In this document: positions 1 to 45,654 of the stretch, in pieces
How the letters are laid out: every line of letters begins with the position of its first letter
Position numbering within the stretch: the first letter of the stretch is position 1
Assembly (NCBI GenBank): GCA_030431515.1
Contig: JAUIIX010000021.1
Coordinates: forward strand, 1-45,654
Reading direction: 5' to 3'
Source: a bacterium
Lineage (GTDB): Bacteria; Bacteroidota; Ignavibacteria; Kapaibacteriales; UBA2268
DNA length: 45,654 nt
The notes under the pieces: generated by a model
Seen by the model: only the letters and a program-made list of their open reading frames with translations
Databases searched by the model: none
Told to the model about the DNA's origin: nothing
Translations under genes and position numbers: made by a program

Positions 1-2
1 GC

Positions 3-1556
3 AAACATTATTATTATGATGGTATGGGTAATAGAGTTGCTGTTGTAACAGAGGAAACATCAAGTGTAAATGCTACTGAAATATTTGAACAATATTGCTA
101 TGAAACTGGTATCCCTTATGTTGGGTGTGAAGATTGTAGAAAGCAACTTGATTTCACGATAGATACATATTTCTACGAAGCAGGTGGAAAATTATTAACA
201 AAATATAATAAAATTTCAGAACAAAGTGACGCATGTAGTGATGTTTATGTATTAGAATGTAGTTATTTATATCCTGATAATTCAGAAAACGTAGAATGGT
301 ATGTATATGGTTCTGCATCTGATGGAAGGGTAGCTACTGTATATCCGAGATTCAAAATTCAAGATAATGAACTCTATGATAATAACTTCGAGGATAGCCC
401 ACCAAACCCAGCAGTTGCCTATAACACTGAAATGGTATCTAATACGTTTACAGCAGTAGCTGAGAGTGCAGGAATAACAGGCATAGAAACTCATCGCCAC
501 CTTGGAGAGAAACGCTACGAAATCAAAGACCACCTTGCCAATGTTCGGGCAGTGGTAAGTGATATTAAAAATGCAGAAAATTATTCTTTATCTGCTTCGT
601 CTTGGAAGTTTTTAGCAGATGTGCGAAGTCTGAGTAATTATTATCCTTATGGAATGCAGATAGAAGCTGGCTCGTGGTCTGGTGGTGATTATAATTATGG
701 CTATAATGGAATGCTGAAAGAGGGGATTGGGAAAGACATAAGCCATACGCATTTTAGGAATTTGTCATCAGAAGATGGCAGATGGTGGAGTCCAGACCCG
801 TTGCAATACAAATTCCCAAGTATGTCAACCTATGCTACGATGGGGAATAATCCGATTAGATTTACTGATAGAAGAGGAGATAGTGTATATGCTCATGGAA
901 ATGAAAAAGAAAGAGTATTAACTGATTTACAAAATGATTCACCTAATCTAAATATTACAATGAATGTCTCTAAGAATCAAATAGGAAAATTTGAAGTTGA
1001 AATAAAAGATGGTTTAAATAAAAGTGATTTATCTTTTAAAGAAATGATGATTTATGATGCTTTAACTGATGATGAAATAAATGTTAATATATTTGCAGAT
1101 AGTAGGTATGAATCTGTCGAAAATGGCGGTATTAAAGATTATATTGTTGGAGGAAAATTTGGGGGACAAATATTAAATTATAAATCAAAGAAAATTGAAA
1201 CATACCAATTTTTAAATTACAAGATTGTTGATGCTTTAGAAAAGAATAAATTTATAACTAGCAGTTCGGATGTAACTTCACATGAAATTCTTGAATCATT
1301 TTTTTCAGCTAAATATTTTGATGGGGATTTCGATTTAAGTCATAGTCTGGCGTTGACAGTAATGAATCAAACAAGTATTGAATTTCACTATATAAGCAAT
1401 GAACTTTATTATATTCAAAAAGTTGATTACAAAGGAAAATTGTTTTGGTTTATACCGTGGACATTTTCAAAAACTATATATTCAACAGAAATAAAAAATA
1501 TTAATTATTATGATCCAGATAGAATTAGATGGGATTTAAATCAAGGAAAAAAATGA
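3..1556 (+). CDS. RHS/YD-repeat polymorphic toxin, carboxy-terminal part (5' partial)
   Basis: The frame is open to the left edge and reads KHYYYDGMGNR before the first ATG (24), so this is the 3' end of a much longer rhs gene. Residues below count from 24. A late YD segment lies at ~150-220 (GEKRYEIKDHLANVRAV). The RHS-associated core is at ~245-287 (GRWWSPDPLQYKFPS, then GNNPIRFTD). The ~220 residues after it form the variable tip. The tip holds H420-E421-x-x-E424 and H440 (TSHEILES, DLSHSLA), which resembles metallopeptidase-type polymorphic toxin tips; that function is inference. RHS proteins are large exported shells that carry a toxic tip. The gene overlaps the next one by ATGA, as toxin-immunity pairs often do. 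RHS identity is strong and the enzymatic activity of the tip is uncertain. Confidence 0.85.
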   Translation, partial: KHYYYDGMGNRVAVVTEETSSVNATEIFEQYCYETGIPYVGCEDCRKQLDFTIDTYFYEAGGKLLTKYNKISEQSDACSDVYVLECSYLYPDNSENVEWYVYGSASDGRVATVYPRFKIQDNELYDNNFEDSPPNPAVAYNTEMVSNTFTAVAESAGITGIETHRHLGEKRYEIKDHLANVRAVVSDIKNAENYSLSASSWKFLADVRSLSNYYPYGMQIEAGSWSGGDYNYGYNGMLKEGIGKDISHTHFRNLSSEDGRWWSPDPLQYKFPSMSTYATMGNNPIRFTDRRGDSVYAHGNEKERVLTDLQNDSPNLNITMNVSKNQIGKFEVEIKDGLNKSDLSFKEMMIYDALTDDEINVNIFADSRYESVENGGIKDYIVGGKFGGQILNYKSKKIETYQFLNYKIVDALEKNKFITSSSDVTSHEILESFFSAKYFDGDFDLSHSLALTVMNQTSIEFHYISNELYYIQKVDYKGKLFWFIPWTFSKTIYSTEIKNINYYDPDRIRWDLNQGKK

Positions 1557-1972
1557 TTAAAGAAACATTATTTCTAATTTTCATTTTAATTTCATGTTCA
1601 AGACCTTACTATAGATTTGACGAGATTTTAGTTGTAAAAACAAATTTAAAAACAGAGGGAACAAATCGCTATATTAAAATAAAATTTAAAGATTCGAGAA
1701 TATTTTCTTTAGAAAATTATAAAACTTTAAATTATGGTTATATTTTTTATGAATTTAAAAGAATAGATATTCCTAAAGGTTATAGAAAAATAAAAAAAAA
1801 TGATGTTTTAAAAATAGAAATAAAAATGGCAAAACATGATGATGGTCATGTTATACATTTATTTGGTCCACCCGTAAAAAAAGGAGAACCTTCATTTGAA
1901 ATATTACATCTTTTTGAATGTGATATAATTTTAAACGGTTATCTTCCAGATTCTTGCTTTGTAAACAGGTAA
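1553..1972 (+). CDS. Lipoprotein, probable immunity protein for the RHS tip
   Basis: 139 residues from the ATG at 1553, which overlaps the rhs stop codon (ATGA) and follows AAGGAAA. A start 24 nt upstream in the same frame lies inside rhs and would spoil the signal peptide. The amino end is a short hydrophobic signal with lipobox LISC (MIKETLFLIFILISC), so the mature protein should be lipid-anchored in the envelope. The rest is basic and beta-rich-looking, and I recognise no family. Position directly after a toxin tip is the classic place for an immunity gene, and a lipoprotein would suit a toxin acting in the periplasm. Its stop codon touches the first base of a duplicated RHS segment, so the 3' end sits on a recombination junction. 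Confidence 0.7.
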   Translation: MIKETLFLIFILISCSRPYYRFDEILVVKTNLKTEGTNRYIKIKFKDSRIFSLENYKTLNYGYIFYEFKRIDIPKGYRKIKKNDVLKIEIKMAKHDDGHVIHLFGPPVKKGEPSFEILHLFECDIILNGYLPDSCFVNR

Positions 1973-2247
1973 CTGAAATGGTATCTAATACGTTTACAGC
2001 AGTAGCATTGAGTGCTTCCATAACAGGAATAGAAACTCATCGCCATTTGGGAGAGAAACGCTACGAAATCAAAGACCACCTTGGCAATGTTCGGGCAGTG
2101 GTTTCTGATATTAAAAATGCTGATGATTATACATTATCTTCTTCGTCTTGGAAGTTTTTAGCAGATGTGCGAAGTCTGAGTAATTATTATCCTTATGGAA
2201 TGGAGATAGAAGCTGGCTCTTGGTCTGGTGGTGATTATAATTATTGA
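1972..2247 (+). pseudogene. RHS segment, decayed duplicate no. 1
   Basis: Bases 1972-2244 align without any gap to 426-698 of the rhs gene (constant offset 1546), with roughly nine in ten bases identical. The frame stays open through the homologous stretch and stops with TGA exactly where homology ends, at the point where the parent continues into the RHS core. It lacks the core and tip, and it has no promoter or ribosome site of its own. It reads as a displaced remnant of an rhs 3' end, left when a tip was exchanged or a cassette inserted. Confidence 0.85.
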
Positions 2248-2296
2248 ATAAATAATTATATTTTATATTCGTCATTAACATAAAACAAGGAAAATT

Positions 2297-2488
2297 ATGG
2301 AATTAAATGAAAAATATATATTTGATAATAAAGGTAACAAAGAAAGTGTTGTATTACCATACAATCAATATTTAAAAATTCTTGAAATAATTGAAGATAA
2401 TGAAGATATTCAAGATTATTTACAATTTTTAAAAAAAGAAGAAGAATTAGTTAATTACGATGAAGCGATGAAAGAATTAGATTTATGA
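2297..2488 (+). CDS. Antitoxin of RelE/ParE-type module
   Basis: 63 residues starting MELNEKYIFDNKG, with an acidic carboxy half (KKEEELVNYDEAMKELDL). Ribosome site AAGGA lies just upstream. Small acidic proteins encoded directly before a RelE/ParE toxin are the cognate antitoxins; the amino end resembles the short DNA-binding arm of Phd/RelB-like antitoxins, but the match is weak at this length. The stop overlaps the toxin start (ATGA). The module sits between two decayed RHS fragments, and its leader resembles that of the next cassette. Confidence 0.75.
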   Translation: MELNEKYIFDNKGNKESVVLPYNQYLKILEIIEDNEDIQDYLQFLKKEEELVNYDEAMKELDL

Positions 2489-2742
2489 TTTATTCAATAA
2501 ATTTTACAAAATCAGCTTTAAAATCATTAAAATCACTTAATAAAAATGACAGGAAAAGGATTATAAGTAAAATTGAAATTTTAAAAGTAAATCCATATCC
2601 TCAAGATTGTAAAAAATTAAAATCAACGAATGCATTTAGAATAAGAATAGGTAGTTATAGAGTAATTTATGATGTATTGAATGATGAATTAATAGTTAGG
2701 ATTATTAAAATAGGTCATCGAAAAGACATTTATTTGAATTAG
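2485..2742 (+). CDS. RelE/ParE-family toxin
   Basis: 85 residues with the usual RelE/ParE layout: amino-terminal strand and two helices (FTKSALKSLKSLNKNDR), a central NPYPQDCKKLK loop, then the carboxy-terminal sheet with the hallmark RIRIGSYRVIYDV and IIKIGHRKDIY. Members are either ribosome-dependent mRNA interferases or gyrase inhibitors, and sequence alone does not settle which. The basic R/Y/H residues expected at a RelE-type active surface are present. The length is normal and the frame intact, so it is probably functional. Translation is coupled to the antitoxin by a 4-nt overlap. Confidence 0.88.
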   Translation: MIYSINFTKSALKSLKSLNKNDRKRIISKIEILKVNPYPQDCKKLKSTNAFRIRIGSYRVIYDVLNDELIVRIIKIGHRKDIYLN

Positions 2743-2744
2743 AA

Positions 2745-2883
2745 GAAAGGCTACGAAATAAAAGTCCATCTTGGCAATATTCGGGATTTGTAGTGAATGG
2801 TTTCAAACCATTCCAAATATTAAAAATGCAGAAAATTATTCTTTATCTGCCTCGTCTTGGAAGTTTTTAGCAGATGTGCGAAG
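2745..2883 (+). pseudogene. RHS segment, decayed duplicate no. 2
   Basis: Homologous to rhs bases ~505-628 (GAGAAACGCTACGAAATC region through GCAGATGTGCGAAG), but interrupted at ~2787-2816 by a small palindromic insert and carrying stop codons. Homology begins right after the RelE toxin stop and ends before the leader of the next cassette. It has no coding capacity. It is the second of three remnants of the same RHS stretch. Confidence 0.8.
2790..2813. repeat. GTAG-started palindromic element inside RHS remnant
   Basis: GTAGT followed by the inverted repeat GAATGGTTT-C-AAACCATTC. The flanking DNA matches the rhs gene on both sides, so the palindrome looks like an insertion into the RHS remnant. 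Two further perfect palindromes in the window (36504-36530, 38875-38902) also start GTAG(T/G)G. Confidence 0.6.
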
Positions 2884-2923
2884 ATAGAAATAAATAAAAA
2901 TATTTAATATTCGTCAATAAGTT

Positions 2924-3073
2924 ATGATAAAAACTAAAAATATAAAAATAAAAGAAAAATCTGAACCTTATGATATTAAGAATTTTTCTTTTTTGAAAAG
3001 CCAAGAATTGCTTAAAAAAATGAATAGCTCCTTATCAAAAGAAGTTCTTAAAGAAAGAAGAAGTTCTAAATGA
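2924..3073 (+). CDS. Small antitoxin of PIN-type module
   Basis: 49 residues (MIKTKNIKIKEKSEPYDIK..., ending KEVLKERRSSK), rich in Lys and Glu. It is the only open frame between the second RHS remnant and the PIN toxin, and it overlaps the toxin start by ATGA, the same coupling as in the preceding cassette. No family is recognisable at this length; the role is inferred from position, size and coupling. Its leader (ATATTCGTCAATAA) closely matches the leader of the RelE-type cassette. Confidence 0.65.
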   Translation: MIKTKNIKIKEKSEPYDIKNFSFLKSQELLKKMNSSLSKEVLKERRSSK

Positions 3074-3504
3074 ATGTTTTTATTGATACTTCTACATTAT
3101 TCAAATTATATCAAAATGAATCTGGTTCGGAAATAATATATGATTATTTGAAGAACAATGAAATTCAAACTATTTATTTATCTGATATAACTAAAGTTGA
3201 ATTTCATTCTATAATTTGGAAAAAAGTCAGAATGAAGGAATTAGACTTTGACATTGCAAAAATTATATTAGATAATTTTAGTTCAGATTCAAAATATTAT
3301 CAATTCATAAAAATTAGCGAAGAATTAGTTACTAAATCGCTTAAATTACTTGAAAAATATTATCAATTAGGTTTAAGAAGTTTAGATTCTCTTCAAATTT
3401 CTTCAAGTATTGCTACATCAGTTACTTTCGACATTATTATAACTTCTGATAAGGTATTTTTTGAAACCTTAGAGTTAGAAAAAATAAATTCACTTTACAT
3501 TTGA
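3070..3504 (+). CDS. PIN-domain ribonuclease toxin (VapC-like)
   Basis: 144 residues. PIN domains are Mg-dependent RNases whose acidic residues are visible here: D6 in the opening MNVFIDTSTL, a Glu in ITKVEFHS (~45), an Asp in LRSLDSLQ (~105), and a further Asp in IITSDKVFF near the end. The length is right for VapC-type toxins. The start overlaps the 49-residue antitoxin gene by 4 nt. It is intact and so likely active. It sits in the RHS graveyard between remnants 2 and 3. Confidence 0.87.
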   Translation: MNVFIDTSTLFKLYQNESGSEIIYDYLKNNEIQTIYLSDITKVEFHSIIWKKVRMKELDFDIAKIILDNFSSDSKYYQFIKISEELVTKSLKLLEKYYQLGLRSLDSLQISSSIATSVTFDIIITSDKVFFETLELEKINSLYI

Positions 3505-3536
3505 ATTTTTAATTGCAGGTGGAACTATATCCTACG

Positions 3537-3615
3537 TAACAAGCATAGGAACATATAGGCATTTACGCTAGAAACGCTACGAAATTAAAGACCACCTTGG
3601 CAATGTTCGGGTTAG
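3537..3615 (+). pseudogene. RHS segment, decayed duplicate no. 3
   Basis: A short stretch (CGCTACGAAATTAAAGACC, then TTGGCAATGTTCGGG) matches rhs bases ~474-552, with more substitutions than the other copies and stop codons. It starts about 30 nt after the PIN toxin stop. No open frame remains. Confidence 0.75.
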
Positions 3616-3649
3616 TAAAGTATGGTTTAGATTAACCAAACATATTTAC

Positions 3650-3722
3650 CTTGTGCCATTAGGTGGAAATGCTTGTAAATAATAAAAAATCACCTACCTA
3701 AAAATTCCGTAGGTGCGTAATG
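3650..3722. repeat. Dispersed two-part repeat (lone copy)
   Basis: CTTGTGCCATTAGGTGG ... TGCTTGTAAATA ... TTCCGTAGGTGCG matches, with substitutions and one spacer change, the block at 45300-45372 and 45546-45618 (CTTGCGCCTTTAGGTGC ... TGTTTGTAAATAG ... CTCCGTAGGTGCG). It contains an inverted repeat CACCTAC/GTAGGTG (3691-3697/3709-3715). It lies in the 270-nt non-coding gap between the RHS graveyard and the ALDH gene, in which nothing else is seen. Confidence 0.65.
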
Positions 3723-3774
3723 AATTTGAACTTTAAATTATGGCTTTTTGAATTATTCAAAAATTGAAATTTAA

Positions 3775-5220
3775 TTAATATTTTATACAAATGTTCTTTG
3801 ATTCTGTGAAGAATTTTAGTGCTTCAAAACCACCTTCTCTTCCAACACCAGAATTCTTAACTCCACCAAATGGTGTTCTTAAGTCACGAACTAACCAGCA
3901 GTTTATCCAAACAATGCCTGATTGTAATTTAGCAGCTACTCTGTGAGCTTTGTTTATATTTTCTGTCCATATTGTTGCAGCAAGACCATATTCTGTAGAG
4001 TTTGCCATCATTAATGCTTCTTCTTCCGTATCAAATGGAGTTAGAGTTACTACTGGTCCGAAAATTTCTTCTTGTTGAACTCTGCAATTATATTCTAATC
4101 CTTCGATTACTGTTGGTTCTATAAACCAACCATTTTCACATCTACCATCAAGTTGAACTGCATTGCCACCACTAAGGATTTTTCCACCTTCTTCTTTTGC
4201 TAATTGAATGTAAGATAGAACTTTTTCAAAATGGTCTTTGGATACTACTGCACCTAAACTTGATTCTGGATCTTTTGGGTCAGCAACTTTTAATTTGTTA
4301 ACTTTCGCAATAAAACTCGTTTTAAAATCTTCATAAATAGATCTTTCGATAAAAATTCTGGAGCCACAAAGACAAATTTGTCCTTGATTAGCAAAGCTTG
4401 ATAATACTGAAGTTCTTACAGCATTGTCTAAATTTGCGTCTGCAAATATTATGTTTGGATTTTTACCACCTAATTCTAAAGAAAGTTTTTTGAACATAGG
4501 TGCAGCAATCGAACTTATTATTTTACCTGTTGAAGTTCCACCAGTAAAACTAATAGCTTTTATTCCTGGGTGTCGTGTTATTGCATCACCTACTTTCTGC
4601 CCCAAACCATGCACGATATTAAGCACTCCTTTTGGGAAACCAGCTTCGATAGCGAGTTCCGACAGCAAATATGCAGTGTAGGGTGTTACTTCCGATGGTT
4701 TGGCTATTACAGTGTTACCAGCAGCTAATGCGGGAGCTATTTTCCAAGTAAATAGATACAATGGTAAGTTCCAAGGTGATATGCAGCCCACTACACCAAT
4801 TGGCTGACGAACTGTATAGTTTATTGTTTCTTCACCAGGCATATTATGAGATTCACTTGCAAATTGAGTAATTGCATTTGCGAAAAATTTAAAGTTTTGT
4901 GCTGCTCTTGGAATATCAACTTTTGCTGCTAATTTAATTGGTTTTCCATTATCCATACTTTCAGCTTCTGAGAGTTTTTTATGATTTTGTTCTATCAATC
5001 GAACTAATTTCATCATTGTCTCAAATCTGAAATCTAATGAAGTGTTAGACCATTCTGGGAATGCTTTTTCAGCTGCTTGGTAAGCAAGTTGAATATCATC
5101 AGCGTCGGAATCTGGAATTTGAGAATAAACATTTCCAGTTGCTGGTTCAAAATTGTCAAAATATTGCTTTTTAGATGGTTCGATTAATTCACCACCTATT
5201 AAATTTTTTAAATAAATCAT
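3775..5220 (-). CDS. NAD(P)-dependent aldehyde dehydrogenase
   Basis: 481 residues, normal for the ALDH superfamily, which oxidises aldehydes to acids. Visible: cofactor loop SFTGGTSTGK (~225-234), general base E249 in LELGGK, nucleophile C283 in NQGQICLCGS, and EEIFGPV in the carboxy-terminal third. Start ATG follows AGGATAAT on the minus strand. It is second in an operon, 12 nt after an SDR gene. Closest in feel to the betaine-aldehyde, 2-hydroxymuconic or 2-aminomuconic semialdehyde group. In Bacteroidota such an SDR-ALDH pair often accompanies kynurenine degradation, but the other pathway genes are not visible here, so the substrate is inference. Confidence 0.9.
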   Translation of the reverse strand: MIYLKNLIGGELIEPSKKQYFDNFEPATGNVYSQIPDSDADDIQLAYQAAEKAFPEWSNTSLDFRFETMMKLVRLIEQNHKKLSEAESMDNGKPIKLAAKVDIPRAAQNFKFFANAITQFASESHNMPGEETINYTVRQPIGVVGCISPWNLPLYLFTWKIAPALAAGNTVIAKPSEVTPYTAYLLSELAIEAGFPKGVLNIVHGLGQKVGDAITRHPGIKAISFTGGTSTGKIISSIAAPMFKKLSLELGGKNPNIIFADANLDNAVRTSVLSSFANQGQICLCGSRIFIERSIYEDFKTSFIAKVNKLKVADPKDPESSLGAVVSKDHFEKVLSYIQLAKEEGGKILSGGNAVQLDGRCENGWFIEPTVIEGLEYNCRVQQEEIFGPVVTLTPFDTEEEALMMANSTEYGLAATIWTENINKAHRVAAKLQSGIVWINCWLVRDLRTPFGGVKNSGVGREGGFEALKFFTESKNICIKY

Positions 5221-5232
5221 ATTATCCTAAAA

Positions 5233-6021
5233 TTATAAAGATTGAGTGCGACCACCATCAACTGGTAAGTTAATCCCAGTAATGTACGAAGCTGCTGGAG
5301 ATGCTAAAAAGGCAACTGCATTAGCTACTTCTTCTGCTGAGCCAAATCTATTCATTGGAATATCTGAGAACATAGTTTCGATAACTTCTTCTCTTGATTT
5401 TCCGCTGGCACCTGCTTTTTTATTAATTAATGATTGTAATCTATTTGTTTCTGTAAATCCAGGTAATACATTGTTTACTGTAATATTATATTGTCCGAGT
5501 TCACTAGCAAGAGTTTTAGCCCAATTAGCTACTGCACCTCTTATTGTGTTAGAAACCCCAAGTCCGACAATTGGAGCTTTCACAGATGTAGAAATTATAT
5601 TGATAATTCTACCAAACTGATTGCGTTTCATAGCAGGGAATATTTTCTGAACAATAGAATGATTGTTTATTAAGTGCATTTCAAATGCTTTTACAAATTC
5701 TAGAGTGTTTGAAAAAATCAAAGCTCCACCTGGAGGACCTCCAGTATTGTTAATTAAAATTTGAATCTCAGGAGTGATTTTTAATTGTTCATCAAGTGCA
5801 TTAAGCACTTCTTGATTATAAGAAAAATCAGCTGCTAAGTAGTGATGTTCTTGATTTCCAGTACAAGGTAATTCACGTTTTAGTTCTTTTAGTTTTTCTT
5901 CATCTCGAGCAAAAAGCACTATATTAGCACCCATTTCTGCTAATTTAAAAGCAGAAGCTTTGCCGATTCCTTGAGTAGAACCACAAACTAAAGCAAATTT
6001 ATTTTTTAATGATAAGTCCAT
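5233..6021 (-). CDS. SDR-family protein lacking the YxxxK pair
   Basis: 262 residues with the Rossmann nucleotide motif CGSTQGIGKA near the start, NNTGG, the catalytic-Ser strand IINIIST, and the carboxy end NLPVDGG. Where classical short-chain dehydrogenases carry YxxxK after the Ser, this one reads VSNTIRGAVANWAKTL, with SNxxR in place of YxxxK. A branch of SDRs annotated as 3-oxoacyl-ACP-reductase-like shares this change, so the catalytic mechanism may differ. First gene of a two-gene operon with the aldehyde dehydrogenase. A GTTG-N20-TATTTTTG match (~6061-6092, minus strand) could be its promoter. Confidence 0.85.
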   Translation of the reverse strand: MDLSLKNKFALVCGSTQGIGKASAFKLAEMGANIVLFARDEEKLKELKRELPCTGNQEHHYLAADFSYNQEVLNALDEQLKITPEIQILINNTGGPPGGALIFSNTLEFVKAFEMHLINNHSIVQKIFPAMKRNQFGRIINIISTSVKAPIVGLGVSNTIRGAVANWAKTLASELGQYNITVNNVLPGFTETNRLQSLINKKAGASGKSREEVIETMFSDIPMNRFGSAEEVANAVAFLASPAASYITGINLPVDGGRTQSL

Positions 6022-6174
6022 TTTCGAATTCCATTTTTAAATTCTTGAATTGCTAAAAGACAAAAATAATACAAATTTATTGAATATTCAACATATTGAA
6101 GATAATTTATTCATTGTAATTAAATTTAATATTGTTAATTTACAATCTAAATATAGGATAAATCAAATAAAATC

Positions 6175-6205
6175 TTTGATAAAAAAAAAACTTACTCTAT
6201 ATTTG
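6175..6205 (+). promoter_or_regulatory. Housekeeping promoter, Bacteroidota type
   Basis: TTTG at 6175-6178, exactly 19 nt, then TATATTTG at 6198-6205: a perfect match to the TTTG-N19-TANNTTTG consensus of Bacteroidota. It lies about 45 nt before the lipoprotein start at 6251. Confidence 0.7.
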
Positions 6206-6250
6206 TATTAATATTTTATCAAATTTAAAAAATACTTTTAAGGAATGATG

Positions 6251-7273
6251 ATGAAAAAAGCTTATTTAGTTGCGATTTTAGTAATTGCTTTAAATTTTAT
6301 TTCTTGTGATGAGAAGCCAAAACCTGTTGAAATGGGTGATTTAAAAGAATATAATGATGAAACTTTGAAAATGGCTGTAAAATATCCAAGTAATTGGGAA
6401 ACTTCGGTTATTGAAGGAAAAAGTTTCACTGCTACTTCTTTAAAAAATGGAATTGAAAGATTAGTTAATTATTCAACAAATGGTGCACCAGTTGCTCAGT
6501 TGTCGATGATATCAGTTAAGATTGATACAACTAAACCACTTGAAAAAATCTTTAAAAGTTTGAGAGAATTTCAAGAAATAGCTTATGACCCAGATGAAAA
6601 AATAATGATTGATGGGGTAGAAGCTACTAAAATGACTTATCACTTCCCATTGTCAGATGGTGAATATAAAGGATTTACAATTTTAGCTGCTAAAGATTCT
6701 ACTATGGCTACTATTATTAAATTTAGATCTTTTGCTGATGGTTATGATTTATATCAAGATAAAGTAAATGATATTGTTTCTTCTATAAGACTTGCTCAAA
6801 CTCCCGAGAAGAGAAGTGATACTTTATTTGTTGCATCTGAGGAATTCCCATTCCCTTCTGAAACTCTTGTTTCTAAATCTGGAAAAGGATTCTCAATTAG
6901 TATTCCTGATAACTTTAAAGCAGTTAATGCAAGTGCTTCAGGTGCTGAATATTCTCAAAAATATGAAGGTATGAGACGTGTTGACTCTTATGTTCAAGTA
7001 GATATAATTGATGCATCAAAACAAAGTAATTTGAAGAAAATAGTTGAGCAAACTACTGGTGGTATTCAGAACAAGAAAGAAACTTCTATAAAAATGGACG
7101 GAAATGAAGCAGTCTTAATAGAGTATGCTGCATCATCTAAAATCCAAAGAAGATTATACTATGTAGTTAAAAACAAGAAATTATACAGAATAACTGCTGA
7201 TTGGTTCAAAGATGAACAAGAGCAATATTTACCTGTTTTCGAAAAAATGATAAATAGCTTTAAAATTAAATAA
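6251..7273 (+). CDS. Two-domain PsbP/DUF1795-like lipoprotein
   Basis: Three ATGs follow each other (6245, 6248, 6251). AGGA at 6241-6244 is correctly spaced only for the third, giving MKKAYLVA. A signal peptide ends in lipobox FISC, so it is lipid-anchored. The mature protein looks like two copies of one fold: ~30-170 (YNDETLKMAVKYPSNWE) and ~200-340 (KSGKGFSISIPDNF). Both start with a strand, 'Y/IP', then a stress-type beta sheet, as in PsbP/DUF1795-type proteins, which are poorly understood surface or periplasmic proteins. It has its own promoter and a strong terminator, so it is a single-gene transcript. Confidence 0.7.
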   Translation: MKKAYLVAILVIALNFISCDEKPKPVEMGDLKEYNDETLKMAVKYPSNWETSVIEGKSFTATSLKNGIERLVNYSTNGAPVAQLSMISVKIDTTKPLEKIFKSLREFQEIAYDPDEKIMIDGVEATKMTYHFPLSDGEYKGFTILAAKDSTMATIIKFRSFADGYDLYQDKVNDIVSSIRLAQTPEKRSDTLFVASEEFPFPSETLVSKSGKGFSISIPDNFKAVNASASGAEYSQKYEGMRRVDSYVQVDIIDASKQSNLKKIVEQTTGGIQNKKETSIKMDGNEAVLIEYAASSKIQRRLYYVVKNKKLYRITADWFKDEQEQYLPVFEKMINSFKIK

Positions 7274-7300
7274 GTTTTAACTTTACAGCATAAATTAAAA

Positions 7301-7336
7301 AAAAAGAGTTATCTCGTAAATGAGATAACTCTTTTT
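7301..7336. terminator. Bidirectional rho-independent terminator
   Basis: Perfect 10-bp stem GAGTTATCTC (7306-7315) / GAGATAACTC (7322-7331), loop GTAAAT, flanked by A-run and T-run so it works for both convergent genes (6251 gene, plus; 7360 gene, minus). Confidence 0.9.
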
Positions 7337-7359
7337 ATATTTTAAATACTTTTTGTTGA

Positions 7360-8613
7360 TTAGGTTTTTTGTTCTTTTTTCTTTGCTGCAGGGAATAAAA
7401 CATTGTTTAAGATTAATCTATACCCTGGTGAGTTTTTGTGTAACTCAAGCTGAGTATGTGGGTCAAATAATCCATGTCTGTAATCTTCTGGGTCATGTCC
7501 ACCATAAAATGTAAAAGTTCCTCTTCCATAATTACCGTGAATATATTTTACTTCGTTTGTTCCTTCTCTTTCTGCTAAGTTAATAACAGAATTTTTTATT
7601 TCTTCTTTAACAAAAGCAGTTGTCTGACCAAGAAAACCTTTTACTCTTGCTACGTGATTTTGAGTTAGCATTGTAGGAACTGGGTCATACTTTGCTGAAA
7701 ATTCAAATAATGTAAAGTAATCTATATCTGGGTTGTTGATTGTAGTTGGACCAACATCAATTGACGAAATCTCGTATTCCATAGGACTTTGAACAAGTTT
7801 AAAATTCTCAAAAGCAAATGTTTGAGAATAATCGAGTTTACTTTGTGCATTTCTATCTGCGGGGTCACCGTCAAACATTTCGGCACAAATGTCAACTCCA
7901 CTTGCTGCAAGTGCTACATCATAAGAGTCTGGTGCAGAACACATTGCAAACATAAATCCACCACCTGCTACATAATCTCTCATTTTTTGAGCAACAGCGA
8001 GTTTCAAATGAGATACTTTGTTAAAACCAAGTTTACTTGCAGTTGCTTCTTGTAGTGTTTGCTGCTGAATATACCAAGGTGAGTTTTTTTGACTTGCCCA
8101 GAATTTTCCATATTGACCAGTAAAATCTTCATGATGTAAGTGAAGCCAATCATAATCTTTTAGCTTACCATCAATTACTTCTTCATCATAAATAATATCA
8201 TGTTCGACTTCTGCGTAGTCAAGTGCTATCCGAACTGCATCATCCCAGGGTTGTGACCCAGTAGGAGCATAAACAGCAATTCTTGGACTTTTCTCTAATC
8301 GAACTACATCCATATTTTCATCTTCAGATTGTACTATTTTGTATATTGCGTCGCCATCAGCGATTGAAATAGTTTCAAAACTAACGCCTCTAATTCTACA
8401 TTCAGTTGCAATCTTTTCTGTATAATTAGTAATGAATGAACCACCTCTATAGTTTAGTAACCAATCAACTTCTTGATTGTTTTTAATGACCCACCAAACT
8501 AAACCATAAGATTTTAAGTGGTCGCTTTGAGCGTCGTCCATAGGGATTAATAATTTCTGAGAGTAAAGATTACTTGAAATTATAAAAAATAATGTATAAA
8601 TTAGTATTTTCAT
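7360..8613 (-). CDS. Conserved exported Bacteroidota protein, often mislabelled 'asparagine synthetase B'
   Basis: 417 residues with a signal peptide (MKILIYTLFFIISSNLYSQ). I recognise the family from Bacteroidota: landmarks LIPMDDAQSDHLK, WLLNYRGGSF, DYDWLHLHHEDFTGQYG, GGGFMFAMCSAPDS, YGGHDPEDY and the end SPGYRLILNNVLFPAAKKK. It has none of the amidotransferase or AMP-ligase motifs of AsnB. The segment GGFMFAMCSA resembles the nucleophile elbow of class I glutamine-amidotransferase-like folds, with Cys as candidate nucleophile. HLHHEDF and GGHDPED are candidate metal-binding or catalytic acid/histidine clusters. The real function is unknown. GGTGG precedes the ATG. Confidence 0.75.
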   Translation of the reverse strand: MKILIYTLFFIISSNLYSQKLLIPMDDAQSDHLKSYGLVWWVIKNNQEVDWLLNYRGGSFITNYTEKIATECRIRGVSFETISIADGDAIYKIVQSEDENMDVVRLEKSPRIAVYAPTGSQPWDDAVRIALDYAEVEHDIIYDEEVIDGKLKDYDWLHLHHEDFTGQYGKFWASQKNSPWYIQQQTLQEATASKLGFNKVSHLKLAVAQKMRDYVAGGGFMFAMCSAPDSYDVALAASGVDICAEMFDGDPADRNAQSKLDYSQTFAFENFKLVQSPMEYEISSIDVGPTTINNPDIDYFTLFEFSAKYDPVPTMLTQNHVARVKGFLGQTTAFVKEEIKNSVINLAEREGTNEVKYIHGNYGRGTFTFYGGHDPEDYRHGLFDPHTQLELHKNSPGYRLILNNVLFPAAKKKEQKT

Positions 8614-8635
8614 TTTTCCACCTTATTATAAAAAC

Positions 8636-9226
8636 ATGAATTATATTCAAAAGAATAGAGAAATTATATTAGCATCTGCTTCACCAAGAAGAAAACAACT
8701 CCTTTCTCAAATTGGATTAGATTTTGAAATCCAAGCATCTAACTTTGATGAATCTAAGATATATTACGAAGACCCAGCAGAATATGTTATGAATTTAGCA
8801 AAATATAAAGCACAATCTATTGCTGCTAATGTTAAAAGTAAAAATTGTCTTGTTATAGGAGCAGATACAACAGTTTATTTTAATAATAAATATCTGAATA
8901 AAGCTATTGACGAACAAGAAGCAAAAGAAATGCTTTTAAGTTTAAGCAATAATTGGCATTCTGTTTTTTCTGGAATTTGTGTTATTGATACTAAAAATAA
9001 TATTGAGAAATTAGATTATTCAGAAACAAAAGTAAAATTTAGAGAATTAACTATTGTGGAAATAGAATATTACATAAGCACTGGCTCACCAATGGATAAG
9101 GCAGGTAGTTATGGAATACAAGATGACTTTGGAGCTATTTTTGTCGAAGAAATCATCGGCGATTATTACAATGTAGTTGGCTTACCTTTAGTCAAACTTT
9201 ATAAAATGTTGAGGGAATTAGATTAA
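8636..9226 (+). CDS. maf: Maf nucleoside-triphosphate pyrophosphatase (YhdE type)
   Basis: 196 residues. Maf proteins hydrolyse dTTP/UTP and modified nucleotides to monophosphates, a cytosolic house-cleaning role linked to septation. Signature LASASPRRKQLL at ~12-23 is of the YhdE (dTTP/UTP) type rather than the YceF type. Also present: GADTTVYF (~75-82) and MDKAGSYGIQDDFGA (~158-172). Length is standard. It is divergent from the exported protein gene, with only 22 nt between them, so the two promoters must overlap coding sequence or each other. Confidence 0.93.
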   Translation: MNYIQKNREIILASASPRRKQLLSQIGLDFEIQASNFDESKIYYEDPAEYVMNLAKYKAQSIAANVKSKNCLVIGADTTVYFNNKYLNKAIDEQEAKEMLLSLSNNWHSVFSGICVIDTKNNIEKLDYSETKVKFRELTIVEIEYYISTGSPMDKAGSYGIQDDFGAIFVEEIIGDYYNVVGLPLVKLYKMLRELD

Positions 9227-9229
9227 AAT

Positions 9230-12200
9230 CTATTTCTTCTCTATCATTTCTATTTTGAGTACTTTTTGCGTAGAATCAGTGATTTTATATTGGTCAGCTA
9301 TTCTATGTTGGCATAGCCAAATAATATTAACTCTATCTGTCAGTACTAAAATATCTTTTTTCTTCAATAAAGGAATTTTATTATTTGTTAAAAAATCATT
9401 GATTTTAATTCTACCAGTCATTCCAATAGGAGTAAATTTATCACCATCTTGAATATGTCTAATTTCTAACTTATCAGGCATATAATCTAAATCAAAATAT
9501 TCTATATTTTCAGATTCACCTAACACAACTTTGGTTTTAGGGCATTTTGATAATTTGAATATTTTATTTTCAAACTTAAATTCGCCAATATTATCAATTA
9601 CTAATGAGTTAGTCCTGAATAATTGATTTCGAGCTATAAAGATTGTATCACGGTCTTTATAAACTGTAAGCATATCGTTAATTGCAAATGAAGCACCTGG
9701 TTCTGAATTATATAAACTTAATATACCTTTTACAATATTTTGACTAAGATTATTAAAGTTAAAATTATTTTTGAGTATTAATCCAATAATTTCTGCTTTT
9801 ACAAAATCATCATATAAGAATAATTTTACTAAATCTATTTCGACATAAGAAGTTTTCTTTTCTAATATAACTTCTTGAACATATTTTTTAACTTTATGAT
9901 AAATAAATACATCAGCAGAATTAATTAGTTTAGAAGCTTTATTAACAGATTGAACAATATCTCTGTCAAAAAGTTCTTGCATATAAGGTAAAAGTTCATT
10001 TCTAATTTTATTTCTTAAATAAATGTTTTGTTTATTTGATTGATCTTCTATCCATTTTAGACCTCTTTTGCTAGCATATTCTTCCACTTGTTTACGAGAA
10101 AGATTCATTATTGGTCTGATAACATTAACATTTTGATTTAAAGAACGTTTAATTGGAATACCACTTAAACCAGATAATCCACTACCACGAAGTAAGTTAA
10201 TAAAAAATGTTTCAGTAGAGTCATTTGCATTATGAGCTAAGGCAACAAAATTAGCGTCAACTTCTTCGGCTATTTCTTCAAAAAATTCATATCTTAAATT
10301 TCTCGCTGCTTCTTCAACAGAAAATGATCTTTTCATTGCATATTCTTTAACATTTTCTTTTTTGCTAAAAAACTTGATGTTGTACTTAAATGCCATTTCT
10401 TTTACAAATTCTAAATCTTGAGGAGATTCTTTTCTCAAACTATGGTCAAAATGTGCAATGAATAAAGTGTATTTATTATCTAAACTTAGATTAGCAAGAA
10501 TATCTAAAAGTACAATAGAATCACAGCCACCACTAACTCCAACTACTATTTTTATATCATTATCAATGTATAAATCCTTTGTAATAAACTCATTAATCTC
10601 TGCAAAAAGATTTTTGTAATAAGATTCTCTTTTTTGTTTAGCTGTTAATAAATCTTTTTGACTCAACTTCAGAATATGAACACCTTTCTTTTGAGAAGCT
10701 GACTTTTTGTTATTCTGATTTTTTACATTTTGATTACTCTTCTTATCCTCGTAAATACGTAAAGGAACTGGTTTAAATCGATCACTTGCTTTTACTATTT
10801 TAATAGGTGCTTTTTTCTCAGTAGTATCTGTAGTTCCATTTACTTTCTTATCATCGACTTTCTTATCATCAACTTTCTTATCATCTTTAGTAGTTTCTGC
10901 ATTTGCTTTCAAATCTGCTTTTAGCACTAAATTTAACTTTTTCTTTTCAATTTTCAGTGCGTCAAGTTTTTGCTCTATTTCTTTTATTTCAACATCTTTA
11001 ACTATCTTTTTAGATGTTTTGTTTTTTGCTTTGACTTTAGTTTTATTTTCTTTATTATCATCAACAATCTTTTCAACTTTCTTATTTTCTTTAGCCACTT
11101 CAGCATTAGCTTTCATGTCGGCTTTAAGAATTAAAGTTAATTTTTTCTCCTCAATTTTTAGAGCATCGAGCTTTTGTTCGATTTCTTTAATCTCAACATT
11201 TTGATTAGCTTTAGTTTTCTTCGTTGGTTTTTTCTTTTTAGTCGTAGTTTTAGTTTCAGGAATTACTTTTTCCTCAACTTTTTTATTTTCTTTAACTTCT
11301 TCCTTAATCTCAGGTTTCAAATCAGCTTTAAGCACTAAGTTTAATTTTCTTTCTTCTACAGCCGGACTTTCAACTTTCTTGACTTCTTCAGTAGCTTTAA
11401 CTTCTGCTTTTTGATTAGCTTTAGTTTTCTTCGCTGGCTTTTTCTTTTTAGTAGAAGTTTTAGTATCAGAAATTACTATTTCCTCAACTTTTTTACTTTC
11501 TTTAACTTCTTCCTTAATCTCAGGTTTCAAGTCAGCTTTAAGTACTAAGTTTAATTTTCTTTCTTCTACAGCCGGACTTTCAACTTTTTTCACTTCTTCA
11601 ATAGCTTTAACTTCTGTTTCTTTAGTCGCTTTAGTTTTCTTCGTTGGCTTTTTCTTTTTAGTAGAAGTTTTAACATCAGGAATTACTTTTTCCTCAACTT
11701 TTTTACTTTCTTTAACTTCTTCCTTAATCTCAGGTTTCAAGTCAGTTTTAAGCACTAAGTTTAATTTTCTTTCTTCTACAGCCGGACTTTCAACTTTTTT
11801 TACTTCTTCAATATCTTTAACTTCTGCTTCTTTAGTCGCTTTAGTTTTCTTCGTTGGCTTTTTCTTTTTAGTAGAAGTTTTAGTATCAGAAATTACTATT
11901 TCCTCAACTTGTTTATTTTCTTTAACTTCTTCCTTAATCTCAGGTTTCAAATCAGCTTTAAGAACTAAGTTTAATTTTCTTTCTTCTACAGCCGGACTTT
12001 CAGTTTTCTTGACTTCTTCAGTAGATTTAACTTCTGCTTTTTGATTAGCTTTAGTTTTTTTCGCTGGCTTTTTCTTTTTAGTAGTAGTTTTAGTTTCAGA
12101 AATTACTTTTTCCTCAACTTTTTTAGAGTCAATAACTTTATCGTCAATTTTTACTTCATCTACTTTGCTAATAGTTTTAGCAGTTTTACTAACTACCTTT

Positions 12201-12418
12201 TTAGGAGAAGTTTTTTTAACTACTTTTGGTTTTGCTACTTTTTTTTCAATAGTAGTAGATTCTACTTTCGTAGGAGTTTTACTCGCTTTTACAGCAGTCT
12301 TACTTTTACTTGTAGTTGCTTTAGGAGATTTTTTAATTGACTTAGTAGCAGATGTTTTTTTGGTAACATCTTTTATAACTTCATCAGTAAGTTCAGTTTT
12401 AGTAATTTTTTTAGCCAT
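9230..12418 (-). CDS. tilS: tRNA(Ile)-lysidine synthase with a ~600-residue Lys-rich repeat extension
   Basis: 1062 residues against ~430-450 for normal TilS. The carboxy part (~600-1062) is a complete TilS, which makes lysidine at C34 of tRNA-Ile(CAU): PP-loop SGGCDS at 629-634, then HFDHSLRKES, HNANDSTETFFINLLRG, IRPIMNLSRKQVEEYA and DQSN, followed by the carboxy-terminal domain (FTPIGMTGRIKINDFLTNNKIP). The first ~600 residues are low-complexity and very basic: an Ala/Lys/Thr start, five 70-residue repeats (each with TKKKKPxKKTK and AVEERKLNLVL), two diverged units (KEIEQKLDALKIE) and a triple VDDKK. No Met lies between the repeats and the PP-loop, so the domains are read as one protein. 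No clear ribosome site precedes the ATG. Confidence 0.9.
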   Translation of the reverse strand: MAKKITKTELTDEVIKDVTKKTSATKSIKKSPKATTSKSKTAVKASKTPTKVESTTIEKKVAKPKVVKKTSPKKVVSKTAKTISKVDEVKIDDKVIDSKKVEEKVISETKTTTKKKKPAKKTKANQKAEVKSTEEVKKTESPAVEERKLNLVLKADLKPEIKEEVKENKQVEEIVISDTKTSTKKKKPTKKTKATKEAEVKDIEEVKKVESPAVEERKLNLVLKTDLKPEIKEEVKESKKVEEKVIPDVKTSTKKKKPTKKTKATKETEVKAIEEVKKVESPAVEERKLNLVLKADLKPEIKEEVKESKKVEEIVISDTKTSTKKKKPAKKTKANQKAEVKATEEVKKVESPAVEERKLNLVLKADLKPEIKEEVKENKKVEEKVIPETKTTTKKKKPTKKTKANQNVEIKEIEQKLDALKIEEKKLTLILKADMKANAEVAKENKKVEKIVDDNKENKTKVKAKNKTSKKIVKDVEIKEIEQKLDALKIEKKKLNLVLKADLKANAETTKDDKKVDDKKVDDKKVNGTTDTTEKKAPIKIVKASDRFKPVPLRIYEDKKSNQNVKNQNNKKSASQKKGVHILKLSQKDLLTAKQKRESYYKNLFAEINEFITKDLYIDNDIKIVVGVSGGCDSIVLLDILANLSLDNKYTLFIAHFDHSLRKESPQDLEFVKEMAFKYNIKFFSKKENVKEYAMKRSFSVEEAARNLRYEFFEEIAEEVDANFVALAHNANDSTETFFINLLRGSGLSGLSGIPIKRSLNQNVNVIRPIMNLSRKQVEEYASKRGLKWIEDQSNKQNIYLRNKIRNELLPYMQELFDRDIVQSVNKASKLINSADVFIYHKVKKYVQEVILEKKTSYVEIDLVKLFLYDDFVKAEIIGLILKNNFNFNNLSQNIVKGILSLYNSEPGASFAINDMLTVYKDRDTIFIARNQLFRTNSLVIDNIGEFKFENKIFKLSKCPKTKVVLGESENIEYFDLDYMPDKLEIRHIQDGDKFTPIGMTGRIKINDFLTNNKIPLLKKKDILVLTDRVNIIWLCQHRIADQYKITDSTQKVLKIEMIEKK
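11206..12115 (-). repeat. 210-bp tandem repeat inside tilS
   Basis: The marker GCCGGACTTT recurs at 11361, 11571, 11781 and 11991, an exact 210-bp (70-codon) period with no frame change. Four full units (12115-11906, 11905-11696, 11695-11486, 11485-11276) are followed by a fifth that diverges after about 70 bases. Units differ by scattered substitutions, some of which change the protein (S/P after VI, ANQK/ATKE). Confidence 0.92.
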
Positions 12419-12714
12419 AAAAAGAAATTTGTAGAAAAAATAAAATCAAAATTACTTAATTAATTGCATTTTTTAAAAATAATTAACAAAAGAAGTGCTT
12501 GAAAGTGAAAAGAAAACATTTATAATTATTAACATCGACAAATTTTGAAACATTATTGGCATAGTATTGTTACTATGTATATTGACTTGTTCAATATAAA
12601 AAACAAAGACATTTTGTCAGAAAAAAATATATAGTTGTTTTATTAACTTTTTTTATTTATTTTCGTAAATATAAAATAACATAAAATAATTATTAAAAAA
12701 AAATCACATTTTTT

Positions 12715-12740
12715 GTAACTTTTTTGCAACTGATGTGTCT
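12715..12740 (+). promoter_or_regulatory. ECF-type promoter of the sigma gene
   Basis: GTAACTTTTTT (GTAAC 12715-12719) and TGTGTCT (GTCT 12737-12740), spacer 17 nt. The same pair occurs at 28991-29017 and, on the minus strand, at 41268-41294. Transcription would start near 12747, before the ATG at 12807. The rest of the 388-nt gap between tilS and the sigma gene (12419-12806) is AT-rich and shows no gene. Confidence 0.75.
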
Positions 12741-12806
12741 TTTAAATAAGTGAAAAACACAAAAGCAAATAATATTAAATTAATAGATAATGCAGGAGGT
12801 ACTAAT

Positions 12807-13364
12807 ATGGACTTAGCATTTCAAATAGAAGAACTTTTCAGAAATGATAGAAAGAAATTCTTGGGCTTTATCCGTCAACGAGTTAGAAGCCAAGAAGAAG
12901 CAGAAGATATTCTACAAGATGTCTTTACAAATGTTCTAGCAGCTTCGAGAAATGTTCAAAGACCAATAGAAAATATTGCGTCTTGGGTATTTACAGCAGT
13001 AAGAAATAGAATAATTGATTCATACAGAAAGAAAAGAGCAGAAACATTTACAGAATTACAGACTCCAGGTCAAATAGAAGATGGAATGGATAGTTTTGAG
13101 AATTTTTTAGGGGATTTGAGTACAAGCCCTGAAAGTAATTTAATTAGAAAAACTATCTGGGAAGCAGTTCAAAATGGACTTGCGGAACTTCCTGACGAAC
13201 AAAGAGATGTATTTATTAAAAATGAATTTGAAGGTATTTCGTTTAGAGAGATGTCACAAATGACTGGAATAAATATTAATACACTTTTAGCCCGTAAAAG
13301 ATATGCAGTATTGCACCTTAGAGGGCATCTAAAAGAATTATATGAGTCTTTAAACAATAACTAA
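12807..13364 (+). CDS. ECF-type RNA polymerase sigma factor
   Basis: 185 residues from the ATG at 12807, chosen because AGGAGG (12794-12799) lies 7 nt before it and because an upstream GTG (12750) would sit on the predicted transcription start. Region 2 is clear (FLGFIRQRVRSQEEAEDILQ, then SWVFTAVRNRIIDSYRKK), and so is region 4 (LAELPDEQRDVFIKNEFEG, ISFREMSQMTGININTLLAR). Region 3 and 1.1 are absent, as in ECF sigmas, which redirect RNA polymerase to a few promoters, usually for envelope functions. A matching promoter in front suggests autoregulation. A two-helix membrane protein follows after 12 nt. Confidence 0.92.
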   Translation: MDLAFQIEELFRNDRKKFLGFIRQRVRSQEEAEDILQDVFTNVLAASRNVQRPIENIASWVFTAVRNRIIDSYRKKRAETFTELQTPGQIEDGMDSFENFLGDLSTSPESNLIRKTIWEAVQNGLAELPDEQRDVFIKNEFEGISFREMSQMTGININTLLARKRYAVLHLRGHLKELYESLNNN

Positions 13365-13376
13365 TTTACCTTTTCT

Positions 13377-13790
13377 ATGTTTGATTATAAATTCTTTCAA
13401 TTTTTTAATAGTGGAATAGCCCGCTCAGTGTTTTTTATAATATTCACTGGTGGGTTATTGCTATTTTCTTCTATTGTGTTCGCAAATGTATGCAATATAG
13501 CGATATTAGAGAGTTTAGAATTGCCATGTTTAAACTATTTAGAATCTGCTGGTATATTAGCTTTTGTCTATGTTATTGGATTTGGAATTAAATTTGGTCT
13601 TGGTAAAAAAAGTCTGACAAATTCGCTTGTGACAAAATTGCAGAAAACTGCCAATACTGACAAATTAGTTGATAATCTGAAAAAAATGTCCGAAAATGAA
13701 AAAGAATTATTGAAACAACAATTAGCCGATTGTTGCGGAATCAAAAAAAATAATCCACAAAATCCCGAAGTAAAACTTACTCATGAATAA
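13377..13790 (+). CDS. Small two-helix membrane protein after ECF sigma
   Basis: 137 residues. Two hydrophobic helices (~18-40, SVFFIIFTGGLLLFSS; ~56-78, AGILAFVYVIGFGIKFG) flank a short loop with two Cys. The charged carboxy tail (~80-137) has a helical stretch MSENEKELLKQQLADCCG. I recognise no family. It lies 12 nt after the sigma gene, which is where a membrane anti-sigma factor usually sits, yet it has no zinc-binding anti-sigma motif. Its job could be to hold or sense for the sigma factor, but this rests on position only. No good ribosome site is seen, so translation may be coupled. Confidence 0.6.
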   Translation: MFDYKFFQFFNSGIARSVFFIIFTGGLLLFSSIVFANVCNIAILESLELPCLNYLESAGILAFVYVIGFGIKFGLGKKSLTNSLVTKLQKTANTDKLVDNLKKMSENEKELLKQQLADCCGIKKNNPQNPEVKLTHE

Positions 13791-13830
13791 TTTTTCGTAT
13801 TTTTGAAATTATTAATATTCGGAAATACCT

Positions 13831-15657
13831 TTGGAAAATTTATCCAATTTATTAGAAAATTTACAAAAACTAAAGCAAGAATATAAAAATAAGACGTTTA
13901 ATTATTCAATTCCAAATATTTGGCTTGATTCTAAATTGTCTCCTGAAATTATTACTGTAAATCCATTCGATTATTTTGAGAATGTGATTGACAGTATTAT
14001 AAACAAAAAATATTCATCAAATGGAAATGTTTGCTATAATTTATTTATTAGGGCAACGCTTTCTTTTGACCATAAATTTAACACAAATATAAAATATTTA
14101 GAGACTCCTTTTTTTAAAAATGAAGGAACTTTCCTAAAAGCGATTGCATTTATTCCATATCTTATTTCGCTCGGTATTAACAAAGTGCATATTTTACCAA
14201 TAAATTCTATCGGGATTGATGGCAAAAAAGGGAATCTTGGCTCTCCTTATGCCATTAGAAACCATTACAAGTTAGAAGATGAACTAGGCGAAGATTGTTT
14301 AGACCTAACTATCGAAGAGCAATACAAAGCATTTATTGAGGCGTGTCATATTTGTGGTATAAAAGTAATTCAAGAGTTTGTTTTCAGAACTGCAAGTATA
14401 GATTCTGATTTAACCTTAACAAATCCAAAATGGTTCTATTGGATTAAAAATTCAACAAAAATTGTAAGTTCTGAACAAAGTACAGGATATTGTTCACCTA
14501 AGTTTTCAGATAAACAATTAAAGAAAATAAAAGAGCAAGTAGAAGCAAAAGATTTTTATAATTTAACTCAACCAGAGGAAAAATATAGAAATATGTTTAC
14601 AAAAGTACCAATTAAAGTTGCTCGAGTTGATGCTAAAATTATTGGTTTATTAGAAATATTATCAAAGCCCAAAAAATCCAACGAAGTGAAAATTGCACCT
14701 GCATTTGCGGATTGGCCCCCTGATGACAATCAACCTGCTTGGGATGATGTTACTTACTTCAAATTATATGACAACAAAGACTTTAACTATATTGCTTATA
14801 ATACTGTTAGAATGTACGATGAAAAATTATCAATTCAGAAGAATAAAATCAATAAATTATGGGATTATATAGCTAAAATTTTGCCTTTTTATATCAAAGA
14901 ATATAATATTGATGGTGCAATGATTGATATGGGACATTCGCTTCCTATTGAATTACTTGAAGATATTATAAAGTTGGCTAAAAATGAGAAAGAAGATTTT
15001 ATACTTTGGGAAGAAAATTTTAATTTAACAGAAGAATCTGCAAAAGTCTATGATGCTGCATTAGGTTATTCAATTTTTGATTCGCATTTACCAGATAAAT
15101 TGTTCCAGTTGCTAAAAAGATTTGAAAATAATGATATTCCAATTTCATTTTTTGGGACAGGCGAAAATCATAATACTCCAAGAGCAATAATGAGAATTGA
15201 AAATAAAAATTATTCAATTTTAATTTATACAATTTATAAATTACTTCCTATTGTAAATTATATTCATTCTGGCTTTGAGTTGTTAGAAAAAGACCCAATT
15301 AATACGGGCTTACAATTCACAGAAGATCAGATTGCTGAGTATGGAGTTGATAAATTAGCCTTATTTTCGTACAAAGAATTTAATTGGTTTTCTGAAAATA
15401 TAATTGCGAAAATTGCAGAGATAAATAATGCGATTGGTGATGCTAATTACTCAAAAATTTCAGCTGAAGAAATCGGAGATAATATTTTTAAAATCACTTT
15501 AAATTATTCAGATTCTATTAAAACTATGATTTATAATCATTCTCAAAATAAGAAAGAAATAGACTATAACTCCGAAGGAATAATTTTACAAAACAATATC
15601 TCCATAGTTGACAGCAAGATTACTCTAAATGATTATGGCTTTGTGGTGCTGGGGTAA
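13831..15657 (+). CDS. GH13 (alpha-amylase) family protein, altered catalytic site
   Basis: 608 residues with a TTG start (MENLSNLLENLQK) after CGGAAA. No signal peptide, so cytosolic. The TIM-barrel landmarks of GH13 are recognisable: region I at KVIQEFVFRTAS (where DxxxNH is usual), nucleophile-strand DGAMIDMGH (D366), acid/base strand LWEENF (E394/E395), and GENHNTPR for region IV. In region IV the usual NHD is NHN (N448), so the transition-state Asp is replaced. The overall layout resembles maltosyltransferase-like GH13 members of glycogen or alpha-glucan metabolism. With region I and IV altered it may be a poor hydrolase, a transferase or a binding protein. It follows the ECF sigma and membrane gene with a 40-nt gap. 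Confidence 0.75.
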   Translation: MENLSNLLENLQKLKQEYKNKTFNYSIPNIWLDSKLSPEIITVNPFDYFENVIDSIINKKYSSNGNVCYNLFIRATLSFDHKFNTNIKYLETPFFKNEGTFLKAIAFIPYLISLGINKVHILPINSIGIDGKKGNLGSPYAIRNHYKLEDELGEDCLDLTIEEQYKAFIEACHICGIKVIQEFVFRTASIDSDLTLTNPKWFYWIKNSTKIVSSEQSTGYCSPKFSDKQLKKIKEQVEAKDFYNLTQPEEKYRNMFTKVPIKVARVDAKIIGLLEILSKPKKSNEVKIAPAFADWPPDDNQPAWDDVTYFKLYDNKDFNYIAYNTVRMYDEKLSIQKNKINKLWDYIAKILPFYIKEYNIDGAMIDMGHSLPIELLEDIIKLAKNEKEDFILWEENFNLTEESAKVYDAALGYSIFDSHLPDKLFQLLKRFENNDIPISFFGTGENHNTPRAIMRIENKNYSILIYTIYKLLPIVNYIHSGFELLEKDPINTGLQFTEDQIAEYGVDKLALFSYKEFNWFSENIIAKIAEINNAIGDANYSKISAEEIGDNIFKITLNYSDSIKTMIYNHSQNKKEIDYNSEGIILQNNISIVDSKITLNDYGFVVLG

Positions 15658-15738
15658 GTTTCTTTTTCTTTAAAATGGAAATAAATCAAAATAATTTAGT
15701 ATTATTGTTTAAATAACTAAAAATCCTAATTAAGAATT

Positions 15739-17757
15739 ATGATGAATAGAATTGAAGCAGAAGATAGATTATTAAAAACTTTTAAAATACCTAATTTCTA
15801 TGATGAACAATGGATAACTATTAGTAAAATACTTAATGGTGAAAAAGTTCTACTTATAGAAAAAACGGGCTTTGGTAAATCTTTATGCTTTCAATTTCCC
15901 GCCACTGTATTTGATGGATTGACAATAGTATTTTCCCCACTAATTTCTTTAATGAGAGACCAAGTAAAAAAATTAAATTCATTAGGAATAAACGCAAAAT
16001 GTATTAATAGCGAACAAACAATTGAAGAAAATAATCAAATAATAAATGAAGCTATTAATGGTAATCTTAAAATACTATATATCGCTCCGGAAAGACAAGA
16101 AAATAGCGAATGGTTAGAATCAACTTTAAAAATGAAAATAGCAATGGTCGTAGTTGATGAAGCTCATTGTATTTCTGTTTGGGGACATGACTTTAGGCCA
16201 TCATTTAAAAGGATAATTAATTTAGTTAAATTGTTACCTAAAGGGTTGCCAATCTTAGCTACTACTGCGACTGCAACAAAAAGAGTAGAAAATGATATAA
16301 TAGAACAAATTGGTGACAATATTATTTCAATTCGTGGTAACTTAATGAGAGATAATTTTAAATTATTTGTTATAAAAGTAAGTTCTGAAGATGAAAAAAT
16401 GATGTGGTTAGGCAGACATATTAATAGTTTCCCAGGTAACGGAGTTATTTACACTGGTACGAGGGTGAATACTGAAGTTTATGCTAATTGGTTTGAATAT
16501 TTAGGGATTTCATCTACTTCGTATAATGCAGGTTTAGATTCAGAATCAAGAGTTGAAATTGAAAATGGACTGATGAATAATAGATGGAAATGTATTATTT
16601 CTACAAATGCTTTAGGTATGGGAATAGACAAACCTGATATTAGATTTGTAATTCATACTCAAATACCTCAATCACTTATTCACTACTACCAAGAGATTGG
16701 TAGAGCTGGGAGAGATGGCGAAACTTCTTATGTTATTTTATTTTATAATCCGAAAGATAAAAGTTTACCTCAAGCATTTATTGAAGGTGCTAGACCATCA
16801 ATTAATAAATATGAAAAAGTTATAAGCACTATTAAAAAAGAGCTTCTTGGTGAAAGAGAATTAATGAAAGCTACTAATTTAAAATTAAACCAAGTTAGGG
16901 TAATTAAATCGGATTTAATTGAACAAGGAATTATTAGAGAAGTTTTATTAGGTAGAAGTAAAAAGTATGAATTTATACCAAAGTCAAAAAAATTAGATAA
17001 TGATGCTTTCGAGAAATTAAAGGAATCAAAGCTAAAAGACCTACAATCTATGATTGATTATGTTGAAGCAGAATCGCCAAGAATGAAGTTTATTTGCGAT
17101 TATTTAGGTGATAACAGTAAGCAAGAATATATTAATTGTGATAATACAAGTGAGAAAAAAATTAATGTTAAAATAAAACCTGAATGGGAAGAGAAACTAA
17201 AAGATTTTAGAGAAGATAAATTTCCGATATTAGAAGTGGAATCTAAGGGTTCAAAAATAGTTAATGGAATTGCTTCTTCGTTTTATGGAGTATCAGATGT
17301 TGGGAAACTAATATATAGTTCTAAATATGAAAATGGAGGGGATTATCCAGAAACACTTTTGAATTTGTTTGTAAAAGCGTATTCGAAAAATTATAAATAT
17401 GAAAATTTTGATGTAATTATTCACATACCGCCATCAATATCTGGTAATCTGGTTAGACATTTCGCATCAAAAGTTTCTAAAAAATTAAAAATACCTATTT
17501 CTCACGATTTAATTAAAATTAGAGAAACAAGGCAACAAAAGGAATTTGAAAATAATTATTTAAAAGCTGAAAATATTAGCGATGCCTTTGAATTTAAAAA
17601 CCCAACTCGTTTGAAAAACAAAAACATTTTACTAATTGATGATGTTTTTGATAGTGGGGTAACAATAAAGGAAGTTGGAAAGTATTTAAGTAAATTAGGT
17701 GTATCAAAAATAACACCTCTTGTAATTGCTAAAACAGTTGGGGGAGATGTATTATAA
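15739..17757 (+). CDS. RecQ-family helicase fused to ComF-like phosphoribosyltransferase
   Basis: 672 residues. The helicase half (~1-350) carries Walker A KTGFGKS (42-48), DEAHCISVWGHDFRPS (140-155), ATTATAT, the motif-V region (STNALGMGIDKPDIR) and motif VI (QEIGRAGRDG). A winged-helix-like part and a reduced RecQ zinc region (ICDYLGD...NCDN) follow. The carboxy third (~540-672) is ComF-like: PPSISGN, RETRQQKEF from R595, then the PRPP-binding loop IDDVFDSGVT (633-642). No HRDC domain is seen. RecQ unwinds DNA 3'-5'. ComFC-type proteins act in ssDNA uptake and recombination together with a helicase. A DprA-like gene starts 3 nt after the stop. Confidence 0.88.
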   Translation: MMNRIEAEDRLLKTFKIPNFYDEQWITISKILNGEKVLLIEKTGFGKSLCFQFPATVFDGLTIVFSPLISLMRDQVKKLNSLGINAKCINSEQTIEENNQIINEAINGNLKILYIAPERQENSEWLESTLKMKIAMVVVDEAHCISVWGHDFRPSFKRIINLVKLLPKGLPILATTATATKRVENDIIEQIGDNIISIRGNLMRDNFKLFVIKVSSEDEKMMWLGRHINSFPGNGVIYTGTRVNTEVYANWFEYLGISSTSYNAGLDSESRVEIENGLMNNRWKCIISTNALGMGIDKPDIRFVIHTQIPQSLIHYYQEIGRAGRDGETSYVILFYNPKDKSLPQAFIEGARPSINKYEKVISTIKKELLGERELMKATNLKLNQVRVIKSDLIEQGIIREVLLGRSKKYEFIPKSKKLDNDAFEKLKESKLKDLQSMIDYVEAESPRMKFICDYLGDNSKQEYINCDNTSEKKINVKIKPEWEEKLKDFREDKFPILEVESKGSKIVNGIASSFYGVSDVGKLIYSSKYENGGDYPETLLNLFVKAYSKNYKYENFDVIIHIPPSISGNLVRHFASKVSKKLKIPISHDLIKIRETRQQKEFENNYLKAENISDAFEFKNPTRLKNKNILLIDDVFDSGVTIKEVGKYLSKLGVSKITPLVIAKTVGGDVL

Positions 17758-17760
17758 TTT

Positions 17761-18693
17761 ATGATAAATGAAGCATCATACTGGATAACATTAGCCCATT
17801 TACCTGATTGGGGAAATTCAAAAATCAATAATTTAATAATTAAGTTTCATCATAATTATCAGATTTCTATTGATGAATTTTTTAATTTAGATGAACAGGT
17901 TTGGAGAAAAGAATATGAACTTGAAGAAAAGCAAATAATTGATTTAAAAAAAGCAAAAAGTGAAATTACAAATAATTCATTCATTGCTGAATCATTACTT
18001 AATCAAGGTTTTGAAATAATTCCTATTACTTTACCCGAATATTCTCAGACATTAAAGAGCAACTTAAAATCTAAATATTCTCCACCTATTTTATATATTA
18101 AAGGTAATAAATCGATTTTAAATGAAGAGTCAATCGCAATTGTAGGTTCGAGAGATGCCTCTAAAAATGCTTTATTATTTACAGATAATATTGCAAAAAA
18201 AGCAAGTATAGAGTCAAAAACGATAGTAAGTGGATTTGCAAAAGGTGTTGACAAAAAAGCATTAGATTCAGCAATTTCATATCATTGCAATAGTGTCATT
18301 GTGTTGCCACAAGGTATAATGACATTTACTTCTGGATATAAAGATTATTATAAACAAGTAGTTGATGGTGAACTTTTGATTTTAAGTACATTCTTTCCAA
18401 AATTGCCTTGGAAAGTTGAGTTAGCTATGGCTCGAAATCCTATTATTTATGGATTAGCAGATGAAATCTATGTTGCTGAGTCCTCTGAAAAAGGTGGTAC
18501 GTGGTCAGGAGTTATAGATGGACTAAAGAAAAATAGAAGAGTATTTGTTAGAATTCCTGAGGCAAATGAGAAAAATGCGAATAACATATTAATTGAAAAA
18601 GGTGCAATTCCTGTTGATATTAATGGTATTGAAACTCAAGCAAATCTCAAATTAGATGATGATAATTCAAACATTCAAACATCTATTTTTTAA
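17761..18693 (+). CDS. DprA/Smf-like DNA-processing protein
   Basis: 310 residues. DprA binds incoming ssDNA and loads RecA during transformation; the family belongs to the SLOG Rossmann superfamily. Visible: IAIVGSRDAS (VGSR at 128-131), IVSGFAKGVDKKALDSA (from 157), VIVLPQGI, LAMARNPIIYGLADEIYVAE, and the glycine-rich SSEKGGTWSG. These match the DprA core in order, though residues differ from housekeeping DprA (RDAS rather than the usual R.pS, GGTWSG for SGTL.T). No carboxy-terminal winged helix is apparent. It is translated just after the RecQ-ComF fusion, so the two products probably act together. It may be an accessory paralogue rather than the chromosomal dprA. Confidence 0.85.
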   Translation: MINEASYWITLAHLPDWGNSKINNLIIKFHHNYQISIDEFFNLDEQVWRKEYELEEKQIIDLKKAKSEITNNSFIAESLLNQGFEIIPITLPEYSQTLKSNLKSKYSPPILYIKGNKSILNEESIAIVGSRDASKNALLFTDNIAKKASIESKTIVSGFAKGVDKKALDSAISYHCNSVIVLPQGIMTFTSGYKDYYKQVVDGELLILSTFFPKLPWKVELAMARNPIIYGLADEIYVAESSEKGGTWSGVIDGLKKNRRVFVRIPEANEKNANNILIEKGAIPVDINGIETQANLKLDDDNSNIQTSIF

Positions 18694-18773
18694 TAATCTA
18701 TGGTTTCCATATTTTAATAATATATTTTTATTTAAAACGTTACTAATAATTATTTACAAAATAATTGATATAT

Positions 18774-18959
18774 ATGTCAAAAACTTTTACAGCAATTTAT
18801 GATAATGGAAAATTGATTTCATCTGAAATACCAGTTGATATTATTAAGTCAAAAGTTATTATTACATTTTTAGATGATGATGATGAATTTAATAATTTAT
18901 CAGAAACTACATTTGATGAATGGGATAATGAGTTAGATAAGGTCTATGATGAACTATAA
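18774..18959 (+). CDS. Antitoxin of MazF/PemK-type module
   Basis: 61 residues from the ATG at 18774 (MSKTFTAIYDNGKLI); a TTG 9 nt upstream is a weaker start. The amino part looks like a small beta-type domain and the carboxy part is strongly acidic (LDDDDEFNN, FDEWDNELDKVYDEL), the usual toxin-wrapping tail. It overlaps the toxin gene by about 14 nt. Role inferred from pairing and composition. Confidence 0.75.
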   Translation: MSKTFTAIYDNGKLISSEIPVDIIKSKVIITFLDDDDEFNNLSETTFDEWDNELDKVYDEL

Positions 18960-19284
18960 AAGATGGGAGATTGTTTTAGTAAACTTCCCCTTCACTGATT
19001 TTACTTCAACAAAAAAAAGACCAGCTTTAGTAATTTCTAATAATGATTTAAGATACTCTGATGACTTAGTAATTGCATTTATTACAAGCAATATCTTTTC
19101 ATTTGATGATAAAACTGATATATTTATTGATGATTGGAAAGATGCTGGACTTCCAAAAAATAGTTTGATTAGAATTAAATTAGCAACTATTAATAAAAAT
19201 ATAATAAATAAATCTTTAGGCACATTATCTTCAAATGATAAAACTAAATTTATAAGCTTATTTAATTTACATTTTGATTTTTAA
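18946..19284 (+). CDS. MazF/PemK-family endoribonuclease toxin
   Basis: 112 residues (or 111 from the second ATG). Family signature RWEIVLVNFPFTDFTSTKKR followed by PALVIS near the start, then IAFITSN, LPKNSLIRIKLATINK and LGTLSSNDK, the order seen in PemK/MazF toxins, which cut mRNA as dimers. The conserved Arg of the RPALVIS stretch and the Ser/Thr of ITS are present. Length is normal and the frame intact. It lies next to the RecQ-ComF/DprA pair and is convergent with the next gene, 11 nt away. Confidence 0.88.
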   Translation: MMNYKRWEIVLVNFPFTDFTSTKKRPALVISNNDLRYSDDLVIAFITSNIFSFDDKTDIFIDDWKDAGLPKNSLIRIKLATINKNIINKSLGTLSSNDKTKFISLFNLHFDF

Positions 19285-19295
19285 AACTAAACTCA

Positions 19296-19973
19296 TTATC
19301 TATACTGCTTCAAATCAATTTTAATTACATGTTTAGGATTTTCTATTTCTGATTTGTTAAGACGATATTTAATAAAGATAGTATCTTCTTTAAATTCATA
19401 ATCATAAAAAACATCTTCTTCATACAAAAAATTTTGAGATTCTACACTTTTATCAATTATTTCTTTTGGTATAGTAAGCTTATATTCTTTCAAAGTGTTA
19501 ATATTAAATATGACAAATTCATTTATTTCTTCTAAAAGATTTAATGATATAAAAAATGGGTATTTTGGATCAGAAGCAGTATAAACTCCTGTCCCTAATT
19601 CTTTAATCACTTCGCCCTTTGTTTTGTCATGAAGAATATATTCTCGATACCTTACACTCCCTGAACTTGGTTTACTTTCAAAGAGGATTGAATTTTTAAA
19701 TTCCTGATGAGATACGTATCCTAATCTACCAGTATAATTCATCCAATCTTTATCAAAACTTTCTAAAAGTATTCTATGTTCTTTATATTTGAATGTTAAC
19801 CATGAAGAATCACAGTTAAAACTCCAATAAATCATTGCCCCATTATCTAATATATCTGGTTCACAATCTATGTAATTATTATAAATGCTATCAGTTTCAC
19901 AAAAGCAGTCTTCTGATTTTAAATCAGAATAAGTTAGTAATAATAATATAGTAAGTAATAAATATTTAAACAT
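19296..19973 (-). CDS. Exported protein of unknown function
   Basis: 225 residues with a signal peptide (MFKYLLLTILLLLTYSDLKS) and no lipobox. The mature part opens with several Cys (EDCFCETDSIYNNYIDC) and holds many aromatic residues and beta-type alternation. The middle reads like a YxxH/RxY beta-sheet domain without a recognised family. It is probably periplasmic or secreted. It lies in an accessory island between toxin-antitoxin modules, 11 nt downstream of the broken PIN gene on the same strand. No function is proposed. Confidence 0.6.
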   Translation of the reverse strand: MFKYLLLTILLLLTYSDLKSEDCFCETDSIYNNYIDCEPDILDNGAMIYWSFNCDSSWLTFKYKEHRILLESFDKDWMNYTGRLGYVSHQEFKNSILFESKPSSGSVRYREYILHDKTKGEVIKELGTGVYTASDPKYPFFISLNLLEEINEFVIFNINTLKEYKLTIPKEIIDKSVESQNFLYEEDVFYDYEFKEDTIFIKYRLNKSEIENPKHVIKIDLKQYR

Positions 19974-19984
19974 GTTATGTTGGA

Positions 19985-20404
19985 TTATATTTTTTCAAAT
20001 AATAAACAGAAATCTTTAGCTGAAATAATTTTTGTATTTCTAAATTTATCAATAGTAAAATCATTATAATTTCCAGTTATTATATAATCTGCATTAAAAA
20101 CAAAAGCTAACTCTAAAAACTTATTATCACTTTTATCTTCTAAAATATCAATCTTTGTATTAGGTAAATATAAATCTGAATATTTGTACAAATATTTTAA
20201 AAATAAAATAGAATTGTCATAAAATTAATTATATTTTTGAAATTTATCTCTTGATAATACATTTAAATATTCTTCTAAGATATCAGAAGATAGACAAACT
20301 AAAACTCTTTCATTAAAAACAAAATCATTTATAATTTTAAAAGGGTAGGATTGTGAAATTAAAGCCGATATTATGACATTTGTATCAATTATTATTTTTA
20401 GCAT
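19985..20404 (-). pseudogene. PIN-domain toxin broken by one in-frame stop
   Basis: Read from the ATG at 20404-20402, the frame begins MLKIIIDTNVIISALIS, a typical PIN opening (COG1569-like), and reaches TAA at codon 60 (20225-20227). The same frame then continues without shift through FLKYLYKYSDLYLP, the acidic DKSDNKFLELA and ADYIITGNYNDF to a normal end at 19985. Ignoring that one codon gives a full 139-residue PIN toxin. The 68-residue downstream piece alone lacks the first catalytic Asp. Most likely a nonsense mutation that disarmed the toxin; a sequencing error or suppression are alternatives. Confidence 0.82.
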
Positions 20405-20612
20405 TTCTTACTTGCATAATTTCATAATTAATTTCCTCTTCTGAAAGATTACTTAGACCAGCTGATTTTGCTAATTTTATACTTTCTTTTAATGTGTTTT
20501 TTGCATTTACTAAATCTAACTTTTTAATTAAATCATTAAAATCCATAGGATTATTCTCAAAATTATACTTTTGGTAATCTTTTTCAGATATATTTATTTG
20601 TATTGTTTTCAT
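20385..20612 (-). CDS. Antitoxin of the broken PIN module
   Basis: 75 residues (MKTIQINISEKDYQKYNF...), ending in a Glu/Asn-rich helix (LSEEEINYEIMQVRNAK). It overlaps the first 20 nt of the PIN toxin frame, as expected of an antitoxin-toxin pair. The opening beta strand plus later helices resembles small ribbon-helix-helix or DUF2281-like antitoxins, without a firm match. The frame is intact although the toxin is disrupted. Confidence 0.7.
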   Translation of the reverse strand: MKTIQINISEKDYQKYNFENNPMDFNDLIKKLDLVNAKNTLKESIKLAKSAGLSNLSEEEINYEIMQVRNAKNNN

Positions 20613-20684
20613 TTTTTCCTCTTTTTAAATATCATAACGAACAAATTTATAAAAAATTTTAAGTATCATTCTAAACAGTTTAAT

Positions 20685-21161
20685 TTAATTGTTTGGTTCT
20701 TCAAAATTTATTGTATCACCATTTTCATTATACTCAATTATTATTTTTGGTTTTAAATCTATAAATTCTATATATCTTTTTATAGAACCAGATTTAAAAT
20801 AATCAATTATTTTATAATTTTTAATATTTCCATTAAAAAATGTTTCATTACTTAAAAAATTATTATCGTATTTTTTTAAAATACCAATATTATTTTCTAA
20901 AGTTTTCTTACCATTTGTATCCCAAGCAACTAAATCATTTGTAAAATTATCTTTAAACAAGTAAATAAAATTAGTATCTCCATTAGGGAATAACTTAAAG
21001 AAATAACTATTTTCAGCATTCTCAAAAGTTATGTCTAAATTTGAATCAAGATTAAAATATTTAATTTCTTTATTTGATTCAAAAAATTCAGATTTGTTTT
21101 GATTTCTATTACAACTATAAAGAAATACAAACACTACAAATATTATTATTTTAAACATCAC
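20685..21161 (-). CDS. Small lipoprotein of unknown function
   Basis: 158 residues with a signal peptide ending in lipobox LYSC (MMFKIIIFVVFVFLYSC), so probably an outer-membrane lipoprotein. The mature part is rich in Asn, Phe, Tyr and Lys. It contains short YFKSGSIKRYIEF and YNENGDTINF stretches that resemble the antitoxin-like MORN/'toxin-immunity' YwqK-type repeats, but only weakly. It begins 4 nt after the cca stop codon and so is probably read through from cca. Confidence 0.6.
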   Translation of the reverse strand: MMFKIIIFVVFVFLYSCNRNQNKSEFFESNKEIKYFNLDSNLDITFENAENSYFFKLFPNGDTNFIYLFKDNFTNDLVAWDTNGKKTLENNIGILKKYDNNFLSNETFFNGNIKNYKIIDYFKSGSIKRYIEFIDLKPKIIIEYNENGDTINFEEPNN

Positions 21162-21165
21162 TCCC

Positions 21166-22581
21166 TCACTTCTTATACTTCTCCACCCAAATATCTTTAT
21201 TATTAAGGAAATATTCTTTTGCGGCTTCGTATTCGTTTGGAATTATTCCTTCTAAGATTGCTTCTTCTATCTCTGTTTTTAGTTGACCAACAAGTCGTGA
21301 AGGAGGAATTTCGCAGATTTGCATAATTTCTTCACCTCTAACTGGAGATTGAAATTCTCTTAATTGGTCTTTCTCCTGAACTTCAGTTATTTTCTGGAAT
21401 ACATGCTCGTAATTGTTTTTGAATTTCTTTTCTTTTTCTTGGTTTTTAGTGGTAATGTCTGCCCTACACAATGTAAATAAATCTTGCAATTCATCACCTG
21501 CTTGAGCTGCCAATCTACGAATTGCTGAATCTGAGATTTCCTCATCTACAAGATGCATCGGTCTCTGGTGAAGTCTCACTAATTTTTCTACATAAGGTAG
21601 ATAATCCATTGGGAATTTCATATTACGGAAGATTTTCTTTTGCATTCTTGCTCCAACTTCCTCATGTCCGTGAAATGTCCATCCAATTCCTTTTATATAT
21701 TTTTTAGTTCTTGCTTTACCTATATCATGCATTAAAGCTGAAAACCTCAACCATAAATTATCAGTTTTATCTACAATATTATCAAGTACTTTAAGCGAGT
21801 GCCAAAATACATTTTTATGAAAAAACTTTTTTCCATTATCTTCTACTACATCACTTCCTTCGAGATAATGCAATTCGGGGAAAATATATTTAAGTAAACC
21901 TGTATTAAATAATATCCCTAATCCACGACTTGGATAGTCTGATGCAATAATCTTTAGAAATTCATCTGTTATGCGTTCTTGAGATATTATTTTAATTCTA
22001 TCGGCCATTTTAGAAATTGCATTAAATGACTCTTCTTCGATTTCAAAATTTAATTGTGCAGCAAATCGTGCTGCTCTCATCATCCGCAAAGGGTCGTCTG
22101 AATAAGTTGTGATTGGGTCGAGTGGTGTGCGTAATATCTTTTTATCTAAATCAATTAGCCCACCAAACATATCTACTAATTCGCCAAAATTTTCTTGATT
22201 AAGTGAACAAGCAAGTGTATTAACTGTAAAATCTCTTCTTTTTATATCGTCTTCAAAAGTACCTTCTGTTACAATTGGTTTACGACTTTTTTCATTATAT
22301 TCTTCTTTCCTAGTACCTACAAATTCAACAACAAAATCTCCAATAGGAACCATAGCAGTTCTGAATCTTTCATAAATTACAATTTTAGATTTAAAATGTT
22401 GACTAACTTTAGTTGCAAAATCAATAGAATCTCCAATTACAGTTATGTCAAAATCTTTTCTTTCTCGTTCTAAAAAATAATCTCGAACATAGCCACCAAC
22501 TACATATACTTTTATATTTTGCTCATCTGCTAACTTGCCAATTGAAATTAATATATTTTCTTTTATAGGAATATTATTCAT
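21166..22581 (-). CDS. cca: CCA-adding tRNA nucleotidyltransferase with HD domain
   Basis: 471 residues. Adds or repairs the 3' CCA of tRNAs. Nucleotidyltransferase head: VVGGYVRDYFLERERKDFDI (catalytic Asp pair DFDI), RRDFTVNTLA, and the neck DPLRMMRAARFAAQLNF. An HD domain follows, with ALMHDIGKA (H285-D286) and HGHEEVGARM, so it belongs to the HD-bearing class common in Bacteroidota. Length is normal and the frame intact. Divergent from the metH module, with a 59-nt gap. Confidence 0.93.
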   Translation of the reverse strand: MNNIPIKENILISIGKLADEQNIKVYVVGGYVRDYFLERERKDFDITVIGDSIDFATKVSQHFKSKIVIYERFRTAMVPIGDFVVEFVGTRKEEYNEKSRKPIVTEGTFEDDIKRRDFTVNTLACSLNQENFGELVDMFGGLIDLDKKILRTPLDPITTYSDDPLRMMRAARFAAQLNFEIEEESFNAISKMADRIKIISQERITDEFLKIIASDYPSRGLGILFNTGLLKYIFPELHYLEGSDVVEDNGKKFFHKNVFWHSLKVLDNIVDKTDNLWLRFSALMHDIGKARTKKYIKGIGWTFHGHEEVGARMQKKIFRNMKFPMDYLPYVEKLVRLHQRPMHLVDEEISDSAIRRLAAQAGDELQDLFTLCRADITTKNQEKEKKFKNNYEHVFQKITEVQEKDQLREFQSPVRGEEIMQICEIPPSRLVGQLKTEIEEAILEGIIPNEYEAAKEYFLNNKDIWVEKYKK

Positions 22582-22640
22582 TTTTGTTAAATTTACTTTT
22601 TAAGAATTACAAATTTAAGATATATTTTTGAAAGGGAAAG

Positions 22641-23648
22641 ATGAGTAAATTAAAAGAATTGCAACATGAGTTAAGTCAAAGGATTATGTTTATCGATGGT
22701 GCAATGGGTACAATGATTCAAAAGTACGATTTAACTGAAAGTGATTTTAGAGGAGAAAGATTTAAAGATTACGACAAATCTGACCTAAGAAATAACAATG
22801 ATTTGTTAACATTAACACAGCCACAAATTATTAAAGAAATTCACAAGCAATTTTTGAATGCAGGTGCTGATATTATAGAAACAAACACTTTTAATGCTAA
22901 CCCTTTTTCTATGGCGGACTATAAATTAGAAGATTTAGTTTATGAACTTAACCTTGAATCTGCTAAGTTAGCAAGGCAAGCAGTTGAAGAAGTATATCTT
23001 ACCGATAATTCGAGACAACGTTACGTTGCTGGTGCATTAGGACCAACAAGTCAAACTGCAACTTTATCACCTGATGTAAATGACCCTGGATTTAGAAAAG
23101 TAAGTTTTGATGATTTAAAATATGGATATATAGAGCAACTTAAAGGACTTCTTGACGGTAATGTTGATATTATTTTGATTGAAACAGTCTTTGATACTTT
23201 GAATTGCAAAGCGGCTATTGCTGCAGTTTCTGAAATATTTAATGAAAGAAATATTGAACTACCTGTGATGATTTCTGGTACTATTGTAGATCAAAGTGGT
23301 AGAACCTTGTCAGGGCAAACAGTTGAAGCATTTTATATTTCTGTAGCGCATTGCCCTAATTTATTGAGTGTTGGGTTAAATTGTGCTTTGGGCTCATCAC
23401 AAATGAGACCTCATATTCACGATTTATCCAATATTTCCGATAGATTTACTTCTTTATACCCTAATGCAGGACTACCAAATGAGTTTGGTGGATATGATGA
23501 AAGTCCAGAGTATATGGCTGAGCAAATTGAGACTTATGCTAAAGCTAACTATGTGAATATAGTTGGTGGTTGTTGCGGTACTACTCCTGAACATATCAAT
23601 GCAATTTATAATAAAGTGAAAGATTACAAACCAAGAGTAATTGGATAA
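22641..23648 (+). CDS. metH: Methionine synthase homocysteine-binding module (split MetH)
   Basis: 335 residues, only the first domain of cobalamin-dependent methionine synthase (full MetH ~1200). This TIM barrel binds and activates homocysteine through Zn. Visible: IMFIDGAMGTMIQKY, ETNTFNANPFSM, SGTIVDQSGRTLSGQT, and the Zn ligands in GLNCALGSSQM (Cys) and GGCCGTTPEHI (two Cys). Bacteroidota commonly encode the Hcy module separately from the folate/cobalamin part, which is not next to it here; the following gene is recN. GAAAGGGA lies before the ATG. Confidence 0.9.
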   Translation: MSKLKELQHELSQRIMFIDGAMGTMIQKYDLTESDFRGERFKDYDKSDLRNNNDLLTLTQPQIIKEIHKQFLNAGADIIETNTFNANPFSMADYKLEDLVYELNLESAKLARQAVEEVYLTDNSRQRYVAGALGPTSQTATLSPDVNDPGFRKVSFDDLKYGYIEQLKGLLDGNVDIILIETVFDTLNCKAAIAAVSEIFNERNIELPVMISGTIVDQSGRTLSGQTVEAFYISVAHCPNLLSVGLNCALGSSQMRPHIHDLSNISDRFTSLYPNAGLPNEFGGYDESPEYMAEQIETYAKANYVNIVGGCCGTTPEHINAIYNKVKDYKPRVIG

Positions 23649-23658
23649 ATTTTAAAAT

Positions 23659-25359
23659 ATGTTAAAAAGATTATACATTAAAAATCTTGCTATTATTGAT
23701 GAAAGCAGTATCGAATTAGGTAATGGGCTTAATATTCTTACTGGTGAAACTGGCTCTGGGAAATCATTGATTTTCCAAGCTATTAATCTTGCTTTAGGTA
23801 AGCGTGCTTCCTTTGATTTGATTAGGAATGGTGAACAAAAATGTATAATTGAAACTGAATTTGTTGGATTTGATAAAGATAGTATCGTTAATTTATTAGA
23901 AGATTCAGATTTATATCAAATTCAAGATTCTATAATTATTAGGAAAGAAATTAATTCTAATGGAATTAGTAGAAGTTTTTTGAATGACTCTCCTATTCAG
24001 TTGAATGAATTAAAATTGCTTGCTACTTCACTCTATGACCATCACGGACAATTACAAACCAGTAATTTGACTGAATCAACTTATCAACTTGAATTATTAG
24101 ATAATTTGTCGAATCACCAAAACTTGATTGATGATTTTAATAGAGATTATGATTTATTTCAAGAATGTGTGAAAGATTTGAATAAACTTATTTCTAATTC
24201 TGAAAAATTTAAGAGAGATAGAGATTATTGGGAGTTTCAATTAAAGGAAATACAAAGGATTAGTCCTGAAGAGAATGAAGATACTGAAATTGAAAATGAA
24301 ATTAAAATTTTAGAAAATGCTGAGTTCTTGCATAATGTTAGTAGTGAGATTACTGAACTTCTGTATGATGAAGAAGATAATGCTTTTACTCGGATTTCTA
24401 AGTCTATTAAATCTTTAAAGCAAATTAATGAAATTGATAGTAAATTCGATGATCAAATAACTGAATTAAACTCGGCAATGATTTCGATTGAAGAAAGTTA
24501 TAGAACTATTTCATACTATAAATCTAATATTGAATTTAATCCTGAAAAAATTGAGAGTTTGAGAAATAGATTTACCGAATTGAAATTACTTACCAAAAAA
24601 TATGGAAGTATAGAAGAAGCTCTGAAATTAAAAAAAGAATTAATTTCAAATTTGAAAATAGTAGATAATTTCCAAGAAGAATTAGAAAAAATGATAATGG
24701 AAGTTGAAGTTAAAAGGAAAATTCTTTCTAAATCAGCTTTTGAGTTGAGTAAATCAAGGATTAAAAATGCTAAAATTTTAACCGATAAATTGAATGTTGA
24801 GTTCAAAGAACTTGGCTTAGAGCAATCAGTGATTGATTTATCTGTTAGCGAAAAAGTTGGACATTCTAATAATAATTTTGTTTATGAAGGAATTAAGAAA
24901 ATTCCTTGCGATGAAAGTGGAATTGATAATGTTGAGTTCTTGATTTCGACAAATAAAGGTGAGAGTATGAAGAAAATGGCAGACATCGCTTCTGGTGGTG
25001 AAATGTCGAGAATTATGCTAGCAATCAAATCACTTAGCAAGGATAAAAAGAAAATTCAAACTTTGTTACTTGATGAAATTGACACTGGTATTAGTGGTAG
25101 AATAGCTCAGAAAGTTGGAAGATATATGAAGAAAATATCTGGGAATGTTCAGATTTTAGCAATTACACATTTACCTCAAATTGCTGCTAATTCTGATTAT
25201 CATTTCCAAATAGAGAAAAGTGAAAAAGATGAAAGGACTTTCTCGAGAATTAAAATATTAAATGAAAATGAAAAGGTTGAAGAAATAGCTAAACTTTTTA
25301 GTGGTGAACAATTAACAGAAACTTCTTTGATTAATGCAAGAGAACTTGTGGAGCAATAA
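23659..25359 (+). CDS. recN: DNA repair protein RecN
   Basis: 566 residues. SMC-like ATPase of double-strand-break repair. Walker A GETGSGKS from residue 29 within LYIKNLAIIDESSIELGNG, DHHGQLQ after the first lobe, long coiled-coil arms (~150-370), ABC signature ASGGEMSR, Walker B TLLLDEIDTGISG and the ITHLPQIAA switch. All ATPase motifs are intact. It starts 10 nt after the metH module, and its stop overlaps the pyrB ATG by one base, so the genes from metH to prmC are probably one operon. Confidence 0.95.
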   Translation: MLKRLYIKNLAIIDESSIELGNGLNILTGETGSGKSLIFQAINLALGKRASFDLIRNGEQKCIIETEFVGFDKDSIVNLLEDSDLYQIQDSIIIRKEINSNGISRSFLNDSPIQLNELKLLATSLYDHHGQLQTSNLTESTYQLELLDNLSNHQNLIDDFNRDYDLFQECVKDLNKLISNSEKFKRDRDYWEFQLKEIQRISPEENEDTEIENEIKILENAEFLHNVSSEITELLYDEEDNAFTRISKSIKSLKQINEIDSKFDDQITELNSAMISIEESYRTISYYKSNIEFNPEKIESLRNRFTELKLLTKKYGSIEEALKLKKELISNLKIVDNFQEELEKMIMEVEVKRKILSKSAFELSKSRIKNAKILTDKLNVEFKELGLEQSVIDLSVSEKVGHSNNNFVYEGIKKIPCDESGIDNVEFLISTNKGESMKKMADIASGGEMSRIMLAIKSLSKDKKKIQTLLLDEIDTGISGRIAQKVGRYMKKISGNVQILAITHLPQIAANSDYHFQIEKSEKDERTFSRIKILNENEKVEEIAKLFSGEQLTETSLINARELVEQ

Positions 25360-26276
25360 TGAAATTATCAAAAGGGTATTTAATAGATAGTAATGACTTA
25401 AATCTAAATGATTTAAAGTTGATTTTTGATAGAACTGATGAATTTATAAAATCAGGAAATTTTAGCGATTTTGATTATCTGAAAAATGTTCCACTTGCTT
25501 TGGCGTTTTTCGAAAATTCAACTCGAACGAAATTATCTTTTGAATTAGCGGCGAAAAGATTAAATGCTCATGTCCTTGATTTTAATTCTGATACGAGTTC
25601 GCTTACTAAAGGTGAAACTCATCTTGATACTATTAGAACTTTAGAAGCTATGGGTGTGAAGATATTTGTAGTTCGTCATAAAGAAGATGGATTGCATAAA
25701 TTTTTGCAAAATAATACTAATAATATAATTATTAACGCTGGTGAAGGTGAAAGCGACCACCCAACTCAAGGATTACTCGATTCTTATACTTTGAAGAACC
25801 ATTTTGGTAGCCCAAAAGGAGTAAATCTTTGTATAGTTGGAGATGTTCTTCATAGCAGAGTTGCTAGAAGTAATTTGATATTATTGAAGAAACAAGGTGT
25901 TAATATTAGTTTGACCGCACCTAAAGAGTTGTTGCCTAAAGATGATTTGATTAAAGGGCTAACAATTTACAAAGATTTAGATGAAGCCATTGATAATGTT
26001 GATGTAGTGATGCTGCTAAGAGTTCAAAAAGAAAGAATGAAAAGTGAATTGATAAAGTCAACTGAAGAATATCATAGCAAATTTGGAATGAATATAAAAC
26101 GATACGAAAGAAAACCCGAATTAATTATAATGCACCCAGGTCCTGTTAACTATGGCGTTGAGTTAGACGAAAAAGTAATTTTATATCCAAATTGTTTAAT
26201 TCAAAATCAAGTTAAATACGGATTATATATTCGTATGGCAGTTTTATCTTTATTATCTGATTATATTAAAAGGTAA
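25359..26276 (+). CDS. pyrB: Aspartate carbamoyltransferase catalytic subunit
   Basis: 305 residues, the usual PyrB length. Condenses carbamoyl phosphate with aspartate in pyrimidine synthesis. Carbamoyl-phosphate loop FFENSTRTKLSF, the second substrate residues in DTSSLTKGETHLDTIRTLEA, HPTQGLLDSYTL, the aspartate-site VMLLRVQKERM and HPGPVNYGVELD are all present. No pyrI regulatory subunit gene is adjacent. The ATG overlaps the recN stop by one base. Confidence 0.95.
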   Translation: MKLSKGYLIDSNDLNLNDLKLIFDRTDEFIKSGNFSDFDYLKNVPLALAFFENSTRTKLSFELAAKRLNAHVLDFNSDTSSLTKGETHLDTIRTLEAMGVKIFVVRHKEDGLHKFLQNNTNNIIINAGEGESDHPTQGLLDSYTLKNHFGSPKGVNLCIVGDVLHSRVARSNLILLKKQGVNISLTAPKELLPKDDLIKGLTIYKDLDEAIDNVDVVMLLRVQKERMKSELIKSTEEYHSKFGMNIKRYERKPELIIMHPGPVNYGVELDEKVILYPNCLIQNQVKYGLYIRMAVLSLLSDYIKR

Positions 26277-26279
26277 GAT

Positions 26280-27131
26280 TTGAGTTCTGATTGGACAGTA
26301 GGTAAATTACAAAGATGGGGAGTGGAGTTTCTTGAATCAAAAAATATTGATGAAGGAAAAACTTCTATTGATTTGATTTTGTGTGAGGTGATGAAACTCG
26401 AAAGAATTGAATTATACCTCAAATTTGATTTACCTTTGAATGTTTTTGAGTTAAATCAAATAAAAGATTATATAAAAAGATTAGTAAATAATGAGCCACT
26501 CCAATATATTTTAGGGAAATCTTATTTTTATAATTTAGAGTTCGTAGTAGATAAAAATGTTTTGATTCCAAGACCAGAAACTGAAGAATTGGTTGATAAA
26601 ATTGTAAATGATAATAAAGATAAGTCGGACTTAGTCGTCTTAGATATTGGAACAGGAAGTGCTTGCATCGCAATTTCACTTGCTAAAAATTTGAAAAAAT
26701 CTAAAGTTTTTGCGATTGATGTTTCAGTTAGTGCTTTAGATATAGCAAAAACTAATGCAAGAATTAACAAAATTGATAATATAGAATTTTATAATTTGAA
26801 TATTCTTGAGAAGATTCCTAAAACTAAATTTGATATTATTGTTTCAAATCCACCTTACATTAGTAATGATGAATTTGGCAAATTAGATGTGACTGTAAAA
26901 GATTATGAACCTGAGATTGCATTGACCGATTATGGCGATGGATTGAACTTTTATAGAAGATTTTATGAAATATTTGATAAAATGTTGAACTCTGACGGAG
27001 TTTTTTATGTGGAAAATTCCTTCGAGCAAGGGAAAGACCTCGAAAAAGCATTCAAAAAGAAGTATGATATTGAAATTTATAAAGATGCAAGCGATATAGA
27101 TAGATTTATGAAAGGTCGGCTGAAAGTTTGA
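26280..27131 (+). CDS. prmC: Release-factor glutamine N5-methyltransferase PrmC
   Basis: 283 residues from a TTG start 3 nt after the pyrB stop. Methylates the Gln of the GGQ motif in peptide release factors. An amino-terminal helical domain (~1-75) ends in LQYILGKSYFYNLEF. The SAM-binding domain has VLIPRPETEEL, VLDIGTGSACIAISLA and the catalytic NPPY (IVSNPPYISNDE). Motifs and length are standard. Last gene of the metH-recN-pyrB-prmC run. Confidence 0.93.
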   Translation: MSSDWTVGKLQRWGVEFLESKNIDEGKTSIDLILCEVMKLERIELYLKFDLPLNVFELNQIKDYIKRLVNNEPLQYILGKSYFYNLEFVVDKNVLIPRPETEELVDKIVNDNKDKSDLVVLDIGTGSACIAISLAKNLKKSKVFAIDVSVSALDIAKTNARINKIDNIEFYNLNILEKIPKTKFDIIVSNPPYISNDEFGKLDVTVKDYEPEIALTDYGDGLNFYRRFYEIFDKMLNSDGVFYVENSFEQGKDLEKAFKKKYDIEIYKDASDIDRFMKGRLKV

Positions 27132-27276
27132 TTTTTTGTTGATTTTGTGTTAATTAATTGTTAATTTTGAATAAAGTTTAAAAAAAATTAATAATTAATT
27201 TCAAGTTTTAAATATTAATCTATATTTTTGTAAAATAAGAATTGTATTTATGTATTTAATTAATTGAGAAATTAAA

Positions 27277-27621
27277 ATGTCACAGATTAAAATAGATGAA
27301 CAAATTGGCGGAACAGTTATACGTCTGAAGGGGCAATTTGTAGGTGGAGAAGAAACTGATGAATTAAGAAATGCCCTAAAAAGTATTAGCGATTCGCAAA
27401 AAAATCATTTGATTATTGATTTGAAAGATACAACATATCTTAACTCAACTGCTTTAGGGGTGCTAATATCAGCACATGCTAACTTCGTAAAAAGAGATGG
27501 AAAAATCATTTTATGTAATATTAGCAAATCAATCGAAAACATTTTTGTTATTACTAAACTAACTATGGTGTTTACAATAACAGAAAAATTAGAAGAAGCA
27601 ATAAAAGAACTTTCAAAATAA
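27277..27621 (+). CDS. STAS-domain anti-sigma factor antagonist
   Basis: 114 residues, a single STAS domain as in SpoIIAA/RsbV: IGGTVIRLKGQFVG, then LIIDLKDTTYLNSTALGVL with the phosphorylatable Ser in LNSTALG. Such proteins bind anti-sigma kinases of the RsbW/SpoIIAB type, or other partners in envelope or secretion control. No kinase or phosphatase is adjacent. A TATTTTTG box (27223-27230) upstream fits a Bacteroidota -10, without a convincing -35. It lies 31 nt before exbB and may be the first gene of the Ton cluster transcript. Confidence 0.88.
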   Translation: MSQIKIDEQIGGTVIRLKGQFVGGEETDELRNALKSISDSQKNHLIIDLKDTTYLNSTALGVLISAHANFVKRDGKIILCNISKSIENIFVITKLTMVFTITEKLEEAIKELSK

Positions 27622-27652
27622 ATTATTTAAATATATTAATTAGGAGATACTA

Positions 27653-28435
27653 ATGAAAAATGCATTTAATTGGATAGTAATTATCCTTACTCTAATAATC
27701 TGTTACGCTTTTTATGAGATTGTAATGGGTGATGTTTCACGTTTCTTAGATGGAGCAACAAGACACGAACCAGATCCAAATGACTTATTAGCCGTGATTT
27801 ACACTGGTGGACCTATCGTTTCTCTTTTGATGTCTTTCGTTATCTTAGGTATTACTTTCTCTGCTGAGCGTTTATGGGTGCTTGCAAAAGCTAAAGGAAA
27901 AGGAAACCCAGAAATCTTTATTAAAAATGTAATCAGTGATTTGGCTAATGGTAACTTAGATGATGCTTTAACTAAATGTGATGCTCAAAGAGGATCAGTT
28001 GCTAACGTATTAAGAGCATCAATAGTTAGATTTAAAGAAGTTGAAAATGATCCTGAATTTATGAATGAAAAGAAAATTTCTGAAGTTCAAAGAGCTATCG
28101 ATGAAGCTATGAACTTAGAAACTCCACTATTAGAAAGAAACTTAGTGATTTTATCTACTATAGCTTCTATTTCTGTACTATTTGGTCTATTAGGTACTAC
28201 TCTTGGTATGATTAGAGCATTTAGAGCATTAGCTCAATCTGGTACTGTATCTGCTACTCAACTTTCTCTTGGTATCTCTGAAGCACTTTACAACACTGCT
28301 GGTGGTTTGATTGGTGCTTTGATTGCGATTATGATGTATAATTTCTTTACTACTAAAGTTGACAATTTCGTATATATGATAGACGAAGCTATTTTGAGTG
28401 TAACTCAAATTTTCACTGGCAGAATTAAAAAATAA
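27653..28435 (+). CDS. exbB: ExbB/TolQ/MotA-family proton channel
   Basis: 260 residues. Inner-membrane subunit that, with ExbD, turns the proton gradient into force on TonB. Three hydrophobic segments: one at ~5-25 (WIVIILTLIICYAFYEI), one at ~45-65 (GGPIVSLLMSFVILGITF), and the pair ~165-230 containing LFGLLGTTLGMIRAF and NTAGGLIGALIAIMMYNFF, the conserved channel helices. The TTLGM and TAGGL signatures fit ExbB/TolQ. AGGAG precedes the ATG. It is followed after 9 nt by exbD1. Confidence 0.92.
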   Translation: MKNAFNWIVIILTLIICYAFYEIVMGDVSRFLDGATRHEPDPNDLLAVIYTGGPIVSLLMSFVILGITFSAERLWVLAKAKGKGNPEIFIKNVISDLANGNLDDALTKCDAQRGSVANVLRASIVRFKEVENDPEFMNEKKISEVQRAIDEAMNLETPLLERNLVILSTIASISVLFGLLGTTLGMIRAFRALAQSGTVSATQLSLGISEALYNTAGGLIGALIAIMMYNFFTTKVDNFVYMIDEAILSVTQIFTGRIKK

Positions 28436-28444
28436 GGAGCTATA

Positions 28445-28972
28445 ATGGCAAAAGTAAAGAAAAATAGAGTCGGCTTTGTTATTGATATGACACCTTTGGT
28501 GGATATCACTTTCCTACTTTTGACTTTCTTTATGTTTACTGCTAAGTTTAAATCTGACGCAGAGAATGAACAGAAATTTATTATTGAAAGACCAAAGGTA
28601 ACAGCAGATACTTCTAAGTTACCAGAGATTGACATAGCAACTATTAAAATCGCTTTCACTGATTCTACAAGAGTCGATACCAGTTATTATTTTTCTATGA
28701 GCAACCAAGAAAGTTTTGCTTCATTAAAAAATACTACTGATGGGCTTACTAAAGAACAGAAAGAAAGTGCTTTAATCCAATCTGATTTGCTTACTCTCGA
28801 AAAAATTGTTAGAGAAGTTTATAGGATTGATTTTGCTACTGGAGCTTTGGATACAAAGTTTGCTATTGATGCTGATAAAGACCTTCCATTTGATTGGGTT
28901 AACAATGCAATGGAAGTTTTGAGAAAGAACAATTATACAACTTTTAATTACGTAACTGATAAAAAGCAATAA
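28445..28972 (+). CDS. exbD: ExbD/TolR-family protein 1
   Basis: 175 residues. A basic start, one transmembrane helix with the key Asp (FVIDMTPLVDITFLLLTFFMF), and a periplasmic domain longer than in proteobacterial ExbD (~140). It forms the dimeric core of the ExbB channel. AAGGAG precedes the ATG. It shares the helix almost residue for residue with the second ExbD, but their periplasmic parts differ, so the two probably form a mixed core. Confidence 0.9.
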   Translation: MAKVKKNRVGFVIDMTPLVDITFLLLTFFMFTAKFKSDAENEQKFIIERPKVTADTSKLPEIDIATIKIAFTDSTRVDTSYYFSMSNQESFASLKNTTDGLTKEQKESALIQSDLLTLEKIVREVYRIDFATGALDTKFAIDADKDLPFDWVNNAMEVLRKNNYTTFNYVTDKKQ

Positions 28973-28990
28973 AATTTTTTTAAGCATAGT

Positions 28991-29017
28991 GTAACTTTTT
29001 TAGGGTTTACTGTGTCT
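28991..29017 (+). promoter_or_regulatory. ECF-type promoter before exbD2-tonB
   Basis: GTAACTTTTTT (GTAAC 28991-28995) and TGTGTCT (GTCT 29014-29017), spacer 18 nt. Same elements as the promoter of the ECF sigma gene. It sits in the 79-nt gap between exbD1 and exbD2, so exbD2, tonB and perhaps the TonB-domain array can be raised separately from exbB-exbD1. Confidence 0.72.
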
Positions 29018-29051
29018 ATTAAATAGAAGCAAATACAAAAAGGAAAAAAAT

Positions 29052-29648
29052 ATGGCTGGCGGCGGAAGTTTAGGCGGTGGCGGAAAGACCAAAAGAGGAA
29101 AAAGTAGTAACAGAAAAACTAAAAAAAGAGTTGGATTCTTTATTGATATGACTCCTTTAGTTGATATTACTTTTTTACTTTTAACTTTCTTTATGTTTAC
29201 CACTACAATGGCTACTCCTCAAATTATGAAGATGGCAGTTCCACCTGAAAGAGATGTGGAAGTTCAAGTTCAAGAATCAAAATTATTCACTATTTTAGTT
29301 GATGAGTTTGAAAGAGTATTTTGGTATCCAAGAAATGATGAACTTGTTGAAATTGAAGTAAATGAAATTAAAAAATTAGCAGAAGAACAAAATTTAAGAC
29401 CGGAAGTTAAAAACGAATTAATTACTTCTTTGAAAGTTTCTCCCGATGCGTCTTATGGCTTAATTGTTAGAATTCTTGATGAATTAAGCATTGCTGAAGG
29501 GAATATAACTAAAGAATTGATAAAAGATGGATTAGTTAGAGAAAGAAAATTCTCTTTAACTAAATTATCAGAATTAGATATTCAGAAGTTAGCTGAGGAA
29601 GCTCCTGCAATGGATAAAAATGAAGAAGAAGTAGAGAAGGAGAATTAA
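29052..29648 (+). CDS. exbD: ExbD/TolR-family protein 2
   Basis: 198 residues. A Gly/Lys-rich cytosolic tail (MAGGGSLGGGGKTKRGKSS) precedes the membrane helix FFIDMTPLVDITFLLLTFF with the proton-relay Asp. The periplasmic part (~65-198) has an extra acidic carboxy end. Two exbD genes in a row before tonB are typical of Bacteroidota. AAGGAAA before the ATG. It has its own ECF-type promoter and is translationally close to tonB (1 nt gap). Confidence 0.9.
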   Translation: MAGGGSLGGGGKTKRGKSSNRKTKKRVGFFIDMTPLVDITFLLLTFFMFTTTMATPQIMKMAVPPERDVEVQVQESKLFTILVDEFERVFWYPRNDELVEIEVNEIKKLAEEQNLRPEVKNELITSLKVSPDASYGLIVRILDELSIAEGNITKELIKDGLVRERKFSLTKLSELDIQKLAEEAPAMDKNEEEVEKEN

Positions 29649-29649
29649 A

Positions 29650-30444
29650 ATGGGACAGATAGTAGTAGAACCGCATATCTCCGATTACGGAGCGAGAGAA
29701 ATAAAAGAACTAATAAGAAAATACACTTGGCGTGCATTTTTTGTTACCAATAGTGTCTTTCTTCTTTTATTCTTAGGATACTATGTTTATGGCGAGATTG
29801 TTAACTCAGGTGATTATGCACCGCCTTTGGCACCTCTTGCTTTAGGTATTACAGAATTAACTGACTTGAATGAACCACCACCACCTCCTGATGATTTGGC
29901 GGCACCACCTCCACCACCACCACAAGTGATGGTACAAGGCGGACCTCCTCAGAGAGCTGGTACTCCTATTCCAATCCCAGATGCTGAAATAGCACCTGAC
30001 CTAAAAGAATTTGCATCGATGGATGTAATGAGCAGAGCTTCTGCTGAAGGTGGAGATGGAATTGATTTAGGTGGTTTCTCAGATAAGATTAATTTTGCTG
30101 AACAAGATCTTGATGTAAAAGCAAGAGAAGAAGAGTTACCTGCTGAAGGTGAGTTTATTCCAGTTGAAAAACAACCTGGTGTAGATATTGGTAAATTACA
30201 GAAATTAGTTGAATACCCTGACTTAGCGAGACGTTCTGGAGTTGAGGGGAAAGTAACTGTGAATGTTTTAGTTTCTAAAACAGGTGAGGTTTTAAAAAGT
30301 AAAGTTATACATTCAGATAGCCAGTTATTAGACCCAGCTGCACTTGCTGCTATTAAAAAATACGGGAAATTTACTCCTGCTATTCAAAATAAGCAACCAG
30401 TAGCGTGTTGGTTATCAGTACCAATTATTTTCAAATTGAGATAA
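29650..30444 (+). CDS. tonB: TonB energy transducer
   Basis: 264 residues with full TonB layout: cytosolic start, one membrane anchor at ~33-55 (FFVTNSVFLLLFLGYYVYG), a Pro-rich spacer (NEPPPPPDDLAAPPPPPPQ) and a carboxy-terminal TonB domain (~178-264: YPDLARRSGVEGKVTVNVL, then KKYGKFTPA and ACWLSVPIIFKLR). It carries energy from ExbBD to outer-membrane TonB-dependent receptors. A terminator ~50 nt downstream separates it from the domain-only paralogues that follow. Confidence 0.93.
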   Translation: MGQIVVEPHISDYGAREIKELIRKYTWRAFFVTNSVFLLLFLGYYVYGEIVNSGDYAPPLAPLALGITELTDLNEPPPPPDDLAAPPPPPPQVMVQGGPPQRAGTPIPIPDAEIAPDLKEFASMDVMSRASAEGGDGIDLGGFSDKINFAEQDLDVKAREEELPAEGEFIPVEKQPGVDIGKLQKLVEYPDLARRSGVEGKVTVNVLVSKTGEVLKSKVIHSDSQLLDPAALAAIKKYGKFTPAIQNKQPVACWLSVPIIFKLR

Positions 30445-30491
30445 TTTTTTGACTATGAATATAATGAGTTAAAATTAATTCATAATTTAAT

Positions 30492-30520
30492 AAAGACTCA
30501 GTCTATACTGGGTCTTTTTT
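30492..30520 (+). terminator. Rho-independent terminator after tonB
   Basis: AAAGACTCAG (30492-30501), loop TCTATA, CTGGGTCTTT (30508-30517): 10-bp stem with one G-T pair, then T-run. Confidence 0.85.
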
Positions 30521-30548
30521 ATTTAAAAACAATTATAAGGAGTTTATT

Positions 30549-31532
30549 ATGAAATATTTACTATTATTATTAATTATTAGTTCTAATTTGTTTTCACAAG
30601 CAAATGTAGATGAGCCGATTAAATTTGATTTCAATGAGTTATTGACTGAAATAAAGTTAAGTGAAGAAACTTCAAATATTAATGGAAAAGTTGTAGTTAA
30701 TATCTTTGTTAGCAAACAAGGTAAATTAACTAAAACTGAGATTGTTTCATCAGAAGATAAGAGATTAGAACCAATAATTATTGATGCACTAAAAAAATAT
30801 AATAAATTTACTCCTGCAAGAAAAAATGGAGAATTTGTAGATTCTTGGATTAAAATGCCTTTTGTATTTTCTGCAAAAGATTCTAAAAATACTGTTTCTT
30901 ACTATAATGCTAACCCAGAATTAGAAGAAATCAAGTTAGATAAAAATCCAGAAATTGACATGAATAAACTAATGTCAAAAGTAGTATATCCTAAGTATGC
31001 TATTGAGAACAAGTTAGAAGGAAAAGTTATTGCTTCTATTTTAATTAACGAAGAAGGTGAAGCAGAAGAAATTAAAATATCTTCTTCCGAAAACCCAGTT
31101 TTCAACGATGCAACTAAAGACGCAATCAAAGCTTATGGAAAATTTATACCTGCTGAAAAAGATAATCAAAAAGTAAAAAGTTGGGTTTCTATTCCTTTTA
31201 ATTATGCTCTAACAGTAACAGAAGAAAAAATTGATGAATCTAATAAAAATCAAGTAAATGCTAAGTTTGATTTAGAAAAATTAATGAAATTAGTAAAATA
31301 CCCAGAAGAAGCCAGAAAGCAAGAAATCGAAGGTAAAGTAATTGTCAAAGTATTAATAGACGATAAGGGTAAATTCACTAAATATGAAATAGAACACAGC
31401 GACAACAAAGTATTAAACGAAGCTGCCTTAAATGCAGTGAAAAAGTATGGAAAAGCAGAATCACCAGCAACAGTGAATGGCAAAGCAACAGCAAGTTGGG
31501 TCTTTCTTCCTATTCAATTTAGATTGAAGTAA
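30549..31532 (+). CDS. Exported protein of three TonB carboxy-terminal domains
   Basis: 327 residues. A signal peptide (MKYLLLLLIISSNLFSQ) replaces the membrane anchor, and there is no Pro-rich spacer. Three TonB-type domains follow, at ~20-107, ~134-222 and ~238-327. Each has the pattern 'YP..A...EGKV...VLI...G', a helix 'AL.A.KKYGKF.PA', and the end strand 'SW..IPF.F'. The first is the most diverged. It should lie free in the periplasm, so it cannot itself be energised by ExbBD. Candidate roles are a receptor-docking competitor, an adaptor or a sensor; none is shown. AAGGAG lies before the ATG. The stop overlaps the next start by one base. Confidence 0.85.
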   Translation: MKYLLLLLIISSNLFSQANVDEPIKFDFNELLTEIKLSEETSNINGKVVVNIFVSKQGKLTKTEIVSSEDKRLEPIIIDALKKYNKFTPARKNGEFVDSWIKMPFVFSAKDSKNTVSYYNANPELEEIKLDKNPEIDMNKLMSKVVYPKYAIENKLEGKVIASILINEEGEAEEIKISSSENPVFNDATKDAIKAYGKFIPAEKDNQKVKSWVSIPFNYALTVTEEKIDESNKNQVNAKFDLEKLMKLVKYPEEARKQEIEGKVIVKVLIDDKGKFTKYEIEHSDNKVLNEAALNAVKKYGKAESPATVNGKATASWVFLPIQFRLK

Positions 31533-32008
31533 TGAAATATCTCTTCATCATATTATTCTTAATTTTAAGTGTGAATGTTTATTCGCAAGAGAATATTTTT
31601 GATACAGTAAGAAATACCAATAGTATTGAAAATGTTGAATTCCCAGATTCAGATTTAATTTATAAAGTTGAAAAACATCCTGTTGTAGATATAGAAAGAC
31701 TTACAACATTACTTAAGTATCCCAAAGTAGCTTTACAGTATGGTGTAGAAGGGAGAATAATAGTAAAGGTATTAGTTAGTAAAGATGGGAAGGTTCTTAA
31801 AAGTAAAATTGAATATACAGATAGCCCATTATTTATAAAGCCAGCACTATATGCAATCAAGTCTTATGGATATATTGAGCCAGCATTATTGAATGGAGAA
31901 AATGTAGCCTGTTGGTTAACAATTCCAATTACATTCAAATTGAGTGGTGGTGATTCTTTAGATAGATTTTTTGAAATTTTGAATGGATTATTATTTCTAT
32001 TTTTATAA
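31532..32008 (+). CDS. Exported single TonB-domain protein
   Basis: 158 residues: signal peptide (MKYLFIILFLILSVNVYSQ), short linker, one TonB carboxy-terminal domain (~45-137: LKYPKVALQYGVEGRIIVKV, IKSYGYIEPA, ACWLTIPITFKL) and a hydrophobic tail LNGLLFLFL. The signal-peptide DNA (31541-31594) is identical over 54 bp to that of the next gene (32029-32082), a sign of recent duplication or gene conversion. Overlaps the previous gene by one base. Confidence 0.82.
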   Translation: MKYLFIILFLILSVNVYSQENIFDTVRNTNSIENVEFPDSDLIYKVEKHPVVDIERLTTLLKYPKVALQYGVEGRIIVKVLVSKDGKVLKSKIEYTDSPLFIKPALYAIKSYGYIEPALLNGENVACWLTIPITFKLSGGDSLDRFFEILNGLLFLFL

Positions 32009-32019
32009 ACACTGATAAA

Positions 32020-32754
32020 TTGAAAAAACTCTTCATCATATTATTCTTAATTTTAAGTGTGAATGTTTATTCGCAAGAGAATTATCCTGAATATGGAGAG
32101 TTTATTGAAGTTGATGAAATGCCAAAAGTGGATTTTAGTAAGTTAAGTAAGTTTATTAAATTTCCAGAAATCGCATTAAAAAATAATCAAGAAGGTAGAG
32201 TAATAATATCAGTTTTAGTTGATTCTGATGGTTCTCCTGTTATAAAACGAATTTTAGATTTTGATTATAGAATATTTGTACAACCATCTATAGAAGCGAT
32301 TAATAATTATGGAAAATTTATACCTGCAATTAAAGATGGAAAAAATATTCCATGCTGGATAAACATTCCCTTTAATTATAAATTTAAAGAAGATGCTAAA
32401 GTGAAAGAATTTAAGATTGATATATTAAGTAATAATCCATTTGAAAATAAGGAAGAAAACAATAAAGATATACATAAAAAACCAATTGTTGATATGTATA
32501 AAATATCAAAGTATATTGTTTATCCTCTTTTAGCTAGGCAAAAGAACATTCAAGGAAAAGTTACAGTAAAGGTTGAAGTTGATGAAAAAGGGTACTTTAG
32601 CAATTATACTATTGTTCATAGTGATAATAAAATTTTAAATAAAGCTGCTCTTGAAGCAATAAAACAATATGGAAAAGCAGAATACCCAGCAACTAAAAAT
32701 GGAAAGCCAATAAAAAGCAATTTATCTTTACCAATTACATTTAAATTGAGATAA
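32020..32754 (+). CDS. Exported double TonB-domain protein
   Basis: 244 residues from a TTG start giving MKKLFIILFLILSVNVYSQ, a signal peptide nearly the same as in the previous gene. Two TonB-type domains: ~40-125 (FPEIALKNNQEGRVIISVL ... INIPFNYKF) and ~155-244 (YPLLARQKNIQGKVTVKVE ... LSLPITFKLR). The spacer is charged rather than Pro-rich. No membrane anchor other than the signal. Part of the array of domain-only TonB paralogues. Confidence 0.82.
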   Translation: MKKLFIILFLILSVNVYSQENYPEYGEFIEVDEMPKVDFSKLSKFIKFPEIALKNNQEGRVIISVLVDSDGSPVIKRILDFDYRIFVQPSIEAINNYGKFIPAIKDGKNIPCWINIPFNYKFKEDAKVKEFKIDILSNNPFENKEENNKDIHKKPIVDMYKISKYIVYPLLARQKNIQGKVTVKVEVDEKGYFSNYTIVHSDNKILNKAALEAIKQYGKAEYPATKNGKPIKSNLSLPITFKLR

Positions 32755-32759
32755 CGAAA

Positions 32760-32981
32760 ATGAATAACTTTATAAATTACTTGATAAAATTTGTAATAAT
32801 CGCTTTTGGGATTGTTATATTCTTTAATATATTTGAATTAGATATGCCTGATACAACTCGTAGAGTTATTGGTGTAATTGTGTTTTTATTTGGTGTTTAT
32901 AGGATAGTATTATTTAGGTCGAAACAAAGTCAGTATAGATTTGAAGTGAATAAAGGGGAAGAAGATGATGAAGATGAATAA
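32760..32981 (+). CDS. Small two-helix membrane protein of the Ton cluster
   Basis: 73 residues, with two hydrophobic helices (~5-25, LIKFVIIAFGIVIFFNIF; ~35-52, VIGVIVFLFGVYRIVLF) and a strongly acidic tail (KGEEDDEDE). No family recognised. It begins 5 nt after the previous stop, and its 3' end overlaps the next gene by 17 nt. A small membrane protein near this position recurs in Bacteroidota Ton clusters as far as I recall, which suggests a role with the ExbBD-TonB machine, but this is inference. Confidence 0.65.
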   Translation: MNNFINYLIKFVIIAFGIVIFFNIFELDMPDTTRRVIGVIVFLFGVYRIVLFRSKQSQYRFEVNKGEEDDEDE

Positions 32982-33717
32982 AGTAATCTTTTTTATTATT
33001 TTACTTTTATTTGTTTCATGTTCTCATTATTCTAAATCTTATAAAGGTAAAAAGGTTTATCAGGTAAATGAATTGGATTATTATCCAAAAATTGAATCAA
33101 GTAAAATGAATAGTTTAATAGTTTATCCAAAGTATGCTTTAAAAAATAAGTTAAATGGATTTATATCATTGGATATTTTAATTAATAAAAATGGGGATAT
33201 TGTTGATTATAAAGCTAAATTTCCTTACGAAAAAATCTTTCTAAAGTCGGCAATAGATGCTTTGAGAGAATTTGGAAAAATTGAAATTGGGGTTTTTAAA
33301 GGTGAGAAAGTACCATACTGGGCTAATGTAAAATTTACTTTTTATTATAAAAATTATATTAATTCTATAATAACAAAGCAAAAAGAAGACAAAAGGCATT
33401 ATTTTTATTTAGAGGACAATATTTCTAATAATTCTAAAGTTATGTATCCAGATTTAGATATTAAAGATATACAATCTAAATTTAATTACCCAGAAGAAGC
33501 TCAAAATAAAAGTATTGAAGGATTTGTGATTTTAGACTTATACTTAAATGAAAATGGTAATATTGAGAAAAAAGAAATTCTTTTTAGTGATGACAAAATT
33601 TTAGCAAATTCGGCTTTAAAATCAATAGAAGCATTTACTAAGTTTGAACCTTTAAAAATTAACGGAAATAATGTAGCTTGTTGGTTTAGAATTCCAATTA
33701 AATATGAACTAAATTAG
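32965..33717 (+). CDS. Lipoprotein with two diverged TonB-type domains
   Basis: 250 residues. Signal with lipobox FVSC (IIFLL-type stretch then FVSCSHY), so lipid-anchored and not secreted freely like its neighbours. Two TonB-type domains: ~45-130 (VYPKYALKNKLNGFISLDIL ... VPYWANVKFTFYY) and ~165-250 (FNYPEEAQNKSIEGFVILDL ... ACWFRIPIKYEL). ATG ATG AAG ATG at the start leaves the exact start open. It is the fourth member of the domain-only array and the most diverged. Confidence 0.78.
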   Translation: MMKMNKVIFFIILLLFVSCSHYSKSYKGKKVYQVNELDYYPKIESSKMNSLIVYPKYALKNKLNGFISLDILINKNGDIVDYKAKFPYEKIFLKSAIDALREFGKIEIGVFKGEKVPYWANVKFTFYYKNYINSIITKQKEDKRHYFYLEDNISNNSKVMYPDLDIKDIQSKFNYPEEAQNKSIEGFVILDLYLNENGNIEKKEILFSDDKILANSALKSIEAFTKFEPLKINGNNVACWFRIPIKYELN

Positions 33718-33720
33718 AAA

Positions 33721-34638
33721 ATGAATATGGGAAAAAATATAATAATTATAATTTCGATGCTTATTATTAGTGCTTGTGGTGATAGCAAATACGAAACAAA
33801 AGAGCCAAGCCAAGCAGAAACTATGAACTCTGGTAAACTGAGAGTAGTTGTCGATGAAAGCATCAAATCAATTTTAGATACAGGTATGGTAATGTATCAA
33901 AATGACTATGAAAAAGTGCTATTAACTACCGAATATATGAATGCTCGTAGATCGATGGCGGAACTTTTAGGTGGTTTATCACGTTTAATAATAGTAGCAA
34001 GAGATTATTTGCCTGATGAAGATTCATTAATGAAACTCCATAAAGTAGATAAACACTATAGAATGAAAGTAGCAACAGATGCTTTAGTATTTTTTGCGAA
34101 TAAAGATTATATGATTGATACTTTGAATGAAGCTGAGTTAAAAAGAATATTTCAAGATGGGGAAAGATTATCTAAGATATTTAAGATAAATGGCGAAGCA
34201 AAATATTATATTAATGAAGTTAATTCATCTGAATATTCACACTTCAATAATTATATTTTAGATAAAAAAGAATTAAGAACAAATCTAAATTTTGTAAATA
34301 GTTCTGATGAAGTAAAAGAAAAAGTTCTTGAAGATAAAAATGGAATTGGAATTGCATATTTATCACATATTAATAAAGATGATAGATTTAAAATGATTGA
34401 GATTGGATTTCACGATAGCACTGGTAAATATATGAGACCTGTTCCAGTTCATCAAGCATATTTAGTTCAGGATAGATACCCATATCCAGTAGATTATTGG
34501 GTTTATTTACTCGAAGACAGACGTAACCTACCATTTTGGTTTGGAAGTTACATAGCTAAAGAAAGTAAATATCAAAAAATAATTTTAGAAAAAGGCATAG
34601 TCCCTGAATTTGCGAGAATTCAGTTAGTTACAGAATAA
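33721..34638 (+). CDS. PstS-like substrate-binding lipoprotein
   Basis: 305 residues with signal and lipobox ISAC (MLIISACGDSKYE). Fold of the phosphate-binding PstS type: KLRVVVDESIKSILD at the start, TDALVFFANKDYMIDTLNEAE, LKRIF, and the last lobe YPYPVDYWVYLLED. No ABC-transporter genes adjoin. In Bacteroidota a protein of this type regularly sits between tonB and a TPR gene, so it probably serves the Ton/envelope system rather than phosphate import. It starts 3 nt after the previous gene. Confidence 0.82.
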   Translation: MNMGKNIIIIISMLIISACGDSKYETKEPSQAETMNSGKLRVVVDESIKSILDTGMVMYQNDYEKVLLTTEYMNARRSMAELLGGLSRLIIVARDYLPDEDSLMKLHKVDKHYRMKVATDALVFFANKDYMIDTLNEAELKRIFQDGERLSKIFKINGEAKYYINEVNSSEYSHFNNYILDKKELRTNLNFVNSSDEVKEKVLEDKNGIGIAYLSHINKDDRFKMIEIGFHDSTGKYMRPVPVHQAYLVQDRYPYPVDYWVYLLEDRRNLPFWFGSYIAKESKYQKIILEKGIVPEFARIQLVTE

Positions 34639-34669
34639 AAAATTTATGTTAAATTAACAATAGAGTCTA

Positions 34670-36421
34670 ATGAAAAAAATAATTGTACTACTAGTTTTAG
34701 TTTCTTTCCAATTATACGGACAGACAACTTATGAGCAATTAAACGATTTATATAAACAAAGCAAGTTTTTTGACGCTTCAAAACTTGTAGAAGAGTTTAG
34801 TTCTTCTAACCTCAAAGATTTTAAATCTCAAGTGCTTTGTGGTGATATTTTCTATGATTTAGAAGATTATGATAAAGCATTAAAATATTATTTATTAGCA
34901 GAGAAAATTGACAAAAGAGAATATGAAATTCAATACAAATTAGGTAGAACTTACCATAGATTAGGACAAGATGGCAAAGCATTCGAATATTTAGATGATG
35001 CAATCGATGAAGTTAAAAAGAAAAAAAATATTGAAGCACACATTGAACTTGCAAAAGCTAAAATAAGAGATAAAAATATTAGTGAAGCCGAAATTTGGAT
35101 TAATAGAGCCAAAGACAAAAATAAAAAAGAACCTATTGTTTATATTACTTTAGGAGATTTATATTTTTCTCAAGGTGTTTATGAACTTGCTAAAAATAAT
35201 TATCTTGAAGCTTTACAACTTGATGATAAAAATGTACTTGCTCGTTCTAATTTAGCTGAATCATACTACTGGTTAGCAAATAGAGAATCAGATAGTGACT
35301 TAGCAAATGAATTATTCAAAAAAGCAATTATTGAATACGATTTAGTAGCCGAACTTGATCCATTCAACGCAAAAGCATTTTTTCAAACTGGAAAAGTATT
35401 ATTTTGGGCATCAAGATTTGAAGATGCAGCACCTAAATTAAACAGAGCTGTTTCTCTAAACCCTGAGAACAAATTAGCAAGATGGTTATTGGCTCAGTCA
35501 CTAAGTAACTTAAATAGATGTGATAGTGCAGCACAACACTTAGAATGGGTATCTAATAACATTGATTCAGTAAAAGTTAAAGCTCAGTTGTTACTTGCTC
35601 GTTGTTTTTCTGCAAATGGTGAAAGTATGAAAGCAGTTGCACAGTATGAGAAAATCAAACAAGATACAACTCTTGATGTAATTGACATGAAAAGATTTGG
35701 TAACGCTGCCTTTTTATCAGAAGACACAGTTAAAGCAGTTAGTATTTTTGAAGAAACTATTGCTATGAACCCATCTTCTTCTTGCGATTTGATGCTTTTA
35801 TTAGGTCAACTTTACTATGTGAAAAAAGACTACAATAATGCAATTAATAAATTTGTTCAGAGAATAGAAACTCCAGAGTGTGAAGATGGAAAAGAAAAAG
35901 CAATTTACTTCGCTGGATTATCTTCTTTATTTTATGCAAATGAAGAAGGAATTGCAACTGAGGAAAAAACATTAAGATTAGATAAAGCAGCTAAATATTT
36001 CGGTCAAGCAATTGCTTTAGATTCTACTGACTTACGTTCTATGGTGTTTATGGGCGACGTTTACGCAGCCAAAAACGATCTTGAAGCAGCAGGTGCTCAA
36101 TATGAACTTGTTATTGAAAAAGCATTGCAAGACCCAGAAAAATTCAGCCAACAGTTAAGACAATCATTCGCTAAAATTTGTGGAATGTATTTAGAAAACA
36201 AAAAATTTGATGGTGCTATTAAATACGGAACTTTATGGTCAGAAAATCAACCTGACTCTGAGTATGGTCCTCTTTATGTAGCGATTGCATATCAAAATAA
36301 ATATGTAAATTCACAAAATGATGCTGATAAAAAAGGTGCTTGCGATTGGTATAAAAAAGTACTTGATGTTAATCCTAAAAATGCTACTGCTAAGAAAAAT
36401 AGAGATGCTTTAGGTTGTTAA
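34670..36421 (+). CDS. Exported tetratricopeptide-repeat protein
   Basis: 583 residues with a signal peptide (MKKIIVLLVLVSFQLYGQ) and then TPR units along the whole length, for example YDKALKYYLLAEKIDKREYE, YELAKNNYLEALQLDDKN, FEDAAPKLNRAVSLNPENK and AAKYFGQAIALDSTD. TPR solenoids bind protein partners; as last gene of the exbBD-tonB-PstS-like cluster it probably scaffolds an envelope complex. Normal start with no overlap. Confidence 0.88.
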   Translation: MKKIIVLLVLVSFQLYGQTTYEQLNDLYKQSKFFDASKLVEEFSSSNLKDFKSQVLCGDIFYDLEDYDKALKYYLLAEKIDKREYEIQYKLGRTYHRLGQDGKAFEYLDDAIDEVKKKKNIEAHIELAKAKIRDKNISEAEIWINRAKDKNKKEPIVYITLGDLYFSQGVYELAKNNYLEALQLDDKNVLARSNLAESYYWLANRESDSDLANELFKKAIIEYDLVAELDPFNAKAFFQTGKVLFWASRFEDAAPKLNRAVSLNPENKLARWLLAQSLSNLNRCDSAAQHLEWVSNNIDSVKVKAQLLLARCFSANGESMKAVAQYEKIKQDTTLDVIDMKRFGNAAFLSEDTVKAVSIFEETIAMNPSSSCDLMLLLGQLYYVKKDYNNAINKFVQRIETPECEDGKEKAIYFAGLSSLFYANEEGIATEEKTLRLDKAAKYFGQAIALDSTDLRSMVFMGDVYAAKNDLEAAGAQYELVIEKALQDPEKFSQQLRQSFAKICGMYLENKKFDGAIKYGTLWSENQPDSEYGPLYVAIAYQNKYVNSQNDADKKGACDWYKKVLDVNPKNATAKKNRDALGC

Positions 36422-36503
36422 TTTTTCTTGAATTACATTTACTTTATCTATTTTTATAAAATTATGTAATGTATAGAAAAGTTCATCACTAAATAATAAA
36501 TCT

Positions 36504-36530
36504 GTAGGGGCAATTCATGAATTGCCCCTA
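36504..36530. repeat. Perfect GTAGGGG palindrome, probable terminator
   Basis: TAGGGGCAATTCA (36505-36517) followed directly by its exact reverse complement TGAATTGCCCCTA, preceded by G, so it begins GTAG. GC-rich in an AT-rich gap after the TPR gene and followed by TATTTGTTT. May end transcription of the Ton cluster. Same GTAG start as the palindromes at 2790 and 38875. Confidence 0.7.
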
Positions 36531-36587
36531 TATTTGTTTAAAATTATTATTTCTTAACTTGTTGATAAGCCAAATTAATAGGAATTT

Positions 36588-37364
36588 TTGGAAAGAATAA
36601 AACCATATAAATCACTTGGACAGAATTTTTTAACTGATATGAATATCAGAAAGAAAATTGTAGATGCACTCGATATTCAACCAGATGATAATATAATCGA
36701 AATTGGACCAGGAACTGGTGCTTTAACTGAGTTAATCCTCGAACATGATATTGATTACACTGGCATTGAAATTGACAAAAGAGCAGTTGAGATCATTGGG
36801 AAAATGTGTGCTAAACATAAATCTGCAAGAGTAATTAACGAAGATATATTAAAAACTGATTCCGAAATAATTAAAAGCAATACTAAAGTAGTTGGAAATT
36901 TACCTTACTATATCACAAGTAGCATCATATTCAAAATACTTGAAGCTAAAGAAAAACCAATTACTTCAATATTTATGGTGCAAAAGGAAGTTGGAATTAG
37001 AATAGCAGGAAAGCAAAATACTCGCGATAACGGAATACTCGCTATAGCGATTTCATTACTCGGACAATCTAAAATATTATTTGATGTATCACCAAATTGC
37101 TTTTTTCCAAAACCAAAAGTAACATCTTCAGTTATTCAAATTTCATTTCATCGTGAACTTGATAATTTTAAAGAAGTAATGGCTTTAGTAAAAATGGCAT
37201 TTAATCAAAGAAGAAAGACCTTGTCAAATTCAATTAGTGCATACTTGAGCGATATTGATAAAAGTAAATTTACAGATATTCTCGGAAAAAGAGCAGAGCA
37301 ATTATCTGCCGATGATTTCATTGATTTATTAAATAGAATAAATGCTGAAAAAAATAATAAATAA
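36588..37364 (+). CDS. rsmA: 16S rRNA (A1518/A1519) dimethyltransferase
   Basis: 258 residues from a TTG start (MERIKPYKSLGQNFL) with TAGGA upstream. KsgA/RsmA dimethylates two adjacent adenines in helix 45 of 16S rRNA late in 30S assembly. KSLGQNFLTD, SAM motif IIEIGPGTGALTELIL, acidic ITGIEIDKRA-like strand, and catalytic NLPYYITSSII are present, then AFNQRRKTLSNS. Its last 23 nt overlap the PAP2 gene. Confidence 0.93.
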   Translation: MERIKPYKSLGQNFLTDMNIRKKIVDALDIQPDDNIIEIGPGTGALTELILEHDIDYTGIEIDKRAVEIIGKMCAKHKSARVINEDILKTDSEIIKSNTKVVGNLPYYITSSIIFKILEAKEKPITSIFMVQKEVGIRIAGKQNTRDNGILAIAISLLGQSKILFDVSPNCFFPKPKVTSSVIQISFHRELDNFKEVMALVKMAFNQRRKTLSNSISAYLSDIDKSKFTDILGKRAEQLSADDFIDLLNRINAEKNNK

Positions 37365-38262
37365 ATTAATTCATCAGTTTACCTCTGGAGAAATCTACAC
37401 AATTTTAACTATTTTATTATTTAATTTAGTTGTTATTTATTGTTTATTTATTGATTTTTCAATTTATAAAACATTTTTATTTAATTCATTTTTAATATTA
37501 ATTGTATTTTTTGCGTCATCTTATTTTAATAAAAAAAATAATTTTGGAGTAATCCGACAAATATATTTAGTTCCTTTTATCTTCTTAGTTTACAGCAATG
37601 TAAAAAGTATAATTCACGTATTATTTGAAAGAGATTTTGACTCATATTTAATTCAAATTGATAATTTTATTTTCGGAACTCAACCAGCATTGTTATTAGA
37701 AAATATTATAAATCCTTACCTAACAGAATATTTGCAAATCTCTTATTTCTTGTTTTTCTTTTTACCTATTATTCATTTAATTGAATTATCTAAAAAACAA
37801 AATACAGCAAATTTTGAAGAATTAACTCGCAATATTCTATTTGGATTTTACTTTTCTTACTTACTTTATTTATTTATTCCTGCAATAGGACCGAGATTTA
37901 CAGTCTTTGATTTTAGCACTTTAAGTTTAGAATTGCCTGGCGTTTTCATTACCGAATATCTAAGAGGAATAGTCAATGTAGGTGGCGGTATTCCAATTGA
38001 TTCGCTTAACCCGATGGCAGATGTTAACCGCGATTGTATGCCCAGCGGACATACGATGATGACCTTAATAAATATATATTTTGCTTATAAATTCAAATCT
38101 AAATTGCGATTCTTTTATTATATTATCGGCTTTAGTCTTATCTTTGCAACTATCTATTTACGTTATCATTATTTTATAGATATTATTGCTGGTATTTTAT
38201 TTGCTTATATAAGCATAGTTTTAGAAAAGAAAATTTTCACAAAAATCAAAAAGAATGTCTGA
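37342..38262 (+). CDS. PAP2-superfamily membrane phosphatase/transferase
   Basis: 306 residues with about six membrane helices. The PAP2 signature is visible in its last two parts: CMPSGHTMM, and LRYHYFIDIIAG (catalytic His, then Asp). The first basic motif is less clear (AIGPRF). The long amino-terminal membrane part and the 'PSGH...RYHYxxD' spacing recall the AUR1/inositolphosphotransferase-like branch, so it may move a lipid phosphate head group. It overlaps rsmA by 23 nt and the next gene by 8 nt, hence one operon. Confidence 0.85.
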   Translation: MLKKIINKLIHQFTSGEIYTILTILLFNLVVIYCLFIDFSIYKTFLFNSFLILIVFFASSYFNKKNNFGVIRQIYLVPFIFLVYSNVKSIIHVLFERDFDSYLIQIDNFIFGTQPALLLENIINPYLTEYLQISYFLFFFLPIIHLIELSKKQNTANFEELTRNILFGFYFSYLLYLFIPAIGPRFTVFDFSTLSLELPGVFITEYLRGIVNVGGGIPIDSLNPMADVNRDCMPSGHTMMTLINIYFAYKFKSKLRFFYYIIGFSLIFATIYLRYHYFIDIIAGILFAYISIVLEKKIFTKIKKNV

Positions 38263-38878
38263 TTACTACTTTACTATTGAAGAACGAACTGAATTTGAAA
38301 TTAAAATAAATAAATCAAGATTTATTGCTAATGTTATTCCTGTAAATAATGTAGAAGAAGCAAAAGAAGAATACGACAAAATCAAAAAGAAATATTATGA
38401 TGCTTCCCATAATTGCTTTGCGTGGAGATTTGGCGAATCTGGACTTGATTTCCGTTATTCTGATGATGGCGAACCAAAAAACAGTGCTGGCAAACCAATT
38501 TTATTTACAATTTCAAAATATGACTTTAGTGATATATTAGTAGTTGTAACACGCTTTTTTGGTGGCAAAAAGTTAGGAGTTGGTGGTTTAGTAAGAGCAT
38601 ACTCAGAAGCCGCAGAAGAAGCCCTAAAACTCTGCACCAAAAAGCAAATAGACATCACTCAAAAAGTAAAAGTCTTCACTACTTATGAAGACTTAAATAC
38701 AATCAAATCTTTACTTGATACTTATGCAGTATCCAGCGAAGAATTTTACACAGATTTAATCGATATTACAGCACATATCCCAGTTAGCAAAGTCGATGAA
38801 TTTACCGACCAAATCACACAAAAGACAAACGCTCGTTCTGGCTTTCGGGTTTTAAAAAGTGATAAATCAAAAATGTAG
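38255..38878 (+). CDS. YigZ/IMPACT-family protein
   Basis: 207 residues. Amino-terminal UPF0029 domain with KSRFIANVIPV, HNCFAWRFG, RYSDDGEPKNSAGKPIL and the glycine-rich FFGGKKLGVGGLVRAYSEAA; a small ferredoxin-like carboxy domain follows. Bacterial YigZ proteins have uncertain roles tied to translation or peptide metabolism, and the eukaryotic IMPACT/YIH1 relative regulates Gcn2. The stop codon TAG lies inside the palindrome that follows. Last gene of the rsmA operon. Confidence 0.9.
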   Translation: MSDYYFTIEERTEFEIKINKSRFIANVIPVNNVEEAKEEYDKIKKKYYDASHNCFAWRFGESGLDFRYSDDGEPKNSAGKPILFTISKYDFSDILVVVTRFFGGKKLGVGGLVRAYSEAAEEALKLCTKKQIDITQKVKVFTTYEDLNTIKSLLDTYAVSSEEFYTDLIDITAHIPVSKVDEFTDQITQKTNARSGFRVLKSDKSKM

Positions 38879-38902
38879 TGAACGCAAATTTGCGTTCACT
38901 AC
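38875..38902. repeat. Perfect 28-nt GTAGTG palindrome between convergent genes
   Basis: GTAGTGAACGCAAA followed at once by its exact reverse complement TTTGCGTTCACTAC. It holds the stop codon of the yigZ-type gene and lies 7 nt from the stop of the convergent cargo gene. Likely a REP-like element also serving as a two-way terminator. Confidence 0.75.
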
Positions 38903-38909
38903 TGTTAAT

Positions 38910-41225
38910 CTACTCAATTATTATCGATTCGCTTTTATTTGCGTCTCCAAGTTTGAAGTTAATCAAATATGCACCAGATATATAACCTTTTGTATTGACT
39001 TCTACTTCTCCCATACTGTCATCTAAAAAAGATAATTTATAGTCAGTCAAATGATAAATCTTACCACTGCTAATATTAATTAATTCAAGTTTTAATTTTG
39101 ATAAATCAGCAGAGTTATTAATATAAAACTTCATTTTCAACCTATCTTTAACAGGATTAGGGTAAGGTGGATAAGTCCAAATAGAAGGGGGTTTCAAAAT
39201 TTCTACCGATGATATCAAAGATTTATCTTCAATAGGAATATAAATATTATTCATATCATAATAATAAATCGAACTCTCACCAAACAGAGCTTTAATATTA
39301 ACTATTCTTTTTTGAAACTGTTTTAAAGTATCAACAATTATTATATCATTTTCAATTTTTAGCTTCACCTCAAAATAGTGTCCTTTAATTTCAGAATTTT
39401 GCTGTGTAGCAAAAATATGTTCATAAATTAAATCTTCAAAGTACTTAAAGTTTTTGTTATGATGAAATTCTGTAGATCCAAAAGACCTATATATTCTTTC
39501 ATCTTTAAACTCAAAAGGATCGTAAATATACCTGAATTTATTTGAACCATCCAATTTCTCAAATTCAACAATTTTAGTGTCTGATGTCCCTACAAACAAG
39601 TAATATTTACCATTTTTACTCTTTACAAAATTATAAACACTTGAATATCCATTAAAAGTATCATTAAAAACTAATTCCCAGTTAATACATGCGTCAGTAC
39701 ATTTGTAAATGAAATGTCTTTTAGAGCTTCGTTTATTATATCCGTATAGCCATATTATATCATCTTCAAAATAAAAATTTAAAAAATTTACATCAACGAA
39801 ATGGTCTATTTCAGATATTTTACTTATACTTAAATCTTTGTCTAGCTTAAAAATTTCAAGTTTTTGATCTTTATCATTTTGTCTACATAAATAAATATCA
39901 TTTTTTATTTTTCTGATAACTTTAAATTTTTCAGCATCTCCTAAGTTAGTATCTAATTTTATTAAATTTGTAAAATTATTATAAGTCAAAAAAATGTTAA
40001 TTGGTCTAAAATTAATGATTTCATTTTGTCTTGCATTGACAAGTGCAATAGAAGTGTCTTTAGTTAATGGATAAATTATTGGATTACCATAAAAAGTGTA
40101 GTTGATTGTGGATGTATCAATAAAATAAAAATCAGAATGAAAAAATGTTTTTCCACCATTTGTTGTTTTAATAATATTACCACCTTTTCCATTATAATTC
40201 ATATGAGAAGGACAAATCCAATTCAGTGAATCATAAAAAACTGGGATTTGTGTAGATTCTTTTGAAAAATTAGATAAAATTTCAAATTTATTGTCTGTTA
40301 ATTTTACAATAGTCTTATTATAAGATGTTAATAATATAGATTTAGAATCAGCACTTGAGCATAAGATTCTATAATCACCTGGAACCATTCCTATTTTTGA
40401 ATGAATATTTGAATCAATGATTTTGTTTTCAACTTTAGAATATTCTTTAATGTAAATTTCGAGTGAATCACCATTATAATTTATAAAATAATAGTTGTCG
40501 TTTTGTTTAACCAAATCAAAAATTACTTGTTCTTTCACATCATAAAAATCCCAAGATAAATCTGAATTTAATTCTGAAAAAGTTGAATTGTTAAAAACAA
40601 CTAATTCATTTTGAGTTCTTTTTAGATTGAATTTTGAATTATCATTAGTTTTAGGCAAATCAATTTCCTGCCAATCAATTCCGTTGTTATCACTTACTAA
40701 TAAACTATTCAAATTATTATTTTGAGTTGAAACAATAAGTTTATCTTCAATTGACTCTAATTTTGAAGCGAGACCTTCAAAAATATAAATTTTACTCCAA
40801 TTTTCACCAAAATCATAAGAAACAAATAACTCATTAGAATTTGATATAACAAATATTTTACTATCTAAATAAATAATTTGGTTTAGATTATCATTATTAA
40901 CTTTAATAATTTTCCATTTTTTTCCTTTATTTGAGGAAGTTATCACTTCCCCACCAGATGTACAACCATATAGAATTCCATCATTATACTTCATATCATT
41001 AATGAAATTATGAGTTCCTATAAATTCTTGTTCCCAAGACATACCACCATCATAAGTTCTAAGAACACCACCATTATCACCATAAAAAATATATTCTTCA
41101 TCAGCAATAACTAATGATTTCATTATATTATTAGATATATTATAGTATTTTTGGAAAACATCAAATTCACTTGATTTAAGAATATTAATATTCAACAGGA
41201 CAAAAAGTATTAATAATATCTTCAT
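38910..41225 (-). CDS. T9SS-exported beta-propeller protein
   Basis: 771 residues from the ATG at 41225 (MKILLILFVLLNINILKSSE, a signal peptide; AGGGG before it). An in-frame ATG at 41282 would lie upstream of the predicted transcription start and ahead of the signal, so it is rejected. The body has repeated Asp-box/BNR-like motifs: TYDGGMSWEQ, SSNKGKKWKI, YDFGENWSK, DNNGIDWQE, TTNGGKTFF, typical of beta-propellers. The end is a type IX sorting domain (PPYPNPVKDRLKMKF ... GAYLINFKLGD). It should be sent to the cell surface or released. An ECF-type promoter precedes it. Confidence 0.88.
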   Translation of the reverse strand: MKILLILFVLLNINILKSSEFDVFQKYYNISNNIMKSLVIADEEYIFYGDNGGVLRTYDGGMSWEQEFIGTHNFINDMKYNDGILYGCTSGGEVITSSNKGKKWKIIKVNNDNLNQIIYLDSKIFVISNSNELFVSYDFGENWSKIYIFEGLASKLESIEDKLIVSTQNNNLNSLLVSDNNGIDWQEIDLPKTNDNSKFNLKRTQNELVVFNNSTFSELNSDLSWDFYDVKEQVIFDLVKQNDNYYFINYNGDSLEIYIKEYSKVENKIIDSNIHSKIGMVPGDYRILCSSADSKSILLTSYNKTIVKLTDNKFEILSNFSKESTQIPVFYDSLNWICPSHMNYNGKGGNIIKTTNGGKTFFHSDFYFIDTSTINYTFYGNPIIYPLTKDTSIALVNARQNEIINFRPINIFLTYNNFTNLIKLDTNLGDAEKFKVIRKIKNDIYLCRQNDKDQKLEIFKLDKDLSISKISEIDHFVDVNFLNFYFEDDIIWLYGYNKRSSKRHFIYKCTDACINWELVFNDTFNGYSSVYNFVKSKNGKYYLFVGTSDTKIVEFEKLDGSNKFRYIYDPFEFKDERIYRSFGSTEFHHNKNFKYFEDLIYEHIFATQQNSEIKGHYFEVKLKIENDIIIVDTLKQFQKRIVNIKALFGESSIYYYDMNNIYIPIEDKSLISSVEILKPPSIWTYPPYPNPVKDRLKMKFYINNSADLSKLKLELINISSGKIYHLTDYKLSFLDDSMGEVEVNTKGYISGAYLINFKLGDANKSESIIIE

Positions 41226-41267
41226 AAAAACCCCTTTTTTGAAAATTTGTAAATTTACTTTACAAAT

Positions 41268-41294
41268 AGACACATCAAACATAAAAAAAGTTAC
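41268..41294 (-). promoter_or_regulatory. ECF-type promoter of the T9SS cargo gene
   Basis: On the minus strand, GTAACTTTTTTT (GTAAC at 41294-41290) and TGTGTCTATT (GTCT at 41271-41268), spacer 18 nt. Same elements as before the ECF sigma gene and exbD2. It places the start of transcription near 41261, downstream of the ATG at 41282. Confidence 0.72.
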
Positions 41295-41434
41295 ACTTTG
41301 GTAAAAAATATTTTTATAACAATTGAAATATTAATGTAAGATTATTCGAAAATAATAAATTTTTTAAAAAAAATAAAATAATTTTACAATAAGAAATAGT
41401 TAGCATCGTTAATATTGTCATAACAACTACATTT

Positions 41435-41887
41435 ATGGAAAATTTAGAAAAGTATGATTTAAATGATTCTTTTGCGTTCTTAATATCGAGAACTCATTCA
41501 GCAATGAATCGAAGACTTTTAAAGAATTTTAAGGATAATAATCATCCTTTATCAAGCGAACAATACACTGTTATGCTACATCTTTGGGATAAAGACAAAA
41601 GATGCCAAAGAGAGCTTTGTTGTGCTACTGGCAAAGATAAACCGGGTATAACTCGAATTATCGATAAATTAGAACAACTTGGCTATGTTGAGAGAATCGA
41701 TGATAGCATTGATAGAAGAATGAAATTAGTTCAACTAACGGAAACTGGTAGAGCATTAGAAGAAAAATCTAATGAACTCGCACTTAAAACTTTAAAAGAA
41801 TTCCTCGAAGACGTTGAATGTAAAGACTTTGATTTAGTAAAGTCTGTATTAAGAAAAGTAATAGAAAAATTTGAAGTCTTAGAATAA
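41435..41887 (+). CDS. MarR-family transcriptional regulator
   Basis: 150 residues. Winged-helix DNA-binding domain: LSSEQYTVMLHLWDKDK, ELCCATGKDKPGITRIIDKL (recognition helix) and the wing DDSIDRRMKLVQLTETG. Dimerisation helices lie at both ends. Two Cys in ELCCATG might allow redox sensing as in some MarR members, but this is inference. It sits 141 nt before a yceI gene on the same strand, a pairing common in Bacteroidota, and may control it. Confidence 0.92.
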   Translation: MENLEKYDLNDSFAFLISRTHSAMNRRLLKNFKDNNHPLSSEQYTVMLHLWDKDKRCQRELCCATGKDKPGITRIIDKLEQLGYVERIDDSIDRRMKLVQLTETGRALEEKSNELALKTLKEFLEDVECKDFDLVKSVLRKVIEKFEVLE

Positions 41888-42028
41888 ATTTATCAACTCA
41901 AATAAAACGAAATATTATGATAGATTTAATTTATCGTAACAGAATTTTATTGCATTTATTAAATGTAGATTAAATAGAAACTTAGAAAAACAATTATTTT
42001 TTAAAACAATAAATCTCAAGGATATATT

Positions 42029-42613
42029 ATGGTAAAAGCAATTTTATCTGTTGTGGCACTTTTTGCCCTATTTGCAAGTAGCACTTTCGCTGCTGAATTT
42101 AAAGTCGATACTAAAGCATCGCAAATCAAATGGACTGGTGAAAAAGTTACTGGTTCTCATTGGGGATATGTAAATATCAAATCAGGTGTTGTAAACGTTG
42201 ATGATAATAAAATCAAAAATGGTAACTTCGATATTGATATGACATCTATGAACTGTAAAGACTTAGACCCAGGTGAATATAACGACAAACTTATTAAGCA
42301 TTTGAAATCTGACGACTTTTTCTCAGTTGACGCAAACCCAGTTTCAGCATTTAAAATCAAATGGGTTAAAGACAATGGTAATAATTCTATTAAAGTTACT
42401 GGTGATTTAACTATTAAAGGTATTACTAAACAATTAACCTTTGATGCAAAATATACTTTATCTGGTGATAAATTAACAGCAGAAGCTACAATCCCAGTTG
42501 ACAGAACTAAATATGATATCAAATATGGGTCAGGTTCTTTCTTTGATTCTTTAGGTGATAAAACAATTTATGATGAATTTACTTTAGATTTGAAACTTGT
42601 TGCAAAAAAATAA
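42029..42613 (+). CDS. YceI-family periplasmic lipocalin-like protein
   Basis: 194 residues. Signal peptide MVKAILSVVALFALFASSTFA with cleavage before AEFKVD. YceI domain over the rest: KASQIKWTGEKVTGSHWG, NGNFDIDMTSMNCKD, LKSDDFFSVDANP, LTIKGITKQLTFDA, DRTKYDIKYGS. These beta barrels bind isoprenoid or fatty amphiphiles in the periplasm. AAGGA lies before the ATG. Monocistronic, with a strong terminator after it. Confidence 0.93.
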   Translation: MVKAILSVVALFALFASSTFAAEFKVDTKASQIKWTGEKVTGSHWGYVNIKSGVVNVDDNKIKNGNFDIDMTSMNCKDLDPGEYNDKLIKHLKSDDFFSVDANPVSAFKIKWVKDNGNNSIKVTGDLTIKGITKQLTFDAKYTLSGDKLTAEATIPVDRTKYDIKYGSGSFFDSLGDKTIYDEFTLDLKLVAKK

Positions 42614-42636
42614 GTTTTACTTAATCTTATGAATTT

Positions 42637-42662
42637 AAAAAGACTGCTTCGGCAGTCTTTTT
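42637..42662. terminator. Terminator with UUCG tetraloop
   Basis: AAAAAGACTGC (42637-42647), TTCG, GCAGTCTTTTT (42652-42662): 11-bp perfect stem. Works for yceI and, because of its A and T runs, probably also for the convergent holB. Confidence 0.93.
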
Positions 42663-43811
42663 TTATAATAATACTTTCCTAATTTTCATAATTAAAGATA
42701 AGTAAATCATTTGAATATTTACATTTTGATTTACCATTCTAATCGAATCTTCGCAATATTCAATAGTTTTAGCTATATCTTTATTTCCAAAAACAGAAGT
42801 GAATTTCGCAATAGATTCTTCATGATCTTTATTCACAATTAATTTATTACCAACAGAATACTTGAGGCAATCTTCTAACCAATAAGCCATTAGCAATATA
42901 GATTTTAGCACATTCTTACGATTTTTATCAGAGCATATTGACTCTACTAAGCCAACTGTTTTCTCACGGTAATTTGCTTTTCTCAAACCATTTCTAAGTA
43001 ATTCAATAGTATTTTCTCTTAAAATCTGCAAATCTTCATCTGCAAATTCTATTGCCCTTGTAATTGAACCATTTGCAAAAGGTAAAATAAAATCTAGATT
43101 ATTTTTATCACCAATATTATTTAATTCTAAATACTTTTTAATTTCTGCATCTTTCAAAGGGTCAAATCTTATTAATTGACAACGACTTTTGATAGTTCCT
43201 AAAATCAAGTCAGGTGAATGAGTAATCAATATAAATATAGTATTATCAGCAGGTTCTTCTATTGATTTCAATAGTGCATTTGATGATTCATCATTCATAG
43301 TATGAGCATCAAAAATTATAATAACCCTCTTACCATTGCTCGGAGTTGACATCTTCAATATCTGCTTCACTTTCCTAACTTGTGAAACCCTAATAGCTAA
43401 TGTTCCCGAAATATTCATTTTATAGTAAGGGTCTTTTGACTTTTTAGCAAGTTCCTCTTGAATTTCTTTCACTTGGTCATCAGCCAATCCAGAAAGCAAA
43501 CCAACTTCATCTTTAGAATTCGGCTTTGGAGCAGGAATCCCAAAAACAGAAATAATATTTTGATGAAATAAAGCATTTTCTTTATGTCTTTTATCAAATT
43601 CAGGAGTAATTTCAGCTTTTGATTTTTGACCATCAATTTCAATAATTGGATTCGGACAATTTAATAATTTAGCAAATTCAATCGCAAGTGCATCTTTACC
43701 AATACCTTCCGAGCCAGTAAACAAATAACTCGAAGCAATCCTATCTTGCACAAAAGCATTTTGCAAAATTTGCTTAACTCTTTCCTGTCCAATTACATCT
43801 TCCCAAGCCAC
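42663..43811 (-). CDS. holB: DNA polymerase III delta-prime-type clamp-loader subunit
   Basis: 382 residues from a GTG start (MAWEDVIGQERVKQIL). AAA+ fold of clamp-loader subunits: Walker A-like GSEGIGKDALA, KRVIIIFDAHTMNDESSNALL (Walker B region), SIEEPADNTIFILIT, and the sensor-1/SRC motif TIKSRCQLIRF. No zinc-binding Cys cluster is seen, unlike DnaX. An insertion of about 60 residues follows Walker A. Its GTG overlaps the last base of the dusB stop, so it is in an operon behind dusB. Confidence 0.87.
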   Translation of the reverse strand: MAWEDVIGQERVKQILQNAFVQDRIASSYLFTGSEGIGKDALAIEFAKLLNCPNPIIEIDGQKSKAEITPEFDKRHKENALFHQNIISVFGIPAPKPNSKDEVGLLSGLADDQVKEIQEELAKKSKDPYYKMNISGTLAIRVSQVRKVKQILKMSTPSNGKRVIIIFDAHTMNDESSNALLKSIEEPADNTIFILITHSPDLILGTIKSRCQLIRFDPLKDAEIKKYLELNNIGDKNNLDFILPFANGSITRAIEFADEDLQILRENTIELLRNGLRKANYREKTVGLVESICSDKNRKNVLKSILLMAYWLEDCLKYSVGNKLIVNKDHEESIAKFTSVFGNKDIAKTIEYCEDSIRMVNQNVNIQMIYLSLIMKIRKVLL

Positions 43812-44890
43812 TAAACTACTTCCCTTGTTTGTCTTCTAACATATTTTTCAGAATTACAACTCAAAGTAGGAGCTTTTCTTGTTTTGCTAACTGGTTCAAG
43901 TCTATCATTATCTTCAAGATACTTTACATATTGTCTCAAATTATCTTCAATTTCTTCATAAGTTTCGCTTGACATTAATGCTCTTCTAACCTCCGAAGCA
44001 CCGAAAAATCCTTTCAAATAACCAGAATAATGTTTTCTAAATTCAATAATAGCATTTCTATCTTTAAAATCTAAAGACATTCTCAAATGGTCTAAACAAA
44101 CATCAACCCTTGTATAAATATCAGGTTCACCTGGGTCATACCCTTCTTCCATCATCACCTTAGCTCTATGGAAAATAAAAGGATAGCCAATACATCCTCG
44201 ACCAATCATCAGAGCATCACAGCCCGAAGTATCAAAAGCTCTTTTCACATCTTCCGGCTCAACAACATCACCATTTAAAATAATTGGGATATTAGTAATA
44301 TCTTTAACTTTCGGTATCCACGACCAATCCGCAAGCCCAGTCATACCCATATCTCGAGTACGACAATGAATAGCAAGAGCTTTAGCACCAGCTTGTTCAA
44401 TTTTTTTAGCAACCTCAGTAATTACAATACTTTCTGGATCCCAACCAAGTCGAGTTTTAACAGTAACTGGAATCTGAACAGCTTCTTGCACTCTACGAGT
44501 AAGTTCAGCCATTTCATCAGGTTTTTTCAAAAAAGCAGCACCAGCATCACGCTGAACAACTTTTTTAACCCAACATCCAAAATTAATATCAAGAATATCA
44601 GCCCCAGCATCTTCCACAATTTTGGCAGATTCGACCATAGCATCAATACTACCACCAAAAATTTGAATAGCAACAGGTCTTTCCTCTTCAGCAACCTTCA
44701 TTTTACGTTTAGAAGTCCGAGAATCACGTATAATTCCTTCAGAAGCAATAAATTCCGAGTAAACAATATCTGCACCTAATCTTTTGCAAATAACTCTAAA
44801 AGGTAAATCACACACATCTTCCATAGGCGCTAAGAAGATACCATTACCAATTTCAACATTACCAATTTTTGTAAATTTCTTTTTTTCCAT
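43811..44890 (-). CDS. dusB: tRNA-dihydrouridine synthase (DusB-like)
   Basis: 359 residues. FMN enzyme that reduces uridines of tRNA. LAPMEDVCDLPFRVICKRLG at the start, DINFGCWVKKVVQRDAGAA with the catalytic Cys in FGCWVKKV, VTVKTRLGW, AIHCRTRDMGMTG, IILNGDV and LMIGRGCIGYPFIF. The carboxy-terminal helical domain follows. FGCWVKKV differs from the usual NxGCPxxKV by replacing Pro with Trp-Val. First gene of a two-gene operon with holB. Confidence 0.9.
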   Translation of the reverse strand: MEKKKFTKIGNVEIGNGIFLAPMEDVCDLPFRVICKRLGADIVYSEFIASEGIIRDSRTSKRKMKVAEEERPVAIQIFGGSIDAMVESAKIVEDAGADILDINFGCWVKKVVQRDAGAAFLKKPDEMAELTRRVQEAVQIPVTVKTRLGWDPESIVITEVAKKIEQAGAKALAIHCRTRDMGMTGLADWSWIPKVKDITNIPIILNGDVVEPEDVKRAFDTSGCDALMIGRGCIGYPFIFHRAKVMMEEGYDPGEPDIYTRVDVCLDHLRMSLDFKDRNAIIEFRKHYSGYLKGFFGASEVRRALMSSETYEEIEDNLRQYVKYLEDNDRLEPVSKTRKAPTLSCNSEKYVRRQTREVV

Positions 44891-44984
44891 TTACAAAATT
44901 AAGAAAATAAATATAATACTTTTCATTTTTGTTTTATCAACCAAACACAACCACCCACAACCACCCATCTTTCAAAGCGAAGCC

Positions 44985-45512
44985 TTGTCATTTCGAGCGT
45001 AGTCGAGAAACTCACTCTTTAATAAGTACAATTCGTGGAATCCATCTTTGTCATTCAGAGCGTAGCGATGAATCCATAAACAACTATACGTCATTCTGAA
45101 CGTAGTGAAGAATCTCCCAGAAATTGCCATAGTAATTCTGAACCTTGTTCTTTGAAAAATAACACCCATTTTACTGCAAAAACTGCAAAAATCGGTCATT
45201 CAGAGCGAAGCGAAGAATCCACAAAAAACTCTACGTCATTCTGAGGCGTAGCCCAAGAATCTCCCAGGAATTACAATGTTATTTCTGAATAAATTGAAAC
45301 TTGCGCCTTTAGGTGCAAAATGTTTGTAAATAGAAAATTCCAAAAACAATAAAGCTCCGTAGGTGCGAAATGTTTCTTAAAATCACTAAAAAATGTTCTT
45401 TGAAAAAAAACACCATTTTACTGCAAAAACTGCAAAAATCGGTCATTCAGAGCGAAGCGATGAATCCATAAACAAATATACGTCATTCAGAGCGAATGCG
45501 AAGAATCTCCCA
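44985..45512. repeat. Seven copies of a GTCATT(C/T)-type short interspersed repeat
   Basis: Copies begin at 44985, 45050, 45090, 45195, 45235, 45442 and 45482, each ~26-34 nt: GTCATTCNGAGCGNAGCGAAGAATC with variants (TTTCGAGCGTAGTCGAGAAA at 44985). They come in two alternating forms, one ending AATCCA, the other AATCTCCCAG. This is a widespread Bacteroidota/Ignavibacteria-type repeat. The 764-nt region 44891-45654 holds only repeats, and no gene is believable in it. Confidence 0.8.
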
Positions 45513-45654
45513 GGAATTTCAATGTTATTTCTGAATAAATTGAAACTTGCGCCTTTAGGTGCAAAATGTTTGTAAATAGAAAAATCAAAAAACAAAAAAG
45601 CTCCGTAGGTGCGAAATATTTCTTAAAATCACTAAAAAATGTTCTTTGAAAAAA
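45147..45654. repeat. ~247-bp tandem repeat running off the window
   Basis: The marker GTTCTTTGAAAAA recurs at 45147, 45395 and 45641 (periods 248 and 246). Each unit holds, in order, an ACTGCAAAAACTGCAAAAATC stretch split over direct repeats, two GTCATT repeats, and the two-part block CTTGCGCCTTTAGGTGC ... CTCCGTAGGTGCG. Two full units and the start of a third are visible. A partial older unit lies just upstream (45050-45146). Confidence 0.88.

Follow-up and report, generated by a model that had tools for sequence, protein, structure and literature searches.

A tandem array of exported, anchorless TonB carboxy-terminal domain proteins at the tonB locus of a Kapaibacteriales bacterium

Beside the exbB-exbD-exbD-tonB genes of a UBA2268 bacterium (Kapaibacteriales, Ignavibacteria) lie four genes, here called TC1 to TC4, whose predicted exported products consist of TonB carboxy-terminal domains (TonB_C) and lack the inner-membrane anchor of TonB. 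We propose, tentatively and with a probability of a little under 0.4, that these proteins are nonenergized binding modules that work with the neighboring PstS/TPR unit on receptors or other envelope partners. The window, by which we mean the whole stretch of DNA analyzed, comprises positions 1 to 45,654 of the forward strand of contig JAUIIX010000021.1 (assembly GCA_030431515.1).

Organization of the locus

The array occupies positions 30549 to 33717, 3' of the motor genes and tonB (Table 1). From TC1 to the TPR gene the packing is almost gapless: TC1 runs 1 base into TC2, 11 bases separate TC2 from TC3, and the gene for a small protein with two transmembrane segments (2-TM), which matched no Pfam family, overlaps TC4. 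Upstream of the motor genes is a STAS gene, which occurs in one or two copies at the equivalent position in loci L014, L016, and L089.

Of 88 distinct tonB loci in the clade, 62 have a hairpin followed by a T-rich tail in the first 130 bases beyond tonB; shuffled copies give 10 to 15. Because such a terminator-like hairpin separates tonB from TC1, it is unlikely that the array forms the tail of the exbBD-tonB operon; it would rather head a separate array-2TM-lipoprotein-PstS-TPR unit, and a single transcript probably runs from TC1 to the TPR gene. Matches to sigma-70-like promoters hardly exceeded chance (62 versus 53) and were left aside. The original prediction had placed the array between tonB and the PstS-like and TPR genes, which stands; membership in one unit with tonB is not supported, given the intervening terminator. 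Its list of four TC genes was likewise correct but missed the 2-TM gene and the hairpin.

Table 1. Features at the array locus (positions in the window)
Feature	Position	Strand	Evidence or remark
STAS-domain protein, anti-sigma-antagonist-like, upstream neighbor	27277..27621	+	PF01740, E 9e-15
ExbB/TolQ-type motor subunit	27653..28435	+	PF01618, E 3e-29
ExbD/TolR-type protein 1	28445..28972	+	PF02472, E 6e-16
ExbD/TolR-type protein 2	29052..29648	+	PF02472, E 4e-16
tonB: N-terminal TM anchor, Pro-rich spacer, one TonB_C (30211-30438)	29650..30444	+	PF03544, E 2.6e-20
Intrinsic-terminator-like hairpin with T tail, tonB/array gap	30492..30517	+	46-nt fold, -13.9 kcal/mol, z -5.2
TC1, 327 aa: signal peptide, three TonB_C (1a 30672-30872, 1b 30981-31211, 1c 31293-31526)	30549..31532	+	PF03544, AlphaFold, Foldseek
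TC2, 158 aa: signal peptide, one TonB_C (31712-31942), short hydrophobic C-tail	31532..32008	+	PF03544
62-bp tract over TC2 signal peptide, 97% identical to 32021-32082	31533..31594	+	Sequence comparison
TC3, 244 aa, TTG start: signal peptide, two TonB_C (3a 32158-32382, 3b 32512-32748)	32020..32754	+	PF03544
Signal-peptide tract of TC3, common to TC2	32021..32082	+	Sequence comparison
Small 2-TM protein, 73 aa	32760..32981	+	Counterpart in relatives, e.g., L082 1316-1546
TC4, 250 aa: lipobox protein, two divergent TonB_C (4a 33121-33342, 4b 33481-33711)	32965..33717	+	PF03544, AlphaFold, Foldseek
PstS-like (PBP_like_2) lipoprotein	33721..34638	+	PF12849, E 2e-11
Exported TPR protein, final gene of the array-PstS-TPR unit	34670..36421	+	37% identical, full length, to L082 2463-4166

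Domain content, export signals, and fold

A whole-genome search with PF03544 found 10 TonB_C domains, nine of them at the array locus (one in tonB and 3, 1, 2, and 2 in TC1 to TC4) and the tenth elsewhere, in a second TonB-like protein that is also anchored and is rich in Gly (C138; L030 5462-6253). All eight array domains exceed the Pfam curated cutoff, with E values from 1.7e-17 to 4.9e-7; per protein, the values are 5e-46 for TC1, 9e-14 for TC2, 5e-33 for TC3, and 2e-24 for TC4. The nearest named matches of the domain in tonB are mostly from Candidatus Kapaibacterium, Kapabacteria, and Ignavibacteria bins, and a scan of genome contigs with TC1 gave no match. Misassembly is unlikely, and was rejected, since the array domains are only 20 to 53% identical to one another.

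Export signals were called by inspection of the N termini. TC1 begins with a type I signal peptide-like stretch, MKYLLLLLIISSNLFS, followed by QA at the putative cleavage site; the corresponding stretches in TC2 and TC3 are MKYLFIILFLILSVNVYS and MKKLFIILFLILSVNVYS, each followed by QE. Thus, TC1 to TC3 all have glutamine at position +1 of the predicted cleavage site, as in the Q-rule of Bacteroidetes signal peptides (PMC10653852). TC4 has a lipobox, LLLFVS/CSH, with the slash at the presumed cleavage site, and the C terminus of TC2 is a short hydrophobic stretch, SGGDSLDRFFEILNGLLFLFL. No TonB-type inner-membrane anchor was seen at the N termini of TC1 to TC4, nor was a Pro-rich spacer or second transmembrane segment found in their sequences, in which the linkers are short.

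Structure models were made for two of the four proteins. AlphaFold gave TC1 a pLDDT of 90 and a pTM of 0.46, as three separate beads on flexible linkers, and TC4 a pLDDT of 83, both with the fold of the TonB carboxy-terminal domain. For both models, Foldseek matched best to TonB domains, some of them receptor bound (for TC1, 6i97_D, TMt 0.81, and 2gsk_B, TMt 0.76), and sequence profiles searched against the PDB agree with a TonB-type fold. The original prediction of four exported proteins made only of 3, 1, 2, and 2 TonB domains, bearing a signal peptide or lipobox and no anchor, and preceded by a true TonB with anchor and Pro-rich spacer, was borne out in each of these respects. The two findings that it had named as counting against it, a fold unlike TonB and a missed anchor, were both looked for; neither was found, and both alternatives were rejected.

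The carboxy-terminal domain of FusB (7zc8 and 9hi3) is also among the structural neighbors. FusB is a TonB homolog that, in the available text of PMC7593965, directly binds its ferredoxin substrate, and the array domains, whose loops are divergent, could in the same way bind imported cargo or cell-envelope components instead of receptors. We consider this quite improbable, as the neighborhood suggests no cargo and the sequence points to no ligand.

Duplication history

The tree of TonB_C domains has 56 rows and just 96 columns, with several long branches. In it, 1b is the sister of 3a (support, 96/85) and 1c the sister of 3b (97/91), and a block of two domains was therefore copied between TC1 and TC3. 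Domains of TC4 and 1a could not be placed, owing to the 96 columns and their long branches (2.2 to 2.7). The 62-bp tract that is 97% identical between TC2 and TC3 spans the signal peptide alone, and the mature parts are far apart, which indicates that the signal peptide was copied or converted recently. These pairs and the tract agree with the earlier suggestion that the array grew by duplication.

Among the relatives, the exported copy of genome G010 (locus L014) groups with its own tonB (100/99), and at least one exported single copy thus derives from the tonB of its own locus. A single origin for all exported copies was rejected within the limits of the 96-column tree, in which at least three changes are required on well-supported branches.

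Sequence constraint and a lost glutamine

Of the 44 alignment columns that anchored TonBs conserve, the array domains retain 27 to 66% and the exported single copies of relatives about 61 to 75%; the TonB of the array locus retains 89%, and the anchored mean is 90%, the anchored set having itself defined the columns. For most domain pairs dN is below dS, clearly so for 1b-3a, 1c-3b, and 2-tonB, and the fold of these domains is therefore still under selection, whereas several pairs involving TC4 have nearly equal dN and dS; dS is near saturation even for the closest pairs, which makes dN/dS a qualitative measure here.

As read directly from the aligned sequences, 91 of the 92 anchored TonBs have the glutamine of the PA-x-Q-N hairpin, and none of the eight array domains has it. 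It is absent as well from all exported single copies in relatives and from most second paralogs, and it is kept by fusions of TPR and TonB_C described below. Some of the anchored TonBs had been retrieved with a pattern covering the PA-x-Q-N stretch, so the statement relies mainly on loci chosen by HMM (L011 to L029, L069, and L070); the exb-linked anchored TonBs fetched independently in this way all carry the glutamine. We take its loss to reflect either a shift in partner or affinity or a loosening of constraint after uncoupling from the motor. The altered loop suggests that the array domains may have a partner or an affinity unlike that of TonB.

These observations bear on the idea that the soluble domains compete with TonB, occupying TonB boxes and damping TonB-dependent uptake. 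An overproduced periplasmic TonB fragment is inhibitory in Escherichia coli (Howard 2001, as cited in the available text of PMC9769762), overexpression of TbfA inhibits hemin uptake in Riemerella (PMC5109031), and the TC1 and TC4 models resemble receptor-bound TonB domains. However, the array domains and the exported single copies all lack the glutamine, the array domains diverge strongly from the TonB consensus, and the number of TonB_C domains does not follow the number of receptors within the family (rho 0.23, p 0.29), so that receptor number is unsupported as the cause of the expansion. Over 40 genomes the correlation is 0.39, with genome size explaining more (0.67). The UBA2268 genome itself has 20 receptor plug domains. 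A brake of this kind thus seems unlikely, and the capping of or competition at TonB boxes that had been suggested at the outset looks less likely, if specificity is unchanged, on the same three counts of glutamine, column retention, and receptor number.

Phages and bacteriocins can use TonB for entry, and the domains might serve as decoys against agents that enter via TonB-dependent receptors. This general use of TonB and the fast divergence of the domains would fit such a role; the TonB specificity expected of a decoy has apparently been lost, however, and the gene annotations at the locus include no defense-like gene among the neighbors. We regard decoys as very improbable.

Occurrence in relatives

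Genomes of 23 relatives within the family hold 2 to 6 TonB_C domains (median, 3), versus 10 here. A single exported TonB_C protein is encoded between tonB and PstS in four genomes of the family (G003, G010, G016, and G019) and in one of another family (G028); in G003 (locus L082), the signal peptide and the TonB_C domain are in different frames in the assembly. Elsewhere in the order, an exported two-domain protein was seen only in G034 among the matches listed. Most relatives are without any such exported TonB_C genes.

Over the phylum, a two-domain profile found tandem exported TonB_C proteins in about 15 of 395 genomes, counting genomes whose loci were inspected and sorting N termini by a rule of thumb, so the UBA2268 genome is not alone in having this kind of protein. 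Genome G139 (locus L051) has a five-gene exported array with 2, 2, 2, 1, and 1 domains that is not near tonB. Exported TonB_C proteins are a recurrent and poorly studied kind, among which the enlarged array at a tonB locus stands out. Three Chlorobi-like loci (L133, L134, and L141) have the order exbB-exbD-exbD-tonB-2TM-PstS, a gene for a signal peptide, TPR, and TonB_C in one polypeptide, and TPR, the order being seen in full for L133 and L141. A link of the Rosetta-stone type rests here on one lineage, and the TPR identity of about 21% may be generic TPR similarity.

Such a distribution also fits our main rival explanation, which we hold to be somewhat unlikely: frequent partial duplications of tonB at a hotspot would acquire signal peptides and then evolve by drift, only weakly selected and without a fixed job. 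The several origins of exported copies, including the L014 copy that groups with its own tonB, would be expected of by-products, as would the patchy presence, long branches, low retention of conserved residues, dN near dS in TC4 pairs, and the frame break after the signal peptide in G003. On the other hand, the four TC genes, of about 980 codons in sum, are still open and keep conserved cores, dN is well below dS for several domains, and exported copies recur in five genera of the family (that of the UBA2268 genome included) and elsewhere in the phylum. Even if only drift were at work, the locus would illustrate clearly how partial duplications recur and signal peptides are exchanged.

Proposed function

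The transmembrane helix of TonB has an established role in force transmission from ExbB/ExbD (PMC12204202). With no anchor to engage ExbB/ExbD, TC1 to TC4 cannot transmit that force, and the earlier statement that they are unable to pull on receptors holds. In the binding-module reading that we prefer, they would be tandem-duplicated, anchorless descendants of TonB-type carboxy-terminal domains, exported to the periplasm as three soluble proteins and one lipoprotein (TC4). The exbBD-tonB unit would end at the terminator, and the TC genes would probably be cotranscribed with the PstS-like and TPR genes. Each domain could pair with a beta-strand of an envelope partner, whether a receptor N terminus, the TPR or PstS-like protein, or TonB, and receptors would thereby be held, handed over, or damped around the motor without pulling.

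The observations that we build on are the fold, the domain number, the lack of a TonB-type anchor, the duplication history, the packing with PstS and TPR genes, and the recurrence in relatives. The binding-module reading is favored by the TonB fold, the flexible linkers, the terminator together with the tight PstS/TPR packing, the recurrence, and dN below dS; the long branches of TC4 and 1a, dN near dS in TC4 pairs, and the absence from most relatives speak against it. Iron uptake through TonB2 in Vibrio vulnificus requires a TPR protein whose gene lies downstream of tonB2, according to the available text of PMC6957404. The fusion in L133, L134, and L141 gives a hint, in the Rosetta-stone manner, that the TPR protein may be a partner, and given the shared unit and this fusion, the TPR/PstS side of the locus would be the best place to seek one.

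More broadly, anchorless TonB domains may be a recurrent periplasmic accessory of a Bacteroidota TonB-PstS-TPR module, multivalent nonenergized adaptors that gather or park receptors or TPR/PstS-like proteins at the motor and whose domain number is tuned by duplication; this generalization we consider rather unlikely. TonB is usually treated as a motor-linked puller, and anchorless exported binding tips arise repeatedly beside tonB. The repeated tips and the TPR fusion (in one lineage) suggest an unstudied layer in the control or organization of receptor coupling in Bacteroidota.

Comparison with known TonB-related proteins

Like exb-linked TonB energy transducers (PF03544/TIGR01352), the array has the carboxy-terminal fold, the motif frame (YP, EG, W..PI), and a locus with exbB and exbD, though beyond the terminator hairpin. 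It differs from them in having no N-terminal anchor, Pro-rich spacer, or PA-x-Q-N glutamine and in having domains in series. Judged by these membership tests, the array proteins are not energy transducers, but because they match generic TonB-family models they are liable to be miscalled as such. By analogy, the array domains are predicted to bind TonB boxes of outer-membrane receptors. TonB proteins that carry a tandem pair of C-terminal domains were reportedly described by Chu et al. in Biometals in 2007. TC1, TC3, and TC4 also have at least two in series, and TC2 has one; the array proteins are anchorless and encoded by four consecutive genes.

TtpD2 of the Vibrio TonB2 systems is a TPR accessory encoded downstream of tonB, comparable to the TPR gene here; unlike our locus, those systems are not reported to have TonB_C-only proteins in the available text of PMC6957404. 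The model for MxcH-type receptors (NF038079) aligns with TC1 through its TonB_C portion (E 1e-26), but the array proteins have no barrel and score far under the 925-bit cutoff. The M56/MecR1-like membrane part of M56/BlaR1-type proteins with TonB_C is absent from the array proteins, for which only TonB_C-type matches reach the cutoff. The TPR-TonB_C fusions resemble the array proteins in being exported, without a transmembrane anchor, and part of a PstS-TPR unit behind tonB, and differ in having a single domain, fused to TPR, that keeps the glutamine. The proteins of the G139 array likewise consist of a signal peptide and TonB_C domains only, although the domains are only distantly similar and the array adjoins neither tonB nor a PstS/TPR unit.

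TonB carboxy-terminal domains in other settings

Proteins with serial TonB carboxy-terminal (TonB_C) domains also occur in membrane-anchored form. Three loci (L052, L053, and L054) encode proteins with a transmembrane anchor and two to three such domains in series, lacking a Pro-rich spacer; nearby lie a conventional tonB gene and the gene for a lipobox protein with two domains. Elsewhere in the window's own genome (G000:C138, L030), there is a second anchored TonB-like protein, which is Gly-rich; a SPOR-like protein and a barrel-like protein of the outer membrane are encoded next to it. Most relatives have weak TonB_C matches of a length similar to this protein.

In the Chlorobi-like loci L133, L134, and L141, an exported TPR protein of the PstS-TPR unit ends in a TonB_C domain. 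The G139 locus (L051) carries five genes for exported TonB_C-only proteins, distant from tonB. The first ~125 residues of the second and third are nearly identical, which points to a recent duplication. TC2, the window's single-domain exported protein, and its G003 counterpart (L082) share an additional hydrophobic tail behind the domain.

Surroundings of the motor genes and other window genes

Terminator-like hairpins are widespread 3' of tonB in Kapabacteria-type loci (within the 130 nt behind tonB in many), and their stem sequences are unrelated between loci. One or two STAS-domain genes lie immediately 5' of exbB in several relatives and could regulate the exbB-exbD-exbD-tonB unit. Elsewhere in the window, reading by eye identified a TilS-like tRNA-lysidine synthetase (1062 aa in total) with a very long, Lys-rich N-terminal extension containing repeats, and the C-terminal portion of a protein with RHS-type repeats.

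Coordinates of the features described
Feature	Window	Other loci
Anchored serial TonB_C protein		L052 5789-6580; L053 4996-6135; L054 4381-5520
Gly-rich TonB-like protein		L030 5462-6253
Exported TPR-TonB_C protein		L133 6356-7303; L134 6371-7303; L141 6371-7303
Five-gene TonB_C-only array		L051 6024-9189
Hydrophobic C-terminal tail	31943-32008 (TC2 end)	L082 882-1301
Hairpin behind tonB	30492-30517	
STAS-domain gene(s)	27277-27621	L014 2332-3059; L016 2012-2795
TilS-like protein	9230-12418 (-)	
RHS-type repeat protein	24-1556
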